NCBI RefSeq assembly: GCF_900116425.1
Contig: NZ_FPAS01000002.1
Span: 390,537 to 454,536, forward strand
Reading direction: 5' to 3'
From: Lishizhenia tianjinensis
Lineage (GTDB): Bacteria > Bacteroidota > Bacteroidia > Flavobacteriales_D > Crocinitomicaceae
DNA length: 64,000 nucleotides
Within the stretch, counting starts at the first letter, position 1; every line of letters begins with the position of its first letter. Shown here piece after piece: positions 1-64,000 of the stretch. The notes below the pieces were generated by a model. That model ran no database searches. It was not told where the DNA came from and was given only the letters and a program-made list of their open reading frames with translations. The position numbers and the translations under genes are program-made.

Positions 1-85
1 CAGAAACTTCATGATCTGCTTTTAACAACATTCGGAGGAGGTTACTACCTAGTAAACCGTCTCCACCTGTAACTAACACTTTCAT
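1..85 (-). CDS. NAD-dependent epimerase/dehydratase (N-terminus only)
   Basis: Only the first 28 codons lie in the window; the rest runs off the left edge. The reading starts MKVLVTGGDGLLGSN, which is the Rossmann nucleotide-binding turn (GxxGxxG form) of the extended short-chain dehydrogenase family that contains nucleotide-sugar epimerases and dehydratases. Substrate and exact product cannot be told from this piece. A good TANNTTTG promoter box lies 23 bases upstream, so this is probably the first gene of its transcript. Confidence 0.75.
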   Translation of the reverse strand, partial: MKVLVTGGDGLLGSNLLRMLLKADHEVS

Positions 86-107
86 AACTTTGTTTATTGG
101 TATACTG

Positions 108-115
108 CAAAGTTA
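108..115 (-). promoter_or_regulatory. -7 promoter box of the epimerase gene
   Basis: On the minus strand the bases read TAACTTTG, a full match to the Bacteroidota sigma-70 -7 consensus TANNTTTG, 22 bases before the ATG. No clear -33 TTTG was identified. From here to the next gene at 309 I see no further coding signal. Confidence 0.5.
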
Positions 116-308
116 TGTTGAGGTTGAGCTAGAGGAAAACGGGTTTTAGCCAGTGCTGTTGAGGGATTTGCGATTATCACAAATCTATTTTGATTCTATA
201 TAAACTGAGGAGGGGATTGGGGGTTTTCGTAGAAAATAATTTCGAAAAATGTTCTTTTGCGAATTTTCTAGTAAATGATTTAGGTGATTAGGGAAGTTTT
301 CAAAAAAG

Positions 309-1322
309 TTAAGATGACATTATATCGAGTTCAATTTTTTGTCGAACAGACATAATGGTTTGGTCTATTCTATGAAAGAAAATATTTCTCTCTTTTTCGT
401 TACTTTCACTAATGAAACTGGAGTTTGCCAATTGTTTTTCCAGGATGGATTTCGTCTCGTTCACATAAACAGCGTCGTTGGTGTGTAGGAAATTCATCTG
501 GTTGTGCGATAAATATATCCCTTCAATTTCATCAGCTGAATAATAAAATGAGTTATCCGAATTGATGGTGTCGTTTAAGTAAACATCATATTTCGCACCT
601 ATATTTTTGGAATCATCTCTAAATTTCATTTTATAACCGAGTTGACTTTGCGCCTTAATATGGTCAGCCATATTTTTCACATCGTCCATGAGCTTGAGTG
701 CGTAATGAGGGTCTTCAAATAAACGCGCATTAGAATAGTACTGAATTTGACGAATGAAACCTTTGAGGAATTCGGTATCGTAACACTCTTTCGTTGGGAT
801 ATTCACGTACAAATCTAAGATCTCTGCACCTAAATTAAATGCTGTTTCTGTTACGCGTTCATCCGTGTGCAAAGCCTCTCTATACTCCTCTATATGCAAA
901 TGAGTTTTGGCCCAAAAATACAATCGAAATCTACTCAACCTTGGGAAGTTGAGAAGTTGAAAGATGGCCAAATTGTTCGTGGTGAGTATAAAGGAAGGAT
1001 TCGTGCATTGTTTGAGTGTTTTTAGCGCTGTTAACATTCCCTCCAGATATTGCTCTAAACTAAAGTCATAGAGATGTGTTGGGTTGTAGTTAAACATTAC
1101 ATTTGTTTCTCCCATCCCTAAAAGGGCATCTAGGGAGATGCCATAATGGTTGCAAATTTTTTGCACCTCATGGATGGTGAAGGGTGTTTCATTTCTATTT
1201 CTTCTGTATGCAGCATCCATACTTATACAGAGCAGGTCAGAGAGTGCGTTGGGTACAGTGTCTTTTTTACCAAGTTTGTCCTTTACGCAATTCAGGAGCT
1301 TTGTTTGTATATCTAAATCCAT
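309..1322 (-). CDS. XRE/BetR-like helix-turn-helix regulator
   Basis: This 337-residue protein has an N-terminal helix-turn-helix region, about residues 8-65, with the pattern ALSDLLCISMDAAYRR followed by a helix starting FTIHEVQKICNHYG. The remaining 270 residues have no domain I recognise and look like an alpha-helical sensor or oligomerisation region, as in many Flavobacteriia HTH proteins of this size. I chose the internal ATG (MDLDIQTK) over one 12 codons upstream because the longer form would encode an odd peptide across a strong inverted repeat that looks like a promoter operator. The gene stands alone. The ligand and target genes are unknown. Confidence 0.65.
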   Translation of the reverse strand: MDLDIQTKLLNCVKDKLGKKDTVPNALSDLLCISMDAAYRRNRNETPFTIHEVQKICNHYGISLDALLGMGETNVMFNYNPTHLYDFSLEQYLEGMLTALKTLKQCTNPSFILTTNNLAIFQLLNFPRLSRFRLYFWAKTHLHIEEYREALHTDERVTETAFNLGAEILDLYVNIPTKECYDTEFLKGFIRQIQYYSNARLFEDPHYALKLMDDVKNMADHIKAQSQLGYKMKFRDDSKNIGAKYDVYLNDTINSDNSFYYSADEIEGIYLSHNQMNFLHTNDAVYVNETKSILEKQLANSSFISESNEKERNIFFHRIDQTIMSVRQKIELDIMSS

Positions 1323-1338
1323 AGTGTGTTTCTGGTTT

Positions 1339-1392
1339 ATAGGGGGAATATACACCAATGAGCTTCTTTTTACTTTAGGTATTTCCCCCTAT
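1339..1392. promoter_or_regulatory. Inverted repeat upstream of HTH regulator (candidate operator)
   Basis: Two perfect 10-base arms face each other: ATAGGGGGAA at 1339-1348 and TTCCCCCTAT at 1383-1392. Their centres are 44 bases apart, about four helical turns. They lie just upstream of the preferred start of the HTH regulator, where an autoregulatory site would be expected. The G/C block is conspicuous in an AT-rich spacer. Binding by the neighbouring regulator is inference. Confidence 0.5.
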
Positions 1393-1485
1393 TTCAGTTT
1401 GTTTCTTTACAAAAGTGATTAAAAACCTTAATACGGTGTTGAAATTTTAAAAATGTTTGCAAGACTATGTTGTAAGCGTATACAT

Positions 1486-1881
1486 TTATTCGAGGCTTTT
1501 CCATTTTTGAAGGATGCGCACTTTACTTTTCTTTATTAATCGCAAGCTGTAAAGCGCACGTGAAATACCGTAAATTGGCGCAGCTATAGAAAAAGCGATG
1601 GCCATCATGGGTTGATTAGGGATAAAGTTAAACCTAGCGATGAGAAGTGTTATACTCACAAGTAGAAAAAATACAATACTTAATAGCCAAAGAAGTCTTT
1701 TAGCTTTAGTCGTTTCTTTATCGAAAGTAGAGAACTTGTTTGCGTCAAATTCAAATTGATCCAGAAGTAAGAGCCTGCTTTCCTCATCTTTGCCCATCTG
1801 TTGCAGTTGAACTGAAAAAGCTTGCCGGTCAATTATTCCTTTTTTATGTGCTTCTAAGTATTGGTTGAAGAGAGGATACAT
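1486..1881 (-). CDS. Hypothetical small inner-membrane protein
   Basis: A 131-residue protein with a soluble N-terminal half (about residues 1-62, helical and charged) and two hydrophobic segments, about 64-86 and 91-110, followed by a short basic tail. That is the shape of a two-pass inner-membrane protein with a cytoplasmic head. I recognise no family. It lies 19 bases downstream of cutC on the same strand, with no terminator between, so it is probably the last gene of the GH20-cutC transcript. Confidence 0.55.
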   Translation of the reverse strand: MYPLFNQYLEAHKKGIIDRQAFSVQLQQMGKDEESRLLLLDQFEFDANKFSTFDKETTKAKRLLWLLSIVFFLLVSITLLIARFNFIPNQPMMAIAFSIAAPIYGISRALYSLRLIKKSKVRILQKWKSLE

Positions 1882-1900
1882 GTGTTTAAGTTTCTGTTGC

Positions 1901-2593
1901 TTAAAGTTGAGCGAGAATTTCCTTCATTTTTGAAAGGGAAGTCTCCAGGTAATTGGTGGTGTACATGTTTTTACTTTCATCTTTTACCCAATCCGTTGCA
2001 CTAAAGTGGATGGCATGTGGTTGTATGTAGTCGTATAGTTGCTTCACGTTTGTGGTGTTAATTCCACCGCCTATCATGACTTCAATATCCGGATTCGATA
2101 GCATGAGTTCCTTGAGTTGTTCTTTTCCCGCCTCTACATTTGTGCCTCCACCAGAAGTTAAAACTCTTTGAAATCCACAATTGATAATGGATTGAATGTC
2201 TTTCATGTAGGCGCTACTACTATCAACTGCTCTGTGAAAGGTACTCTGCATTCCTTCCGCTGCTTCTAACAAGAGTAGGTTTTTGTTTAGATCAAATCTG
2301 TCCTGTGAATTCATTACGCCAAAAACAACGCCTTTTGCACCCAAACTTTTGGCGAGCAATATGTCTTGCTGCATAACTTGAATCTCTTCAGAACTGTAGT
2401 TAAAATTACCCACTCTAGGTCGTATTAAAACATGACATTCAGCATCTACGTTTTCAACGGTAGCGGCAATCGTACCTGGGGAGGGCGTAGTGCCTCCTTG
2501 CTCTAAGTTGGCACACAATTCAACCCTTTTAAAAGGATGATGATTGCTTTTTAAAGCTGAGCTATAACTGGCTGCGCATAATTCTAATTCCAT
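1901..2593 (-). CDS. cutC: CutC family protein
   Basis: The 230 residues form a TIM-barrel protein of the CutC family. The start MELELCAASYSSAL, the stretch CHVLIRPRVGNFNYS, the HRAVDSS segment and the RVLTSGGGTNV turn are all family hallmarks, and the length fits. CutC was named for copper homeostasis in E. coli, but its enzymatic role is unsettled. The start overlaps the last 10 bases of the upstream hexosaminidase gene, so the two are translationally linked. That pairing might point to a role in sugar use rather than copper, which is inference. Confidence 0.88.
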   Translation of the reverse strand: MELELCAASYSSALKSNHHPFKRVELCANLEQGGTTPSPGTIAATVENVDAECHVLIRPRVGNFNYSSEEIQVMQQDILLAKSLGAKGVVFGVMNSQDRFDLNKNLLLLEAAEGMQSTFHRAVDSSSAYMKDIQSIINCGFQRVLTSGGGTNVEAGKEQLKELMLSNPDIEVMIGGGINTTNVKQLYDYIQPHAIHFSATDWVKDESKNMYTTNYLETSLSKMKEILAQL

Positions 2594-4845
2594 GTGATTA
2601 TTATTTCGTCAATGAAAGTCCAAGGGTTTTGACCTGCTCCCTCATTTCCCTGTGGTATTTTGTCTTTGGGTGCAATTACAAGTTTAATATATCTGTAGTT
2701 GTTTGCTAAAGGAATTTCGCTGATTTCTTTGTGTATTGCTCTAGATTCTACTTCCTCAAATGCGTTTTTATCATTCGCCCCAAAAACAGAGATATGTTCA
2801 GGTAGGTAAATCCAACTGCCTTCTGCTTTTAAACAACTCAACTCAAGTTGCGTAAGTTCTCGTTGTTCTAGTAAATCGAAAATTACGGTAATGGTATCTC
2901 CACTAAAGCCTAGCCAGTCAGAACCGTTCCAAGGTCTACGACCATAAACGCCATTCACCAAGGTAAAGCTTCCTCCATTGTTAAATTTAGGGTGGGGTGG
3001 AGTGAGGCTGTCGATTTTACATCCTGTACTCTGACTCAAATAAAGGGTTATTTCTTTCTTCCTATCTTCCATTCCTTCTGCAAAAGAGGATAAGTATATG
3101 GTGTCTTGTACTTTGTGCTCGGGCAAATGAAGTTGAAAGTCTGTTTTAGAACTGGTACTAATGTTTCTGAAATTTGTAATGGTTGGTAAGAGTGGATTTT
3201 GATTTTCTACATGCACAGCTACTGTTCCCATGGAATCAGAAGAAAGCACAAAGTTGGCATCTGCAATAGCTTTGGAGTAGTTGATGTTTTGGGTATCTAA
3301 ATAAGGCAGTTGATAGAAGAGTACCTTGTGCAGGAAATCCTCATAACTTGGCGCGTTCTTGTTCCATACTTTTTCTGCTAAGGCCAAAGCTCTGGGGTAG
3401 GTCATGTACATTAAATGATCAAAATCAGCAATATATTCTGTCCACAAATTGGCTTGTCCACCCAAAATATATGCGTGGTATTGCGTGTCTAAGTCTTGTG
3501 GAATTGGGGTGAATTGATAAACTTTCTCTAAAGGTAAATACCCACCTATAGCCAAAGGTTCGTTGGGGTTGTCAGATTGGTAATAATCAAAATAGCAATA
3601 GGTGGTGGGCGACATCACAACGGGATGTTTTTGTTCCGCCGCTTGTTTCCCTCCTTGCATGCCTCTCCAGCTCATTACGGCGCAATTATCTGGCAAGCCA
3701 CTTTCTATAATTTCATCCCACCCAATTAGCGTTTTGTTGTGTTTTTTAAGGTGAGCATTCATTTCCTTAAGTATATAGCCCTGAACTTCATGTTCGTTGT
3801 GGAGGTGGTGCTTTTTTATGGTTTTCTGACAATGTTTGCAGTGCTCTCTTTGTATGCTCGGAGCTTCGTCACCACCAATGTGAAAGTAGTTGGAAGGGAA
3901 CAATGGAGCCACTTCTTCTATTACATCCTTTAAAAAGTTAAGACTTTGTTTTTTAGAACAGAAAACTTCATTGAAAATACCCCATGTTGAAGCTACCGGT
4001 AATTGTTCTTGGGAACATCCTAATTCTGGAAAAGCGGCAAGGGCGGCTCTGGCGTGACCGGGCATTTCAATTTCTGGAATTACTTCTATGTGGAGCTTTG
4101 CAGCGTACGCAACAATTTCCTGTACTTGTTTTTGGGTGTAATATCCACCGTAACGTTGCTTTTCATAGCCCTTTTCAAATTCGTTGAAATGACCAATTTT
4201 AGTACTGTCTCTGTAGGCTCCAACTGAAGTAAGCTCAGGGTATTTCTTTAGCTCAATTCTCCACCCTTGATCATCGGTTAAATGCCAATGAAATTTATTG
4301 AATTTGTAGTAGGCCATGGTGTTTAGAAAGCGCTTTATTTCTTGTGTGCTAAAGAAGTGACGACTACAATCTAAGTGCAAACCTCTCCATTCAAAATCTG
4401 GGTAATCATTGATGTGGGTAAGCGGGAGGAGGATGTCCTTTTGCGCATTCGTTTTTAAAAGTTGCAATAAACTTTGAAAAGCCATGTAGGCCGATGCTTC
4501 ATTGGTGTAATAAATATGTATGGCTTCCGCTTGAATGTCTAAGGTGTAATTGTCATAATCCAGTTCTTTTTTATCGTATTTAGGATGTAAAAAGAGGTTG
4601 GCATTTATTCTAATTCCCGAGCTAGGTGAATTGCGAAAACGATGAACTTCTAGTCCGTGGCTGTTTGTGTTCAGACTTTCAATCAATCGGTGAGTAGCAG
4701 CATCGTTATAGGTAAATAAAGCTTTGCCAAAATTTACATAGTGTGTCGTATCAACAGTAATGAATTTAGGCTGAGGCAATATCATGTTTTGTGCTTTGAG
4801 AGCAAACACAGCCGATACAATCAAAAGGGATAGCAAAAATCTCAT
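2584..4845 (-). CDS. Beta-N-acetylhexosaminidase (GH20), exported
   Basis: The 753-residue protein starts with a signal peptide (about residues 1-18), followed by a GH20b-type domain to about residue 140 and the GH20 TIM barrel. The barrel carries the motif HIGGDEAP with the catalytic Asp-Glu pair at residues 326-327, plus WHLTDDQGWR and LHLDCSRHF. A C-terminal beta-rich region of about 230 residues resembles the carbohydrate-binding ends of other Bacteroidota hexosaminidases. It should remove terminal N-acetylglucosamine or N-acetylgalactosamine from chitooligosaccharides or glycans, in the periplasm or outside the cell. It has no T9SS tail and no lipobox that I can see. It is the first gene of the cutC transcript. 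Confidence 0.92.
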   Translation of the reverse strand: MRFLLSLLIVSAVFALKAQNMILPQPKFITVDTTHYVNFGKALFTYNDAATHRLIESLNTNSHGLEVHRFRNSPSSGIRINANLFLHPKYDKKELDYDNYTLDIQAEAIHIYYTNEASAYMAFQSLLQLLKTNAQKDILLPLTHINDYPDFEWRGLHLDCSRHFFSTQEIKRFLNTMAYYKFNKFHWHLTDDQGWRIELKKYPELTSVGAYRDSTKIGHFNEFEKGYEKQRYGGYYTQKQVQEIVAYAAKLHIEVIPEIEMPGHARAALAAFPELGCSQEQLPVASTWGIFNEVFCSKKQSLNFLKDVIEEVAPLFPSNYFHIGGDEAPSIQREHCKHCQKTIKKHHLHNEHEVQGYILKEMNAHLKKHNKTLIGWDEIIESGLPDNCAVMSWRGMQGGKQAAEQKHPVVMSPTTYCYFDYYQSDNPNEPLAIGGYLPLEKVYQFTPIPQDLDTQYHAYILGGQANLWTEYIADFDHLMYMTYPRALALAEKVWNKNAPSYEDFLHKVLFYQLPYLDTQNINYSKAIADANFVLSSDSMGTVAVHVENQNPLLPTITNFRNISTSSKTDFQLHLPEHKVQDTIYLSSFAEGMEDRKKEITLYLSQSTGCKIDSLTPPHPKFNNGGSFTLVNGVYGRRPWNGSDWLGFSGDTITVIFDLLEQRELTQLELSCLKAEGSWIYLPEHISVFGANDKNAFEEVESRAIHKEISEIPLANNYRYIKLVIAPKDKIPQGNEGAGQNPWTFIDEIIITWN

Positions 4846-4865
4846 GCCTTAAAAATAAGATTTAT

Positions 4866-5045
4866 TGGGGCTTTCCCCCGATTTATTATCGAGGGTCGCG
4901 CTATCCATTCTACGCTTCAGTAAAAAGTGAAGGCTACCAGCATCTTTTCAATTGGCTTCTTAGGTCGCCATTAAAAGTTGGGTAGACCTATACTTTTTCC
5001 TTGCAGGGTGCCATTTCTATCGCTAAGCCAAGCACCTTTATTGAA
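4866..5045. repeat. Dispersed intergenic element made of small hairpins
   Basis: This spacer holds a chain of short inverted repeats: GGGG/CCCC at 4867-4879, CGAT/ATCG at 4879-4891, GCTTCA with TGAAG near 4914-4932, and TAGGTC/GACCTA at 4961-4966 and 4985-4990. The phrases GGTCGCGCTATCC and TTTCTATCGCTAA resemble, from memory, a palindromic intergenic repeat scattered in many Bacteroidota genomes. No second copy is in this window and no reading frame is convincing. Confidence 0.4.
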
Positions 5046-5056
5046 AACTAAAGGCA

Positions 5057-5089
5057 ACAAAAAAAGCGCATCCTTTCGAATGCGCTTTT
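5057..5089 (-). terminator. Rho-independent terminator of prs-rplY
   Basis: A perfect 10-base stem (5062-5071 with 5080-5089, core GCGCAT/ATGCGC) is followed on the minus strand by a run of T. It lies just after the rplY stop codon. Confidence 0.85.
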
Positions 5090-5107
5090 GTAATCTCGTG
5101 AATTGAA

Positions 5108-5695
5108 TTAAGCTTCTGCTTCTTCTTCATCATCGTCAGCATCTGCAACGGCACCTCTAGCCATTTTAACAGATACAGCAACAGCTGAAGCAGGATCTAA
5201 TACTTTACATCCTGGAATTTCAATTTGTCCAATTCTAATTGCTTGTCCAATTCTTAATGGAGTAATATCTAATTCTACAGTTGCAGGAAGATCTTTTGGT
5301 AAACCTTCAACTTTAACTCTTCTAAATACTTGTTGTAAACGTCCACCGTTTAATACACCTCTAGAACGACCAACTAATGAAACTGGAATACCAACTTTAA
5401 CTGGCTTGTCGTCTACTAATTCTAAGAAATCAACGTGTTGAACTTTATCAGTTACAGGGTGCATTTGCACTTCCTGAATGATACCTCTTTTTGTTGTTCC
5501 ATCGATGTCTAATTCGATTTGGAATACGTCTGGAGAGAAAATAATTTTCTCAATGTCAGTGTGCTTAACTGCAAATGAAGTTTGCTCACCTGTTCCGTAA
5601 AGTACACAAGGTACGTTTCCAGCATTACGAACTGCTTTCGCGTCCTTTTTCCCTACGTTCGCTCTAAGCGAACCGCTCAATTGTACTGTTTTCAT
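5108..5695 (-). CDS. rplY: 50S ribosomal protein L25, CTC form
   Basis: The 195 residues match the long (CTC/TL5) form of L25, which binds 5S rRNA. The N-terminal L25 domain covers about residues 1-90 (LRANVGKKDAKAVR, VPCVLYG, HTDIEKII, VQHVDFLE), the C-terminal beta domain about 95-180, and an acidic tail ends the protein. It follows prs with a 10-base spacer and ends in a strong terminator, so prs and rplY form a two-gene operon, an order that is common in Bacteria. Nothing is unusual. Confidence 0.96.
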   Translation of the reverse strand: MKTVQLSGSLRANVGKKDAKAVRNAGNVPCVLYGTGEQTSFAVKHTDIEKIIFSPDVFQIELDIDGTTKRGIIQEVQMHPVTDKVQHVDFLELVDDKPVKVGIPVSLVGRSRGVLNGGRLQQVFRRVKVEGLPKDLPATVELDITPLRIGQAIRIGQIEIPGCKVLDPASAVAVSVKMARGAVADADDDEEEAEA

Positions 5696-5705
5696 TTTTA
5701 TTTTA

Positions 5706-6641
5706 TTATGAGATTATAAAATGCGAACTAATTGATTGGTTGTTTACCAATCTTCGGATAACATCAGAGAATAAATCTGCAACAGATACTACTCTAATTT
5801 TATCACTTTGTTGTTTCAATGGAATTGTATCAGTAACGATCAATTCTGTAATTTTTGATTCTTTAATTCTGTCGTAAGCTGGTCCAGAAAGTACTGCGTG
5901 TGTACAGAAAGCACGTACGCTTTTCGCTCCTTTTTCCATGAATAAGTCAGCGGCTTTTGTTAAAGTTCCTGCCGTATCACACATGTCGTCTACTAAAACA
6001 ACATCCTTACCTGTAACATCACCGATTACGGTCATCGTAGCAACTTCGTTAGCTTTTTGTCTTTGTTTGTGACAAAGCGCTAAACCTACGTCTAATTTCT
6101 TCGCGTAAGAGTTTGCTCGCTTAGCACCTCCAGCATCTGGAGCAGCCATGATCAAGTTTCCTGTGTTTAACTTCTCAATTTCTGGGTAGAAAATAGTAGA
6201 AGCAAATAAGTGGTCTACTGGGAATTCAAAGAAACCTTGAATTTGATCCGCGTGTAAGTCCATTGTAATTAAACGGTCCACACCTGCAGCCATTAACATG
6301 TTAGCAACTAATTTAGCTCCTATAGCAACTCTTGGCTTGTCTTTTCTATCCTGACGAGCAAATCCAAAGTAAGGAATTACTGTAATGATTTTACGCGCAG
6401 AAGCTCTTTTTGCAGCATCTACCATCAACAATAACTCAAATAAGTTATCTGCCGGTGGCATAGTAGATTGTACAATGAACACATCTTGTCCACGTACTGT
6501 TTCTTCAAATGAAGGTTGGAATTCACCATCACTGAATTCTAAAACTTTTACGTTACCTAATGAAACTCCGTAAGACTCAGCGATTTGATTCGCCAAATGT
6601 TCTGAAGCTCTTCCTGCAAATATTTTAACTCCTACTGACAT
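5706..6641 (-). CDS. prs: Ribose-phosphate pyrophosphokinase
   Basis: This 311-residue enzyme makes PRPP from ribose 5-phosphate and ATP for purine, pyrimidine, histidine, tryptophan and NAD synthesis. Visible landmarks are KIFAGRAS at the start, FSDGE, the flexible-loop region PYFGFARQDRK, the divalent-metal site DLHADQIQGFF, and the PRPP-binding loop VVLVDDMCDTAGT. Length is normal for class I enzymes. A full TANNTTTG box lies 21 bases upstream, and rplY follows directly. Confidence 0.97.
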   Translation of the reverse strand: MSVGVKIFAGRASEHLANQIAESYGVSLGNVKVLEFSDGEFQPSFEETVRGQDVFIVQSTMPPADNLFELLLMVDAAKRASARKIITVIPYFGFARQDRKDKPRVAIGAKLVANMLMAAGVDRLITMDLHADQIQGFFEFPVDHLFASTIFYPEIEKLNTGNLIMAAPDAGGAKRANSYAKKLDVGLALCHKQRQKANEVATMTVIGDVTGKDVVLVDDMCDTAGTLTKAADLFMEKGAKSVRAFCTHAVLSGPAYDRIKESKITELIVTDTIPLKQQSDKIRVVSVADLFSDVIRRLVNNQSISSHFIIS

Positions 6642-6662
6642 AGTAATTGAATTTCAAAGCCG

Positions 6663-6670
6663 CAAAGATA
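6663..6670 (-). promoter_or_regulatory. -7 promoter box of prs
   Basis: The minus strand reads TATCTTTG, a full match to TANNTTTG, 21 bases before the prs ATG. The -33 region is weak. Confidence 0.55.
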
Positions 6671-6742
6671 GAGCTAATGTTTTAAACCTGAAAACGAATG
6701 TTGTATTATTTGTGTTAAGAATGGTTTGGTTGTGGTGGAGGT

Positions 6743-6790
6743 GATTCAAAGATTCAAGAATTCAAGGATTCAAATTTGATTGATTTGATG
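6743..6790. repeat. ATTCAANN octamer array
   Basis: Consecutive 8-base units read GATTCAAA, GATTCAAG, AATTCAAG and GATTCAAA, then decay into TTTGATTG and ATTTGATG while the register holds. The array lies between the prs promoter and the terminator of the saccharopine-dehydrogenase-like gene. Similar arrays occur at 27029, 32681 and 40243. Confidence 0.8.
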
Positions 6791-6836
6791 ATTACTCTTG
6801 ATTTGTAGCTGAGCTCCGCTCATTCGTCATAGAAGT

Positions 6837-6872
6837 AAAAAACGGAGGCGGTGAAAACCAACTCCGTTTTTT
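6837..6872 (-). terminator. Terminator of saccharopine-dehydrogenase-like gene
   Basis: Perfect 11-base arms (6837-6847 and 6862-6872, core ACGGAG/CTCCGT) enclose a 14-base loop, with a T-run on the minus strand. It lies 38 bases after the stop codon. Confidence 0.85.
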
Positions 6873-6909
6873 AAGTGTTTCTTGCTCAATACTCACACTG
6901 TATGCTGAC

Positions 6910-8283
6910 CTAGCTCCAGGGCTGGTCGTTAGAGTATAGTCGCGGTGGTGTAATTTTCTTTTCTATGAATTTGATGTCGTGTTCTTCTAGTTCGTCTAAA
7001 ATAGGATCGTAGATTTCTTTGTAAATCGGACGTAGCACACCTTTTCTGGTTATACTGTTGTTGAGCATGAGTTTCGTGCAAATTCCTACAGGGAGTCCAA
7101 CCGTATTACTCATAGAAGTGTAGGTTTGGTTCTCACCTATGTTAACCATTTCTGAGGTTTCTTCATGGAATTCATTATTGAGTACATACACAAACTTGTG
7201 GTACATAACTATCATGTCTTTATCATGGTCTTTTAAGGTCCATTTCTCCTCTAGTATATGTTGAAGGATTTGTGCAGGTGTGGCATTTTTAAGTCCAATT
7301 TTCTTTTTGCAATCAAAAATATCTAGCCAAACCAACTTGTCCCAAAGGGTGTCATCCAAATCAATTTTAAGGTAATGACGTAGTTTCAATTCAACGCTGT
7401 CGTTTTCATTATAGGGTAAAAACGAGTTGATGAAATCTCTGTTGGTCATGTTTTCACTCCCTTCTAAAATGTAAGAATCATCAGTAGCTCCTAATTGAAC
7501 GAAAACATCCCAAGCTCTAGAGAATCCTTTACGACGTAAGGTGCCGCGATAAATAGTAGGGATATCATGTAAACCATATACATCTCTATACGATAAAGAA
7601 TCTCTGTTGGCATAACCTTCAAAGAGTCCGTAACCATCTATGTTAATGATTTCAGTTCTTCTAAACAGTTTGTGGTAGGGGATGTACTTGTATTTGTTCT
7701 CTTGAATGAATTTTGCAGCACCACCTTGTCCGGCCAGTACAACATTTCTTGGGTTCCACGTAAATTTATAGTTCCAAGGGTTGTCATCACTTTCTGGAGC
7801 AACTAAACCTCCACAAAAAGATTCGAAAATGTGCATCTTTCCACCTCTAGCATGAATTTGATCGAGTATACGCATAGCACTCATGTGGTCTATACCTGGG
7901 TCAACCCCTATTTCATTCATGATAATGATACCAGCCTCCTTGGCTTGTTCAGAAAGGGCTTCCATCTCTGGTGAAACGTAAGAGGGGGTAATCAAATCTG
8001 TTGTGTAAGTAATACAATCTTTTGCTATGTCTACATGAAAACGTGCCGGTAACATGCTTATCACGATGTCCGCTTGCTGTATCCAAGGCTTTCTTTCTTC
8101 AGGATCTAAGGCATTAAAGGAAAGGGCTTTTCCGCGTGAACTGCCGTTGATTTTCTTTTCTACGGCTTTAATGTTTTGATCGCAAATATTTAAGAACCAG
8201 TTGTTTTTCTCGGCGTTGTTGAGTAGATAACGTATGAGTGATGAGGAAGAAAGTCCAGCACCGAGAATTAAAATTTGTTTCAT
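6910..8283 (-). CDS. Saccharopine dehydrogenase / reductase family protein
   Basis: The 457-residue protein begins with a Rossmann fold (ILILGAGLSSSSLIRYL) and continues with ADIVISMLPARFH, SYVSPEM, the conserved NEIGVDPGIDHMSAM and FESFCGGLVAPESDDNPWNYKFTWNP. These fit the saccharopine reductase (LYS9-like) branch, which interconverts saccharopine with glutamate plus aminoadipate semialdehyde in lysine degradation or synthesis. No other lysine-saccharopine gene is next to it, so direction and exact substrate remain open. It stands alone, with its own terminator and a perfect inverted repeat 9 bases upstream of the ATG that may be an operator. Confidence 0.88.
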   Translation of the reverse strand: MKQILILGAGLSSSSLIRYLLNNAEKNNWFLNICDQNIKAVEKKINGSSRGKALSFNALDPEERKPWIQQADIVISMLPARFHVDIAKDCITYTTDLITPSYVSPEMEALSEQAKEAGIIIMNEIGVDPGIDHMSAMRILDQIHARGGKMHIFESFCGGLVAPESDDNPWNYKFTWNPRNVVLAGQGGAAKFIQENKYKYIPYHKLFRRTEIINIDGYGLFEGYANRDSLSYRDVYGLHDIPTIYRGTLRRKGFSRAWDVFVQLGATDDSYILEGSENMTNRDFINSFLPYNENDSVELKLRHYLKIDLDDTLWDKLVWLDIFDCKKKIGLKNATPAQILQHILEEKWTLKDHDKDMIVMYHKFVYVLNNEFHEETSEMVNIGENQTYTSMSNTVGLPVGICTKLMLNNSITRKGVLRPIYKEIYDPILDELEEHDIKFIEKKITPPRLYSNDQPWS

Positions 8284-8291
8284 CTTTGTTT

Positions 8292-8328
8292 TATATTTAA
8301 CAGTAATATTCTATAAGTGTTAAATATA
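8292..8328. promoter_or_regulatory. Perfect inverted repeat upstream of saccharopine-dehydrogenase-like gene
   Basis: TATATTTAACA (8292-8302) and TGTTAAATATA (8318-8328) are perfect 11-base arms around a 15-base spacer, starting 9 bases upstream of the ATG. The position suits an operator for repression. The binding protein is unknown. Confidence 0.5.
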
Positions 8329-8397
8329 GATTTAATTCAGGGAGAAACAAATCATTTCATCTGAAATTTGACCAAAAAGTGAAGGAGATGATATTCG

Positions 8398-9015
8398 TTA
8401 TTTCTGGACCAAAATGCGTGGCTTAAAATAAAGGTCGTAACTCAATTTTAAAACAATGAACAGAAAGAGCCAAATGTATTGAGGTAAGCTTACGAAAAAT
8501 GCAGTGGCTAATGCAATTCCAAGTAAGGGCAAAAGAATAAGTAAATCGTTTTGAAAAGTACTTGTTAGGGTTTGAACCGTTTTCGTACGGAATTGCTGTT
8601 GCATAATGAATTCCATTTTGTACTGTTGGTAGGGTGGGAGTAAAAGGAGTGGAAGTAAAAACCAAAATTGAGGGAGGGGAATAGGTTCTTCTACATACAT
8701 TAAGAAAGCAACAAAGGCTTTACTGAAATTAATACCCGGCTGGGTTATAAGTGCAAAGAGGTGGGTGGCAAATACCACAAAAGTGATGAGTAGGAATAAG
8801 ACCAATGTTCCTTTTTTATAGGCTTTTCTGTCCGCGGCGTTTTGAGAGTATTGTATGCGTTTACGTGCTTTGACGTGGTAAAAAATAAAACTTCCGATCA
8901 GGTCTAAAAGTAAATAAAGGGCAATGAAGTACAAAGACCAATCGAGGTAATAGAAACCGAAAAGGGGGATAAGAACATCCCCCAAACTCAATATTATTTT
9001 TTGCTTAGCTTGCAT
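8398..9015 (-). CDS. Multi-pass inner-membrane protein, unknown function
   Basis: The 205 residues contain about five hydrophobic segments (near 8-27, 28-46, 70-90, 115-127 and 155-195), separated by basic loops such as HVKARKRIQ. The profile is that of a polytopic inner-membrane protein. I recognise no family. Its ATG overlaps the TAA of the upstream TPR lipoprotein gene by one base, so the two are co-translated and probably functionally linked. Confidence 0.6.
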   Translation of the reverse strand: MQAKQKIILSLGDVLIPLFGFYYLDWSLYFIALYLLLDLIGSFIFYHVKARKRIQYSQNAADRKAYKKGTLVLFLLITFVVFATHLFALITQPGINFSKAFVAFLMYVEEPIPLPQFWFLLPLLLLPPYQQYKMEFIMQQQFRTKTVQTLTSTFQNDLLILLPLLGIALATAFFVSLPQYIWLFLFIVLKLSYDLYFKPRILVQK

Positions 9016-10064
9016 TACTTTAAAAGCTTTTCTGCAGCTTCTTTAGACATAGTGTAGTCTGGATTTATACTTAAAGCCGTTGAAAAGGCTCTAGCTGCAT
9101 CAGACTTTCTACCTTGTTCTGCGTAGGCCAAACCTAAGTTGTGCCAAGCATCTATGTATTTTGGGTTCACATCTACACATAAGTTGTAGTAGTAAACTGC
9201 ACTGTCAATTTCTTTTTGCTTAAACTGTTTGATGTAAGCGGGGTTAAAGTAGGCAGGTTCAAAGGAAGGTGCGAGAACGGCAAGTTTTCTATAGCTGGCC
9301 AAAGCCTCCTTGAACTGACCTAAGTCTTGTTGTGTTTTCGCTATACCGTATAAGGCACGTACCTTTAGGTTTTTTAAAGATGGATTTAAATCGTAGGCAG
9401 TTTGGTAATACTCCAAAGCAATAGGATTTCCAATTTCAACATAGTAATCGGCAACATTTAAAAATCCTTCGGCGTATTCCTGGTCTATTTGTAACGCTGT
9501 TTCATAGCTAGAGATGGCGAGTTCTTCATTACCAACGGCTCTATAGTTTGTACCTTTAAGTATGTACGCATCCCTGTATTGTTGATCTATTTTAATGGCT
9601 TCATCCAAATAATTGAAAGAGCTTTTGTAGTCCCCCATCAAGGTGTAAGTTGTAGCAATGTTCACGTAGGTCTCCGGGTTTCTTGGCTCTTTGGAAAGTA
9701 TGTATTCAAACTGTTCTCTGGCCAAGAGTATGTCTTCCACCTTTGGTTCGTATTGGTTAATCAAAGACCAGGCGTAAAGTTTGCGCGCCTCCAAGTTGGT
9801 GCTATCTAAACGAAAAGCTTTGGCTGCATTGGGTAATACTTCCTGGTAGATCATAGCATCTTTGTAAAAGTTAGCTATATCTATAAGCTTCTCAACGTTG
9901 TTAGGGTTTTTCTCTAGTTCGCTCACCAAAGATTTTAAATTGTCTTCTAAACTCACTTCGGTAGTATCCTCCGTGTAAACGAATACTTCCTCTTCAACTT
10001 TAGTTTCATTTTTACAAGCAACCACCGCTAGGGCCAAACTAAATATTAAGCATACTTTTTTCAT
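9015..10064 (-). CDS. TPR-repeat lipoprotein
   Basis: Starting at MKKVCLIFSLALAVVAC, the 349-residue protein has a lipoprotein signal with the lipobox Cys at residue 17. The rest is a run of tetratricopeptide repeats (for example PETYVNIATTYTLMGDYKSSFNYLDEA and AWHNLGLAYAEQGRKSDAARAFSTAL). It should sit on a periplasm-facing membrane and act as a protein-protein scaffold. A start nine codons further upstream is possible but would spoil the signal peptide. It is followed with a one-base overlap by a polytopic membrane protein. Confidence 0.82.
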   Translation of the reverse strand: MKKVCLIFSLALAVVACKNETKVEEEVFVYTEDTTEVSLEDNLKSLVSELEKNPNNVEKLIDIANFYKDAMIYQEVLPNAAKAFRLDSTNLEARKLYAWSLINQYEPKVEDILLAREQFEYILSKEPRNPETYVNIATTYTLMGDYKSSFNYLDEAIKIDQQYRDAYILKGTNYRAVGNEELAISSYETALQIDQEYAEGFLNVADYYVEIGNPIALEYYQTAYDLNPSLKNLKVRALYGIAKTQQDLGQFKEALASYRKLAVLAPSFEPAYFNPAYIKQFKQKEIDSAVYYYNLCVDVNPKYIDAWHNLGLAYAEQGRKSDAARAFSTALSINPDYTMSKEAAEKLLK

Positions 10065-10185
10065 AGCACCAAAAATAAGTATTGTATTCAATTTTAAGGA
10101 ATACTAAATTTTAAAAAGAGAGGATTGTTTATTGTGCTGATGTTGATGGAGTGAGTAGCTCTCGAGATCAAAATACTTACGACAC

Positions 10186-10218
10186 AAAAAAAGGTGAAGT
10201 AATACTACTCCACCTTTT
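10186..10218 (-). terminator. Terminator of sucAB
   Basis: The stem AAAAGGTG/CACCTTTT extends inward with one mismatch and is followed by a T-run on the minus strand, about 20 bases beyond the sucB stop. Confidence 0.75.
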
Positions 10219-10236
10219 CTTTAAATCTATAACTGC

Positions 10237-11505
10237 TTATAAACCTAAAAGAACTTCGTACGGATCTTTCGCTCCGAAGATCATTCTTTCTGGGTTCTCT
10301 AACATTTCTTTCACTTTCACCAAGAAGCTTACAGATTCTTTACCATCAATAATTCTGTGGTCATAAGAAAGCGCTAAGTACATCATTGGTCTAATCTCAA
10401 CTTTTCCATCAATTGCTACCGGACGCTCAACGATGTTGTGCATACCCAAAATTGCAGATTGAGGAGGGTTGATAATAGGTGTAGACATCATAGAACCAAA
10501 TACACCACCATTGGTAATTGTAAATGTTCCACCTGTCATTTCATCTGGAGTAATTTTCCCATCTCTGGCCTTAATTGCCAAACGCTTAATTTCTTTTTCG
10601 ATTTCAGCCAATGACATTTGCTCCGCATTACGTACTACAGGTACCAATAATCCTTTTGGAGATGATACTGCGATACCTATGTCTGCGTAGTTGTGCAATA
10701 CCATATCCTTACCGTCGATTTGTGCATTAACGGCAGGGAATAAGTTTAATGCTTCTGTAACTGCTTTTGTAAAGAAAGACATAAACCCTAAGTTCACTTC
10801 GTGGAACTCAGCGAATTGTTTCTTGTACTTATTACGCAAGTCCATGATAGGCTTCATATCTACTTCGTTGAAAGTAGTAAGCATAGCAGTATCATTTTTA
10901 ACCGATACTAAACGCTCAGCAATCTTTCTACGCATCATAGACATTTTTTGGCGCTCTGTATCACGAGTTCCACCCCATCCAGCTGCTGCTTCTGTAGGGA
11001 AACCTGCTGCCATAGCTGCAACAACGTCTTGCTTTGTAATTCTTCCGTCTTTACCTGTTCCGTTTACTTGATTTGCAGAGATGTTGTTCTCGGCCATCTT
11101 TTTCGCTGCTGCAACAGAAGGAGTTCCTGTAGCGTAGCTTTCTTTCTTCACAGGGTTTGGAGAAGGTGCTGCCTCTGCTTTCGCTGGTGCTGCTGCAGGT
11201 GCTTTCGCTTCCTCTTTCGCTGGTGCAGGAGCCGCTTCTTTTTTCGGCGCTCCAGCTGGTGGTTCAGCACTTGTGTCTATTAAACAAACAACTTGTCCAA
11301 CAGCTACAGTGTCACCTTCCTCAGCTTTCAATGTTATGATTCCCGCTTCTTCTGCAGGTAACTCTAATGTTGCTTTGTCAGAATCTACCTCTGCGATAGC
11401 CTGATCTTTTTCAACATAGTCTCCGTCAGATACCAACCATTCCGCTATCTCTACTTCTGAGATAGATTCTCCCGGACTCGGTACTTTCATTTCTAAAACT
11501 GACAT
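10237..11505 (-). CDS. sucB: 2-oxoglutarate dehydrogenase E2 (dihydrolipoyl succinyltransferase)
   Basis: The 422-residue protein has an N-terminal lipoyl domain with the lipoylated lysine K44 in [11 protein letters not shown]. An Ala-Pro-Lys-rich linker covers about 85-125, a peripheral-subunit-binding domain about 128-165 ([13 protein letters not shown]), and the acyltransferase domain ends in SYDHRIIDG with catalytic His383 and Asp387. It forms the core of the 2-oxoglutarate dehydrogenase complex of the TCA cycle. It follows sucA by 23 bases. The E3 gene is not in the window. Confidence 0.96.
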
Positions 11506-11528
11506 TTTGTTTTGTTTTCTATTTGTAC

Positions 11529-14252
11529 TTAGGCTGTAACTCCAGCTTTAACAAATAAGTTATCAAATAAATTCTTTAATCTTCTTGCGTGCGTTACTTT
11601 AGAACCACAAGCTGGAGCAGATGATCTTGGTCTTGCCACTACATCTATATCTCTACCTCTTAATTCCATTGCAACGTGTGTCCAAGCTCCCATGTTTTCA
11701 GGTTCTTCCTGACCCCAAATTACTTTATCCGCGTTTTTGTATTGAGCCAATACTGCATCAATTTGAGTTTTTGGGAAAGGGTATAATTGTTCAACTCTTA
11801 CAAAGGCAACGTCTGTAACGTTTCTCTTTTCAGCCTCTTCGATGAATTCGTAGTATACTTTTCCAGAACATAATACAACCGCATTTGCTGTGTCGTGAAT
11901 GTTTCTTGGATCGTCAATTACCTCTTGGAATCTTCCGTTCGCTAATTCATCCATTGTTGATACCGCTTTCGGGTAACGCAACAACATTTTTGGCGACATC
12001 ACAACCAATGGCTTTCTAAACTCACGCTTCAACTGTCTACGCAATGCGTGGAAGTGGTTGGCTGGAGTTGTAGAGTTAACTACCTGTACGTTTAAGTCTC
12101 CACAGTTTTGTAAGAAACGCTCTAAACGTGCAGAAGAGTGCTCAGCTCCTTGACCTTCGTAACCGTGAGGTAACAACATTACCAATCCAGATTGTACTTT
12201 CCACTTATCCTCTGCAGGGTAAATGAATTGGTCTATCATAATTTGAGCTCCATTCATGAAGTCACCAAACTGTGCTTCCCAAATCGTTAATCCGTTTTGT
12301 TGTGCTAAAGAGTAACCGTAATCAAAACCTAAAACTCCGTACTCAGAAAGTAATGAGTTGTAAATCGTGAATTTCGCTTGGTCTTCAGATAACAAGTTTA
12401 AAGTCATGATTTCTTCCTCGTTGTCTTCTGTTTTTACAACAGCATGACGGTGAGAGAACGTACCACGCTCAACATCTTGTCCTGAAATACGAACGGGGTG
12501 ACCTTCTGATAATAAACTTCCGTAAGCCAACATTTCTGCCGTACCCCAGTCTAGTTCATTGTTGGCAATCATCTTCACTCTATCGTTGAATAATTTTTCA
12601 ACTTTTCTGAAGTACTTTTTCCCTTCAGGAAGTGTAGTGATTTTTTCTCCTAATTCGTATAACTTGTCTTTATCAAAACTTGTGTCTGGACTTTGTTCAA
12701 AATGAGCTGTTGTAGCTGTGATGAACCCATCTTCGTTTCTGTGATCGATAAAGTTTTTAATTGCAGCTTTCTCCTCTTTCTTAGAGTTGTCAAACTTCTC
12801 TTGCAATTCTTTTGTGAAGTTTACTTCAATTTCCTTACCTTCTTCAGCTGTCATAACACCTTCCGAGATCAACTGATTCAAGTAAATCTCTCTTGGATTT
12901 GGGTGTTTTGCAATCGCTTTGTATAAAGTAGGTTGCGTAAACTTCGGCTCATCACCTTCGTTGTGTCCATACTTTCTGTAACACAATAAGTCGATGAAAA
13001 TATCTTGATTGAATTTCTGTCTGTAATCTAAAGCAATTTCCATTACCTGAGAAACCGCCTCGATGTCGTCTCCATTTACGTGGAATACTGGACTCAACGT
13101 TGTTTTGGCAACATCTGTACAGTAAGTAGAAGAACGAGCATCTAAGTAATTCGTTGTAAATCCTACTTGGTTGTTTACAACAATGTGAATTGTACCTCCA
13201 GTTCTGTACCCATCTAGCTGCGCCATTTGGATTACCTCGTAAACAATACCTTGACCAGCAATGGCACCATCTCCGTGTATCAATACAGGAACTATTTTAT
13301 CTTCTGATTGGATGTAGTCATCAATTTTAGCTCTAACGATACCTTCAACCACAGGATCTACCGCTTCTAAGTGAGAAGGGTTAGGTGCCAATGTTAAACG
13401 AACATCTTTACCGTTGATGTTTTTAACACCAGATTCTCCCATGTGGTATTTAACGTCTCCGTCGAAGCTCTCGTCTTCTTCGAATTCTTTACCGTCAAAT
13501 TCTCTAAATAATTGTTCAAAGTCTTTGTCGAAAATGTTCACTAAAGTATTCAAACGCCCTCTGTGCGCCATACCTACTACGAACTCTTCAATACCGTCTA
13601 AAGCTCCCTTAGTAACTAAGTGATCTAAACCAGAAATCAAAGCCTCTCCACCTTCAACAGAGAAACGCTTTTGACCCACGTATTTTTTCTGTAAGAATTG
13701 TTCAAAGATGGTTGCTTGATTTAATTTCAAGAACATTGCCTTCTTTTGCTCTGCAGAAAAGTGTGGTCTATTTTTTAACTCTACACGATTCATGAACCAA
13801 GCTTTACGCTCTGGATCACGCATGTAGGCGTATTCAATTCCTATACTTTGGCAGTAAGATTCTTTTAAGTGATCAATGATTTCACGTAAAGTAGCTGTAC
13901 CTATTCCAATTTCGCTTCCTGCTTGGAAAGATAAATCTAAATCTGCCTCTGTTAAACCGAAGTTCTCGATGTCTAACGTTGGAGCATATTTTCTTCTCTC
14001 TCTAACTGGGTTGGTTAGCGTAAATAAGTGTCCTCTCGTACGGTAACCGTTGATGAGGTTTAGTACTTTGAATTCTTTTTGAAAATTTTCTGGAATTTCA
14101 CCGTCGTTCTCGTAGTCAGTTTGTGCAAATTCGAAACCCTCGAAAAACTTTTGCCATCCTGGCTCTACACTTTCAGGGTCTTTCTTGTATGATTGATATA
14201 AATGATCTATCGCATTTACATCAGCATTCCCTACATATGATACCTTATCCAT
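11529..14252 (-). CDS. sucA: 2-oxoglutarate dehydrogenase E1
   Basis: The thiamine-diphosphate E1 subunit decarboxylates 2-oxoglutarate and hands succinyl to E2. From [16 protein letters not shown] the protein has 907 residues, normal for the family. Visible motifs are [48 protein letters not shown] and [23 protein letters not shown]. An ATG nine codons further upstream (MSFHNCTKE) is less likely because it lies close to the TAGCTTTG box. sucB follows directly. Confidence 0.96.
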
Positions 14253-14276
14253 TTCTTTTGTACAATTATGGAAGGA

Positions 14277-14284
14277 CAAAGCTA
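14277..14284 (-). promoter_or_regulatory. -7 promoter box of sucAB
   Basis: The minus strand reads TAGCTTTG, a full TANNTTTG match, 24 bases before the preferred sucA ATG. This supports the shorter sucA start. Confidence 0.5.
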
Positions 14285-14449
14285 AGACTTTTATGCTTTT
14301 TAGATCTTTATTTCCTAAAAAATTTCAAGCTATTTATAGCATAGGATTACAATTTGTTATAAAGCTGATTTTAAGCTTAGGTTATTTCTGTGAAATATGC
14401 TCGTAGTCAGAGAGAAAACTGTGATTCCTTCTTCTTTTTTGTGGAAGAT

Positions 14450-14794
14450 TTAATGGGAGGAATAGTGAATGCGCAAGATTACTTTTTGGGCTTCACGCAA
14501 TAAGATAGATTTACTTAACTCACTGTAGTATTGATCTTGCTTCCCCTCTAACAATTGCGCTAAACGCTGTTCGTTAAGGTCTATAGAATAGAAAATTTGC
14601 ATCAAAGCACGGGGTTGGTTGATGCTGAAAAAGCGTAAGTCTTCTCGGAGATGTTTCTCGAGTTTTTCTAAATCATGGCACAGAGAATAATCAACTTTTA
14701 GTCCCACCAAGGCAAAATCTTTTTCTACTTGATTGCGAAGTTGTTCAAAGTATTGGGTGTTAGAAAATTGCTTTTTTAATTCTATTTCGTTCAA
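14450..14794 (-). CDS. Hypothetical protein, 114 residues
   Basis: A small soluble helical protein without signal peptide or membrane segment. The C-terminal stretch SKSILLREAQKVILRIHYSSH and the middle CHDLEKLEKHLREDLRFFS look like ordinary globular coding sequence. I recognise no family with confidence. It stands alone between sucA and the divergent aspartate kinase gene. Confidence 0.6.
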   Translation of the reverse strand: MNEIELKKQFSNTQYFEQLRNQVEKDFALVGLKVDYSLCHDLEKLEKHLREDLRFFSINQPRALMQIFYSIDLNEQRLAQLLEGKQDQYYSELSKSILLREAQKVILRIHYSSH

Positions 14795-14878
14795 TCTTTA
14801 GGAAATTTATGTATTCACCAATAAATATAGGGCTATATGCTGTATTTTCGTAGCGCAAATAAATTTTAGTCAAAAAAA

Positions 14879-16153
14879 ATGCGCGTATTTAAATTTGGAG
14901 GAGCATCGGTTAAGGATGCGGATGCGGTAAGAAATGTTGGGGAGATTTTAAGACTATTTCCCGAGGATAAAATTTTAGTTGTGGTTTCAGCTATGGGGAA
15001 AACAACCAACGCCATGGAAGAAATTGCTCATCATTTGTATGAGAAGAACTACGACGAATTTAGAAACCTTGTTGCAGAACGAAAACGTTTCCACCTTCAG
15101 ATAGTTGATGCGTTATTTCAAGAGAAAAATCACCCGATTTTTACGCAGGTTAAAACTATTTTTAATGACTTAGGGAATAGAGTGAATGTTCCTAGTGCTG
15201 AGAATTACAACTTTGAGTACGATCAAATTGTTTCCTTGGGAGAGGTGGTTTCTACGAAAATAGTTCAGGCTTATATAGAAAGTTTGTACCACAACTCTGC
15301 TTGGTTAGATGCGAGAAAGTTGGTAAGAACCAACCACGCTTACAGAGAGGCAGAAGTAGATTGGACAAAAACAGAGCGTTTAATTACTTCAGCTATAGAT
15401 GCTTTGGCGGACAAGAAAATATTTGTGACTCAAGGTTTCTTAGGTCACACAGATGAAGGCTTTACAACCACACTCGGAAGAGAAGGTTCTGATTTTACAG
15501 CGGGTATTTTTGCTTACTGTTTAAACGCGGTAGACGTAACCATATGGAAAGACGTGCCTGGAATGTTGAATGCAGATCCAAAATGGTTTGACAATACTGT
15601 GAAATTAGATTCTATTTCATTTAGAGAAGCTATAGAATTGGCCTATTACGGAGCTTCTGTTATTCACCCAAAAACGATAAAACCTTTGCAGAACAAGCAA
15701 ATTCCTTTGTTTGTGAAATCTTTCTTAAATCCAGAAGCAGAGGGTACGGTTATTCAGAGTTCTATGGAGAACGATGATTTAGTGCCGAGTTTTATCTTTA
15801 AAATGGAGCAGGTATTGATATCTGTAACCCCTAAAGATTTTTCTTTCATTGTAGAAGAGAATTTAAGTAGAATTTTCGCGGTGCTTTCGGAGTGTAATGC
15901 CAAAATTAACATCATGCAAAACTCTGCGTTGAGCTTTTCTTTCTGTGTTGATGGTAAAACAAACTTGAGTTGTTTACAAGAGAAGTTATCTGGGGAGTTT
16001 GAAGTGAAGATTAATGAAGGTTTGGAGTTGGTAACTATACGACACTACGATGCTGAAACCATAGATAGATTAACCGTTGGTAAGGAAATCTTGTTGGAAC
16101 AGAAAACAAGACAAACTGCACGACTAGTAATAAAAAATGTGATGGCAGAATAA
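14879..16153 (+). CDS. Aspartate kinase
   Basis: The 424-residue monofunctional enzyme phosphorylates aspartate, the first step to lysine, threonine, methionine and diaminopimelate. It begins MRVFKFGGASVKD (nucleotide-binding KFGGxSV) and carries VVVSAMGKTT, TTTLGREGSDFTAGIFA and VTIWKDVPGMLNADP. The C-terminal 120 residues form the regulatory ACT region, which suggests feedback control. A near-match promoter box TATTTTCG lies at 14843-14850. No homoserine dehydrogenase is fused. Confidence 0.93.
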   Translation: MRVFKFGGASVKDADAVRNVGEILRLFPEDKILVVVSAMGKTTNAMEEIAHHLYEKNYDEFRNLVAERKRFHLQIVDALFQEKNHPIFTQVKTIFNDLGNRVNVPSAENYNFEYDQIVSLGEVVSTKIVQAYIESLYHNSAWLDARKLVRTNHAYREAEVDWTKTERLITSAIDALADKKIFVTQGFLGHTDEGFTTTLGREGSDFTAGIFAYCLNAVDVTIWKDVPGMLNADPKWFDNTVKLDSISFREAIELAYYGASVIHPKTIKPLQNKQIPLFVKSFLNPEAEGTVIQSSMENDDLVPSFIFKMEQVLISVTPKDFSFIVEENLSRIFAVLSECNAKINIMQNSALSFSFCVDGKTNLSCLQEKLSGEFEVKINEGLELVTIRHYDAETIDRLTVGKEILLEQKTRQTARLVIKNVMAE

Positions 16154-16190
16154 ATAAAGTTATTCTCTTTCTGCAAATTACAGATAAAAG

Positions 16191-16198
16191 TATATTTG
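16191..16198 (+). promoter_or_regulatory. -7 promoter box of mgtE
   Basis: TATATTTG is a full match to TANNTTTG and ends only 4 bases before the ATG. The transcript would be leaderless or nearly so. Confidence 0.5.
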
Positions 16199-16202
16199 CC
16201 CC

Positions 16203-17552
16203 ATGCAATTTGAGTTAACAAAAGAATTTTTGGATGAAATCCGTTTGGCTATAGATGTAAATGATTTTGCAACTGTAGATGAACGGATACTTGATTTGCA
16301 TGAGGCAGACATCGCTGATATTCTCGATGAATTGAATAATGCACAGGCAAAAGTTGTGTATTACCGATTAAGCGAAGAATTGCAAGCCGATGTATTAATG
16401 GAGTTAGAAGAGGAAGTGCGCGAGCGTTTTATCAAATCCTTAACTCCAACCCAAATTGCTGAACAATTAGAAAATTTAGATTCGGATGATGCCGTTGATA
16501 TTTTAGGTGAATTATCGCAACGTGAACAAGTTGAGGTAATTGCCGAAATGGAAGACGATGACGCTGCCGAGCTGGTAGATTTGTTGAATTACGACGAAGA
16601 TACAGCTGGTGGTTTGATGCAAACCGAATACATACAAGCTCGTGAGAATTGGCCCGTGAATAGGGCGGTTATCGAGCTGCGCAGACAAGCCGAAGAAGTC
16701 GATAAAGTATATACCATCTACGTGGTGGATGCTATGGACAGGTTGGTAGGCTTTCTCTCTTTAAAAAGTTTACTTTTTGCCAGTCCAAAAACAGCCATAG
16801 GAGACATTTGTATTCGCAAGAATGTAATTTCAGTTCCTACAGGCATGGACAGTGAAGAGGTAGCCAAAGTGATGGAAAAATACAATTTGGTATCTGTTCC
16901 TGTTGTTAGTTTACAAAAAAAGTTGGTGGGTAGAATTACCATAGATGACGTTGTAGATGTAATCAAGGAAGAGGCGGATAAGGATTTCCAGATGGCTTCG
17001 GGTATCTCCGAGAAAGTTGAATCAAACGCCAGTGTATGGAGAACCAGCAGGGCGCGTTTACCTTGGTTGCTAATCGGATTATTGGGTGGTATTTTAGGAG
17101 CGCAAGTAATTGGTTCTTTTGAGACAACCATAGGGGCAGTTCCAGCCTTGGCCTTTTTTATCCCCTTAATTGCTGCCATGGGAGGAAATGTAGGAGTACA
17201 ATCTTCTGCAATTGTTGTTCAGTCTATTGCCAATGGAACTTCACAATTTGGTAGTATTTTGTCCAAAGTTGGAAAAGAAGCATTGGTGGGCTTACTGAAT
17301 GGGTTCATTTGTTCTGTTCTGATTTTCTTGATTACCTTTGTTTTAGAAGATGTTACGCTTGGGTTAACCGTGAGTATATCTTTGTTTACCGTAATTATGT
17401 TTGCGGCCATGTTTGGAACGCTAGTACCTTTGGTACTCGATAAATATAAAATTGATCCTGCGTTAGCTACAGGACCTTTTATTACTACAGTTAATGATGT
17501 CTTAGGACTGTTTATCTATTTTATGATAGGTATCATGTTGTACGGCATTTAA
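16203..17552 (+). CDS. mgtE: Magnesium transporter MgtE
   Basis: The 449-residue channel has the expected layout. The cytoplasmic MgtE_N superhelix covers about 1-130 (ADIADILDELN, SDDAVDILGELS, DEDTAGGLMQTEY), and two CBS domains cover about 135-255. Five membrane segments fill the C-terminal third, with the family signature PLIAAMGGNVGVQSSAI and the last helices TGPFITTVNDVLGLFIYFMIG. Mg2+ binding to the cytoplasmic domains closes the channel. It follows the aspartate kinase gene by 49 bases but has its own promoter box. Confidence 0.95.
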   Translation: MQFELTKEFLDEIRLAIDVNDFATVDERILDLHEADIADILDELNNAQAKVVYYRLSEELQADVLMELEEEVRERFIKSLTPTQIAEQLENLDSDDAVDILGELSQREQVEVIAEMEDDDAAELVDLLNYDEDTAGGLMQTEYIQARENWPVNRAVIELRRQAEEVDKVYTIYVVDAMDRLVGFLSLKSLLFASPKTAIGDICIRKNVISVPTGMDSEEVAKVMEKYNLVSVPVVSLQKKLVGRITIDDVVDVIKEEADKDFQMASGISEKVESNASVWRTSRARLPWLLIGLLGGILGAQVIGSFETTIGAVPALAFFIPLIAAMGGNVGVQSSAIVVQSIANGTSQFGSILSKVGKEALVGLLNGFICSVLIFLITFVLEDVTLGLTVSISLFTVIMFAAMFGTLVPLVLDKYKIDPALATGPFITTVNDVLGLFIYFMIGIMLYGI

Positions 17553-17561
17553 ATTTTACGC

Positions 17562-19454
17562 ATGCTAAGAAAAATTTACGTCTTCATATTTATGGTGGGG
17601 ATGTTTACTTGTGTTTTAGGACAAGACGCTATAACTACTGCTACTGCGTTCAAGAAAATTGAACAAAAAGACCTTAATTATCTTTTAAGTAAAGAGTGGG
17701 AATTAAAAGTGACGCTAGACAGTGTGGCTTCCGCTCCGAGTACTGCAAAAGATAGTGTAGGTATTTATCGTGATTTATTATCCTCTAAAATTTTATTGGC
17801 CAAGGAAGAGTATTCTCAATACATCAATTTAGTAGAAGGCTTTGTAAGTGAATATGAAAACCAAGAATGGTTGTTGCGCGAATATTCAAAAGGTCTGGCC
17901 TTGTCTTATTACAACGTAAACCTTTTTGATGAAGCTAATAAATGGACTGAGGTTTACAGAGAGCTTAATGAGAATGTTGTGAATAGTGAGGGGAAAATAC
18001 ACCTTGATTATATACAACCCGGACTTTACTATTATCGTAGCGGGAACTATGAAAAAGCTCTTGTAGCGTTTAAAAAGAATTTTGCTGAAATTGAACACGA
18101 TGACAGGGTTTATGATCACTACAAAGGGAACATCCTAAACAATATTGCCATTACGTATACCAATTTACGCAAGCTAGATTCTGCTGAGTTTTATTTAGAA
18201 AAATCGAGGGAGTATTGGTCGAAAGAATCTCCAGATGTAAAAGAAGATAGGGCATACCTCATGGGCTTGTTAGATGGTAACTTGGCTACAATAGAAAATT
18301 TAAGAGGGAATTACCAAAGGGCGAAGGAGTTAATATTACATGATGTAGTCGGTAGCAAGGAAAAGGATTATTGGAATCACCTACATTCGCGTTGTCAACT
18401 CATAGAGCTTCAAGTGAAGTTAGGGGAGGTTAAGGAAGCGCGACAAACCTTAGATGCCCTTACGCAAGAATTGGACAGCATAGAAGAGCCAGAGATTTTG
18501 TATTCATTTTTCTTAGAAGCCAAATTTGAAGTTTTAAAAGCCGAGGGTGATTTTAAGGAAGCGTTAGAAGTGCACGAGGCTTATTATGATCTAAAATTCA
18601 GCGATAAAAAGAAAAAAGATAAGGCCGAACGTGAGCAAATAGCAGTGTTGTTTGATATCGTTTCCAAAGAGAATTTACTCAAAGAACAAGAGATACAAAT
18701 CTTGGAGCAAGAGGAGGTGAAAGCACGAAACAAACGTCTAGTTGGTTGGGTAGTTTCCTTCATGTTTATAGGTGTTCTGTTAATTGTAACCCTTGTGTTA
18801 ATCACACAATTGAAGAATAGAAAGATAGCCAGTGCCAAGGAAAGGCAAGAAAGTATCAAAAAGCAAATTGAAATTAAAGATGTTATGATGCGAGAAATGC
18901 ATCATCGTATCAAGAACAATTTACAAACGGTTAGCGGTTTGTTTCGCATGCAGATGCGCAATACCAATAATGCCGAGACCATAGAGAATTTAAAGAATGG
19001 TGTGGCGCGAGTAAATACCATAACCGAAATTCATAACTTGGTTTTTGAAGATGGTTATGAAGAAGGGGTAAATGCCAAAAGTTATTTAAATAAGGTAATC
19101 TCTCGTATACAAGAGATTTATTCTGAGGAGATACAGTTCAATTGTGAGATAGAAGATATACTTTTAGAAAACGATAAAACCGTTCCTGTTGGTCTAATTT
19201 TAAATGAATTAATCACCAATAGTGTAAAATATGCATTTAAAGGGGGTATTTCCCCTGTGATTGATGTTAGATTTTACAAGAAAAGTGGTAAAATTGTACT
19301 CTACTACGCAGATAACGGTGTTGGATACACCGAAACCAGAAGTGCTGACGGTGGATTAGGATTAACATTAATTGAAATAATGGCCAAGCAATTGAAGGCG
19401 GATATCAACTATTTGGTTGCAGCTAGAAATAAGGTTGAATTTATTTTTGAATGA
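17562..19454 (+). CDS. Sensor histidine kinase with TPR sensor region (HisKA_2 type)
   Basis: The 630-residue kinase begins with a signal peptide (about 1-20) and a large periplasmic region with TPR-like repeats. A coiled coil precedes one membrane helix (about 391-413). A HisKA_2 domain with the H-box REMHHRIKNNLQTVSGLF follows (His447/448), then a HATPase domain (LILNELITNSVKYAF, DNGVGY, GGLGLTLIEIM). It should phosphorylate the LytTR-type response regulator encoded next, with which it overlaps by 4 bases. The stimulus is unknown. A related kinase with the same architecture lies just downstream. Confidence 0.9.
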   Translation: MLRKIYVFIFMVGMFTCVLGQDAITTATAFKKIEQKDLNYLLSKEWELKVTLDSVASAPSTAKDSVGIYRDLLSSKILLAKEEYSQYINLVEGFVSEYENQEWLLREYSKGLALSYYNVNLFDEANKWTEVYRELNENVVNSEGKIHLDYIQPGLYYYRSGNYEKALVAFKKNFAEIEHDDRVYDHYKGNILNNIAITYTNLRKLDSAEFYLEKSREYWSKESPDVKEDRAYLMGLLDGNLATIENLRGNYQRAKELILHDVVGSKEKDYWNHLHSRCQLIELQVKLGEVKEARQTLDALTQELDSIEEPEILYSFFLEAKFEVLKAEGDFKEALEVHEAYYDLKFSDKKKKDKAEREQIAVLFDIVSKENLLKEQEIQILEQEEVKARNKRLVGWVVSFMFIGVLLIVTLVLITQLKNRKIASAKERQESIKKQIEIKDVMMREMHHRIKNNLQTVSGLFRMQMRNTNNAETIENLKNGVARVNTITEIHNLVFEDGYEEGVNAKSYLNKVISRIQEIYSEEIQFNCEIEDILLENDKTVPVGLILNELITNSVKYAFKGGISPVIDVRFYKKSGKIVLYYADNGVGYTETRSADGGLGLTLIEIMAKQLKADINYLVAARNKVEFIFE

Positions 19455-20146
19455 AGAAGGAAAGGATATTCATAGTTGAAGATGATGTAATTGCACAAGA
19501 AGTTCTTAAAGATTTTATCGAAGAATTTGGTTACGAAGTTGTTGGGGTTACAGGTGATCCTCAAGTGGCTTTAAGTGCAATAGAATTAAAACGTCCTGAT
19601 TTAGTTGTTCTTGATATTAATCTAAGGTCTGCAAAATTAAATGGTATAGACATCGCAAGTAAAATAGATGTACCATTTATTTACTTAACGGCAAATAGCG
19701 ACAAATTTACGTTGAAAGAAGCGGCACAAACTGCTTATGTAGATTTTGTTTTAAAACCTATAGATTCTGAACGCTTAAAGGTGGCCATTAGTTTAGCCTT
19801 GCAAAAGCAAAGTGCAACAGTGGAAGAACCAAAAGAAGCTTGTTTAGTTCTAAAAAATAGCAATACGCTAATACGTACCCCATATAAACAAATTTTGTTT
19901 ATCAAATCTTTGGGGAATTATATAGAAGTTCATGAAAAGATGGGGCGAAAGTTAATCCGTAAAACTTTGAAAGAAGTGGAAGAGCTTTTACCTGAAGAAC
20001 ATTTCTTAAAAACACATAGATCTTACGTGGTAAATAAGGAATATATAGAAAAGGTTTCGGCCAGTAGTATCGTACTGTCTGGTGTTAAGATACCAGTCTC
20101 TAGATCGTACAAAGATATGGTACGACAGGCCCTAGATGTCGCCTAG
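19451..20146 (+). CDS. LytTR-family response regulator
   Basis: The 231 residues comprise a receiver domain (acidic pocket EDD at 10-12, phosphorylated Asp55 in VVLDINL, Thr80, Lys102 in LKPID) and a C-terminal LytTR DNA-binding domain from about residue 130 (ILFIKSLGNYIEVHEK, FLKTHRSYVVNKEYIEKV). LytTR proteins bind pairs of short direct repeats. Such a pair, GTTGTTAAT, lies 33 bases after this gene and upstream of the second kinase. It overlaps the upstream kinase gene by 4 bases. Confidence 0.93.
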   Translation: MKKERIFIVEDDVIAQEVLKDFIEEFGYEVVGVTGDPQVALSAIELKRPDLVVLDINLRSAKLNGIDIASKIDVPFIYLTANSDKFTLKEAAQTAYVDFVLKPIDSERLKVAISLALQKQSATVEEPKEACLVLKNSNTLIRTPYKQILFIKSLGNYIEVHEKMGRKLIRKTLKEVEELLPEEHFLKTHRSYVVNKEYIEKVSASSIVLSGVKIPVSRSYKDMVRQALDVA

Positions 20147-20179
20147 AGTACGGTTCCTATTCATTCGTCACGCATAAAG

Positions 20180-20211
20180 GTTGTTAATCACATTTATTCT
20201 CAGTTGTTAAT
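20180..20211. promoter_or_regulatory. Direct repeat GTTGTTAAT, candidate LytTR binding site
   Basis: GTTGTTAAT occurs at 20180-20188 and again at 20203-20211, giving a 23-base period. Known LytTR sites are two 9-base direct repeats with a gap of about 12 bases, so this is close but not exact. It sits between the LytTR regulator gene and the second kinase gene. Confidence 0.4.
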
Positions 20212-20344
20212 TATTGAAGGTAATTTTAAAACGTCAAGTTTTAGCTGAAGTAGTGTCATTGGTTTAGCGCGTTCAAAAAGACCGTGGCACTTCCGAAAGT
20301 AATGTAAAATCTACCTACCTTTTACAATTGAACCAAGACATATT

Positions 20345-20382
20345 AAGAGTTCTTTTCTACGGGGAAGAACTCTTCTTTTTTT
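20345..20382 (+). terminator. Terminator between LytTR regulator and second kinase
   Basis: A perfect stem AAGAGTTCTT/AAGAACTCTT (20345-20354, 20365-20374) is followed by C and a run of T. It may end the kinase-regulator transcript. A possible box TACCTTTT at 20316-20323 would place it in the leader of the next gene, where it could act as an attenuator. The 298-base gap from 20147 to 20444 holds this hairpin and the direct repeat and no other gene. Confidence 0.7.
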
Positions 20383-20444
20383 CAGTATTTTTGTTAACAA
20401 GGTTTGCCTTTAGAAGTGTTGATGAAATTAGGAATACTGTGCAT

Positions 20445-22343
20445 ATGAATACAATTAAAATACTACTACTTACCCTTGTGTGTTCGCTCATCACTTTGTC
20501 GGGGCAAGCTCAAACAAAACCCAAGATTACAGGGGAAGGCATTCTCAACGATATACATTACATCTCACCCCAAGCATTTTTGTTTTACAGGAGTGACTTA
20601 AAAAAAGAGTTGCAAGAAGTATATGCCTCTGGAGGTATTACTAATAAAGAGTTTCAGGTGTACTCTATTTGTTTACGACTGAAAGAATACATCGCTGTTG
20701 AATCTTATACAGAATGTGCGAGCTATGCCCACAGAAAGTTAAAAGATGACACGCTTCCTTTATGGCTTAAAAAAATGTTAGCCCAGTGTTTAACTACTGC
20801 TTATTTTAAAATGGGGATGTTAGACAAAGGTCAGCAAGCCCAAGAATACTACTATCAACTCATAGAAGAAAGTGAAAAAATATCGGGGCAGCCCTATACA
20901 GAATACATGCTTTCTGCAGAGTTTTATTTCGATGCTAAAGAATATGAAACAGCAGCATCTAAGTACAAAGAAAGTTTAAGAGATCATTTAAAACACGTTA
21001 AAACACCCAACAAACATTTCCTGGGCTTCTTGTGTAACAATATTGCCCTATGTTATTTGGAGGTGAAAGAGTATGACTCTGTGGTAAAGTACAATGATCT
21101 GGCCCGTTCGTATTGGAATGCAGTAGATGATAAAAATACCAATCACTTCAATGCCTTGTTAGACGCTAATCTGGCGATGATTTATATGGCCAAAGGTAGG
21201 GAAGACGAGGCTGTTCCTTTGTTGTATCATTACATGAAAGGGTGTGAGTACATAGACTATTATCACTACGTTAAAAGCTTTGTTGATTTAGCCAATGTCT
21301 ACGTTCAGATGCATAAATACGACAGGGCACAAGCTATTTTAGATTCCTTGGATAAAGAGGTTAAATTACCTGTGATAGACAGTAAAATCTTGCTGCAAAA
21401 ATACTTTACACATTATCGCATCATGAACCGTAAAGGGGAACATGAAAGAGCGGAAGATTTTTTGAATCAGTATTTGTTGTTGAGTGAAGAAAAGTACAAT
21501 GAAAATAAGCGTAAGGAATTGAAGCAGTATGCCTTGTTATACGATATCTATGAAAAACAAAAGGAATTAGAATTTAGTAAAATTGAACTTTTAGAAAATG
21601 AGCAAATTAGGGATGGGCAACGTATTACTTTATGGATAGTTATTGCCGTAACCACTTTAATTGTGGCTTTGAGTATCATCCTTTTTGTTCGTTATAAATT
21701 CCAACAAAAGATAGTAGCCTTAACCCAAGAACGAAAAGAGGTGGCAGAAAAGGCATTGGTGAGTAGAGAAACCATGTTAAGAGAGGTACACCACAGGATT
21801 AAAAACAACCTCAATACCATGAATGGTTTGTTTCATTTACAATTGAAATCGGCCAATAATGAAGAGCTCAGAGAACAGTTGCAGAAAAGTGCCAACCGTG
21901 TATTTTCTATAGCAGAAATACACAACATGTTGTACAACGAATCTTTTTTGGAGAATGTGGATATTAGAGAGTATTTACAAAGTTTGTGTAATCATTTGTT
22001 GCGTACATCGAATTCGGAGATTCAATTGAACTTAGAAGTGGAAAATATTTCACTAAATATGGATTATGCCTTACCTCTTGGCTTGGTGGTCAATGAGTTA
22101 TTTACCAATAGTGTGAAACATGCCTTTAAGGATGTGGAACAGGGTGTAATCAATATTAAGTTTTACGAAGAGGATGGGGAGTATTTCTTGACTTACAGTG
22201 ATAATGGTCCGGGGTATGATTTGAACCAGGAAACAAACTCTCTAGGGTTGAAGTTGATTAAAATGATGCAAAAACAATTGAATGCGGTTATTCAACATTT
22301 GAATGGAAATCAATTCAGTTTTCATTTTACGGTAAACGCTTAA
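20445..22343 (+). CDS. Second TPR-type sensor histidine kinase (HisKA_2)
   Basis: From MNTIKILLLTLVCSLITLSGQAQ the protein has 632 residues and a clear signal peptide. A longer frame from an upstream TTG lacks this and runs through a terminator, so I reject it. The order of parts equals the kinase at 17562: TPR-like sensor region, membrane helix, H-box REVHHRIKNNLNTMNGLF (His449/450) and HATPase (LVVNELFTNSVKHAF, DNGPGY). The two look like paralogues. No regulator gene follows, so it may feed the LytTR protein upstream. Confidence 0.88.
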   Translation: MNTIKILLLTLVCSLITLSGQAQTKPKITGEGILNDIHYISPQAFLFYRSDLKKELQEVYASGGITNKEFQVYSICLRLKEYIAVESYTECASYAHRKLKDDTLPLWLKKMLAQCLTTAYFKMGMLDKGQQAQEYYYQLIEESEKISGQPYTEYMLSAEFYFDAKEYETAASKYKESLRDHLKHVKTPNKHFLGFLCNNIALCYLEVKEYDSVVKYNDLARSYWNAVDDKNTNHFNALLDANLAMIYMAKGREDEAVPLLYHYMKGCEYIDYYHYVKSFVDLANVYVQMHKYDRAQAILDSLDKEVKLPVIDSKILLQKYFTHYRIMNRKGEHERAEDFLNQYLLLSEEKYNENKRKELKQYALLYDIYEKQKELEFSKIELLENEQIRDGQRITLWIVIAVTTLIVALSIILFVRYKFQQKIVALTQERKEVAEKALVSRETMLREVHHRIKNNLNTMNGLFHLQLKSANNEELREQLQKSANRVFSIAEIHNMLYNESFLENVDIREYLQSLCNHLLRTSNSEIQLNLEVENISLNMDYALPLGLVVNELFTNSVKHAFKDVEQGVINIKFYEEDGEYFLTYSDNGPGYDLNQETNSLGLKLIKMMQKQLNAVIQHLNGNQFSFHFTVNA

Positions 22344-22390
22344 TCTTTCGAAATTTTTAAGACAGCATCTTCTTATTCCCTTGCCTAACT

Positions 22391-22420
22391 TTTGATTGCT
22401 TGAGCATCCTTTTATCTTTG
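22391..22420 (+). promoter_or_regulatory. Complete promoter of the ArsC-like gene
   Basis: TTTG at 22391-22394 and TATCTTTG at 22413-22420 are separated by 18 bases, which fits the Bacteroidota promoter layout. The ATG is 19 bases further on. This is the clearest two-part promoter I see in the window. Confidence 0.65.
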
Positions 22421-22439
22421 TGATAGAAAAGTATATACA

Positions 22440-22781
22440 ATGAAAATATATCACAATCCAAGGTGTTCTAAGAGTCGCCAAGCTTTACAGTTGTTGCGCG
22501 ATAACCAAGTGGAACCAGAAATCATAGAATATTTAAAAGATACCCCAACAACCGAGGAGTTAAAAGAAGTTCTTGGAATGCTAGGAATGAAGGCCGAAGA
22601 CCTTTTGCGTAAAGGAGAGGCAGATTTTAAAGAAAACTTCAAAGGGAAGTCGTTGAGTGAAGAAGAGTGGATAGCAGCGATGGTTGAATATCCTAAATTA
22701 ATCGAAAGACCAATTGTTATTAAAAACAAAAAGGCGGTCGTTGGACGACCACCTGAAAATGTTTTATCATTAATAGATTAA
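22440..22781 (+). CDS. ArsC/Spx-family glutaredoxin-like reductase
   Basis: The 113-residue protein matches glutaredoxin-dependent arsenate reductases: MKIYHNPRCSKSR with the active Cys9, and IERPIVIKNKKAVVGRPPENV near the end. Such proteins reduce arsenate to arsenite. Many chromosomal relatives outside ars operons may have other thiol roles, and no arsenite exporter or ArsR gene is nearby. It has its own promoter and converges on a small membrane-protein gene. Confidence 0.85.
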   Translation: MKIYHNPRCSKSRQALQLLRDNQVEPEIIEYLKDTPTTEELKEVLGMLGMKAEDLLRKGEADFKENFKGKSLSEEEWIAAMVEYPKLIERPIVIKNKKAVVGRPPENVLSLID

Positions 22782-22793
22782 ACGAGTGTTAAC

Positions 22794-22949
22794 CTATTTG
22801 TCTTCTTCTTCAAAAACTCTTTTTGGCTTTAGTTGCTCAAATGCACCTAAAGTAATCCAGAATGGTACAGCGAAACCTAATAAGAAGGTAATTAACCAAA
22901 ATGCCATTCCAGCGATTAAAAGAAACAAAACTATTCCGAAAATACTCAT
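22794..22949 (-). CDS. Small membrane protein, 51 residues
   Basis: An intact frame from ATG (22949) to TAG reads MSIFGIVLFLLIAGMAFW and continues through a second hydrophobic stretch to a charged end, KPKRVFEEEDK. It has about two membrane segments (3-28 and a short one to 36) and a cytoplasmic-looking acidic tail. It fills the gap between the ArsC-like gene and fumC and is too short for common cut-offs. Function is unknown. The composition supports a real gene. Confidence 0.6.
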   Translation of the reverse strand: MSIFGIVLFLLIAGMAFWLITFLLGFAVPFWITLGAFEQLKPKRVFEEEDK

Positions 22950-23023
22950 CTTAATCTTATTTTTGTGATCAATAATTTACTTGCGGTAAAATTAAATAAA
23001 TAAATCGTTCATACAATAGAATT

Positions 23024-24418
23024 ATGGAATATAGAATAGAAAAAGATACTATGGGGGAGGTAAAAGTACCTGCCGATAAGTATTGGGGAGCGCAAACAGA
23101 GCGTTCTAGAAACAACTTTAAAATTGGTCCAGAAGCTTCTATGCCTTTAGAGGTAGTTCACGGATTTGCTTACTTGAAAAAAGCAGCAGCGCACGCGAAC
23201 TGTGAATTGGGTGTTTTGGCAGCAGAGAAAAGAGACTTGATTTCTAAAGTATGTGACGAAATTTTAGACAACCAGTTAAACGATCAGTTTCCATTGGTAA
23301 TCTGGCAAACAGGTTCTGGAACACAGTCTAACATGAACACTAACGAGGTAATCGCCAACAGAGGTCATGTTTTAGCTGGTAACAAATTAGGAGAAGGAGA
23401 GCGTTTATTGGCACCAAATGATGACGTAAACAAATCTCAATCTTCTAACGATACTTTCCCAACAGGAATGCACATTGCTTCTTACAAAATGATTGTAGAA
23501 ACAACAATTCCTGGTGTAGAAAGATTAAGAAATACTTTGGATGCAAAAGCAAAAGCATTTAAAGATGTGGTAAAAATTGGTAGAACGCACTTGATGGATG
23601 CGACTCCTTTAACTTTAGGACAAGAGTTTTCTGGTTACGTTTCTCAATTAGACCACGGTTTAAAAGCATTGAAAAACACCTTGGCTCACCTTTCTGAATT
23701 AGCATTAGGAGGTACTGCAGTTGGTACAGGTATCAACACACCTCAAGGTTACGACGTTTTAGTGGCGAAGTACATTGCTGAATTTACAGGTTTACCTTTC
23801 ATCACTGCTGAGAACAAATTCGAAGCTTTGGCGGCACACGATGCGATAGTAGAATCTCATGGAGCATTGAAGCAATTGGCAGTTTCTTTAAACAAGATTG
23901 CTAACGATATCCGTATGATGGCTTCAGGACCACGTTCTGGAATTGGAGAAATCATTATCCCAGCAAACGAGCCAGGATCTTCTATCATGCCAGGTAAAGT
24001 TAACCCTACGCAATGTGAGGCAATGACCATGGTGTGTGCACAAGTTATGGGTAACGATGTGGCTGTAACTGTTGGTGGTACTCAAGGTCACTACGAATTA
24101 AACGTATTCAAACCAATGATGGCAGCGAACTTGTTGCAATCGGCACGTTTAATTGGAGATGCATGTGTTTCTTTTGCTGAGCACTGTGCAGATGGAATTG
24201 AGCCTAACCACAAGCGTATCGACGAGTTGGTAAACAACTCATTGATGTTGGTTACAGCTTTGAATACTAAAATTGGTTACTACAAAGCAGCTGAGATTGC
24301 AAACACAGCTCACCAAAACGGTACGACTTTGAAAGAAGAAGCAGTACGTTTAGGGTATGTAACTCCAGAAGAATACGATGAGTGGGTGGTTCCTTCTAAA
24401 ATGATTGGATCACTATAG
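23024..24418 (+). CDS. fumC: Fumarase, class II
   Basis: The 464-residue enzyme hydrates fumarate to malate in the TCA cycle. Visible motifs are [62 protein letters not shown] and the superfamily signature [13 protein letters not shown]. Length is typical. It is monocistronic and ends in a strong bidirectional hairpin. Confidence 0.97.
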
Positions 24419-24441
24419 TTTCATCTATAGTTTGAAATACT

Positions 24442-24480
24442 AAAAAGCCGTTATCCTTAATTGGGTAACGGCTTTTTTTT
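24442..24480. terminator. Bidirectional terminator, fumC and T9SS cargo gene
   Basis: A 15-base stem (AAAAAGCCGTTA with TAACGGCTTTTT plus inner pairs) has T-runs on both strands. It serves fumC on the plus strand and the convergent gene at 24516 on the minus strand. Confidence 0.85.
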
Positions 24481-24485
24481 AGAGG

Positions 24486-24517
24486 TCTAGATATCTAGAG
24501 TTCTAGATTGCTAGACT
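24486..24517. repeat. TCTAGNNN octamer array
   Basis: Four exact 8-base units read TCTAGATA, TCTAGAGT, TCTAGATT and GCTAGACT. They fill the space between the terminator hairpin and the stop codon of the convergent gene, overlapping that stop codon by two bases. Confidence 0.8.
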
Positions 24518-26051
24518 ATTTCTTGAAAATGCGTTCTGTATAAGTACTCCCCGATTTGGTGCTAACTTTTATCAGATAGATTCCTTGGTTTAAAGTTTCC
24601 ATATTTATGGTGCTTTGAGTAGTTTTTAAAACTTCTTTGCCCTGTATATCCATGACTTGAATGTCTTGAATTACCTCTTGGTTTTCTAGGCTAATGTTTA
24701 CAAAGTTTTCCGTTGGGTTGGGGTAGATGTAAATTCCACTTGTGGACATTTGTTCTTGTACGGATAAAATATTATTGTAATCGTTAAACCTCATGTATCC
24801 ATACCAGGGGTTATTTTTTACAATATATGCATAGGTGTACGTATTATTTCCCGTTACCAATAAGTGCGGGGGACTATGAACCGAGTTGATGAGGCAAAGA
24901 CTTTGGTAGGAAAGGTCTCCTAACGTATCTAAAAAGGCCATCCAAATATTGTTATAGTTCGTGTGTATGGTTCTGTCTCCACTTGCTGGACCATTGGTAT
25001 GACATGCGAGTACTACCTTGTTGTGAATAACCTCTAAATTTAATAGTCCGTCTGGTCCATCTGATCCAATTGAATTTTCCAGTAGCAGGTTTCCGTTGGT
25101 GTCTAACTGAACATACCACATGTCATTAGGCCCACTTATATCTTCTGATTTTAAGGCATTACTTGGAGAGGTGGTGGTCATAGCCACATGAATTTTATTG
25201 TTGAATCCGAGTATTTTAAAATCGTCTTCTAAAACAGATCCTCCTAAATTTTTATCCCATAGCAGATTCCCATCTTTATCAAGCTTAGTTACCCAAGCAT
25301 TTCTGTATCCTAAACTAGGCTCTGTTTTATCAAACCCTACTCCGGAGTCTGTGCCTGAGATGATGTAAACACTTTCACCGACAAGTTCGGCCTCTGCTAA
25401 ACTTTCGTATTGATCGGCTTTGAGTGTATTTTCCCAAATGATTCCACCGAGATAATTCACTCTCAATGCCCATATATCTGAGAATTCAGAATCTTCTGAT
25501 TTTTGAGCGTTTGCTGGAGAGTCAGAGATAAGAACAAGAAGAAGGTCTCCATTTGGAAATTCTTTCAAGGCATGAATTTTATCCACACCACTTCCTCCGT
25601 AAACATATTGATCTATTATGTTCAAATTCGTATCTAATTTTACTAACACACCACACCATTCACCTTTGCGGGTGCTGGTTAAGTTTCCACCTATGCTGGT
25701 GTTTTTAACATTGAGAGCAACAAATACATGATTGGTATTGGTGGAATAGATAAGATCTACAAATTCTTCATCTTCACTTGCTCCAATTGTAATGTTGGTG
25801 ATATTGTTATAGATCTGGTTCGATTTAATAATCCACGCATCATATCCACCGTAAGAATCTTGAAGTTTTGTTGGACTTTGGTCTCCATCATTGTTGCAAC
25901 CCACGAAATGGAAATTGTTGAATTCTCTGAGTTTAGGATGAGTTGAATTACTTTCGTAAGGGGTTAAGGTATTCCAAAAATCGAGGTAATCGTGTTGAGA
26001 GAAAATACCAAAACTCAAAGTGATTAATAGTGTGGTTAAAATTAACTTCAT
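24516..26051 (-). CDS. Secreted protein with T9SS type A sorting domain
   Basis: The 511-residue protein has a signal peptide (about 1-18), repeated beta-propeller-like blocks (TKLDKDGNLLWDKNLGGSVLEDD, VQLDTNGNLLLENSIGS), and a C-terminal type IX sorting domain of about 75 residues. That domain includes IYPNPTENFVNISL, VMDIQGKEVLKT and GIYLIKVSTKSG. It should cross the outer membrane through the T9SS and be released or anchored at the surface. The repeats resemble those of large Bacteroidota surface proteins without known catalytic activity. It stands alone. Confidence 0.85.
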   Translation of the reverse strand: MKLILTTLLITLSFGIFSQHDYLDFWNTLTPYESNSTHPKLREFNNFHFVGCNNDGDQSPTKLQDSYGGYDAWIIKSNQIYNNITNITIGASEDEEFVDLIYSTNTNHVFVALNVKNTSIGGNLTSTRKGEWCGVLVKLDTNLNIIDQYVYGGSGVDKIHALKEFPNGDLLLVLISDSPANAQKSEDSEFSDIWALRVNYLGGIIWENTLKADQYESLAEAELVGESVYIISGTDSGVGFDKTEPSLGYRNAWVTKLDKDGNLLWDKNLGGSVLEDDFKILGFNNKIHVAMTTTSPSNALKSEDISGPNDMWYVQLDTNGNLLLENSIGSDGPDGLLNLEVIHNKVVLACHTNGPASGDRTIHTNYNNIWMAFLDTLGDLSYQSLCLINSVHSPPHLLVTGNNTYTYAYIVKNNPWYGYMRFNDYNNILSVQEQMSTSGIYIYPNPTENFVNISLENQEVIQDIQVMDIQGKEVLKTTQSTINMETLNQGIYLIKVSTKSGSTYTERIFKK

Positions 26052-26111
26052 ATGGGATTGATCATTTATTTTGGATAAAGTTAGTGAACATTTAAGAGCT
26101 TCCTAAAAATA

Positions 26112-26147
26112 GGAAATAAAAAATCCAGCCTACCAAAGTAAGCTGGA
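26112..26147 (-). terminator. Terminator of tonB
   Basis: The stem TCCAGC/GCTGGA (26124-26129, 26142-26147), extended by inner pairs, is followed on the minus strand by a T-run. It lies about 20 bases after the tonB stop. Confidence 0.75.
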
Positions 26148-26166
26148 CACATTGAGGCTGATACGT

Positions 26167-26895
26167 TTAAAAGGTTTCGAAATTAATAGGGATACGGACA
26201 AAGGTTCTAACCTTTTCACCGTCTTTCACCGCTGGTGTCCATTTCGGCATACTTTTAACTATACGTATCGCTTCGCGATCTAAACCTTTAGAAATTGAGT
26301 TTAGTGTTTTCACGTTGCTGACGCTTCCATCCTTTTCAATGATGAAGAGGACATATATTTTTCCCTTATTCCCCATTTGAAGGTCGTAAGCAGGATACTC
26401 GGCTTGGTTGAGAATGAACTTTTTCATTTCATGGGGTCCTCCTGGAAAAATAGCATCTTCATCGGGGTACTCAACCGGTGCATCTAATACGGGTGGTTCT
26501 CCTAATTCCGGTAAATCACTGTCTCCAATTTTGATGTGGTCAACTATGTCTGGATTAATACTTGGATCTACATCTTTGTCTTTGTTTTGTTGAGTTTGTA
26601 AGTCTTGGTTTAAATCCAATGCATTTTGTTGCGCCTGATTGTCTTGAGGTGGAGTGGGATCCTCTTGCGGTTGGAATACTTCCTCCTCGGGTTGCTCTTC
26701 CATCTTTTCCATTTTAGGAATAACCTCTACTGGTATATCGGCCAGTTGCATGGCACGCTGCTTTTCGGCATTGCTCGTTGGTGTTTTCCAAGTAAAGGCG
26801 GTGAGTATCATCGAAGCTCCGATGAAAAGGCCGAGTTGTAGATAGGCCATTCTGTTTTTTTCTAAGTTGAACTTAGGATTTTTTTTCGCGATCAT
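26167..26895 (-). CDS. TonB energy-transducer protein
   Basis: The 242-residue protein has a short cytoplasmic N-terminus and one membrane anchor (about 18-36, YLQLGLFIGASMILTAF). A Pro/Glu/Gln-rich periplasmic spacer covers about 55-150, and a TonB C-terminal domain follows (FPGGPHEMKKFILNQAEYP, GKIYVLFIIEKDGSVSNVKTL, GLDREAIRIVKSMPKWTPA). It couples inner-membrane proton-motive force to outer-membrane TonB-dependent receptors. No exbB or exbD gene is adjacent, so it is one of the orphan TonB copies usual in Bacteroidota. Confidence 0.92.
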   Translation of the reverse strand: MIAKKNPKFNLEKNRMAYLQLGLFIGASMILTAFTWKTPTSNAEKQRAMQLADIPVEVIPKMEKMEEQPEEEVFQPQEDPTPPQDNQAQQNALDLNQDLQTQQNKDKDVDPSINPDIVDHIKIGDSDLPELGEPPVLDAPVEYPDEDAIFPGGPHEMKKFILNQAEYPAYDLQMGNKGKIYVLFIIEKDGSVSNVKTLNSISKGLDREAIRIVKSMPKWTPAVKDGEKVRTFVRIPINFETF

Positions 26896-27028
26896 AATTA
26901 TAAGTTTTTAAAATTATGAAGGTGGAAATCCAAATTTGATGCCACAAGGAGGGGAGTGGTTAAGGGAGTGGGTGACTGGTTGTCAAATGTGTTTGAGTGG
27001 TTAATGTGTTTGAGTTAGAGGGGGGTGA

Positions 27029-27109
27029 ATTCAAAGATTCAAAGATTTAATGATTCAAAGATTCAAGGATTCAACAATTCAAAGATTTGATGGATTTGAA
27101 AATTTGAAG
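27029..27109. repeat. ATTCAANN octamer array (ten units)
   Basis: Units follow in an 8-base register: ATTCAAAG, ATTCAAAG, ATTTAATG, ATTCAAAG, ATTCAAGG, ATTCAACA, ATTCAAAG and ATTTGATG. After one extra base come ATTTGAAA and ATTTGAAG. The last two bases vary and the core drifts to ATTTGA. The array lies upstream of tonB and 31 bases from a TCTAGNNN array. Confidence 0.8.
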
Positions 27110-27140
27110 GATTACTGCTTTTTTTTGAGTAAAGCACTAT

Positions 27141-27172
27141 TCTAGAAATCTAGACCTCTAGCTATCTAAAAA
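27141..27172. repeat. TCTAGNNN octamer array
   Basis: Four exact 8-base units read TCTAGAAA, TCTAGACC, TCTAGCTA and TCTAAAAA. The array abuts the distal side of the terminator of the two-component operon. Confidence 0.8.
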
Positions 27173-27201
27173 AAACTGCTCCCGAAATGAAAGCAGTTTT
27201 T
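27165..27201 (-). terminator. Terminator of the two-component operon
   Basis: The stem AAAAACTGCT/AGCAGTTTTT (27171-27180, 27192-27201) is followed by a T-run on the minus strand, 20 bases after the regulator stop codon. Confidence 0.85.
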
Positions 27202-27220
27202 ATGTATTAATATATAAGCC

Positions 27221-27907
27221 TTAGGCTTTATCGATCAACTTAAATCCTTTTCCGTGGACGTTCATGATTTCTATGGCTGGATCTTCTTTTAATAGTTTAC
27301 GCAACTTGGCAATGTAAACATCCATGCTACGCCCATTGAAGTAATTATCATCTCCCCAAATGGCTCTGAGGGCTGCGTTTCTGTCCAAAACATCATTTTT
27401 GTTTTTGGCCAAGAGTTTCAACAATTGGTTTTCTTTGGTGGTAAGTTTCTTGGGTTCTTTTAAATGCAACATGCGCATTTCAGGATCGAAAGCGATGGTC
27501 CCGATTTGGTAAGTACTTGCTTCTTCTTCCTGCGGTTGAGCCGTTCTTCTTAAAATAGCTTCTATACGCGCCAATAGTTCTTCCATGCTAAAGGGCTTGG
27601 TCAAATAATCGTCCGCACCAATTTTAAAGCCTTCCAGTTTGTCTTCCTTCATGCTTTTAGCGGTAAGGAAAAGTATGGGAGTTTTTTTATCTAATTCTCT
27701 TATTTCTTTGGCCAAGGTAAATCCATCCATTTCTGGCATCATTACGTCGAAGATGAGGAAGTCGAATTCAGCCTCGGTGAATTTCTGCAGCGCCAATTTT
27801 CCATTGCGGGCTAATTCTACATCAAATCCTTTTGCTTTTAAAAAGGTGTTGAGTAGTGTTCCTAAATTTTCGTCGTCTTCGGCTAATAAGATTTTTAAGT
27901 TTTTCAT
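27221..27907 (-). CDS. OmpR/PhoB-family response regulator
   Basis: The 228 residues comprise a receiver domain (EDD at 10-12, phosphorylated Asp54 in FLIFDVMMPEMDG, Thr82, Lys104) and a winged-helix DNA-binding domain from about 130 (LTTKENQLLKLLAKNKNDVLDRNAAL, SMDVYIAKLRKLL, VHGKGFKLI). It follows its kinase gene by 4 bases. Targets are unknown. Confidence 0.95.
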   Translation of the reverse strand: MKNLKILLAEDDENLGTLLNTFLKAKGFDVELARNGKLALQKFTEAEFDFLIFDVMMPEMDGFTLAKEIRELDKKTPILFLTAKSMKEDKLEGFKIGADDYLTKPFSMEELLARIEAILRRTAQPQEEEASTYQIGTIAFDPEMRMLHLKEPKKLTTKENQLLKLLAKNKNDVLDRNAALRAIWGDDNYFNGRSMDVYIAKLRKLLKEDPAIEIMNVHGKGFKLIDKA

Positions 27908-27911
27908 GGCG

Positions 27912-29516
27912 TTATTTATTGATCGTTATCGTAAATGTTGACCCTTTTCCAAAGGTACTTTCTGCGTTTACCTGCCATCCTTCTAAATCGGCTATGGCTT
28001 TTACGTAGCTTAATCCTAATCCAAAACCCTTCACATCATGCAGGTTTCCGGTAGGTACACGGTAGAGTTTATCAAAGACTTTATCCAAATGTTCGGCTTT
28101 AATTCCTATTCCTGTATCTGCTACACTCACGCGTATATAGTTATCTGTTTTTTCTGTTGTAATGGTAATCGATGCTTGGTCTTTCGAATATTTTATCGCA
28201 TTGTCTACCAAATTAGAAATGATGTTTGTTGTATGAACGTGGTCGCCCGTAAAAGGTATGCTTCCCGGTGCTAAATGGAGTTTGAACTCTCCGTGTTTAG
28301 CATCTAACCTAAGTTTGGCTTTTCCAACCACCTTGCTTACAATTTCATTTAAATCAAGCGCTTCTCGTTTTAATTTAATTTCTCCCTTATCGATTACTGC
28401 ACTCTGTAAAATTCTTTCCACCAAATTACCCAATCGCTTGTTCTCATCGCTGATCATCCCAACAAAAGGAAGTACGGCATCTGGGTTACTAGCCATCATG
28501 TCTTTGTCGGTTAACGCTTCACAAGCCAAAGAAATTGTACTTATAGGCGTTTTAAATTCGTGGGTCATATTGTTGATGAAATCATTCTTTACCTCTGATA
28601 ATCTCTTTTGTTTTAAGATGGTTTTAAATAGAACAATGAAAGAAGTAATCACCAAGGAAATTAATAGAATACTAACCAAAAGCGTTAACCACATTTCCGA
28701 GAAAAGCTCCACATTCATCTCATTGAAATGTATGTTTAAAAAGAGGTCGGCATCGAAAACATTTCCGGGGAACAAACGGGCGATGTAGGTGTGTTTTTGT
28801 GCTAACTTGAGATCGTATTTATCCGTGTAGGCCGGAAAGGGAATTATTTCGCCATTCTTATCGGTAATGGCATAGGTGTAATCTGAATTGATGTTGGCTT
28901 GACGTAGTACATTTTGTATCACCGTATCTAAAAAGGCCAAATCAATACGTTGCTGTGGTGTTTGAGAAGAGATGTTGCGGAAAATGTCTATCATCTTTTG
29001 ATTCACAAACTTTGATTTGCTAAAGAGTTGTGTTTTTACTCTTCTATCTAATTGTGCTGCTATGTCTAAAGAATCTTTGGTAGAAGAGGCATATTTCATG
29101 GCGTTACCATCATTCATGTCTTTAACCAAAACACTGTGTGTGGCAGTTACACCCGAAAGCGAATCAAAAGATTTTCCAAAGATGTAATAGTAGTTTTGAG
29201 CTTCTCCTTGCTCTACAATTATAGTGTCTGTAATGGATACACTTTCTTCTACGGGAAAGAGGTTTTGAAATTCTTCAATTAAAGCACTTTTGTATTGGGT
29301 TCTAAATTCCTGACCAAAAATGGGCGCGTAGTTCCTAAAATCTGAAGCTTTCTCATGCTTAATGACCAAACTCGATAAAGTATTCTCTATACGCTTACTG
29401 TAGGCATCTGATTTCTGATGGTACAATTGTACGGATTGGTACAGCTGTAAACCTACTAAAACCAAGATGGCCAGACTAATAAGCAGGGCAATATTTCGTA
29501 AACTGAGTTTTTTCAA
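27912..29516 (-). CDS. Sensor histidine kinase (HisKA type)
   Basis: The 534-residue kinase has two membrane helices (about 11-27 and 277-297) flanking a periplasmic sensor region of about 250 residues. A HisKA domain follows with phospho-acceptor His319 in NNMTHEFKTPIS, then a HATPase domain (LVDNAIKYS, DTGIGI, GFGLGLSYVKAI). The start codon is TTG, chosen because it begins MKKLSLRNIALLISL immediately before the first helix and no ATG is near. It is the first gene of a two-gene operon with the OmpR-type regulator. Confidence 0.93.
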   Translation of the reverse strand: MKKLSLRNIALLISLAILVLVGLQLYQSVQLYHQKSDAYSKRIENTLSSLVIKHEKASDFRNYAPIFGQEFRTQYKSALIEEFQNLFPVEESVSITDTIIVEQGEAQNYYYIFGKSFDSLSGVTATHSVLVKDMNDGNAMKYASSTKDSLDIAAQLDRRVKTQLFSKSKFVNQKMIDIFRNISSQTPQQRIDLAFLDTVIQNVLRQANINSDYTYAITDKNGEIIPFPAYTDKYDLKLAQKHTYIARLFPGNVFDADLFLNIHFNEMNVELFSEMWLTLLVSILLISLVITSFIVLFKTILKQKRLSEVKNDFINNMTHEFKTPISTISLACEALTDKDMMASNPDAVLPFVGMISDENKRLGNLVERILQSAVIDKGEIKLKREALDLNEIVSKVVGKAKLRLDAKHGEFKLHLAPGSIPFTGDHVHTTNIISNLVDNAIKYSKDQASITITTEKTDNYIRVSVADTGIGIKAEHLDKVFDKLYRVPTGNLHDVKGFGLGLSYVKAIADLEGWQVNAESTFGKGSTFTITINK

Positions 29517-29586
29517 GCTTGAGATTTGTTTCGAAGGTAAAATAAGATTAAATGTTAAAATTGTGCTTAACTTTTTTTAACAGCAA

Positions 29587-29629
29587 AACCACCCTAAAAA
29601 CCCCGTCTGTAGGCCGCTTTAGGGTGGTT
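29587..29629 (-). terminator. Terminator of the DUF4139 gene
   Basis: Perfect 12-base arms AACCACCCTAAA/TTTAGGGTGGTT enclose a 19-base loop, followed by TTTTG on the minus strand. It begins 6 bases after the stop codon of the gene at 29635. Confidence 0.75.
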
Positions 29630-29634
29630 GTTTT

Positions 29635-31416
29635 TTATAAAAATCTTGGTGCAGCTATAGTTCTGTATTGTTGAACTCTGAATTCGAATTTTTCTGGATA
29701 TTTCACCGCGAAAGATATGCGAAGGATTTTACTTGCTCCTGGTTCAAGTGTTTCTGTCCATTCCAATTCACCATTGTCTGTATTGTAAGTAGCTCCAGCG
29801 TATTCCAATGCTTCAACAGTTATTTCACTTGAGGCACTTACAGGGATTTGATCCAATATATTTAGCTTAACTGCTGTAGAACGGTTGTTTTTCAAGGTGA
29901 CTTCATAGACATAAGTATCCTTTTTATTACCACCTATCATCTGTTTTTGAGAAGTCTTAGAAATCAATTTTCTGTGTGCCATAACTTGGGCATCTCTACC
30001 AAAAGAAAGTTTTAGAGTATCTGAAGTAATTTCTGTACTTAAGTAAGAAGATCCTATGTAATTTCCACCAAAGTAAATTTCCGTGCTACCGGGTATTAAA
30101 TCTAATTTTTGCCATCCCGCTATGTTGGCGAGTAAGTAAGCTTCCTTGGCCATTTTAGGTACGGCCATGTGAGAGAAGTTAGCGTTTAATGCGTGCTTCT
30201 TGATGAGAACAGTATAAGGTTTCATGTCTGAAGGCACTGAGAAAGGATAGGCAATAGGGAAGTCGACTGCAATTTGAGAGATTTGTATAGATTGCATAGG
30301 AACATTTTCCTTGGTTTTTTGACGAATTTGGTCACTTCCAAATCCAGTTCCAGCTCCCGCATTATTACTGTAATCATAACTTCCATTCAGAACCATTCCT
30401 TGGTTTGCTGCTTCTTGATTTCCTAAGACGTAGGTGTCGTATGCACGTTGGTTCATGTTCGAAACATTCATCTTTGCTTTGCTTCTGTTTTCAAACATAC
30501 CAGAGCTTGACGGTGCAACATAGCCGAAGCGATAATCGATGTTTTGGCGCTGAACTAAACTCTGATTTACCTGCCAAGTTTTTAAAACAGGTAAGGAAGC
30601 GTCTAAATTCGGGTCGTTTGTAGTGAGGATGAGGTTCACATTTTCCCAGTCGTTACCCGTATTGTTATATACTTGGGCTTTGTATAAAAAGTCTATGGGT
30701 TGATTTACATCTTGGGCAATTAAATCATAAGTTGCTGCCCAACCACAGTCAGAAACCATATAGCGCAGCGTTGCATTTAAACTCGTTTTTTGAGCTACAT
30801 CAACCAAAATGATTACTTGATTAGATCTTTCATTTTCTTTAAAAGTAATGTCGGTTAATTCTCTTCGAATACGATTGATTTCTAATGTGTTTGCCGTTCT
30901 TTGGTAGTTGAGATCACTCAATGCATTGTTTGCCTTTTCCAATCTTTCTTTATAGAAATCGGCTGTTTTTGCCAAGTCTTCTATACTAATTCTCTCCGTA
31001 GAATTTCCGAAATAGTTATTCTTTTTAAGGACTTCAATTTCTGCGTGAATACCTTGTTGCTTGTTGTTGATTTTGTCGTTTGCACGTTGGAAATACTGAA
31101 GGGAATCTTTTAATTCATTCAAACGGTCGTTTAGATTTTCTACTGTGAAAAAATCCATTTCCGTACTGGTAGAAACGATGGTGAAATCTTTGTCGCCCGA
31201 AAACTGTAAACTGGCAGGGTCGGCATAAGCAGAGATGCCTTTAAAAATGATTTTGTTCCTTCCTTGGGCAAGTTCTAATTTTGCGTTGCGTGTAATTTCT
31301 CCCGCTGTTAGGTAGAGTTTTACATCACTTATAGCGCTTGTAAGCTCTAAGGTTTTCTCTTGAGCAAATGAAAGTGAAAGAAGGGAAAGGCTTATTAATG
31401 TGTTCAAGATTTTCAT
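29635..31416 (-). CDS. Exported DUF4139 / mucoidy-inhibitor MuiA family protein
   Basis: The 593-residue protein has a signal peptide (about 1-18) and an N-terminal DUF4140-like segment (ISDVKLYLTAGEITRNAKLELAQGRNKIIFKGIS). A long coiled coil covers about 85-190, and the DUF4139 domain follows (LRYMVSDCGWAATYDLIAQD, DWENVNLILTTNDP, LIKKHALNANFSHMAVPKMAKEAYLLANI). The family is widespread but its biochemical role is not established. A glycine/serine/asparagine-rich insert lies near 290-360. It is the only gene before its terminator. Confidence 0.87.
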   Translation of the reverse strand: MKILNTLISLSLLSLSFAQEKTLELTSAISDVKLYLTAGEITRNAKLELAQGRNKIIFKGISAYADPASLQFSGDKDFTIVSTSTEMDFFTVENLNDRLNELKDSLQYFQRANDKINNKQQGIHAEIEVLKKNNYFGNSTERISIEDLAKTADFYKERLEKANNALSDLNYQRTANTLEINRIRRELTDITFKENERSNQVIILVDVAQKTSLNATLRYMVSDCGWAATYDLIAQDVNQPIDFLYKAQVYNNTGNDWENVNLILTTNDPNLDASLPVLKTWQVNQSLVQRQNIDYRFGYVAPSSSGMFENRSKAKMNVSNMNQRAYDTYVLGNQEAANQGMVLNGSYDYSNNAGAGTGFGSDQIRQKTKENVPMQSIQISQIAVDFPIAYPFSVPSDMKPYTVLIKKHALNANFSHMAVPKMAKEAYLLANIAGWQKLDLIPGSTEIYFGGNYIGSSYLSTEITSDTLKLSFGRDAQVMAHRKLISKTSQKQMIGGNKKDTYVYEVTLKNNRSTAVKLNILDQIPVSASSEITVEALEYAGATYNTDNGELEWTETLEPGASKILRISFAVKYPEKFEFRVQQYRTIAAPRFL

Positions 31417-31466
31417 GGTGCATTTTTTATTAAATGTAACAATTTAACGCACCAAAAGTTACTTTC

Positions 31467-32492
31467 TTATACCCAAACCTTTGCGCCCTCTGAGCAATTC
31501 TTACAAATCTCCACTTGATTTCTTCCCGTAAAAACAGATTTTCTGAAATTCTGATAAGCCGGAGAATGCCAAATTCTTCTGAAAGGAGTAGAGGTGGCAC
31601 ATCCCAATACATGTTTCGCGTCTTTATCGAAGCAGCAAGGAACAACTTTTCCATCCCAGGTAAGTACAGTAGAGCTCCACATACGCCAACATTTATTGGC
31701 TAATTTGTACTTGGGTTTATATTGACCATTTCTCCCCTTTACATACCTGCTATACTTTGGGTTTTCGGGTATCAATACGTTCCCATTTTTATAGTCGTAG
31801 AGTTGTGCACTTTTAATTCTTACCTCATCAATTTCCATCTCTTTGGCCAATTCAAACACCTTTGGAATTTCATGTTCGTTTGGTTTTACAGCCAAAAATT
31901 GAAAGATTAAATGAGGGGTACTAGAGTTGAGTTTTCGTTTGGCTTCTACCAAAGCTTTTGTACCGGCAATTACTTTATCGAGTTTACCATTCTTTCTATA
32001 CTGCTCATAGGTTTCTTGGGTTAAGCCGTCTATGGAAATAATGAGTCTGTCTAAACCTGAACTTACAATATCTCTAGCATTACCTTCTGTAATGAAATGG
32101 GCATTTGTAGAAGTTGCCGTATAAATACGTTGACGTTTAGCATCCTTAATGAGCTGTAAGAAATTAGGATTTAAAAAAGGTTCTCCTTGAAAGTAATAGT
32201 TAACATAAAACAGCTGCTTTCCTATGTTGCGAAGCATTTGTTTGTTTTCTTCTACACCCAATTTCCCGGTAGAGCGCGTGAATTGTTTGAGTCCGCTAGG
32301 GCACTCCGGACAACTTAAATTACAGGCTGTTGTAGGTTCTATACTTGCTGCAAAAGGAAGTGCAGTAGCATCAAACTTTTTAAAGAGCTTAGCGCGTTGA
32401 TAAGAAAGGCCAAGCTTTATCAAGTTCCAAAACCTGTTGATCGTTAAATGACGAATAATATTTATGTTGTCTGCTACATTCATTGGGGGCAA
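31467..32492 (-). CDS. Radical SAM / SPASM domain protein
   Basis: The 341-residue protein has the [4Fe-4S] SAM-cleaving motif CNLSCPEC (Cys57, Cys61, Cys64), the barrel elements NYYFQGEPFLNP and SSGLDRLIISIDGLTQETYEQYR, and a C-terminal cysteine-rich SPASM-like region (NKCWRMWSSTVLTWDGKVVPCCFDKDAKHVLGC, CKNC). It could modify a peptide or protein, but no precursor peptide or maturation partner lies next to it. Target and reaction are unknown. Confidence 0.88.
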   Translation of the reverse strand: MPPMNVADNINIIRHLTINRFWNLIKLGLSYQRAKLFKKFDATALPFAASIEPTTACNLSCPECPSGLKQFTRSTGKLGVEENKQMLRNIGKQLFYVNYYFQGEPFLNPNFLQLIKDAKRQRIYTATSTNAHFITEGNARDIVSSGLDRLIISIDGLTQETYEQYRKNGKLDKVIAGTKALVEAKRKLNSSTPHLIFQFLAVKPNEHEIPKVFELAKEMEIDEVRIKSAQLYDYKNGNVLIPENPKYSRYVKGRNGQYKPKYKLANKCWRMWSSTVLTWDGKVVPCCFDKDAKHVLGCATSTPFRRIWHSPAYQNFRKSVFTGRNQVEICKNCSEGAKVWV

Positions 32493-32651
32493 ATATCAAA
32501 CAAAGCCTTCAAATAATCATTCTAAATTTCGCTACAAATTGGTAAGTGTAATGTTGTTAACCGAATTGGCTGAGCTTGGTTGTTTGCATGACACTTTATG
32601 TGTGAAATACATGACGAATTAGGTGAGGCTATGTTAAGAATGGACATAAGA

Positions 32652-32677
32652 AAGGGCCTGCGAAAAAGCAAGCCCTT
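32652..32677 (-). terminator. Terminator of the cyclophilin-FKBP gene
   Basis: The arms AAGGGC/GCCCTT, with inner TGC/GCA and one mismatch, form a stem with a poor T-tail (CTTTCTT) on the minus strand. An ATTCAANN array separates it from the stop codon. Confidence 0.6.
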
Positions 32678-32680
32678 AAA

Positions 32681-32712
32681 ATTCAAGTATTCAAAAATTT
32701 AAGAATTTAATT
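32681..32712. repeat. ATTCAANN octamer array
   Basis: Four 8-base units, ATTCAAGT, ATTCAAAA, ATTTAAGA and ATTTAATT, lie between the terminator hairpin and the stop codon at 32715. Confidence 0.7.
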
Positions 32713-32714
32713 TC

Positions 32715-33806
<1,092 letters not shown>

Positions 33807-33906
33807 ATAAATTGTTTTTTGTCAATATTGCCCTAAAATTATCGAAATCTTCTTTCCATTGTGAAGAAAAAACGCAAATTTTGTAAACCACAGAAAATGG
33901 ACACAC

Positions 33907-35307
33907 ATGAAAATTGAACAAATCTATACGAAATGCATGGCTGAAGCGGCATATTACATCGAGAGTAATGGAGAAGCAGCAATTATAGATCCTTTAAGAG
34001 AGACACAACCTTATATAGATATGGCCACGGAAAACGGAGCAAAGATCAAATACATCTTTGAAACCCACTTCCATGCAGATTTTGTATCGGGTCACATAGA
34101 TTTGGCAAAGAAAACAGGAGCAGCTATCGTTTATGGTCCAACAGCTACAACCAATTACGATGTTGTAGTGGCAGAAGACAATCAAATATTTGAGATAGGG
34201 GATGTGAAAATTAAGGTTTTACATACGCCCGGACATACACCAGAATCATCTACTTTTTTATTGATAGATGAAAATGGAAAAGAACACGCCATCTTCTCCG
34301 GGGATACGTTGTTCTTAGGAGATGTTGGTCGACCAGATTTAGCAATCAAGGGAGATTTAACGCAAGAAGACCTGGCTGGAATGTTATTCGATTCTTTGCG
34401 CAATAGAATTATGCCTTTAGGGGATGATGTAATCGTTTACCCGGGTCACGGAGCGGGATCTTCATGTGGTAAAAACATGAGTTCTGAAACGGTAGGTACA
34501 TTGGGTGAGCAGAAAGCTACCAACTATGCCTTGAGAGCGGATATGACCAAAGAAGAATTCATACAAGAAGTAACTACAGGTATTTTACCTCCACCTCAAT
34601 ACTTCCCTAAAAATGCACGTATGAACAAAGAAGGATATACGAGCATAGATGAGGTGTTGACTTCAGGTACAAAAGCATTGACCTTAGAAGAATTCAAAAC
34701 TGAAGTTGAAAAAGGAGCGTTGATTTTAGACGTAAGAACACAGTTTGATTTCATCAAAGGATTCATCAAAGGATCTATGTTTATTGGAATCAATGGAGCC
34801 TTTGCAATGTGGGTTGGAGCTTTGATAGAAGACATCAACCAGCCTATCGTATTGATTACGCCAGAGGGAATGGAAGAAGAAACTGTTTTGCGTTTGGCAA
34901 GAGTTGGTTACGACAACACAATAGGATACTTAAAAGGTGGAGTAGAAACTGCACGTGAAGGTGGTTTAGAAATTGAAACCATTACAAGTATTTCTGCAGA
35001 AGAATTAGCGGCAAATATAGATCTATACAATGTGGTTGATGTTCGTAAACCAGGAGAGTGGGAATCTTCTCACTTGGAAATGGCAGACCACTATCCATTG
35101 GATTACATCAACGAGCAATTGGATGCATTGGATAAAGATGCTACCTACCACATTCACTGTGCCGGTGGTTACCGCAGTGTAATTGCAATTTCTATTTTGT
35201 TGAGAAATGGATACGAAGCAGAGAATTTGATTGATGTAGCCGGAGGTTATGGAGCAATCAAACAAACGAGTTTGCCAAAGTTGGAAACGGCTTGTGCGAA
35301 TTCGTAA
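33907..35307 (+). CDS. CstB-like persulfide dioxygenase with two rhodanese domains
   Basis: The 466-residue protein has an N-terminal metallo-beta-lactamase domain with THFHADFVSGH (His54, His56, Asp58), HTPGHTPESS, FSGDTLFLGDVGRPD and YPGHGAGSSCG. A first rhodanese-like domain covers about 255-350 and lacks a catalytic Cys (TPEGMEEE). A second, about 365-460, has active Cys418 in HCAGGYRS. This order and the dead first rhodanese match CstB, which oxidises persulfides and moves sulfane sulfur. No sulfide:quinone reductase or sensor gene is adjacent. Confidence 0.88.
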   Translation: MKIEQIYTKCMAEAAYYIESNGEAAIIDPLRETQPYIDMATENGAKIKYIFETHFHADFVSGHIDLAKKTGAAIVYGPTATTNYDVVVAEDNQIFEIGDVKIKVLHTPGHTPESSTFLLIDENGKEHAIFSGDTLFLGDVGRPDLAIKGDLTQEDLAGMLFDSLRNRIMPLGDDVIVYPGHGAGSSCGKNMSSETVGTLGEQKATNYALRADMTKEEFIQEVTTGILPPPQYFPKNARMNKEGYTSIDEVLTSGTKALTLEEFKTEVEKGALILDVRTQFDFIKGFIKGSMFIGINGAFAMWVGALIEDINQPIVLITPEGMEEETVLRLARVGYDNTIGYLKGGVETAREGGLEIETITSISAEELAANIDLYNVVDVRKPGEWESSHLEMADHYPLDYINEQLDALDKDATYHIHCAGGYRSVIAISILLRNGYEAENLIDVAGGYGAIKQTSLPKLETACANS

Positions 35308-35323
35308 ACGATAGTATAGGAAT

Positions 35324-35366
35324 AAAAAATCCCTCCCCAAAAACTGTTTTGGGGAGGGTTTTTTTT
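35324..35366. terminator. Bidirectional terminator, cstB-like gene and mscS
   Basis: A strong stem CCCTCCCC/GGGGAGGG, with flanking A/T runs, lies between two convergent genes. T-runs occur on both strands. On the minus side it abuts the mscS stop codon. Confidence 0.9.
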
Positions 35367-36582
35367 ATCTGTAATCTCCTTTTCTAAAAGGTTCGTTGGG
35401 ATCTATGATTTCATCCGGATCATGAACCACATTGTTACTTGATAAAGGCTCTACCCCTCTGTCTGAAGCATAATGTACCGTGCGCTGAGGGAAAGGTATA
35501 GTAATGTTATATTCTCTAAATAATCGGTCTATCTCAAAACGGATATCAGATTTAAATTTTTCTATCTCCCAACTTTGATCGGCCCAGAATACCAAATCCA
35601 TTTCCAAAGCATTATCTCCAAAGTTCAACAAACGCACAAATACAGGGTGGGTTTTCTTAACTTTTGGATGAGAAAGAGCAGCTTGTTTTAAAAGGTCTCT
35701 TACTTGTTCAGTGTTACTTCCGTATGCAACACCCACTGGAATAGAGAAACGCGTTAATTCACTTCCTAAACTCCAGTTATCCACATTTTCTTGCGTAAGT
35801 TTAGAGTTAGGAATAATAAGGGTTGTTCCTTCTCGGGTTTGAATTTTAGAAGTTCTTACGTTAATATTCAGCACTCTTGCTATAATGGGTTTAGAGCTGG
35901 CATTGTCTTGTATCTCAACAATATCTCCAACTTTGATGGTTCCCTCAAACAAAAGGATTAGACCAGAGAAGAAGTCTCTAAACACATCTTGCAAACCAAG
36001 TCCTAAACCAACCAATAAGGCGGCCCCCCCACCTATCAATATATCTAAGTTTAAGCCTATCATTTGCAGGGAAATAATTCCCGCAAAAATGTAAATGATG
36101 TACTTGGTTAATTGAACATATACATACTCGGTTCCTTCATCGAAATCAGGGTTGTTTTTAAACCTTCTGGATAAAAGGAGCTTGATGATGTTCACCGCCA
36201 AGCGGGCAAGTACCAAGGTGATGATAATTAAAAATACATCAACTATACTGATCTTAATTTGCTTTACCTCAATGAGGTTGTACTCCATAAAAGCACTTAG
36301 AGAAATGTTCTTTCCTTCATTTAAATCACCAACTCTAAAGACTTGAAAAGCGATAACAAAAGTGATCAGAAAGAGAATTTGACTTAAGATACGAAGGATG
36401 GTTACCTTCTTGTTTTCTATCCCTAAGTTGGATCTTTTAATAAAGCGCTTAACGTACTTTTTAATGATTTTATCTATGATAAAACCTACTCCAAAGATGA
36501 GCAGCCATAACAAGACCATCTCTAGGTTTGCTCTATAGGCACCTAGAGGAAATGACCAATCGAAAATGGATAACAAACTCAT
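35365..36582 (-). CDS. Mechanosensitive ion channel (MscS family)
   Basis: The 405-residue protein has about five membrane segments. The pore-lining TM3 and beta domain are typical for MscS: GGGAALLVGLGLGLQDVFRDFFSGLILLFEGTIKVGDIVEIQ, then a beta-rich vestibule (TREGTTLIIPNSKLTQENVDNWS). It opens on membrane tension to relieve osmotic downshock. Its ATG overlaps the end of dnaG by 4 bases. Confidence 0.93.
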   Translation of the reverse strand: MSLLSIFDWSFPLGAYRANLEMVLLWLLIFGVGFIIDKIIKKYVKRFIKRSNLGIENKKVTILRILSQILFLITFVIAFQVFRVGDLNEGKNISLSAFMEYNLIEVKQIKISIVDVFLIIITLVLARLAVNIIKLLLSRRFKNNPDFDEGTEYVYVQLTKYIIYIFAGIISLQMIGLNLDILIGGGAALLVGLGLGLQDVFRDFFSGLILLFEGTIKVGDIVEIQDNASSKPIIARVLNINVRTSKIQTREGTTLIIPNSKLTQENVDNWSLGSELTRFSIPVGVAYGSNTEQVRDLLKQAALSHPKVKKTHPVFVRLLNFGDNALEMDLVFWADQSWEIEKFKSDIRFEIDRLFREYNITIPFPQRTVHYASDRGVEPLSSNNVVHDPDEIIDPNEPFRKGDYR

Positions 36583-38675
36583 AAAATTATTCTTCCCAGT
36601 TTTGTAGCAAATTTACCTTTTACTTTTTCCAAAGCCATTTGTTCTGCCAATAAATCCATCATTTTTTCATCGTCAAGGTTGGTGTCATTTTTAAAGATAT
36701 CTCTTATTTCGTCTATTCTTTCGTTGATTTTACAAATCTTAAAAGAATAAAGGGCACCCAAAACGGCTTGGTTTAAACGATGTATTTCTTGGTTGATGTC
36801 TATGTTGTGCTTCTCCATCCAATGTCTACTTAATTCAAAAGGACTGGATTCTATTTCGCTGACTACTCGCACTATATCTTGGTCATCACTTCTTAAGAAA
36901 TGCTTCACTCCGTAAAGAATGTTTTCATTCACTCCTTCTTTAAAGACCTTGTAAATTTTAGCCAATACCGGAGAAGTAAAGCCCAATTCATCGCGTTCTA
37001 CTTCGTAAACGACCAATTCAATAACAGAGCTTTCAACGATTTCTGTTTGACCCAATTCATCTTTGTGTTCACTTTCTATGGCTCTTGTTCCATATTTTAA
37101 GAGAATACGGATGAGGTCTAACTCATTGGCGTAATATTTTTCTTCCTTAACTACAGGTTGCGGTGTAGATACCATTGCACCACCTCCTTGCGCCATCATG
37201 GCCTCATCGGGCATGTCTGGGAAAGGTGCGTCAAAGAAATCATCCGGGGGCATGTCCTCTGGTATTTGTGCCTTTTGAGGAGCCTTTTGTGTAGGTGTTG
37301 TTTGGGTTTGCTGTTGTGGCGGACGTTGCTGTGCACGTTGTGCCGCTTTTGCCGCTTGCTGTTGATGCTGACCTCTGAGCTTGTTGAGCTCTATCAACAA
37401 AGTTTGCTCCGGCATTTCAAAGCGCGTTGCTGTGTTTTGCAAGTATACCTGACGGGTAATAGAGTCGGGGATAAGCGCAATAGAAGCAACAATGTCTTTG
37501 ATCAAGGTTGCTCTTTTTAGTGGATCATCTCCACCTTCACCTAAAAGCAAATCTGTTTTAAACGATACAAAATCTTGTTTGTGTTCGTCTATATATTCTT
37601 GAAGTTCAGTAGAACTTACTTTTTTCGAGTAAGAATCAGGGTCATCTCCATCTGGGAAGAGTACAACTTTTACGTTGAGTCCTTCCTCCAAAATAAGGTC
37701 TATCCCTCTAAAACTGGCTTTAATACCCGCCGCGTCACCATCATAAAGTATAGTAATATTGTTGGTGTAACGCTTGATTAATCGAATTTGACCCGTTGTT
37801 AAACTGGTACCAGAAGAGGCAACAACATTCTCTATACCCGCTTGGTGCATAGAAATAACATCTGTATATCCTTCTACCAGATAACAGTTGTCATATTTAA
37901 TCATATCTCCCTTGGCAAAGTATAGTCCATACAACACTTCACTTTTGTTGTAGATAATACTTTCGGGAGAATTGAAGTATTTGGCAATTTTCTTATCGCT
38001 CTTGAGTGTTCTACCACCGAAACCAAGTGTTTTACCGGAAACAGAATGTATGGGGAACATTACCCTTCCTCTAAAGAAATCAAAGGTTCTTCCCTCTTTC
38101 TCTTTGGTTAAACCAACTTGTTTTAAATACTTGAGTTGGTAACCTTTTTCAAGTGCAACTTCTGTGAGCGACTTACTGTTTTGCGGACAAAATCCTAATT
38201 GGAATTTTTTAATGATATCATCGCGCAAACCTCTTTCCCTAAAGTAGGAGAGGGCAATAGCTTTTCCTTCGTCACTTTCGTGCATGTGTTCCACAAAGAA
38301 ATCCTTTGCAAAATCATTCACGATGTGTAAACTCTCACGCTCTGTAAGTTGTTCTTGCTCTTCGGGCGTTAAGGGTTTTTCTTCAGGAAGTTCTATGTGA
38401 TATTTATCCGCGAGCCATCTTAACGCCTCAGGATAAGAAAAGTGTTCCTTTTCCATTAAGAAAGTAACAACCGTACCTCCTTTACCTGTAGAGAAACATT
38501 TGAAGATTTGTTTGGCCGGTGAAACAATGAAAGAGGGCGTTTTTTCATCCGTGAAGGGACTCAATCCTTTCAAAGACGAACCTGCTCTTTTCAAGTTCAC
38601 AAATTCCCCGATCACCTCCTCGATGCGCGAGGTTTCCATGATCTCATCTATGATATGTTGGGGGATTCTAGCCAT
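36579..38675 (-). CDS. dnaG: DNA primase
   Basis: The 698-residue primase makes RNA primers for replication. A CHC2-type zinc-binding region lies at the N-terminus, with key residues around 35-65 (GLSPFTDEKTPSFIVSPAKQIFKCFSTGKGG). The TOPRIM core follows (CYLVEGYTDVISMHQAGIENVVASSGTSLT, ILYDGDAAGIKA), then a Gln/Pro-rich linker at about 440-500 and a C-terminal helicase-binding region. The usual first Cys and His of the CHC2 motif appear as Ser and Thr (SPFTDEKT), so zinc binding looks incomplete. It follows the YwqK-like gene with no gap. Confidence 0.95.
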   Translation of the reverse strand: MARIPQHIIDEIMETSRIEEVIGEFVNLKRAGSSLKGLSPFTDEKTPSFIVSPAKQIFKCFSTGKGGTVVTFLMEKEHFSYPEALRWLADKYHIELPEEKPLTPEEQEQLTERESLHIVNDFAKDFFVEHMHESDEGKAIALSYFRERGLRDDIIKKFQLGFCPQNSKSLTEVALEKGYQLKYLKQVGLTKEKEGRTFDFFRGRVMFPIHSVSGKTLGFGGRTLKSDKKIAKYFNSPESIIYNKSEVLYGLYFAKGDMIKYDNCYLVEGYTDVISMHQAGIENVVASSGTSLTTGQIRLIKRYTNNITILYDGDAAGIKASFRGIDLILEEGLNVKVVLFPDGDDPDSYSKKVSSTELQEYIDEHKQDFVSFKTDLLLGEGGDDPLKRATLIKDIVASIALIPDSITRQVYLQNTATRFEMPEQTLLIELNKLRGQHQQQAAKAAQRAQQRPPQQQTQTTPTQKAPQKAQIPEDMPPDDFFDAPFPDMPDEAMMAQGGGAMVSTPQPVVKEEKYYANELDLIRILLKYGTRAIESEHKDELGQTEIVESSVIELVVYEVERDELGFTSPVLAKIYKVFKEGVNENILYGVKHFLRSDDQDIVRVVSEIESSPFELSRHWMEKHNIDINQEIHRLNQAVLGALYSFKICKINERIDEIRDIFKNDTNLDDEKMMDLLAEQMALEKVKGKFATKLGRIIL

Positions 38676-39110
38676 TTATTTTTCTTCGTCGTAGTTTACT
38701 ATTTTACTAATTGAACCGTCTGGCATGTAAAATTTCCATTCACCAACGGTACTGTCGTTGTCGTATTCACCTTTGTAATTCAACATTCCATTTGGGTAAT
38801 AAACAACAGTGTGTCCGTGACGTAAACCGTTTTTGTAGGTAGTAATACTTCTATCCTTTCCATCTACGTCATAGAATTTCCAAACGCCGTGACGTTTTCC
38901 ATCCTTATCTAAACCACCTTTAATTTTAATTTGTTTATGTCCCTCATACCACTCCTGATAAATGTTATTATCTGTAGTATCTTTTAAAGGAAGACTTGCC
39001 AAATCTATGCTTTGTTCTTCTGTCTTGTTCTCCTTTTTTTCATCGGAGCTTCCACAAGCAACTAAGGTAGTTGATAGTAAAACTGCAGTTAAAAATTTAA
39101 GATGCTTCAT
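38676..39110 (-). CDS. MORN/YwqK-like repeat lipoprotein
   Basis: The 144-residue protein has a lipoprotein signal (lipobox LVAC, Cys19), then repeats of the form GKRHGVWKFYDVDG, YKNGLRHGHTVVYYPNG and YDNDSTVGEWKFYMPDG, as in YwqK/MORN-repeat proteins. Database names for this family mention antitoxins, but nothing here supports that role. Its TAA is followed at once by the dnaG ATG, so the genes are coupled. Confidence 0.82.
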   Translation of the reverse strand: MKHLKFLTAVLLSTTLVACGSSDEKKENKTEEQSIDLASLPLKDTTDNNIYQEWYEGHKQIKIKGGLDKDGKRHGVWKFYDVDGKDRSITTYKNGLRHGHTVVYYPNGMLNYKGEYDNDSTVGEWKFYMPDGSISKIVNYDEEK

Positions 39111-39179
39111 GCGTATTATTTTGAATACAATTAGTAAAAATCAAACTTAAGAAAAAAGAAGAAGAGTTGGGAGGGTATC

Positions 39180-40151
39180 CTACTTTTCACGGGTGATTGT
39201 GTACTCTACTAAACCAAGTATTGAGTCCTTGGCCGGAGAAGAAGGAACATCTTTTAAATACTCCAAAGCCTCGTCTTTTAATTTGAGCATACGCTGATAG
39301 GCGTAATCTATACCTCCATGTTCTATAACCAATTGAACGGCACGTTGTACTTTTTTTGGTTTTTCGTTGTGACGACGAACAATATTGAGTAATTCATTTC
39401 TTACTTCTTTGGGAGCTGTATTAACCACATATATAAGCGGTAAAGTCATTTTACGTTCCCTGATATCTATACCCGTTGGTTTTCCAATTTTACCTGGAGT
39501 TCCATAATCGAAGATGTCATCTTTAATTTGAAAAGCCAATCCAATAAGCTCTCCAAACTTACGCATGTTTTCGGCTTGATCTTCACGTTGAACAGAAACA
39601 GCTCCAGCTTCACAACACGAAGAAATTAAACTCGCTGTTTTCTGACGAATGACTTCAAAATAAACCTCTTCGGTAATATCTAGCTTACTCGCTTTTTCTA
39701 TCTGCAGCAATTCTCCTTCACTCATTTCACGCACAGCACGGGCAACGATTTCCAAGGATCTAAACTTCTTGTTTTCTATGGAAAGTAACAAGACGCGAGA
39801 TAGCATGTAATCTCCTACTAAAACGGCAATTTTGTTTTTCCACAAGGCGTTTACAGAGAAGAAACCACGTCTTTCATTGGCATCATCTACAACGTCATCA
39901 TGAACCAGCGTTGCGGTATGGAGGAGTTCAATTAAGGAAGCAGAGTTATAGGTGTCATCACTAATTTCTCCCAACATTTTTGCCGTTAGAAAAAGAAACA
40001 TAGGTCGCATTTGCTTCCCTTTTCTTTTGATGATATAAGTAGTGATTTTATCTAAAAGCGGAACTTTGGATTGCATGGTTTGCTTGAAACGAATCTCAAA
40101 TTCGTCTAATTCGCTTGCAATAGGAGCTTTTATTTCTTTAACCGATAACAT
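39180..40151 (-). CDS. Polyprenyl (octaprenyl-type) diphosphate synthase
   Basis: The 323-residue trans-prenyltransferase has both Asp-rich motifs, VHDDVVDDANERRGF and FQIKDDIFDYG, plus KRKGKQMRPMFLFLTAKM at the substrate site. It should extend farnesyl diphosphate to the C30-C40 chain of the quinone side chain (menaquinone in this phylum). Chain length cannot be read with certainty. A full promoter box lies 11 bases upstream of the ATG. Confidence 0.92.
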   Translation of the reverse strand: MLSVKEIKAPIASELDEFEIRFKQTMQSKVPLLDKITTYIIKRKGKQMRPMFLFLTAKMLGEISDDTYNSASLIELLHTATLVHDDVVDDANERRGFFSVNALWKNKIAVLVGDYMLSRVLLLSIENKKFRSLEIVARAVREMSEGELLQIEKASKLDITEEVYFEVIRQKTASLISSCCEAGAVSVQREDQAENMRKFGELIGLAFQIKDDIFDYGTPGKIGKPTGIDIRERKMTLPLIYVVNTAPKEVRNELLNIVRRHNEKPKKVQRAVQLVIEHGGIDYAYQRMLKLKDEALEYLKDVPSSPAKDSILGLVEYTITREK

Positions 40152-40161
40152 ATACTGGAGG

Positions 40162-40169
40162 CAAAGATA
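40162..40169 (-). promoter_or_regulatory. -7 promoter box of polyprenyl synthase gene
   Basis: The minus strand reads TATCTTTG, a full TANNTTTG match, 10 bases before the ATG. Confidence 0.55.
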
Positions 40170-40242
40170 AATTTAATTCAGAATGGAGAATTAAGAAAGA
40201 TGAATTATTTAAGGAGAGGGAAATTGGGTTACAGTTTTTTGA

Positions 40243-40306
40243 ATTCAACAATTCAATGATTTAACGATTCAATGATTCAACAATTCAATGATTTGAAGAT
40301 TTGAGG
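40243..40306. repeat. ATTCAANN octamer array (eight exact units)
   Basis: Eight units keep exact 8-base spacing: ATTCAACA, ATTCAATG, ATTTAACG, ATTCAATG, ATTCAACA, ATTCAATG, ATTTGAAG and ATTTGAGG. The core ATTCAA or ATTTRA is stable and the last two bases vary. It lies in the 278-base spacer between the polyprenyl synthase promoter and the end of the porG-like gene. Confidence 0.85.
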
Positions 40307-40429
40307 TTTTTTTTATTTTGAGTGAATGCTGTGAAAAGCTTTGTGGCCTTTGGGGTTGATACCACATATTATATCTCTTGCTAGATACTCACAAGCTTTA
40401 CTGAATTTTCTCAAACTCGAAACGGACCT

Positions 40430-41305
40430 TTACAAATTTTTCCACCAGATGATGTGGCGATTGCGTTGTTCGGTTCTAAAAGAACAGGTTCTCGGACTAC
40501 CCAGTTTAAAAGATAAACCTATGCCGAAAGTACTGTACCAATCTTTAGTGTTTGGGTTTCCACGTTTGCTTCCTGCTGGATTTAACGTTGCACTTCTATC
40601 AGCAAAGGCTGCAGATAAATCACCGTTACGAGAACCCAATGCAATATTGTCAACATAAAAATCTCCAACATCATCCAGGTAATCTGTAAAGGTTTTACGT
40701 ATGCCATATTGAATGTTAACTGCAGCTTTTTCACCCAAATTGATTTTAAAACCAAAGCCCATAGGTACCACCAATTGCATGCGACTGTAATAGTCATTCC
40801 CATTCAATTCCGTTCCCTGACCCTCTGTTCCTAGTGGTTGGAGTTCGTGTAGTTCACCGTTGAGTTCGGCTTTTGGGTTGATGCGTGCCATACCTACTTG
40901 CGCAAACATGAAAGGAGTAGCATAGTATTTTTTGTTTCCAATTTTGTAATTGAAGTAATTGAATTCAAATCCTACGGCACCTTCGAATATGGTGCTTTCA
41001 AAGCTTAAATTTCTATTGAGTTGATAATCGTTGTTGGCCAAAGAATCATAGGCTTCTACTTTTCCATAGGTTAAGGAAACGCGTAAGGCAACACGAGAAT
41101 TATAATTGTGTCTAAAAATTAAACCACCCGAAAGGTTGGAGTTGTTAAAATGACCGAATCTATTCAAATCACCGATGTAGTAACTTCCACCTACCGTAAA
41201 GCCTAACTCAGATTTCGACCAAAAATGATCGTGCTGGGCATAGTTTTTTAATGGAACAACCACTAAAAGTAAAAGAAACGTGATGATGCGAAATACTTGA
41301 TTCAT
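40430..41305 (-). CDS. PorG-like outer-membrane protein (DUF6089 family)
   Basis: From MNQVFRIITFLLLLVVVPLKNYAQ the protein has 291 residues and a clear signal peptide; five upstream codons are dropped for that reason. The rest is a predicted outer-membrane beta-barrel (ELGFTVGGSYYIGDLNRFGHF, VGFEFNYFNYKIG, AAVNIQYGIRKTFTDYLDDVGDFYVDN). It resembles DUF6089 proteins related to PorG, a T9SS component. In many Bacteroidota this gene sits beside nadK and is followed by uppS and bamA. Here a toxin-antitoxin cassette separates it from nadK, and uppS/bamA are absent. Confidence 0.75.
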   Translation of the reverse strand: MNQVFRIITFLLLLVVVPLKNYAQHDHFWSKSELGFTVGGSYYIGDLNRFGHFNNSNLSGGLIFRHNYNSRVALRVSLTYGKVEAYDSLANNDYQLNRNLSFESTIFEGAVGFEFNYFNYKIGNKKYYATPFMFAQVGMARINPKAELNGELHELQPLGTEGQGTELNGNDYYSRMQLVVPMGFGFKINLGEKAAVNIQYGIRKTFTDYLDDVGDFYVDNIALGSRNGDLSAAFADRSATLNPAGSKRGNPNTKDWYSTFGIGLSFKLGSPRTCSFRTEQRNRHIIWWKNL

Positions 41306-41317
41306 AATTCTAAAGCA

Positions 41318-41325
41318 CAAACGTA
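41318..41325 (-). promoter_or_regulatory. -7 promoter box of porG-like gene
   Basis: The minus strand reads TACGTTTG, a full TANNTTTG match, 12 bases before the preferred ATG at 41305. This supports that start. Confidence 0.55.
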
Positions 41326-41390
41326 CTACAATTCGTTTTATTATTCAACTCTAAAAAGTGACAAAAAATGTATAAAGGCGTGCACCGTAA

Positions 41391-41440
41391 ATAAAAAAGG
41401 ACAAACGCCATGTTCATCCTTTTTTCAATATTTGTCTTAT
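41391..41440 (-). terminator. Terminator of TA cassette; left copy of flanking direct repeat
   Basis: The hairpin AAAAAAGGACAAAC / GTTCATCCTTTTTT carries two mismatched pairs and a T-run on the minus strand. The whole stretch is nearly identical to 42122-42168 on the other side of the TA cassette, differing by one loop base, a few bases in the T-run and the far end. Confidence 0.8.
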
Positions 41441-41461
41441 CAAAAATTGTATTGATGAAAA

Positions 41462-41755
41462 TTATTTTTCAAAAGAGGGAGTGGGTAGAATTTGTATTTG
41501 CCCACCGATAGCTTTTAATACTTTCATAATTGTTGAGAATTGTGGTTTTGCACCTTCTGATAGGGCTTTATACAAGCTCGGTCTGCTCATACCCGTTTGT
41601 TCAGCAATTTTACTCATACCTATAGCTTTGGCAATATGTCCTATAGCCATAATGATGTCCTTGTCCTCACCACTTTCTATCACAGTGTTAAGGTATTCAG
41701 CTATCATTTCTTTGCTATCTAAGTAGTCTGCTATATCAAATCTAGAAGTTTCCAT
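41462..41755 (-). CDS. HigA-like antitoxin of type II TA system
   Basis: From METSRFDIADYL the protein has 97 residues and a C-terminal helix-turn-helix, about residues 45-90 (GMSKIAEQTGMSRPSLYKALSEGAKPQFSTIMKVLKAIG). It matches the small addiction-module antidote family that pairs with RelE/HigB-like toxins. Its ATG lies 2 bases after the toxin stop codon; a longer start eight codons upstream would overlap the toxin gene. It should neutralise the toxin and repress the shared promoter at the palindrome 42066-42085. Confidence 0.88.
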   Translation of the reverse strand: METSRFDIADYLDSKEMIAEYLNTVIESGEDKDIIMAIGHIAKAIGMSKIAEQTGMSRPSLYKALSEGAKPQFSTIMKVLKAIGGQIQILPTPSFEK

Positions 41756-41757
41756 TA

Positions 41758-42057
41758 TTAAGCGTTTAATTTTGCCCAAATCTCTCGAGCCTTTTTTATG
41801 TCCTTTTGTTGTGTGGACTTGTCTCCACCCATTAGTAGAAGAATGATTTTTCCATCTACTTCTTTAAAGTAAATTCTATAACCTTTTGCATAGTTTATTT
41901 TCAGTTCATGTAATCCATCTCCGAGCTGCTTGCATTCTCCAAAATGTTCATCGCGTTCAAGTTTTTGAATTCTAAACAAAATTTTGGCCTTAGCCCTGAG
42001 GTCTTTAAGTTTTCTGAGCCATTTGTCAAATTCTACAGTTTTTTCAATAAAGTACAC
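41758..42057 (-). CDS. RelE/HigB-like toxin of type II TA system
   Basis: The 99-residue protein has the compact RelE/ParE fold sequence of the phage-derived Gp49/HigB-like group: VEFDKWLRKLKDLRAKAKILFRIQKLERDEHFGECKQLGDGLHELKIN, then GYRIYFKEVDGKIILLLMGGDKSTQQKDIKKAREI. Such toxins usually cleave mRNA on the ribosome. The toxin gene comes first and the antitoxin second, as in higBA-type modules. The cassette lies between nadK and the porG-like gene. Confidence 0.9.
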   Translation of the reverse strand: MYFIEKTVEFDKWLRKLKDLRAKAKILFRIQKLERDEHFGECKQLGDGLHELKINYAKGYRIYFKEVDGKIILLLMGGDKSTQQKDIKKAREIWAKLNA

Positions 42058-42065
42058 TAGATAGG

Positions 42066-42090
42066 TTGTATCTAGTTGGATACAAAGTTA
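42066..42090 (-). promoter_or_regulatory. TA operator palindrome and promoter box
   Basis: TTGTATC (42066-42072) and GATACAA (42079-42085) form a perfect inverted repeat with a 6-base spacer. On the minus strand a full -7 box TAACTTTG (42083-42090) overlaps the outer arm by three bases. A repressor on the palindrome would cover the promoter. The toxin ATG is 8 bases further downstream. Confidence 0.7.
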
Positions 42091-42121
42091 GTTGGTTTTA
42101 TCCTCATAAAAAAATCTATCC

Positions 42122-42168
42122 ATAAAAAAAGGACAAACGCAATGTTCATCCTTTCAATATCTATTATT
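42122..42168 (-). terminator. Terminator of nadK; right copy of flanking direct repeat
   Basis: The arms AAAGGACAAAC / GTTCATCCTTT (42128-42138, 42144-42154) have the same two mismatched pairs as the left copy at 41391-41440, with a T-run on the minus strand. The copies are 731 bases apart and bracket the TA genes and their operator. Confidence 0.8.
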
Positions 42169-42222
42169 TCTACAGTCTAACTTTCCAGAAATTTAAACTC
42201 TAGTTGTCTAGCTATCTAACCT
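42160..42222. repeat. TCTA(G)NNN array, partly degenerate
   Basis: The last three units are exact octamers (TCTAGTTG, TCTAGCTA, TCTAACCT at 42199-42222). Upstream, TCTA-like units continue with 7-9 base spacing from 42160. The array fills the space between the nadK stop codon and its terminator. Confidence 0.65.
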
Positions 42223-43099
42223 AATTTCTTTTATCCACTCCCCACATCATTTTTGCACGTATGGTGTCTAGGAAGTTGTTCTCTTCAAACTTCACCACGT
42301 TGATCATGAATTCAGCCTTTTTGACTGTTACTTCTGTACCATTTTTTATGGGTTTCGAAATGGAGTCTAAGGACATGAGGTAAGATCTGTCTCTTCCTTC
42401 AACTTGCAGTTTAATCGGCATGTGATCGGGAACCACAACGGGTCTTACATTTAAATTGTGCGGAGCAATAGGTGTAAGTATGTGTACCTGACAACCGGGA
42501 GTAATAATTGGACCTCCACAACTCAAAGAATAAGCTGTAGAACCTGTAGGTGTACCTACAATCAATCCATCAGCCCAGTATGAGTTTAAGTATTTACCTT
42601 CCAAACTTGCGTGAACGGTTATCATGGATGAAGTGTCCTTTTTGTGAAGTGTGAGCTCATTCATGGCCAAATTGTCTTCACCAAAAATATTGTCGGCTGT
42701 TTCTACACGTAATAAAGACCTGCTTTGGTGAACGTATTTCTTTTCTTTCACCTTTTGCATGGCCTCATCCAAACTTTCTTCATTAACATTGGCTAAGAAA
42801 CCTAAACGCCCCATGTTGATCCCTAAAATTGGAGCGCCACTTGCGCGAACATAACTAACGGTTCTTAAAAAGGTTCCATCACCTCCAATGGAAACGGCCA
42901 AATCTATACCTGTCGCTAAATCAAAATGAGAATCGAATTCATCAAAGTGATGTCCCATTCCAACTTTTTTAATCAGCTGTTGTTTGAAGTCTGAATGCAC
43001 AACGGGTTGCCATCCAAAATCATTTAAAATATTGAAAAACTTAGCGTATTGGGGAATGTGTTGTTTGATTAACTTACGGCAATAAACGGCAACTTTCAT
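42221..43099 (-). CDS. nadK: NAD kinase
   Basis: The 292-residue enzyme phosphorylates NAD to NADP. It shows the family motifs VSIGGDGTFLRTVSYVR, LGINMGRLGFLANV, NELTLHKKDTSSMI and DGLIVGTPTGSTAYSLSCGGPIITP. It follows the CBS-domain gene by 2 bases, a conserved pairing in Bacteroidota. Confidence 0.96.
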   Translation of the reverse strand: MKVAVYCRKLIKQHIPQYAKFFNILNDFGWQPVVHSDFKQQLIKKVGMGHHFDEFDSHFDLATGIDLAVSIGGDGTFLRTVSYVRASGAPILGINMGRLGFLANVNEESLDEAMQKVKEKKYVHQSRSLLRVETADNIFGEDNLAMNELTLHKKDTSSMITVHASLEGKYLNSYWADGLIVGTPTGSTAYSLSCGGPIITPGCQVHILTPIAPHNLNVRPVVVPDHMPIKLQVEGRDRSYLMSLDSISKPIKNGTEVTVKKAEFMINVVKFEENNFLDTIRAKMMWGVDKRN

Positions 43100-43101
43100 A
43101 C

Positions 43102-43764
43102 TTAAATATTGAGGTAATTGATCAACTCGTCGTATCTGTTTTTCAAATCTTCGTGGTAGGTGTTCTTCTGGTAAGAAGCTTTCACAATGTAGTCGTAACG
43201 CTCCAAAGAACGGATGATTCTACCCAATTCTGTTTGGTTAATTTTAAGGGTTACCTCCAACTTTGTAGAACTTGGTAGAGAGGAAACATAAGCACTTAAA
43301 ATTTTAGCGTTATCAGATTCAACGATTTGTGCAATGTGTGCCAAAGAATAATCATGCTGTGCAATTTCTAATACAATTATCCCACCCACTTCCTTCATGC
43401 TTCCTGTATCGGCGATGTGCTGCATCAAGCGTTTGATGTCTATCACTCCTACATAATTTTCATGATCGTCTAATACGGGTACGGCTGTAATTTTTTCGTC
43501 AGAAATTTTGGCCAATATTTCGTAGATGTGAACGTGTTGTTTTACGTAAGGACGGGGTAAATGATCGAAGAGTTTGTCCAAACTTTGTTCAATATCATTC
43601 CTGTCGAGTATGTTTTCTTCAGAAACTAATCCCACAAAGTTATTCCCTTTCAAAACTGGCAAGTGCTCAACTTTGAATTCTTCCATCCATCTTAACGCTG
43701 TTTCTCCTGAATCAGAGTGTTTTAGTGGTGGAATCTCTTCTGTTATTAATTCTAATGCAATCAT
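43102..43764 (-). CDS. CBS-domain protein
   Basis: The 220-residue protein has two CBS motifs in its first 130 residues (FKVEHLPVLKGNNFVGLVSEENI, KITAVPVLDDHENYVGVIDIKRLM) and a C-terminal region of about 80 residues that looks like an ACT-type fold (GGIIVLEIAQHDYSLAHIAQIVESDNAKIL). CBS pairs usually bind adenine nucleotides. Cotranscription with nadK suggests, without proof, a link to nucleotide or NAD level. It is divergent from pdxJ. Confidence 0.88.
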   Translation of the reverse strand: MIALELITEEIPPLKHSDSGETALRWMEEFKVEHLPVLKGNNFVGLVSEENILDRNDIEQSLDKLFDHLPRPYVKQHVHIYEILAKISDEKITAVPVLDDHENYVGVIDIKRLMQHIADTGSMKEVGGIIVLEIAQHDYSLAHIAQIVESDNAKILSAYVSSLPSSTKLEVTLKINQTELGRIIRSLERYDYIVKASYQKNTYHEDLKNRYDELINYLNI

Positions 43765-43802
43765 TGTCTTGTGCCAATGTAGTTAATTTGGTTCAATGTA
43801 TA

Positions 43803-43810
43803 TAACTTTG
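43803..43810 (+). promoter_or_regulatory. -7 promoter box of pdxJ
   Basis: TAACTTTG is a full TANNTTTG match, 20 bases before the pdxJ ATG, in the 66-base divergent spacer. Confidence 0.55.
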
Positions 43811-43830
43811 GAAACACAAAATTAGTACCT

Positions 43831-44547
43831 ATGGCGACGAAATTAAGTGTAAATGTCAATAAAATAGCAACTTTGCGTAACGCTCGAGGAGGAGACGTTC
43901 CTAATGTTGTGCAGGTTGCGAAAGACTGCGAGACTTTTGGTGCAGATGGAATTACCATACACCCAAGACCCGATGAAAGACACATTACCACCCAAGATGT
44001 TTACGATTTAAAGAAAGTTGTAACCACCGAATATAACATTGAAGGTTACCCGGATGAAAGGTTCTTGCAGCTCTGTAAGGAAACCTTGCCCGAACAAGCT
44101 ACCTTGGTGCCAGATCCACCGCATGTATTGACTTCTAACGCTGGTTGGGATACCATCAAACAACAAGATTTCTTGAAAGAGGTAATTGCCAAGTTGAAGT
44201 CGTGGGGAATTAGAACTTCTATTTTTATTGAAACAGATGTAGAATTGATTGAACATGCTGCAACTACAGGTGTTGATAGAATAGAGTTGTATACAGGGCC
44301 GTACGCGGAGGAATATGCAGCCAATAAAATTGAAGCAGTTGCTCCCTACGTAAAAGCTGCCCAAAGAGCACACGATTTAGGTTTGGGAATTAATGCCGGA
44401 CACGATTTAAGTTTGGAGAATTTAAAATTCTTTAAACAAAGTTTGGTTCAGTTGGATGAAGTTTCAATTGGTCATGCGTTAATTTCAGATGCCCTTTACT
44501 ACGGTTTGGAGAATACAGTTCACATGTACAAACGCTTGCTAGATTAA
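43831..44547 (+). CDS. pdxJ: Pyridoxine 5'-phosphate synthase
   Basis: The 238-residue TIM-barrel enzyme closes the pyridoxine ring from 1-deoxyxylulose 5-phosphate and 3-amino-2-oxopropyl phosphate. It begins with the family pattern [17 protein letters not shown] and shows [41 protein letters not shown] and [16 protein letters not shown]. It is followed at 21 bases by an alpha/beta hydrolase gene. Confidence 0.96.
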
Positions 44548-44568
44548 GCACAAAAAAAGAACACAGAT

Positions 44569-45330
44569 ATGAAATTGCATTACAGGAAAATGGGAGAGGG
44601 TGCACCTTTTATTATTTTGCACGGACTCTTTGGTTCGTCAGATAATTGGCAAACTCACGCCAAGCGCCTGTCAGAATATTTTGAAGTTTATTTGGTAGAT
44701 CAACGCAATCACGGTCATTCTGATTGGAGCGAGGATTTCAACTATGATTTATTGGCTGAGGATTTAAAGGAATTGATCGATGACGAAGGTTTGAGTGATG
44801 TTTACCTTTTAGGTCACAGCATGGGTGGGAAAACGGCCATGTTTTTCGCACAGAAATACCCGGAGCTTATCGAGAAATTGATTGTTGTGGACATGGGAAT
44901 TAAGGGATATCCTTCTCACCATGGACCTATCTTAGAAGGTTTGAACGCCCTGGATTTAAATGTTATCAAAACCAGAGGTGCAGCCTCAAAAGAAATGGCA
45001 AAGTATGTAGATAACGAAGCTACACGCATGTTCTTGCTGAAGAATTTATACTGGAAAGAAAAAGGTCAATTGGGTTGGCGTATCAATATTCCAGTTTTGG
45101 AAGCAAAGATGCCTGAGATTTTGGTGCCGTTACCAGAAGGGGAGTGTTTTGTACCAACTTTATTTATGCGCGGCGGGTTGTCGGGCTACATCGTAGAAGA
45201 AGATTACGACAGCATACGCGAAGCCTTTCCAGATTGCGAAATTAAGACCATAGAAAAAGCCGGTCACTGGATACATGCTGAAGCTCCGAAAGAGTTTTTG
45301 GATGAAGTATTGGGTTACTGCTTAAGGTAA
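44569..45330 (+). CDS. Alpha/beta-fold hydrolase (YbfF-like)
   Basis: The 253-residue enzyme shows an oxyanion region LHGLFGSSDNW, the stretch DQRNHGHSDWSEDFNYD, the nucleophile elbow GHSMGG with Ser near residue 84, and a C-terminal catalytic His in KAGHWIHAEAP. It is like E. coli YbfF, an esterase of uncertain physiological substrate. It ends its transcript with pdxJ. Confidence 0.9.
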   Translation: MKLHYRKMGEGAPFIILHGLFGSSDNWQTHAKRLSEYFEVYLVDQRNHGHSDWSEDFNYDLLAEDLKELIDDEGLSDVYLLGHSMGGKTAMFFAQKYPELIEKLIVVDMGIKGYPSHHGPILEGLNALDLNVIKTRGAASKEMAKYVDNEATRMFLLKNLYWKEKGQLGWRINIPVLEAKMPEILVPLPEGECFVPTLFMRGGLSGYIVEEDYDSIREAFPDCEIKTIEKAGHWIHAEAPKEFLDEVLGYCLR

Positions 45331-45359
45331 AAGATTAAATTTTTAAAAAAAATATAGTG

Positions 45360-45389
45360 AAGGATGAGCGTATAGTTCATCCTTTTTTT
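45360..45389 (+). terminator. Terminator of pdxJ operon, GGATGARC family
   Basis: The arms AAGGATGAGC and GTTCATCCTT enclose a 5-base loop with a T-run. The arms are closely related to those of terminators at 41396, 42128 and 48607. Confidence 0.85.
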
Positions 45390-45497
45390 GTTGAAATAAT
45401 CTCCAATTTCAATGCTTTAAAAATCATTATTCCCTACTCACACTCTTTACTATCATTTCCCAGTTTGGTTGAGGGAAGGCAATTAAAGTTTAGACCT

Positions 45498-45532
45498 AAA
45501 AAAAGGCCTTCAACATATTCTGAAGGCCTTTT
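45498..45532 (-). terminator. Terminator of the lipocalin-like gene
   Basis: The stem AAAAGGCCTTCA/TGAAGGCCTTTT is followed by a T-run on the minus strand, 16 bases beyond the stop codon. Confidence 0.85.
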
Positions 45533-45547
45533 GTAGTTAAGTTTTTT

Positions 45548-46129
45548 TTATTCCTTTTCGAATTCCATTAATATAAAGTATTCTTGACTTTCCTCACCAA
45601 AGTAGCTATCATCCATAGCAGAAGAGGTATTGATGCGTAGGTGCAATTCTTTATCGCTTAATCGTTCTACAATTAGAGCGTCGTCATAACCTAAGTAGGT
45701 GATTTCATTAAACCCAGGTAGGTAGATTTGCGTTTTTTTCTTAACTCCATCCAACCAATACCATTGGTCTTTATGGGTATATTCTTCAAAACTTCCATCG
45801 CCATTCAAGTAATGATAAATGGTCATGTTTTGGTCTTTCTCCAAGTTTAAGTCGAGTAAGAATTCAAAAGTTTGACTTTCTCCATCTTGGTCGGTTACAG
45901 TTACTTTTCCGTCTGTATAACTAAGGGTTTGTTTGTAAGAACTCACGGTTCCATCAGAATTTTCGTAACGGTCTATAAAGTCACCACTAAGGTTGGTAAG
46001 TTTCCATTCTCCTGTTATTCTGGCGTCTCTAGATTTTAGGGAAATAGCTGGGTCGTTTTCTCCTTTTTTACAACTCGTGAAGGTTAAGCTTGTGATGAAG
46101 GCAAGTGATAAGAATACTAATTTTCTCAT
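45548..46129 (-). CDS. Lipocalin-like lipoprotein
   Basis: The 193-residue protein has a lipoprotein signal (lipobox TFTSC, Cys20) and a beta-rich body starting ARITGEWKLTNLSGDFIDRYENSDG. That opening resembles the lipocalin-like or DUF5004-type calycin domains common in Bacteroidota lipoproteins. No ligand can be named. It stands alone between two terminators. Confidence 0.72.
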   Translation of the reverse strand: MRKLVFLSLAFITSLTFTSCKKGENDPAISLKSRDARITGEWKLTNLSGDFIDRYENSDGTVSSYKQTLSYTDGKVTVTDQDGESQTFEFLLDLNLEKDQNMTIYHYLNGDGSFEEYTHKDQWYWLDGVKKKTQIYLPGFNEITYLGYDDALIVERLSDKELHLRINTSSAMDDSYFGEESQEYFILMEFEKE

Positions 46130-46177
46130 GATTCAGATTTTTATGTTTGGTCACTCAAATTACAAAAAATAAGCCAT

Positions 46178-46207
46178 AAAAAAAGGCCCCCAATTCGGAG
46201 GCCTTTA
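46178..46207 (-). terminator. Terminator of metK
   Basis: AAAGGCC/GGCCTTT with two more inner pairs forms a stem, and a T-run follows on the minus strand, 23 bases after the metK stop. Confidence 0.8.
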
Positions 46208-46229
46208 CATTTTCGATATTATTAACAAG

Positions 46230-47483
46230 TTAACATCCGAAAACTTCTTTAATTCTATCTACGAAATCCAATTTCTCCCATGTGAAAGTTTCAACTTCTT
46301 TAGAAACAGTTTTGCTTCCAGAGTTGAAAGTAACTGTTTTAATTTCAGAAGTTCTTCCCATGTGACCGTATGCAGCTGTTTCACTATAAATTGGTTCTCT
46401 TAATTTTAATCTTCTTTCAATTGCAGCCGGACGAAGGTCGAAGATCTCAGAAACTTTCTGAGCAATTTCTCCATCATTCATATCCACTTTAGAAGTATTG
46501 TAAGTATTTACGTAAACTCCCATAGGTTCAACCACACCAATTGCGTAAGAAACTTGTACCAATACTTCAGAACATAATCCTGCAGCAACTAAGTTTTTGG
46601 CAATGTGACGTGTAGCGTAAGCCGCTGATCTATCTACTTTACTTGGATCTTTTCCTGAGAATGCACCACCACCGTGAGCACCTTTTCCACCGTAAGTATC
46701 TACAATAATTTTTCTACCTGTCAATCCTGTATCTCCGTGTGGACCACCGATGACGAATTTACCTGTTGGGTTGATGTGGTATTTAATATCGTCGTTAAAC
46801 AATTTTTGAATCTCTGGCTTCAATTGAGCTTTAACACGAGGAATTAAAATGTTGATGATGTCAGACTTAATCTGCGCTAACATTTTTTCTTCGTCTGCAT
46901 CAAAGTCATCGTGCTGTGTAGAAACAACGATGGCCTCAATTCTTTGTGGAACGTTATCATCACTGTACTCTATCGTTACCTGTGCTTTTGCATCCGGACG
47001 CAAGTACGTAATATCTTTCATTTCTCTTCTCAATGAAGCTAACTCTATCAAAATCTTGTGCGAAAGATCTAAAGCTAACGGCATAAAGTTTTCAGTTTCG
47101 TCTGTTGCATATCCGAACATCATACCTTGGTCTCCAGCACCCTGCTCTTCTGGGTTATCTCTGTCAACTCCACGGTTAATGTCTTCAGATTGCTCGTGAA
47201 TCGCCGAAATTACAGCACAAGATTTTGCGTCGAATTGGTATTCACTTTTTGTATATCCTATTTTAGCAATTACGTCACGTGCAATTTGCTGCACATCTAA
47301 GTAACTGTCAGATTTTACTTCTCCAGCCAATGTTACTAGACCAGTTGTTACTAGTGTTTCACAAGCCACTTTTGAATTAGGATCAAATGCTAAAAAATGA
47401 TCGATAAGTGCGTCTGAAATTTGATCGGCAACTTTGTCTGGGTGCCCTTCAGAAACTGATTCTGATGTAAACAAATATGGCAT
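46230..47483 (-). CDS. metK: S-adenosylmethionine synthetase
   Basis: The 417-residue enzyme makes SAM from methionine and ATP. Family signatures are clear: [25 protein letters not shown] at the start, [12 protein letters not shown], and [28 protein letters not shown]. Length is typical for Bacteroidota, slightly longer than E. coli MetK. I see no riboswitch in the 101-base divergent spacer to tsaB. Confidence 0.97.
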
Positions 47484-47572
47484 TTCCTGTTATTAATTTT
47501 TAAATAGAAGCGCTAAAATAATAAATGTTCAGGATAGAAAAGAATTTCGCGTAATTTTCACTGAAGAAAATT

Positions 47573-47580
47573 TATTTTTG
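47573..47580 (+). promoter_or_regulatory. -7 promoter box of tsaB
   Basis: TATTTTTG is a full TANNTTTG match that ends 4 bases before the ATG, implying a leaderless or nearly leaderless mRNA. Confidence 0.5.
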
Positions 47581-47584
47581 TGCC

Positions 47585-48259
47585 ATGGCATACATTCTTC
47601 ATTTAGAGACGGCAACTAAGGTTTGTTCTGTGGCTTTATCCTACAACGGAAAGCTTATAGAGGTAATAGAAACGGAAGAAGACGGATACACGCACGCCGA
47701 AAATCTGACGGTTTTTGTGGAGCAAGTTTTAAGTAATGCAAAGTTGACCCCAAAAAATTTGGCAGCGGTGTCGGTAACGAGCGGACCAGGTTCTTACACA
47801 GGTTTAAGGATAGGTGTTTCTACCGCCAAAGGATTGTGTTATGCCTTAAATATTCCCTTGATAGCTGTGAATGCTCTTGAGGCGATTGCTTACCAAGCAA
47901 AAGAGCTTCATCCCACAAAAAACATTTGTGCTTTAATAGATGCGCGTAGAATGGAAGTTTTTTCTGCGATTTATGATACGAAGATGGCCGAGTTGAAGGC
48001 TATATCTGCAGATGTAATTGAAGAGGGAACCTATGCTGAATTTGAAAATCTACTCATTTGTGGAGATGGTGCTGAAAAATTGCAAGAAATCTGGAAGGAT
48101 AGGAACTTGGAATTTGATGTGAATATTAAATCTTCTGCAAAAGGACATGTACAAAAAGCCTTTGAAAAATTCCAAACCGAGCAATTCGAAGACGTGGCTT
48201 ATTTCGAACCGTTTTACTTGAAAGATTTTGTGGCCTTAAAATCGAAGAAGAGAGTGTAA
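47585..48259 (+). CDS. tsaB: tRNA threonylcarbamoyladenosine biosynthesis protein TsaB
   Basis: The 224-residue protein has the ASKHA-type start ILHLETATKVCSVAL and the TsaB hallmark SVTSGPGSYTGLRIGVSTAKGLCYAL. It works with TsaD and TsaE to make the t6A base next to the anticodon of tRNAs reading ANN codons. The C-terminus is degenerate relative to TsaD, as usual. Its partners are not in the window. Confidence 0.93.
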   Translation: MAYILHLETATKVCSVALSYNGKLIEVIETEEDGYTHAENLTVFVEQVLSNAKLTPKNLAAVSVTSGPGSYTGLRIGVSTAKGLCYALNIPLIAVNALEAIAYQAKELHPTKNICALIDARRMEVFSAIYDTKMAELKAISADVIEEGTYAEFENLLICGDGAEKLQEIWKDRNLEFDVNIKSSAKGHVQKAFEKFQTEQFEDVAYFEPFYLKDFVALKSKKRV

Positions 48260-48265
48260 TTACTT

Positions 48266-48313
48266 TCTAATTGTCTAGGAATCTAGAACTCTAGCAGTCT
48301 AGATATCTATCTT
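48266..48313. repeat. TCTAGNNN octamer array (six exact units)
   Basis: Six units keep exact 8-base spacing: TCTAATTG, TCTAGGAA, TCTAGAAC, TCTAGCAG, TCTAGATA and TCTATCTT. The array starts 6 bases after the tsaB stop and ends on the stop codon of the convergent small lipoprotein gene. Confidence 0.85.
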
Positions 48314-48431
48314 ATATTTTCCCCATAGGTGTTGACTGACCTTTACGTCCGTCACATTTTTTAGAACTTGCACATTGGGTAATGATTAATCCGAGTACGA
48401 GGAAGAGGAGTATGATGCCTAGTTTTTTCAT
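48312..48431 (-). CDS. Small lipoprotein, 39 residues
   Basis: An intact frame reads MKKLGIILLFLVLGLIITQC followed by ASSKKCDGRKGQSTPMGKI and TAA. It has a full lipoprotein signal with the lipobox Cys at position 20 and only 19 mature residues. The sequence CDGRKGQSTPMG recalls tiny lipoproteins seen in other Flavobacteriia, from memory. Function is unknown. From here to the terminator at 48602 I see no further gene. Confidence 0.65.
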   Translation of the reverse strand: MKKLGIILLFLVLGLIITQCASSKKCDGRKGQSTPMGKI

Positions 48432-48601
48432 GGTTTAGATTTTAGTATGAAACGCGATTAAATTCTTTGGTTACAAGATTTACGTCTTGAAATGGATAAC
48501 GGATTTATTCGAGTAGATATTTCAGGAGTTCTAGAAAAAGTATGGAGTATTGACAAGATAAGTTTTGAATTTGGTGTTTAATTATTTGAAATTGATCTCA
48601 C

Positions 48602-48631
48602 AAAAAAAGGATGAACATAATGCTCATCCTT
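48602..48631 (-). terminator. Terminator of hdc-like gene, GGATGAAC family
   Basis: The arms AAGGATGAAC and GCTCATCCTT (48607-48616, 48622-48631) enclose a 5-base loop and a T-run follows on the minus strand. Confidence 0.85.
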
Positions 48632-48632
48632 C

Positions 48633-48672
48633 TCTAAATATCTAACCGTCTAAAAGTCTTTGCTTCTCTGAA
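48633..48672. repeat. TCTANNNN octamer array
   Basis: Three clear units (TCTAAATA, TCTAACCG, TCTAAAAG), then the decayed TCTTTGCT and TCTCTGAA, keep 8-base spacing. They occupy the whole interval between the terminator hairpin and the stop codon at 48673. Confidence 0.7.
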
Positions 48673-49821
48673 TTAAAAATCAAAAGCGTATTCTTCTTCT
48701 TCGTTTTGATCGGCCATCGTTAAATCTTCTATGAATTCATCGATTTGCGCTTTACTTACGTTAGGCATACAAATGATATGAGAAATATCTCCCTCAGTAG
48801 CCAATTGCCATTTGTTTTTTACAGAATTTGGTGTTTTGGGCATAACCACTGTAATACTGTTCGGATTTCTCCAAGCATTTACACCTATTTCTTGTAGTCG
48901 TTGCTCGCAGTAACGCGCAGTTTCTAAACTTTTCTCGTAACGTGCTTTGAGTCCATCTACCCCCATTTTCTTAATGGCATACCACAAGAATAGTGGTCCG
49001 TGACCATTACGCGACCCCGTAATCGTTGTGTCTAAAGAACCAATGTAGGCAATGCCATTTGAGATTCTATCTCGAATGGATTTTTTGGCAACGATAACTC
49101 CACAAGGCATAGGTGAACCAATGAATTTGTGACCAGAGATAGAAATACTATCTATACCATCTTTGAAATCGAAAGCAGGTTTTGGGTTCATGAAGGCACC
49201 ATAACTTCCAGAAAGCGCTCCGTCTACATGGATGTAATGATCGTGAATAGCCAAATTCTTTAAGATAGATTTAATTCTGCCTACATCGTCTTTAGCTTCT
49301 TTCATGGTTGTACCAAAAGTTGAAAGCACAATAACCGGTTTGTGGCGGTTCATTTTTACAGTGTTTTCAAAATCTTCGTAATCCATTTCTCCATTCTCAG
49401 TTGAACGAATCACGATGCTTGGTATGTTTAATAAGTGTAAGTTTTTCTTTACGGAGTAGTGGGTAGACTCTGAGTAGTATACCATTCCCTTCGGGTACAT
49501 TTCACGGGCTAGATATAGTCCGTATAAATTACTCTCCGAACCACCATTGGTAACATATCCCCAGTAATCTTTAGGGTTAGCTCTGAATAATTTCGCAAAA
49601 AAAGCGACAACCTCACGTTCTAATTCGTGGGTTTGCACTTTATAGGTACAATCCTCAAAAGGATCGCCAAGGTTGTTGATAGGGTATTGTAAAAAGTTAA
49701 GGATTTCAGAGTAATCGAAATCTTTAGAAACGGGGTACCCCAAGAAAGAATCTCTGGCACCTTTTACGGCGATTTCTAATTGCTCTAATTTTTGTTTGTC
49801 CTTCTCACTAAAACCTGACAT
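48673..49821 (-). CDS. PLP-dependent decarboxylase, probably histidine decarboxylase
   Basis: The 382-residue group II decarboxylase carries SGHKFIGSPMPCGV with the PLP-binding lysine at residue 232. As I recall, this is the same number as in Morganella histidine decarboxylase, whose length is also nearly equal. Other fitting parts are GYVTNGGSESNLYGLYLAREMYP, HVDGALSGSYGAFM and GSLDTTITGSRNGHGPLFLWYAI. The expected product is histamine plus CO2. Related serine decarboxylases are close in sequence, so the substrate needs proof. No histidine/histamine antiporter or siderophore genes are adjacent. Confidence 0.82.
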   Translation of the reverse strand: MSGFSEKDKQKLEQLEIAVKGARDSFLGYPVSKDFDYSEILNFLQYPINNLGDPFEDCTYKVQTHELEREVVAFFAKLFRANPKDYWGYVTNGGSESNLYGLYLAREMYPKGMVYYSESTHYSVKKNLHLLNIPSIVIRSTENGEMDYEDFENTVKMNRHKPVIVLSTFGTTMKEAKDDVGRIKSILKNLAIHDHYIHVDGALSGSYGAFMNPKPAFDFKDGIDSISISGHKFIGSPMPCGVIVAKKSIRDRISNGIAYIGSLDTTITGSRNGHGPLFLWYAIKKMGVDGLKARYEKSLETARYCEQRLQEIGVNAWRNPNSITVVMPKTPNSVKNKWQLATEGDISHIICMPNVSKAQIDEFIEDLTMADQNEEEEYAFDF

Positions 49822-49839
49822 GTTCTCCTAAATTTTTTG

Positions 49840-49847
49840 CAAAAGTA
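49840..49847 (-). promoter_or_regulatory. -7 promoter box of hdc-like gene
   Basis: The minus strand reads TACTTTTG, a full TANNTTTG match, 18 bases before the ATG. Confidence 0.55.
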
Positions 49848-49980
49848 CTGAAATCTTTAGAGGTGTGAGGAATTAAGTATGAAAAACACTTTTTGAATAA
49901 ATCTGCATTTTTTTTTATTTCAGACAACCCTTCAATTTTTATAGTGGTATATAGTATAGAATCTTTAAACCACATAAATT

Positions 49981-50160
49981 ATGAAAAAGTCAATTTTCTT
50001 TCTTCTGTTCCTTTTCTTAGGATTTCAGATACAAGGGCAAACTTGTCAAGCTAATTTCACCATTGCCCTTGGGGCTAATCCTGGAGAAGTTATAATAACT
50101 GATAGTTTATGTTCAGATACCTTTTGTTTACAAGTAAGCCATCATCCCATTTTACGGTAA
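49981..50160 (+). pseudogene. Truncated secreted protein, 59 residues
   Basis: A frame starting MKKSIFFLLFLFLGFQIQGQ gives a perfect signal peptide, then TCQANFTIALGANPGEVIITDSLCSD and an early stop at 50158. A shift to another frame near 50130 would add about 20 residues. It looks like the surviving 5' end of a larger secreted protein, but a real short gene is possible. The 458-base interval between the hdc-like and beta-helix genes holds only this frame and a terminator. Confidence 0.45.
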
Positions 50161-50228
50161 GCTCGGGAGTGCAGAAAATCTATAGAATAATTAAAGGGTA
50201 AGCAATTGTTTTAGTTTTAGAATCTAAA

Positions 50229-50270
50229 TAAAAAGAGGAGGGAGAGACGTTGGTTTCTCCCTCTTTTTTA
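50229..50270. terminator. Terminator between truncated gene and beta-helix gene
   Basis: GAGGGAGA pairs with TCTCCCTC with an A-run before and a T-run after, so it can work in both directions. It lies 10 bases beyond the beta-helix gene stop. Confidence 0.75.
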
Positions 50271-50279
50271 TGAATAGAG

Positions 50280-51344
50280 TTAATGGTTGGTGATGCCGAT
50301 AACATTAACGTTTAAAGTTCCATTTTGTGGTACAATGGCATTTTGTAATTGCATTTGGTTGACTTGGGGGATGTCGGCTTCTTGACTATACATATAACCC
50401 GAACCGCTCGCTCCTCCTTCTGGCCAAGGATAAGCACCTCCATAAATTCCTATATCTGTACCGTCAGATCCTGCATTTTTCCCAGGAGAATTTGCGCTTA
50501 AATTTAAGTCATCTTGAAGCTCTATGGTTTGGTTTGTTTCTGATTCAAATAAGGGGTCAACGTTTTCTTGGTTGAAAGCTCCGGAATTTGTTCCAGTTGT
50601 GTTAAATACCGTTTGACCTGTATTACCTGAAATAGAGATATTGTTGTAATAACTATTGTAGTCGGCGCTTAAATTAGCTAATGTGTAATACCATATATTG
50701 TTGGAATAAACGCAGTTGTCTGGGTTGTTATTCGGAGATGTATTTGTTATGAGGTTGTTAGAGATTAAGAAAGAGCTTAAAGGGTTATCAACGAGGGAAA
50801 TGATTCCTAGCAAATTATTAGAAAGAATGATGTTGTTAAAAATGTATGTAGAGTTACCACTTAGAGAAAGTTCCCAATTGTTATAAAATACAAGGTTTTG
50901 AAAAATTGCATTACCAATTCCGGAGAAGGTAATGTTAGTTTGGCAGCGTCTAACAGTTATGCTGTCTAAAGGTGTGTTTAGATCATTATTTAAAGTAATC
51001 GCGCCAAATGTTTTAATTCCTTCCACAGTGCTGCCTGAGGCATTTCCAGCAAGGGTGTTGTTTAGGTATAGGTAGTTGATTGTCGTGGGATGAGGATTTT
51101 CCTTATTGGGTAAATATCCGTCTCCTATAAAGTGAAGCTTTTTGTATACATAGGTATCTGCGTAGGCCGTTGGCGATCCTTTAATTAGAATTGTATCTCC
51201 GGGTGATGCTACGTTTACAGCAGAAACAAGGGTGGTAAATACGCCGTTTGGAGCATTGATGTTATTATCCACAGTGATTTGAGCACCGTAGGTTGAGATA
51301 ACATAAATGAATGAAAGTAATAAGGTTAAAGCGAGTTTTTTCAT
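50280..51344 (-). CDS. Secreted parallel beta-helix protein
   Basis: From MKKLALTLLLSFIYVISTYGAQ the protein has 354 residues and a clean signal peptide. A longer frame reads backward into the tRNA-Phe gene and is an artefact. The body has the right-handed beta-helix pattern: GVFTTLVSAVNVASPGDTILIKGSPTAY, then many NN-rich turns (AIFQNLVFYNNWELSLSGNSTYIFNNIILSNN). Such proteins often act on or bind polysaccharide. No catalytic residues are obvious. A normal T9SS tail is absent; the last residues NGTLNVNVIGITNH end abruptly. Confidence 0.75.
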   Translation of the reverse strand: MKKLALTLLLSFIYVISTYGAQITVDNNINAPNGVFTTLVSAVNVASPGDTILIKGSPTAYADTYVYKKLHFIGDGYLPNKENPHPTTINYLYLNNTLAGNASGSTVEGIKTFGAITLNNDLNTPLDSITVRRCQTNITFSGIGNAIFQNLVFYNNWELSLSGNSTYIFNNIILSNNLLGIISLVDNPLSSFLISNNLITNTSPNNNPDNCVYSNNIWYYTLANLSADYNSYYNNISISGNTGQTVFNTTGTNSGAFNQENVDPLFESETNQTIELQDDLNLSANSPGKNAGSDGTDIGIYGGAYPWPEGGASGSGYMYSQEADIPQVNQMQLQNAIVPQNGTLNVNVIGITNH

Positions 51345-51416
51345 TTCTAATTTTTCTAACAAAATTAGAGGATGATGGAACTGATTACAATACTCAACGT
51401 TGAGTGTTTTTTCAAA

Positions 51417-51444
51417 AAAAAGACCGTCACAATTGACGGTCTTT
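51417..51444 (-). terminator. Terminator of tRNA-Phe
   Basis: Perfect arms AAAGACCGTCA/TGACGGTCTTT (51419-51429, 51434-51444) and a T-run on the minus strand lie 4 bases beyond the tRNA 3' end. A decayed copy with one mismatch follows the second tRNA at about 51618-51642. Confidence 0.88.
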
Positions 51445-51448
51445 CTTT

Positions 51449-51524
51449 TGGTGGTGATGGACGGAATCGAACCGCCGACACAAGGATTTTCAGTCCTTTG
51501 CTCTACCAACTGAGCTACATCACC
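51449..51524 (-). tRNA. tRNA-Phe (GAA), CCA encoded
   Basis: The minus strand folds into a full 76-base cloverleaf: acceptor GGTGATG/CATCACC, D arm GCTCAGTTGGTAGAGC, anticodon stem GGACT with loop CTGAAAATC (anticodon GAA), T arm GGCGGTTCGATTCCGTCC, discriminator A, and an encoded CCA. A full promoter box TATATTTG lies at 51540-51547 on the same strand. Confidence 0.96.
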
Positions 51525-51539
51525 TTCCTTTGGTGGGTG

Positions 51540-51547
51540 CAAATATA
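51540..51547 (-). promoter_or_regulatory. -7 promoter box of the proximal tRNA-Phe
   Basis: The minus strand reads TATATTTG, 16 bases before the tRNA 5' end. The same box occurs exactly 201 bases away before the second copy. Confidence 0.6.
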
Positions 51548-51651
51548 TAAACTTATTCCAGAGTACATCCTTTCTCTTTACTTTTTGTTTATACTTTCTT
51601 TAAGTTGATTCAAAAAAAAAGACCGTCTAAATTGACAGTCTTAATTTTCAG

Positions 51652-51724
51652 TGGTGATGGACGGAATCGAACCGCCGACACAAGGATTTTCAGTCCTTTG
51701 CTCTACCAACTGAGCTACATCACC
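51652..51724 (-). tRNA. tRNA-Phe (GAA), second copy, no encoded CCA
   Basis: The 73-base body is identical by eye to the copy at 51452-51524, exactly 200 bases away, but the next three bases are CTG instead of CCA. The 3' end would need CCA-adding enzyme. A TATATTTG box lies at 51741-51748, and the 3' hairpin has decayed. Confidence 0.95.
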
Positions 51725-51740
51725 TTCTGTTTGGTGGGTG

Positions 51741-51748
51741 CAAATATA
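51741..51748 (-). promoter_or_regulatory. -7 promoter box of the distal tRNA-Phe
   Basis: The minus strand reads TATATTTG, 16 bases before the tRNA 5' end, within a duplicated upstream block shared with the other copy. Confidence 0.6.
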
Positions 51749-51804
51749 TAAACATTATTTATTCTGGAGCTCTCTAGCGACAATTTTTTTTAAAATTCTT
51801 CGCT

Positions 51805-51812
51805 TATCTTTG
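51805..51812 (+). promoter_or_regulatory. -7 promoter box of coaX operon
   Basis: TATCTTTG is a full TANNTTTG match that ends 7 bases before the coaX ATG, so the leader would be very short. Confidence 0.55.
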
Positions 51813-51819
51813 TCGAGCA

Positions 51820-52557
51820 ATGGAAAAAGAAGAAACTAATCTTATAATAGACGCGGGGAATACTCGTGTTAAAGTAGTTGAAATCCAAGGAGATGAGGTG
51901 CGAGTTGTTGCAGTGGTCGAATTGGAAGCATTAGATTCTAACTTTTTAGAAAAAAAGCTTGGAGTTTATCAAAAATCATTGCTTTCCAGTGTACTTTCAA
52001 CATCGGATACAAAGCGATTAGTGGAGCTTTTTAGACCTTATCATGTGTTAAGTTCAAAAACAGAACTACCTTTTCTTAATAAATATAGGAGTGAAACCCT
52101 GGGAGCGGATAGAGCAGCAAATGCTGCCTTTGCTTTCAGTGAGGTAGAAAAAAGGAAGACACCTGTTCTTGTAGTTGATTTAGGTACATGTGTGAAATTT
52201 GATTTTGTAAATGAAAAGGGGGAGTATTTGGGAGGTTCAATCTCTCCTGGACTTCAAATGAGATATAAATCCATGCACACGTTTACTGGCCGTTTACCTT
52301 TACTAAATGACACCGGCAAAACAGAATTAATAGGAAATACTACCTTAAAAAGTATGTGGTCGGGTGTTATGAATGGAATGCATGCAGAAATTCAAGGGAT
52401 GATCGCGCAATACGAGGAGCAATATGCTGGATTAACAACTTTTATGACAGGAGGAGATGCTAAATTGTTTGATATAGAAGCAAAAAATTACATCTTTGTC
52501 AACGAAAATTTAACGCTGCAAGGCTTAAATATAATTCTCGAGCATAATGCGAAATAA
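51820..52557 (+). CDS. coaX: Type III pantothenate kinase
   Basis: The 245-residue ASKHA enzyme phosphorylates pantothenate, the first step of coenzyme A synthesis. It shows LIIDAGNTRVKVVEI, TLGADRAANAAFAF, VVDLGTCVKFDFVN, GGSISPGLQMRYKSMHTFTGRLP and FMTGGDAKL. It is the first gene of an operon that continues with outer-membrane and LptC genes, and overlaps the next gene by 11 bases. Confidence 0.95.
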   Translation: MEKEETNLIIDAGNTRVKVVEIQGDEVRVVAVVELEALDSNFLEKKLGVYQKSLLSSVLSTSDTKRLVELFRPYHVLSSKTELPFLNKYRSETLGADRAANAAFAFSEVEKRKTPVLVVDLGTCVKFDFVNEKGEYLGGSISPGLQMRYKSMHTFTGRLPLLNDTGKTELIGNTTLKSMWSGVMNGMHAEIQGMIAQYEEQYAGLTTFMTGGDAKLFDIEAKNYIFVNENLTLQGLNIILEHNAK

Positions 52558-53896
52558 TATATTAGTACTCATTGCGGTGTGTTTAGCTCCTTTCTTAAGG
52601 GCACAAACAAACGCATCATCACCTTATTCATCTTTGGGAGTTGGAGAAACTAGCTTTTTTGGAGGTAGTTATTTTCAATCCTTAGGCGGGGCATCGGTGG
52701 CCATCATTGATAGCTCTCAAACCAATTTTTACAATCCTTCTTCTTACGCGAGTATCGCCAAAGGTCTCCCTTTATTTTCTATGGGTGTGGACTACAGAAG
52801 TACAACTTTAACTGATGGAGTAAATGAAGGGAATTTATCTTACGGGAATATCACCCATTTTTCATTGGTAATTCCGTTTGCTGATCGCTTTGGGTTAGGA
52901 TTTGGTATTCGTCCTTTCAGTAGAGTGGGCTATGATGTAAATGATGCGGAAGTAGTAAATGGAGACTCTATTTTTTATGAGTACAAAGGGTCTGGTGGAA
53001 TACAGCAAGTATTCGGAGGTTTAAGTGCTAACCTAATCGCTACCAAAAAACATGTCTTAGGTGTAGGTGTTAATGGTAATTTTTTATTTGGATATACTCA
53101 AAACTACAGTCGTGCGTATAGGGTAGTGTCGACATCAGAAATAGGTTCTTACATAGATGATAGATTGAACTATAGAGGTTATACTTACGATTTAGGTTTG
53201 AATTACAGTTTTAAACCAAATTCTAAACACAAGATAACGATAGGAGCAACGTACACGCCGAGTCAACAAATAAGTGTTGCTCAGAATAGATATGATGTTT
53301 TCTTTACAAGTTACAACAATACAGGGACGTACGACACATTGTATGGGAACCCAGATGTTGAGGGAACAACAACTCTTGCGTCTAGTTATAAACTGGGTTT
53401 TACATATAGTTTTACGCCTGAATTAGATTCAACCAAATCTAGAAGGTTAAAACCAGAGTTTTTGTTGACAGCTGAATACAATGCGGATAGCTGGAGCGAA
53501 TATTCGAGAACTTTAGGTGGTGTAGCGGATGTTAACACCTTGTTTGATGCATCATCTTATCGTGTAGGTTTTCAGTATAGACCGCACAGAATAGCTGCGG
53601 AAAGAAAAACAGTAGCAAATTATTTTGAGAGAATGAGTTACCGAGTAGGAATTTACAGTAGTACACTTCCAATGGCGGTTAATGGAACTCAATTATCTGA
53701 ATTTGGCACAAGTTTTGGTTTAGGTTTACCAGTTGTGTTAAATAGGGCTGTTTCCTCAATAAACTTAGGGGTTACATATGGACAAAGAGGAAATGGTAAC
53801 ATTAACACAATACAAGAAAACTTTTGGGGAATTAATTTTGGTGTAAATTTGTCGCCCGGTTATGACCGATGGTTTAGAAAGTACAAATACGATTAA
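52547..53896 (+). CDS. Outer-membrane beta-barrel protein
   Basis: The 449-residue protein has a signal peptide (about 1-20, ending LRAQ), then TNASSPYSSLGVGETSFFGGSYFQSLGGASVAI, which resembles FadL/OmpP1-like barrels of Bacteroidota. Alternating strands follow to the end. Substrate is unknown. It sits between coaX and a TPR gene, an order I recall from other Bacteroidota. Confidence 0.8.
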   Translation: MRNNILVLIAVCLAPFLRAQTNASSPYSSLGVGETSFFGGSYFQSLGGASVAIIDSSQTNFYNPSSYASIAKGLPLFSMGVDYRSTTLTDGVNEGNLSYGNITHFSLVIPFADRFGLGFGIRPFSRVGYDVNDAEVVNGDSIFYEYKGSGGIQQVFGGLSANLIATKKHVLGVGVNGNFLFGYTQNYSRAYRVVSTSEIGSYIDDRLNYRGYTYDLGLNYSFKPNSKHKITIGATYTPSQQISVAQNRYDVFFTSYNNTGTYDTLYGNPDVEGTTTLASSYKLGFTYSFTPELDSTKSRRLKPEFLLTAEYNADSWSEYSRTLGGVADVNTLFDASSYRVGFQYRPHRIAAERKTVANYFERMSYRVGIYSSTLPMAVNGTQLSEFGTSFGLGLPVVLNRAVSSINLGVTYGQRGNGNINTIQENFWGINFGVNLSPGYDRWFRKYKYD

Positions 53897-53910
53897 TAAA
53901 AAAAACAAAG

Positions 53911-55170
53911 ATGAAGTTAGGAAAACTTATACTTGGAGCTGCATTGTTAGCAACGTTTACAGCGAACGCACAAGGTGAGGACGATAGGAATGAATGTAAT
54001 AGGTATAAAAAAGTAGCTAATGTTGCTTATGGAGCAAAGAATTACAAAAAGGCAGCTACAGCTTATTTACAGGCAGAAAGAGAATGTGGAGGTTTGGAAA
54101 ACGCCTTCTACAGTCCAATGATTTATTCTTTGGAACGTATGGTGAAAGAAACAGAAGGTGCAGAGCAAGCGGCTTACATCGATTCATTATTATCGACGTA
54201 TGAAAATGTTCAAAGACAATACGGTACTAATGTATCTTACAAAAAGAAAGAAGGAAAGTACTTATTGCTTTCTAGCCGAGCTACAAAGTTAGAAGACGCG
54301 GATTCTGCATTTAGTTACATTATCTACAATCACGCTGAAGAAGCTACAGATTATACGGTTCAGCAGTACTATGCAAACATTTACACGCTTTGGTCTAAAG
54401 CAGAAGGTGATGTTAAGTCTGATTATACAAAAAGGATAATTGGAGAATACTTTAAGTTGAACAACATCGTATCTGAAAAAGGATTAACGCCTAGAACTTT
54501 AGAAGTTTTAACTTCTTACTTGGATTACGTTGCAAGAGACTGTGAATCTTTGTTACCGGAGATAAACAATTTCATGACGAATTTGCCACAAGAGAAAGAT
54601 TTGAAGAAATCTAATGTAAATAACTTCATTAAGTTATTGGAAACAAAATCTTGTACAGATAGCAAAGAGTACGAAATGTTAATTGATACATTGGTTGCTA
54701 TAGATCCTACTTCAGTAGATGCGAAGTTGCAAAAAGCGAAATTGTTAGATGTAAAAGGAAGAACATCTTCTGCAGTTTCAGCTTACAAAGAAGTTATAGA
54801 GTTAACGCAAGATGCAGACTTAATTTCTGAGGCGGAATTGGCAATTGCTGCAGCTTATTACAGAGCTAGAAATTACCAAGCAGCACACAATGCAGGTTTA
54901 GCTGTAAGTGGAAAGAACTCAGTTGAAGGTGCGAAAATCGCAGCAAACTCTGTTATGGCGAGCATTAACGACTGTGGAAACACAACCTTCGAGAGAAAAG
55001 CAAACAACTACTACGCTGTAGAGATTGCAAACAAATATGGATTCAGTGCTTCACGTTACCAAGCAGCTTGTCCATCTGGAGAAGATATCTTTAATGCGAG
55101 TAAGCAAGTTGGAGAGCAAATTACTTTGGAGTGTTGGGGGAATAGAACCGTAACAATTCAGAAATTCTAA
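53911..55170 (+). CDS. Exported TPR-like protein
   Basis: The 419-residue protein has a signal peptide (about 1-20, ending TANAQ) and helical repeats (NRYKKVANVAYGAKNYKKAATAYLQAEREC, DPTSVDAKLQKAKLLDVKGRTSSAVSAYKEVIEL). It should be periplasmic and act by protein contact. The neighbouring outer-membrane barrel and LptC make an envelope role likely, which is inference. It shares its last base with the lptC start codon. Confidence 0.78.
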   Translation: MKLGKLILGAALLATFTANAQGEDDRNECNRYKKVANVAYGAKNYKKAATAYLQAERECGGLENAFYSPMIYSLERMVKETEGAEQAAYIDSLLSTYENVQRQYGTNVSYKKKEGKYLLLSSRATKLEDADSAFSYIIYNHAEEATDYTVQQYYANIYTLWSKAEGDVKSDYTKRIIGEYFKLNNIVSEKGLTPRTLEVLTSYLDYVARDCESLLPEINNFMTNLPQEKDLKKSNVNNFIKLLETKSCTDSKEYEMLIDTLVAIDPTSVDAKLQKAKLLDVKGRTSSAVSAYKEVIELTQDADLISEAELAIAAAYYRARNYQAAHNAGLAVSGKNSVEGAKIAANSVMASINDCGNTTFERKANNYYAVEIANKYGFSASRYQAACPSGEDIFNASKQVGEQITLECWGNRTVTIQKF

Positions 55171-55718
55171 TGAGAGCCTTAGGCATCAACATATTTATGA
55201 TACCTGTCATTCTTGGAGTGACAGGTATCTTTTTTTCTTGTGTAAACGATTTGGAAAAAATTAAGGAGGTTTCATCCATTGAGCATGCTCCTGATGAAGC
55301 AACTCGAGATTTGAATGTAATTTACACCGATTCTGGTTATGCGAAATTAGAGTTGACGGCAACAATTTCTGAGTCGTACAATGAAACTCAAAAAACCAAA
55401 TTAAAGGACGGACTCAAAGTGAAGTTTTTTAATGATAATGGTGAGGTAGTTTCAATTTTGACAGCATTGTACGGTGAGATAGATAAAAAGACAGGCGATA
55501 TGTTTGTAAGGGACAGCGTGGAACTTAAAAATGTAGAACAGAATAAAGTCTTGCGATCTGAGGAATTGATTTGGGATAAGAAGGGAGATTCTGTTTACAC
55601 GGAAAAAGCAGTTACCATTACCTACCCGAATATGATTTTGTATGGTCAAGGTGCGAAAACAAATCGTAATTTTGACACAGCCTTTGTATATAATGTAAAG
55701 GCGAGAGTTAATAAATAA
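55170..55718 (+). CDS. lptC: LPS export protein LptC
   Basis: The 182-residue protein has a hydrophobic N-terminus with a lipobox-like FFSC (Cys24) and a LptC/OstA-like beta-jellyroll: DLNVIYTDSGYAKLELTATI, DGLKVKFFNDNGEVVSILTALYGEIDKKTGDMFVRDSV, LRSEELIWDKKGDSVYTEKAVTI. LptC links the LptB2FG exporter to LptA in LPS transport. The lipoprotein form is frequent in Bacteroidota. Confidence 0.86.
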   Translation: MRALGINIFMIPVILGVTGIFFSCVNDLEKIKEVSSIEHAPDEATRDLNVIYTDSGYAKLELTATISESYNETQKTKLKDGLKVKFFNDNGEVVSILTALYGEIDKKTGDMFVRDSVELKNVEQNKVLRSEELIWDKKGDSVYTEKAVTITYPNMILYGQGAKTNRNFDTAFVYNVKARVNK

Positions 55719-55721
55719 AAT

Positions 55722-55943
55722 ATGCATACGTATAACAAGATAATGCAAGTGTTTTGGCTTGCTCTAGTAGTTTTATCTTTCATTTATATCACCTATATGG
55801 GGATAACAGAAGGATTTGAAACATGGTTGAGTTTTTATCTTCTCCCTGTGTTTGCTTTTTGTTTCTGGATGATAAGAAGATGGATGATGAAACGCATGTT
55901 AAAACACCAGCAGTACTTAGAGGAGCAAGCAAAGAATAAATAA
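55722..55943 (+). CDS. Small two-pass membrane protein
   Basis: The 73-residue protein has two hydrophobic segments (about 8-26 and 34-52) and a basic, helical C-terminus (RRWMMKRMLKHQQYLEEQAKNK). It starts 3 bases after lptC and is surely cotranscribed. I recognise no family. Its place in the operon suggests an envelope role. Confidence 0.65.
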   Translation: MHTYNKIMQVFWLALVVLSFIYITYMGITEGFETWLSFYLLPVFAFCFWMIRRWMMKRMLKHQQYLEEQAKNK

Positions 55944-56038
55944 GACTTGTTACTTTTAAACCGTTTGTCATTTATTAGTTAAGCAATAGGTTAAGTTCTG
56001 TAACTTTTTAACGCCTTTTGTTGTCTTAAACTATAGAA

Positions 56039-58525
56039 ATGAAACAACTACTTCTCATACTTTTTATTTTTTGTAGCAATCTTGCTGCCGTTGGACAAGA
56101 TGTGTTAAAAGGTAAAGTAGTTGATGAAAACTTTCAACCCATCCCCTTTGTAGATATCTTTCTCAGAGGTCAGGACAATCAATACCGTGTACGATCTGAT
56201 GCAAATGGGGATTATATCTTGAATTTAGAAAATGGTTCGTATAGGGTAATCTATGCAGCTACAGGTTATGAGAAAAAAGAAGTTTTCCTAACCGTTAAAA
56301 AAGGTGAGAACATTCAGAATGTTCAGCTCTTTCCCATGCGAATTCAGGATATAGATGGTGTTGAAATTTCAGGTAGTAAAAAGAACCCAGGGAGAGAAAT
56401 TATTCTCAAAGTAGTTCGAAGGAAGGATAGTCTGGATTTTAACCAATATGCGCATCAGTGTGACGTTTATATCAAAGCCACCGAGAAAATCCAAAGGTTA
56501 GAGCAAGAACCTAAAGAAAGAAGCTTTCGAAAGAAAAAGCAAGAGGAGGAACCTAAGGACAGTGTTACAAAAGATAAAAGCTTAGAACTTCTCCGTAATT
56601 TCAATATGATAGAGGTGGGCTTGGAGCGAAGTTATGCACCATACAATAAGGTTAGGGAAGTAAGGAATGCCTTTGAACAAAGGGGGGCTAGACGAAATTA
56701 TTTGTATTTCACGACAACTGCTAAATCTAATTTCAATTTTTTTAAAAACACCTTGTTTTTAGATGATCTCAATGAATCTCCTATACCTTCTCCCATTTCA
56801 ACTGTGGGTGTTTTATCTTACAAGTATAAACTGGTTGAGGTTATTGAAAAGGATAGTATCAAAACTTTTAAAATAGAGATCAAAGCAAGGTCTTCTGCAA
56901 CTTCTACCTTATCTGGTTTTATTTACGTTCAGGATCAAACTTGGATGGTTGAAAAACTTCAGCTTACACTCAGTGGTGGTAACTTATACATGTATGATTA
57001 TTTTACGATTGAGCAAGATTTTGATTTATCGCGTGATACAGTTTGTGTGTTAATGCAACAAACCATGAATTACGGTGTGAGTCATAAAGAGTCTATCCAT
57101 CAATGTAGAACCATAGTAAAGTATTCCAATTATAATTTTAACGTGAACTTTCCCCCAAAGTATTTTGGTAATGAAGTTGCGATTACTACACAAGAGGCTT
57201 ATGAAAGGGATACTACATACTGGAACGCAGCACGACCAGAACCTTTAACTCCTGAGGAATTAGAATATGTGCGTAAAAGGGATAGTATTTATACTTTGGT
57301 ACATTCAGAAGGCTATTTAGATTCTATAGATTCAATAGCGAATCGTATCACCTATGTAGATGTATTGCTCAATGGAATCGACTTTATAAATAGAGATAAG
57401 GGCAGGCAGTGGGTTTTAGGTTCTTTGGCAGCGGCTATACAACCTGTTTATATAGCAGGTCCTAGAGTAGGTGAGATGTTGTGGTGGGATAAAAAATGGG
57501 AAAATGAGAAACGACTCGACACCTATACCCATTTGCATTACGGATTTTTGAATCAAGACATCAAAGGTAGAGTGTCAGCTAGGTATTTGTATGATCCGTT
57601 TAAAACTGTAAGAATAGGCGCTGCAGTTAGTCATGATTATGGTGTGATTCGTTCCAACGATGGTGTTACAAATATGATCTTAAGGGAAAACTTTATAGAG
57701 AAAACTACCTTATCTGTGTACCATAACTACGAATTGATAAATGGTATGATGTTCAATGTAGAGTTGAATTTTACGGAGCGTAGATCTGTTGCGGAGGGCA
57801 CTAAGTTTATCGAAGATTTTGATGAAGTTTTAGACAATAAACCACCAGCTTCTTTTGACACCTACCAGGCTTTTATGAGTAAGATACATCTTTCGTATAC
57901 ACCTTTTCAAAAGTATATGAGAGAACCAAATAGGAAAGTGATATTAGGATCTCGTTGGCCTACTGTTTATATGTATTGGGAAAAGGGAATTCCTACTTTA
58001 TTCGGGAGTGATGTGAATCATGATTATTTACTTTTTGGTTTACGTCAGAGTTTTAAAATTTCCACGTTTGGAACCTCCTCTTACCATGTGAAATCCGGAA
58101 GATTTTTAAACACCAAAGTGCTTCGTGAGATAGACTACAAGTATCACAGGAGGTCAGACCCAATTTACCTCACCAATCCTTTAACGGGGTATCAAGATTT
58201 GGATACCTCGCTACCAACGCTTAATTGGTACTTTGAATCCCATTTCATTCACCATTTCAATGGAGCATTATTAAACAAGGTGCCATTTATGAAACGTTTA
58301 CGAGTAACTTCTGTAGCAGGTGGAGGGTATTTATATGTGCCTGAGCACAAATGGACCCATTATGAAATGTTTGCTGGTATTGAGCGAGTGTTCAAGTTAA
58401 AGAAACAGAGGTTTAGACTTGGTTTATATTATGTGGCATCGGATGGTAATCAAATCAAAGCGCGGAGTACGGTGCGGATAAGCATGAATTTTTTGGATCC
58501 GGAGGATATGACGTTTTGGTATTGA
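56039..58525 (+). CDS. DUF5686 / CarboxypepD_reg-like outer-membrane protein
   Basis: The 828-residue protein has a signal peptide (about 1-20), then a carboxypeptidase-regulatory-like beta-sandwich at about 22-105 (VLKGKVVDENFQPIPFVDIFLRG, NGDYILNLENGSYRVIYAATGYEKKEV). A long DUF5686-type region follows, with a predicted C-terminal beta-barrel that ends in Phe-Trp-Tyr, as outer-membrane barrels often do. The family is abundant in Bacteroidota and its function is unknown. It lies 95 bases after the lptC operon and may have its own promoter. Confidence 0.85.
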   Translation: MKQLLLILFIFCSNLAAVGQDVLKGKVVDENFQPIPFVDIFLRGQDNQYRVRSDANGDYILNLENGSYRVIYAATGYEKKEVFLTVKKGENIQNVQLFPMRIQDIDGVEISGSKKNPGREIILKVVRRKDSLDFNQYAHQCDVYIKATEKIQRLEQEPKERSFRKKKQEEEPKDSVTKDKSLELLRNFNMIEVGLERSYAPYNKVREVRNAFEQRGARRNYLYFTTTAKSNFNFFKNTLFLDDLNESPIPSPISTVGVLSYKYKLVEVIEKDSIKTFKIEIKARSSATSTLSGFIYVQDQTWMVEKLQLTLSGGNLYMYDYFTIEQDFDLSRDTVCVLMQQTMNYGVSHKESIHQCRTIVKYSNYNFNVNFPPKYFGNEVAITTQEAYERDTTYWNAARPEPLTPEELEYVRKRDSIYTLVHSEGYLDSIDSIANRITYVDVLLNGIDFINRDKGRQWVLGSLAAAIQPVYIAGPRVGEMLWWDKKWENEKRLDTYTHLHYGFLNQDIKGRVSARYLYDPFKTVRIGAAVSHDYGVIRSNDGVTNMILRENFIEKTTLSVYHNYELINGMMFNVELNFTERRSVAEGTKFIEDFDEVLDNKPPASFDTYQAFMSKIHLSYTPFQKYMREPNRKVILGSRWPTVYMYWEKGIPTLFGSDVNHDYLLFGLRQSFKISTFGTSSYHVKSGRFLNTKVLREIDYKYHRRSDPIYLTNPLTGYQDLDTSLPTLNWYFESHFIHHFNGALLNKVPFMKRLRVTSVAGGGYLYVPEHKWTHYEMFAGIERVFKLKKQRFRLGLYYVASDGNQIKARSTVRISMNFLDPEDMTFWY

Positions 58526-58550
58526 TGGTGTTTTTTTTTGTGTATATTAT

Positions 58551-59482
58551 CTTGATTGGTCGCATGCTTGCCAATGTTCACGTCAATATCGATTCCACGA
58601 GAATTTTAAACTTATTACAAAACCTAAGGTTGTAATTAAAAGAGTACTCGAACATGTACTTTTGAAGATGTAAATAACTTACGCCGTGATGAGTTCCATT
58701 TAGAATTCTATTTTCGTTCGCCATGAGGTAATTCAGCCAGTTTTTTTCATGTGTCTTAACGGGGTAATAGCTTTTTTTGAGTTCAATTTTTTTGTGTGTA
58801 TTAAATAATTTTAAACATCTGTAGCCCTTTGCTGATAGTCTTTTCTCTTCGGCAGATACTTTTTTTAGAAGTCGAATTGGCGCGATTAAGTTAATTTCAT
58901 CTGTTTTGTGACTTCCGCCCCTAGAGATTGCGGTAATGGAGTAGTTTTGAATAGCTTTTAGTCCACAATAGGCACTTTTATCTTTGGAAATTAATGTGAA
59001 ATATAGGAAGTATTCCTTGGCCAATAGATTGTTTCCCATAGCCATTCTTAACTTCATACTTAAGTACCAAACTGTTCGGTAACGTTTCACGCCAAGTAGT
59101 CTGGATAATTCGAGAATTGAGTATGATTTTTTGACGTCAGTCATTAGGTAAATAGCCTTGAACCATAAAGCGAATGGTAACTTGGAGGATTCCATGAGAG
59201 TTCCACTTTTTAAGGATATTTTCCTACCGCATGAATAACGCCAATATCTGTGTCTAGGTTTCCAGTTGGTTACATTTCTCTGGCAATGCGGACAGGTTAC
59301 GCCTTGTCTTTCTCTTTGTTTTTTTAGAAAGTGAATACACTTTTTTTCAGTACCGAAGTTTCGGATAAATTCAGTTAGGTCCATGATATTTAGAATTAGG
59401 TTGATCTGTAATTTACGAAAAACAAACGAAATAATCGAAAAGAATAGTTGATAAGTGTTTGGAAAACATGCGACTAATCAGG
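58551..59482 (-). mobile_element. IS1595-family-like insertion sequence, old
   Basis: Terminal inverted repeats of 24 bases, 20 matching, bound a 932-base element: 58551-58574 and 59459-59482, sharing TGATT.GTCGCATG and ending CCAA. Between them lies one transposase-like gene. I see no convincing target duplication next to the ends, and the repeats have diverged, so the insertion looks old. Confidence 0.75.
58578..59384 (-). CDS. IS1595-like transposase lacking catalytic aspartates
   Basis: The 268-residue frame has a zinc-ribbon start (CPHCQRNVTNWKPRHRYWRYSCGRKISLKSGT, one Cys of the second pair missing), a helical region (KSYSILELSRLLGVKRYRTVWYLSMKLRMAMG) and the family end (NRILNGTHHGVSYLHLQKYMFEYSFNYNLR). 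The expected first Asp (normally FDEG-like) and second Asp (normally SDxSxSY-like; here SAKGY) are absent, while the Glu in FEYSFNYN is kept. The frame is open but the enzyme is probably inactive. Either it is decaying or it was kept for another role. Confidence 0.75.
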   Translation of the reverse strand: MDLTEFIRNFGTEKKCIHFLKKQRERQGVTCPHCQRNVTNWKPRHRYWRYSCGRKISLKSGTLMESSKLPFALWFKAIYLMTDVKKSYSILELSRLLGVKRYRTVWYLSMKLRMAMGNNLLAKEYFLYFTLISKDKSAYCGLKAIQNYSITAISRGGSHKTDEINLIAPIRLLKKVSAEEKRLSAKGYRCLKLFNTHKKIELKKSYYPVKTHEKNWLNYLMANENRILNGTHHGVSYLHLQKYMFEYSFNYNLRFCNKFKILVESILT

Positions 59483-59586
59483 GTTTTTTACTCACCATTA
59501 TTCCCCTTAATTCAAAAAAAACAAAAAATATTTTATGGAATCTCCACCTCCTCCTCATCTAAATATCGAACATTAAAAAATATACC

Positions 59587-60312
59587 ATGAGATTAACAAT
59601 GATATTCGCTTTTTGCCTTCTTGGATGGACGGCAATTGCTCAAAACTCTTACGGAGAAATTGTAGGTTACTTATATGAAAACGATCAATCTGAATCTAAA
59701 GCATTATTTGCCAAAGTTTGGGTAGAGGATAATGGAGCGAAAATTGGTGCTACCACAGATGCAGACGGAAAGTTTAGGATTTCTGCGATTCCTCCAGGAT
59801 TGTACCTGTTACAAGCCCAATATAATGGAGATACTTTAACAGACACAATCACGTGTGAAGTTGCTGCAAATGGTATACTTAATCTGGGAAGAGTAAACGT
59901 TATAAGTAATGTGAAGGATTTTGATGTTGTTACTATTAGAGGAGGGGAGCCCTTGATTAAGTTTGGTAGTGCGGGAGAGACTTCAATTTCTGCGTTAGAT
60001 ATCAAAAATAGTCCGGATAGACAGGACCCAGTGAGTTTGATCGTAGGTAAGAATTCAGATATCAAGAAAAATGAAAGCGGTCAAATGATGATTAGAGGTG
60101 CAAGACCTGGAGATATGGCCTATTTCATTGACGGCGTTAAGCTAAGAGATGCACTAAGTATACCAGGGTCTGCAATAGGTGGTGTAACGGTGTATACTTC
60201 AGCAATACCAGCGAAATACGGGGATACAAATGGTGGAGTAATCGTAATGAATACGAAGAGTTACTCAGATTTGTATAGAAGATGGAAGATCATGACAACC
60301 ATAGAAAATTAA
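59587..60312 (+). CDS. CarboxypepD_reg plus TonB-receptor plug protein without barrel
   Basis: The 241-residue protein has a signal peptide (about 1-18), then a carboxypeptidase-regulatory-like domain at about 22-110 (GEIVGYLYENDQ, KIGATTDADGKFRISAIPPGLYLLQAQYNGDT). A TonB-dependent-receptor plug follows at about 115-230 (RGGEPLIKFG, DPVSLIVGKNSDI, MMIRGARPGDMAYFIDGVKLRDAL, GDTNGGVIVMNTKS). The usual 600-800-residue barrel is absent: a stop follows RRWKIMTTIEN and then a terminator. It is either a natural stand-alone plug or the remnant of a receptor. Confidence 0.8.
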   Translation: MRLTMIFAFCLLGWTAIAQNSYGEIVGYLYENDQSESKALFAKVWVEDNGAKIGATTDADGKFRISAIPPGLYLLQAQYNGDTLTDTITCEVAANGILNLGRVNVISNVKDFDVVTIRGGEPLIKFGSAGETSISALDIKNSPDRQDPVSLIVGKNSDIKKNESGQMMIRGARPGDMAYFIDGVKLRDALSIPGSAIGGVTVYTSAIPAKYGDTNGGVIVMNTKSYSDLYRRWKIMTTIEN

Positions 60313-60356
60313 TCTACTCAAAATGAGAAGGGATAGCAACAAAGCTTTTGGGTAGA

Positions 60357-60397
60357 TAAAAGGGCCGGTTTCAATTGAAATCGGCCCTTTGTTTTTA
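60357..60397. terminator. Bidirectional terminator after plug gene
   Basis: A 16-base stem AAAGGGCCGGTTTCAA / TTGAAATCGGCCCTTT with one wobble pair is followed by a T-rich stretch on the plus strand. It separates the convergent plug gene and the gene at 60404. Confidence 0.85.
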
Positions 60398-60403
60398 TTC
60401 TCC

Positions 60404-60961
60404 TTATACAAATACAAACTGATGATCTTCCAGTAAAGCTTTGAGTTGAGGGTCTTCTGGACCGTAAAATTGCCTTCCGAAATTATCCCATTCTTCCTTA
60501 GTCTCCACAGAAAGATTTTCTTGTATGTGTTCTATAATGTTGGCTCCAATTAAATAGGGAGATTGATCTTCTAATAATTCATCTCCTAAAAACTGACCAA
60601 CAATGTGGTATTCGTCGTTGATTTTTGGAGTTTTATTCGTTAACAAACACTCTGTTTTCCAATTGTTTTCCCAATCGTTTTCAGTTAATGCAGCTCTTCG
60701 TTTCATTAATTCTTCTCCCATTAATGAGCGTTGCAAAAAAGCTCTAGATTCTGTACTCATTTTTGCCACCTGTTCTTGCGCGCACATGATGCAAATTGCC
60801 ATTTCAAACAAGGTTAAATCTTCTCCTTGTTCGGTGCGTTTGTAGGCCTTTTCTACCACATAGGGCATTTGTGCATCGTCGAGTCTGCAGTCGCAAACTT
60901 TACAATGCGTAAAAGGTTTGTGGTCTACGTCAGAGTAAAAGTCTTTAGGGATTTTAGCCAT
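60404..60961 (-). CDS. Conserved-looking hypothetical protein with CxxC pairs
   Basis: Starting at MAKIPKDFYSDVDHKPF, the 185-residue protein has two Cys pairs (CKVCDC near residue 19 and CIMC near 58) that could bind zinc, then a soluble acidic body. I recognise no named family. Its start lies inside the last bases of manC (8-base overlap), so it is translated with manC. A link to polysaccharide or surface sugar synthesis is only suggested by context. Confidence 0.65.
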   Translation of the reverse strand: MAKIPKDFYSDVDHKPFTHCKVCDCRLDDAQMPYVVEKAYKRTEQGEDLTLFEMAICIMCAQEQVAKMSTESRAFLQRSLMGEELMKRRAALTENDWENNWKTECLLTNKTPKINDEYHIVGQFLGDELLEDQSPYLIGANIIEHIQENLSVETKEEWDNFGRQFYGPEDPQLKALLEDHQFVFV

Positions 60962-62030
60962 TTTCTTGCTCAATAAGTTTTAGATAAGTCTTTAAATTTT
61001 GTTCGTCTGATTTTTTCAGGATCAACAATTTTTCTTCTGTCTCTACAACGATGTAATCATCTAATCCTTGTATGATGGCCTTCTTTTTTGTGGGTAATTT
61101 CACCAAGCAATCATGTGCATCTATCATGCGTATGTCTGGATTATCTGTGGCATTACCGTGGTGGTCTTTTTCCAAGTGTTCATACAAACTACCCCAAGTT
61201 CCCAGGTCAGACCAATCAAAGTCTGCCAATACAACACTCACGTTTCTTGCATTTTCCATCACAGCAAAGTCAATTGAAATATTTTCAGCTGCATGAAATG
61301 CTGCATCTACATATTGCTGCTCCTTTTCTGTGAAGTAAACCGAAAAATCTTTGCAGAATAACTCATGTAATTCTGGCTTGAATCGCTTCAAAGCATTTAG
61401 TATTACCTCGGCCGTCCAAACAAAAATTCCTGAATTCCAACAATAGTCACCACTCGTTAAAAAGATTTTTGCCAGTTCTTTATTGGGCTTTTCTGTAAAC
61501 TGCTTCACTTTTTTTACATCACCACCCACTACATCTCCTTCTTCAAAGAACTGTATGTATCCGTATCCTGTGTCAGGACGAGTTGGTTTAATTCCAAGCG
61601 TAGTAATGCGCTTGTTGTCTTTTGCGTTTTTTAAGGCAATGTTAATGATACGCTCGAATTTGTGTTGTTGTAGAATCAAATGATCCGAGGGTGCAACAAT
61701 TAAGTTGGCTTCTTTATTTAGGGCATAAATTTTTGCGGCAGCGTAAGCAATACAAGGTGCTGTGTTTTTGCGTTCGGGCTCTGTAAGTATTTGCTTATTA
61801 TCTAATTCGGGCAAATGTTCCTTTACCATGGCGTAGTATTCCGCGTTGGTAACGATGTAAATGTTCTCGTTGGGTATGATGTTGAGTAATCGTTCATAGG
61901 TTAAACGCAAAAGCGATTTTCCTATACCCAATACATCTAAGAATTGTTTAGGGCGTGCAGGGGTTGACATAGGCCAAAATCTTGAACCTACTCCTCCCGC
62001 CATGATTACTGCGTAATTATTTGTATCCAT
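60954..62030 (-). CDS. manC: Mannose-1-phosphate guanylyltransferase
   Basis: The 358-residue enzyme makes GDP-mannose from mannose 1-phosphate and GTP. It starts with the nucleotidyltransferase signature VIMAGGVGSRFWPMSTPARPKQFLD and shows NTAPCIAYAA, LIVAPSDHLI, FTEKPN, WNSGIFVWTAEVIL and FDWSDLGTWGSLYEHL. The isomerase domain found in bifunctional ManC is absent. It follows the SprT-like gene by 2 bases. Confidence 0.93.
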   Translation of the reverse strand: MDTNNYAVIMAGGVGSRFWPMSTPARPKQFLDVLGIGKSLLRLTYERLLNIIPNENIYIVTNAEYYAMVKEHLPELDNKQILTEPERKNTAPCIAYAAAKIYALNKEANLIVAPSDHLILQQHKFERIINIALKNAKDNKRITTLGIKPTRPDTGYGYIQFFEEGDVVGGDVKKVKQFTEKPNKELAKIFLTSGDYCWNSGIFVWTAEVILNALKRFKPELHELFCKDFSVYFTEKEQQYVDAAFHAAENISIDFAVMENARNVSVVLADFDWSDLGTWGSLYEHLEKDHHGNATDNPDIRMIDAHDCLVKLPTKKKAIIQGLDDYIVVETEEKLLILKKSDEQNLKTYLKLIEQENG

Positions 62031-62032
62031 TT

Positions 62033-62653
62033 TTAATCTTCTATTCGTTTTACTTCGGCAAGGCAGTGTACCAAATATAACTTACCCGTACCTAATTCTT
62101 CGCACATGTACCGCTTTCTGCGCAATTTTCCACGTTTAAAGCTTTTGTTGTTGAGTATAAAACATTCGTTCTCTCTGAGCTCCTCTACCGTAAGTACGCT
62201 GTCCGTTTGTTTATCATAACGCTTTAGCACTCTACTTAGTGCTACATCCGTACAAGAACTTGCTTTGGGTTTGTTTACACTGTTGCGCAAGGCAAGTTTT
62301 ATATCTCTAGGGATTTCTTCCGCTTCTAATAGGGGTGCCAAAAGTTGACTGAACTTCATTTGCCATTCTGCTCCATGCGCTTTTACCTTCCAACCATGAT
62401 CTATATAAGTTTGCATATGTGCGAATTCATGCAAAGTTGTAATCAAAAATTGGTAAGGGTTTAAGTCCCCGTTTACCGTTATTCTGTGAAATTCACTTTG
62501 GAAAGGCGGTCGGTAATCTCCCAGTTTGGTTTTACGAGGTTTGCTGACCTTAAAAGCTACTTTAGACGAAAAAAGCAAATCGGCTATATAGCCCGTAAAG
62601 GCTGCCGGAATAAACTTCTCTAATTTTTTTTCTATTTGTTCTCGTTTGGTCAT
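62033..62653 (-). CDS. SprT-like metal-binding protein
   Basis: The 206-residue protein carries the zinc-protease motif HEFAH (His75, Glu76, His79) in the context FLITTLHEFAHMQTYIDHGWKVKAHGAEW, which marks the SprT/SprT-like family. The C-terminal part has a basic stretch (KSFKRGKLRRKRYMCEELGTGKLYLVHCLAEV). In eukaryotes the relative Spartan cleaves DNA-protein crosslinks; the bacterial role is not settled. It is the first gene of the manC transcript. Confidence 0.85.
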   Translation of the reverse strand: MTKREQIEKKLEKFIPAAFTGYIADLLFSSKVAFKVSKPRKTKLGDYRPPFQSEFHRITVNGDLNPYQFLITTLHEFAHMQTYIDHGWKVKAHGAEWQMKFSQLLAPLLEAEEIPRDIKLALRNSVNKPKASSCTDVALSRVLKRYDKQTDSVLTVEELRENECFILNNKSFKRGKLRRKRYMCEELGTGKLYLVHCLAEVKRIED

Positions 62654-62766
62654 GCAATTTCTAGCAATATCCCTATGTCCTGTAAAGTGTAAACAATTAC
62701 ATGTGGGTATAAAATCGCTCTAAAATAAGGATACTTTAGAATAAGCTATTAATTTAGCACGGAGTT

Positions 62767-63507
62767 ATGAATAATATTCAGAACATAGGGAAATATTTCA
62801 TCCTATTAAAGCAGGTGCTAACGCAGCCAGAGCGCTTTCGTGTATATACGAAACGCGTAGCTAACGAGTGGGAAACGATAGGGTTGAACTCTATGGGTAT
62901 CGTCGGTATTTTATCTGTTTTTATGGGGGCGGTAATTGCGTTGCAGACAGCCTCAAATATGGATAGTCCCTTATTGCCAAAGTATACCATAGGGTATATT
63001 ACCAGGTCTTCTACTATTCTAGAATTTTCACCTACCATTATCTCGCTTATTTTAGCAGGTAAAGTAGGGTCAAATATCGCCTCAGAAATTGGTACCATGC
63101 GCGTTACCGAACAGATAGATGCTTTAGACATCATGGGGATTAACAGTGCAAGCTATTTAATTCTACCTAAATTAGTAGCCGCCGTTACCATCCTTCCTTT
63201 CTTAATTATCTTTTCTATGGCCTTGAGTATCATGGGAGGATATTACGCAGTAACGCTTTCTAACCTTTGTTCTCACGAAGAGTTTGTATACGGAATTCGT
63301 GCCTTTTTTGAACCAAGTAACATAACCTATGCCTTGGTTAAAACCATGTGTTTTGCCTTTATAATCGTATCTGTATCTGCCTTCTATGGTTATTATACCA
63401 AAGGTGGTGCATTAGATGTAGGTAAATCTTCAACGCAGGGGGTGGTTTGGAGTACAATTACCATTCTTATTGCCAACTTTATATTAACGCAATTAATCCT
63501 CTTGTAA
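62767..63507 (+). CDS. mlaE: MlaE-type ABC transporter permease
   Basis: The 246-residue permease shows five or six hydrophobic segments and the family motifs MGAVIALQTASNM, AGKVGSNIASEIGTMRVTEQIDALDIMGINSASYLILPKL and GGALDVGKSSTQGVVWS. MlaE forms the membrane part of a lipid transporter that maintains outer-membrane asymmetry. A near-match box TAATTTAG lies at 62750-62757. Its stop codon shares a base with the next ATG. Confidence 0.93.
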   Translation: MNNIQNIGKYFILLKQVLTQPERFRVYTKRVANEWETIGLNSMGIVGILSVFMGAVIALQTASNMDSPLLPKYTIGYITRSSTILEFSPTIISLILAGKVGSNIASEIGTMRVTEQIDALDIMGINSASYLILPKLVAAVTILPFLIIFSMALSIMGGYYAVTLSNLCSHEEFVYGIRAFFEPSNITYALVKTMCFAFIIVSVSAFYGYYTKGGALDVGKSSTQGVVWSTITILIANFILTQLILL

Positions 63508-64000
63508 TGATTGAAGTAAAAGGCGTAAATAAATCTTTTGGAGAGAAACACGTGTTGCACGATATCAATGCAGAGTTTCATCCGGGTAAAGTAAACCTTA
63601 TTATTGGTCAATCCGGACAAGGGAAATCTGTTCTTACCAAATGTATCGTTGGTTTAATGGAAGTTGATACCGGAAGTATACATTTCGATGGACGTGATTT
63701 TTCGGCTATGAATAGAAGAGAACGCCGCGAAATTCGTAAGGAGATTGGTATGCTTTTCCAAGGTTCGGCTTTGTTCGATTCTATGACCGTTGAACAGAAT
63801 ATTATGTTCCCTTTGGATATGTATACTAGCATGACCAAGGAGGAGAAAATAGATAGAGCCAATTTCTGTTTAAAACGAGTGAATTTGGAGAATACCAACC
63901 ACTTGTTCCCTGCAGAATGTTCTGGAGGTATGCAGAAACGTATCGCCATAGCCCGCGCCATTTCTATGAATCCAAAGTATTTATTCTGTGATGAACCCAA
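63507..64000 (+). CDS. mlaF: MlaF-type ABC ATP-binding protein (cut by window end)
   Basis: The first 164 codons are present. They read MIEVKGVNKSFGEKHVLHDI, Walker A GQSGQGKS, Q-loop IGMLFQGSALFDSMTVEQNI, signature CSGGMQKRIAIARAI and Walker B YLFCDEP. The SALFDSMTV stretch is typical of MlaF. It energises the MlaE permease, with which it overlaps by one base. An mlaD gene is expected just beyond the window. Confidence 0.93.
   Translation, partial: MIEVKGVNKSFGEKHVLHDINAEFHPGKVNLIIGQSGQGKSVLTKCIVGLMEVDTGSIHFDGRDFSAMNRRERREIRKEIGMLFQGSALFDSMTVEQNIMFPLDMYTSMTKEEKIDRANFCLKRVNLENTNHLFPAECSGGMQKRIAIARAISMNPKYLFCDEP

Follow-up and report, generated by a model that had tools for sequence, protein, structure and literature searches.

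Short-unit tandem arrays in intergenic DNA and their association with PF05635 genes

Octamer arrays in the window and in the genome

The array at positions 48266-48313 of the window (the whole 64-kb stretch of DNA that was analysed; G+C 36-39%) consists of six TCTARNNN units on the plus strand, TCTAATTG TCTAGGAA TCTAGAAC TCTAGCAG TCTAGATA TCTATCTT. A gap of six bases separates it from the stop codon of a plus-strand ORF (47585-48259), and its end is overlapped by the stop codon of a 39-residue ORF on the minus strand (48312-48431), which we judged by eye to be lipoprotein-like, with a signal-peptide-like start and a Cys. The original prediction described an exact 8-base register, a fixed TCTAG core and last three bases that differ in every unit. 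The register holds across all six units and the last three bases are unlike in each (TTG, GAA, AAC, CAG, ATA and CTT); of the core, all six units have TCTA and just four have TCTAG, unit 1 having TCTAA and unit 6 TCTAT.

Of the related arrays predicted elsewhere in the window, three stand and one does not in full. The TCTAGNNN array at 24480-24515 (minus strand; five TCTA) reads on both strands, has convergent ORFs on either side and adjoins a terminator-like hairpin seen by eye. The TCTARNNN array at 27141-27172 (plus strand) reads TCTAGAAA TCTAGACC TCTAGCTA TCTAAAAA, with three TCTAG units and a fourth TCTA in 27141-27168. The TCTAANNN array at 48633-48660 (plus strand) reads TCTAAATA TCTAACCG TCTAAAAG TCTT, with three TCTAA units at 48633-48656, and is flanked by another such hairpin (by eye) and by the end of a minus-strand ORF (48673-49821). 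The array at 42160-42218 (plus strand), on the other hand, is decayed and shifted in register, two intact TCTAG units being left at 42199-42214. By eye, terminator-like hairpins with A- and T-runs adjoin TCTA arrays in 24440-24520, 27141-27200 and 48590-48660. Arrays of a second family, ATTCAANR (TTGAATYN on the minus strand), lie on the plus strand at 6743-6774 and, followed by ATTTGA units, at 27029-27087 and 40242-40293.

The pattern TCTAGNNNTCTAGNNNTCTAG (three successive TCTAGNNN units) has six matches in the window, some of which are one place on both strands, with 0 expected from 100 shuffles. The expected genome-wide excess over a control was borne out, with 42 matches in the whole genome (3.56 Mb in 13 contigs) versus 0 for the backward pattern; among 59 genomes (this one and 58 relatives, none of them from the same genus) the pattern is confined to this genome. 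In 854,536 bases sampled from the genome, 21 arrays have at least three TCTAR cores (two places being counted on both strands), versus 4 in the reversed sequence. The proposed count of intergenic versus coding arrays gave none of the 21 mainly in predicted coding sequence, coding status being assigned by our own ORF rule and not by curated annotation. The second family, TTGAATYN/ATTCAANR, is larger and has the 8-base period too: the same sample holds 52 arrays of at least three units (0 in reversed sequence), one of which is coding, and the threefold pattern has 140 matches in this genome and 5 in three other genomes of the 59 searched. By eye, TTGAATYN arrays often adjoin longer dispersed repeats, e.g., at C8:38826, 72550, 75566 and 82168, which include elements resembling CTCGAGCGAAGCCGAG and an AGCCTA...TTTGGTTCGTTT stretch that is shared.

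A blind self-similarity scan of the sample found intergenic arrays at lag 7 (16), lag 8 (38) and lag 9 (10), two at lag 11, one at lag 13 and none at lags 5, 6 and 10. All lag-8 arrays belong to the TCTA or TTGAATYN family, with no others, under a loose family rule that asks for three in-register occurrences of AAT or TCTA.

Fixed cores and free bases

Mismatches were counted against each array's own consensus. For 300 TTGAATYN units of the blind lag-8 arrays, their numbers in columns one to eight are 20, 45, 76, 10, 11, 16, 105 and 147 (chi-square p 3e-69), and for 27 units of four blind TCTA arrays 0, 0, 1, 0, 9, 10, 14 and 12. Column 8 of TTGAATYN takes all four bases (95, 92, 58 and 55), column 7 mostly C or T, and the variation in columns 2 and 3 consists mostly of transitions. 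Since the substitutions are crowded into fixed columns, evenly spread decay of identical repeats is refuted, and the restriction of change to particular columns points to constraint on the core rather than to error-prone extension. Error-prone extension, which the original prediction had set beside selection on the core, is not supported, and no reverse transcriptase of family RVT_1 was found in the genome.

The arrays had also been held not to be a plain slippage microsatellite, and this is supported by the concentration of mismatches in particular columns and by neighbouring TCTAG units, which agree at the variable bases less often than shuffled units (0.308 vs 0.378, z -2.4, 24 arrays). Near-identical neighbours with an even spread over the columns, as in such a microsatellite, were not found. 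A looser form of this explanation, in which 7-9-nt arrays made by slippage are tolerated between genes and drift as degenerate microsatellites, is unlikely but deserves some weight. Adjacent TTGAATYN units are slightly more alike than shuffled ones (z +3.8 at lag 1), nine identical TTGAATCC units form part of one TTGAATYN array and four identical TCTAGCCA units part of one TCTAG array (L211), and published short satellites, among them satellites built of 6-8-nt units, have been explained in this way (PMC6749651 and PMC4692102, both used here in part). Against it are the column-restricted change, the anti-correlation of TCTAG neighbours as a set and the possession of one core by many loci. An AAA unit with other units around it occurs in many TCTAG arrays. 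An alternation of unit types (AAR vs CNR, with a 16-base super-period) was considered and rejected as weak (z -2.3 at lag 1, +1.0 at lag 2).

A fixed core might be kept as the docking site of a sequence-specific DNA-binding protein, as in the met boxes, which are tandem 8-bp sites bound by MetJ (consensus AGACGTCT, in tandem TCTAGACG). The exact 8-bp register, the palindromic CTAG core and the free bases between would suit such a role. We consider it improbable, because MetJ was not found in this genome with a search whose E. coli control was positive, and because 8 of the 21 TCTAR arrays occupy gaps between convergent genes, where promoters do not lie (such gaps are 58 of the 378 intergenic regions). 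The arrays could also be six-frame translation stops, as CTAG contains TAG whichever strand is read and repetition every 8 bases brings it into all frames. By reading, this is true of the TCTAG array, and TTGAAT holds TGA on one strand; but TTGAATYN units with C in column 2 (39 of 287) lack a stop on that strand, and in the 9-nt arrays of like look the stops would fall in one frame, so that this function is most improbable.

Reverse complements of the array cores are in mild excess in the flanks of the 129 blind arrays (17 vs a null mean of 7.9 and maximum of 16). Inside these arrays the excess is clear (18 vs 1.5), largely because CTAG-type cores are nearly self-complementary. Folding of the 21 TCTAR arrays is somewhat better than that of shuffles (mean z -1.0, two of 21 below -2), while hairpins as a general trait of solo arrays, i.e., those away from PF05635 genes (see below), were rejected, solo TTGAATYN arrays folding no better than shuffles (mean z +0.4).

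Arrays beside PF05635 genes

Four successive TCTAGNNN units were found in at least 116 stretches of named genomes belonging to many phyla. Among 80 listed stretches, the units are uniform in some (Vibrio maerlii with CTC, Rhodobacteraceae with TTT) and variable in RUG12186, Kiritimatiellae, Paludibacteraceae and Bacteroidales. In thirteen genomes picked from these matches, CTAGNNNNx4 occurs 9 to 625 times per strand, with 0 for the backward control. The 625 matches are those of Vibrio maerlii, where mostly uniform TCTAGCTC arrays lie on several scaffolds (L078, L120, L121, L140 and others); its CTAG octamer repeat is of a different kind, without a TIGR02436 match. Long arrays of another uniform octamer, TCTAGTTT, are common to the alphaproteobacterial Aliiroseovarius, Thalassobius, a Rhodobacteraceae bin and Robiginitomaculum (L084, L101, L102, L105, L109, L123 and L130). 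In RUG12186 (L082, 5239-5340), one array has CTAG every 9 bases and spacers that vary; long CTAG arrays with the 8-base period lie some 830 bases away.

A wide spread of CTAGNNNNx4 in Bacteroidota was rejected, as only two of 392 evenly drawn genomes have it (this one and G300). Nor is the CTAG period of 8 special everywhere: viral contigs gave 24 stretches for CTAG/8, 44 for GATC/8, 73 for CTAG/7 and at least 119 for CTAG/9, and the spacers are variable in 3 of 25, 17 of 47 and 16 of 75 arrays for the first three and, among 80 stretches listed, in 26 of 93 arrays for CTAG/9. Stretches of six array-bearing genomes, some picked for holding CTAG arrays, contain many more degenerate arrays of 7, 8 and 9 nt with other cores, CTAG thus being just one of many; the intergenic share of these arrays is 28 of 36, 22 of 26 and 4 of 11, respectively.

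An all-versus-all comparison of the 116 listed array loci revealed that in four genomes the CTAG arrays adjoin one common gene: L096 (RUG11534), L135 (Kiritimatiellae RGIG4394), L171 (Verrucomicrobia UBA7008) and L082 (RUG12186). The four-base spacers of these loci are unrelated while CTAG and the period are kept, a conservation that is partly built in because the loci were found by pattern. Of the four, only L135 and L082 yielded an intact ORF, L171 being cut off by the contig end and L096 having no reported ORF. The product of L135 is a weak match to PF05635 (23S rRNA-intervening sequence protein), at 24 bits against a cut-off of 33.8.

The present genome has seven clear TIGR02436 members, and the three scanned with Pfam match PF05635 with E values of 7e-22 to 6e-34; a profile search of the 64-kb window gave no TIGR02436 match. 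At one of the seven, C9:177216 (L516), TCTAG arrays lie on both sides of the gene (C9:177145-177173 on the minus and 177538-177566 on the plus strand), and the right-hand array provides the stop codon with its first TCTAG. Another core is present in the 7-9-nt arrays that adjoin five of the remaining six genes: at a threshold lower than that of the test below, arrays flank L515, L518 and L519 on either side and L517 and L521 on a single side, and L520 has none. Solved relatives of the C9:177216 protein are 2gsc, the structure of a Xanthomonas protein (E 3e-17), and 2rld (E 2e-4). Its weak bAvd match (24.2 bits, below the cut-off of 40) would favour error-prone copying of the arrays by a retroelement, e.g., a diversity-generating retroelement, whose Avd is related to PF05635. 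This reading is scarcely credible: unlike the present genome, in which a model search did not find an RVT_1 reverse transcriptase, diversity-generating retroelements have such an enzyme, and their mutagenesis is adenine-specific, at odds with the conserved A positions within the cores.

TIGR02436 is found in 50 of the 59 Flavobacteriales genomes. From these, 36 loci (7 from this genome and 29 from other genomes) were cut out, ranked by score and not by arrays, and 33 of them, including the seven genes of this genome, were tested, three being dropped for short or masked flanks. An array was called where 16 of 24 positions in an 80-bp flank matched at a lag of 6-9, and 548 genes of eight relatives served as background. 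Either flank has an array in 25 of 33 PF05635 genes versus 20 of 548 background genes (Fisher p 7e-25), and both flanks in 12 of 33 versus 0 of 548 (Fisher p 1e-16). Of the 66 flanks, 26 have an array at lag 7, 8 at lag 8, 2 at lag 9 and 1 at lag 6, and none has one at lag 5 or 10-12. Among 712 genes of the present, array-rich genome taken as a control, 10.8% have an array in either flank and 0.7% in both; in a within-locus control of 10 genes only, one has an array in either flank. Such an excess in relatives with an almost array-free background is evidence against the slippage explanation, by which PF05635 genes merely lie in tolerant DNA. In one relative (G005), the sole TTGAATYNx3 array (two matches; C16:333507-333536) lies 66 bases from a TIGR02436 match (C16:333118-333441); the TTGAATYNx3 matches in G021, which is without a TIGR02436 gene, and in G029 are not beside TIGR02436.

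Of 12 array-bearing genomes in the test of other phyla, 10 have a TIGR02436 match, above the cut-off in nine. There was no match in Vibrio maerlii and Schleiferiaceae FCJ.15, whose listed arrays are uniform or nearly so, and Bacteroidales G068, with variable CTAG arrays, gave only one match, below the cut-off. These genomes were picked for having CTAG arrays, and 20 of their 30 loci were used as full-length or nearly so, the ten omitted being partial or weak. Arrays were found in either flank of 17 of 20 and in both flanks of 8 of 20, and the two flanks are akin in inverted orientation in 13 of 20 and in direct orientation in 3 of 20. By eye, only L561 has TCTAG units at its own PF05635 gene. 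The gene is carried by 88 of 118 Bacteroidota genomes, so that mere co-occurrence per genome means little. The link between gene and arrays is well supported. Full-text searches found no open-licence paper that, by title or abstract, ties short-unit arrays to PF05635 genes, and the tie apparently has not been described before.

Inverted kinship of the flanks was found at 11 of 33 Flavobacteriales loci versus 3 of 548 background genes (Fisher p 1e-12). With 100-bp flanks and a score of at least 22, kinship is inverted in 18 of 33 and direct in 9 of 33, versus 6 of 545 and 16 of 545 in the background (90-bp flanks). The mean inverted and direct scores in Flavobacteriales, 23.8 and 22.4, do not differ significantly (p 0.25), and inversion of the two arms is a tendency. 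At 11 of 33 loci the energy calculated for an RNA duplex between the two flanks lies under the 5th percentile of the values for mismatched pairs, and in folds of the whole element at seven loci the flanks pair by 15-35 base pairs in six, and by only 3 base pairs at the TCTAG locus L516. Neighbouring solo arrays within 700 bp (2 TCTAR and 4 TTGAAT pairs) gave no excess of inverted pairs.

PF05635 genes usually lie in sense orientation between same-strand genes: both neighbours are on one strand at 27 of the 31 loci with both neighbours known (five of the 36 lack one), versus 393 of 709 gene triples of this genome. One pair of neighbours is common to nine loci in nine genera and another to five. 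Family models, applied to one locus each, identified the neighbours as sdhA|sdhB at L515 and fadB|fadA at L516, and placed L536 upstream of sufC, positions that are used in several genera. These loci have protein genes as neighbours and are not within 23S rRNA. On the tree, proteins from the sdhA|sdhB junction group together (4 changes vs 8.2 shuffled, 1 of 500), so this junction looks largely inherited, and its array cores vary from genus to genus by eye; the fadB|fadA group does not cluster. An in-frame stop is present in several PF05635 copies of other genomes.

Most arrays in the sample of this genome have no PF05635 gene nearby. Among 53 blind arrays away from PF05635 genes, 48 are closer to the flanks of this genome's own PF05635 genes than to the 29 other loci (mean 10.0 and maximum 46 in 5000 shuffled choices of seven loci), a test that is partly circular since arrays of one genome are alike anyway. 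The best flank is that of L516 for TCTAG arrays, of L521 or L519 for most TTGAATYN arrays, and of L515, L517 or L518 for 7-nt arrays. The window's solo arrays may originate as stray arms. In six relatives without the gene, 501 kb held no 7-9-nt array at a strict threshold and one at a looser one. Solo arrays were also absent from 200 kb of two relatives that have 8 and 9 PF05635 genes (G004 and G037); possession of the gene is thus not enough to produce them.

A proposed element and the known systems

We favour, with modest confidence, the interpretation that the TCTAGNNN arrays are stray, gene-less arms of an intervening-sequence-like element family. A complete element would consist of a small PF05635/TIGR02436 gene and a short-unit array on one or both sides, the units being mostly of 7, 8 or 9 nt with a fixed core and free bases. 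The gene product would be a four-helix-bundle "23S rRNA-intervening sequence protein", a relative of the Avd of diversity-generating retroelements. In the transcript, the two arms may pair via their cores, as do the ends of 23S rRNA intervening sequences, and by the same analogy the PF05635 protein or RNase III may act on the RNA of the paired arms. The core would be kept because it pairs or is recognised, leaving the remaining bases free, and solo arrays would be copied arms or their remains, scattered over the genome in a burst.

A wider proposal, which we put forward as possible and tentative, is that PF05635 genes and paired arrays form one cross-phylum class of intervening sequences between operon genes, of which the 23S rRNA intervening sequence would be the rRNA-dwelling member; the protein would recognise the core in RNA, the arrays would turn over while arm pairing is kept, and in some genomes loose arms would have given rise to great numbers of solo arrays. 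If true, this would also explain several puzzling published heptamer families. The tie of arrays to the gene provides a candidate nucleic-acid target for the PF05635 protein and a candidate owner for the arrays, and leads us to propose that mobile or domesticated elements of a new kind lie within core metabolic operons such as sdhA-sdhB.

Among known systems, each taken here from part of the cited account, S23p ORFs are found in 23S rRNA intervening sequences, whose complementary ends are cut by RNase III (PMC4990558). These have an S23p ORF in sense between complementary ends inside a host transcript; the PF05635 loci resemble them in the sense orientation of the ORF, a PF05635/TIGR02436 ORF being present at loci such as C9:177216, and their flanks are akin in inverted orientation at some loci and in direct orientation at others. 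The 23S rRNA intervening sequences lie within rRNA and have one 28-bp stem in the species described (PMC4990558), whereas the PF05635 loci lie between protein genes, have short-unit arrays and are inverted only in part. Avd is a four-helix-bundle protein homologous to PF05635 (PMC10053308), and in a Flavobacterium a "four helix bundle protein" is listed with guanylate kinase on one side and nicotinate-nucleotide adenylyltransferase on the other (PMC5524665).

The original prediction that no named repeat class fits was too strong, since intergenic arrays with fixed and free positions have been published (GGGNATC, PMC4692102; TAACTGA, PMC4679880). The GGGNATC heptamers of Xanthomonas and Nostoc, which have been read as G-quadruplexes (PMC4692102), resemble the window arrays as dispersed short-unit repeats over-represented in non-coding DNA, with a fixed core and a free position, some of them inverted. 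They differ in being 7 nt long and G-rich, the window arrays being 8 nt long without G-tracts; in a draw of 369 genomes of the class to which Vibrio maerlii belongs, GGGNATC was found in two, and the parts of the published account covered here hold no link to PF05635. The TAACTGA direct repeats of Beggiatoaceae, Cyanobacteria and Bacteroidetes, proposed to be regulator-binding sites, are likewise patchy across phyla and intergenic, with a period that is not a multiple of three (PMC4679880). Unlike the window arrays, they are one exact heptamer and lie mostly just upstream of start codons in the main genome described; other heptamers also occur in some Bacteroidetes intergenic regions (PMC4679880). 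By reading, TCTARNNN and TTGAATYN are units different from both GGGNATC and TAACTGA. With many short-unit tandem arrays that have a common core and are nearly all intergenic, the window repeats are dispersed degenerate intergenic repeats, an octameric variant of an already known kind of repeat.
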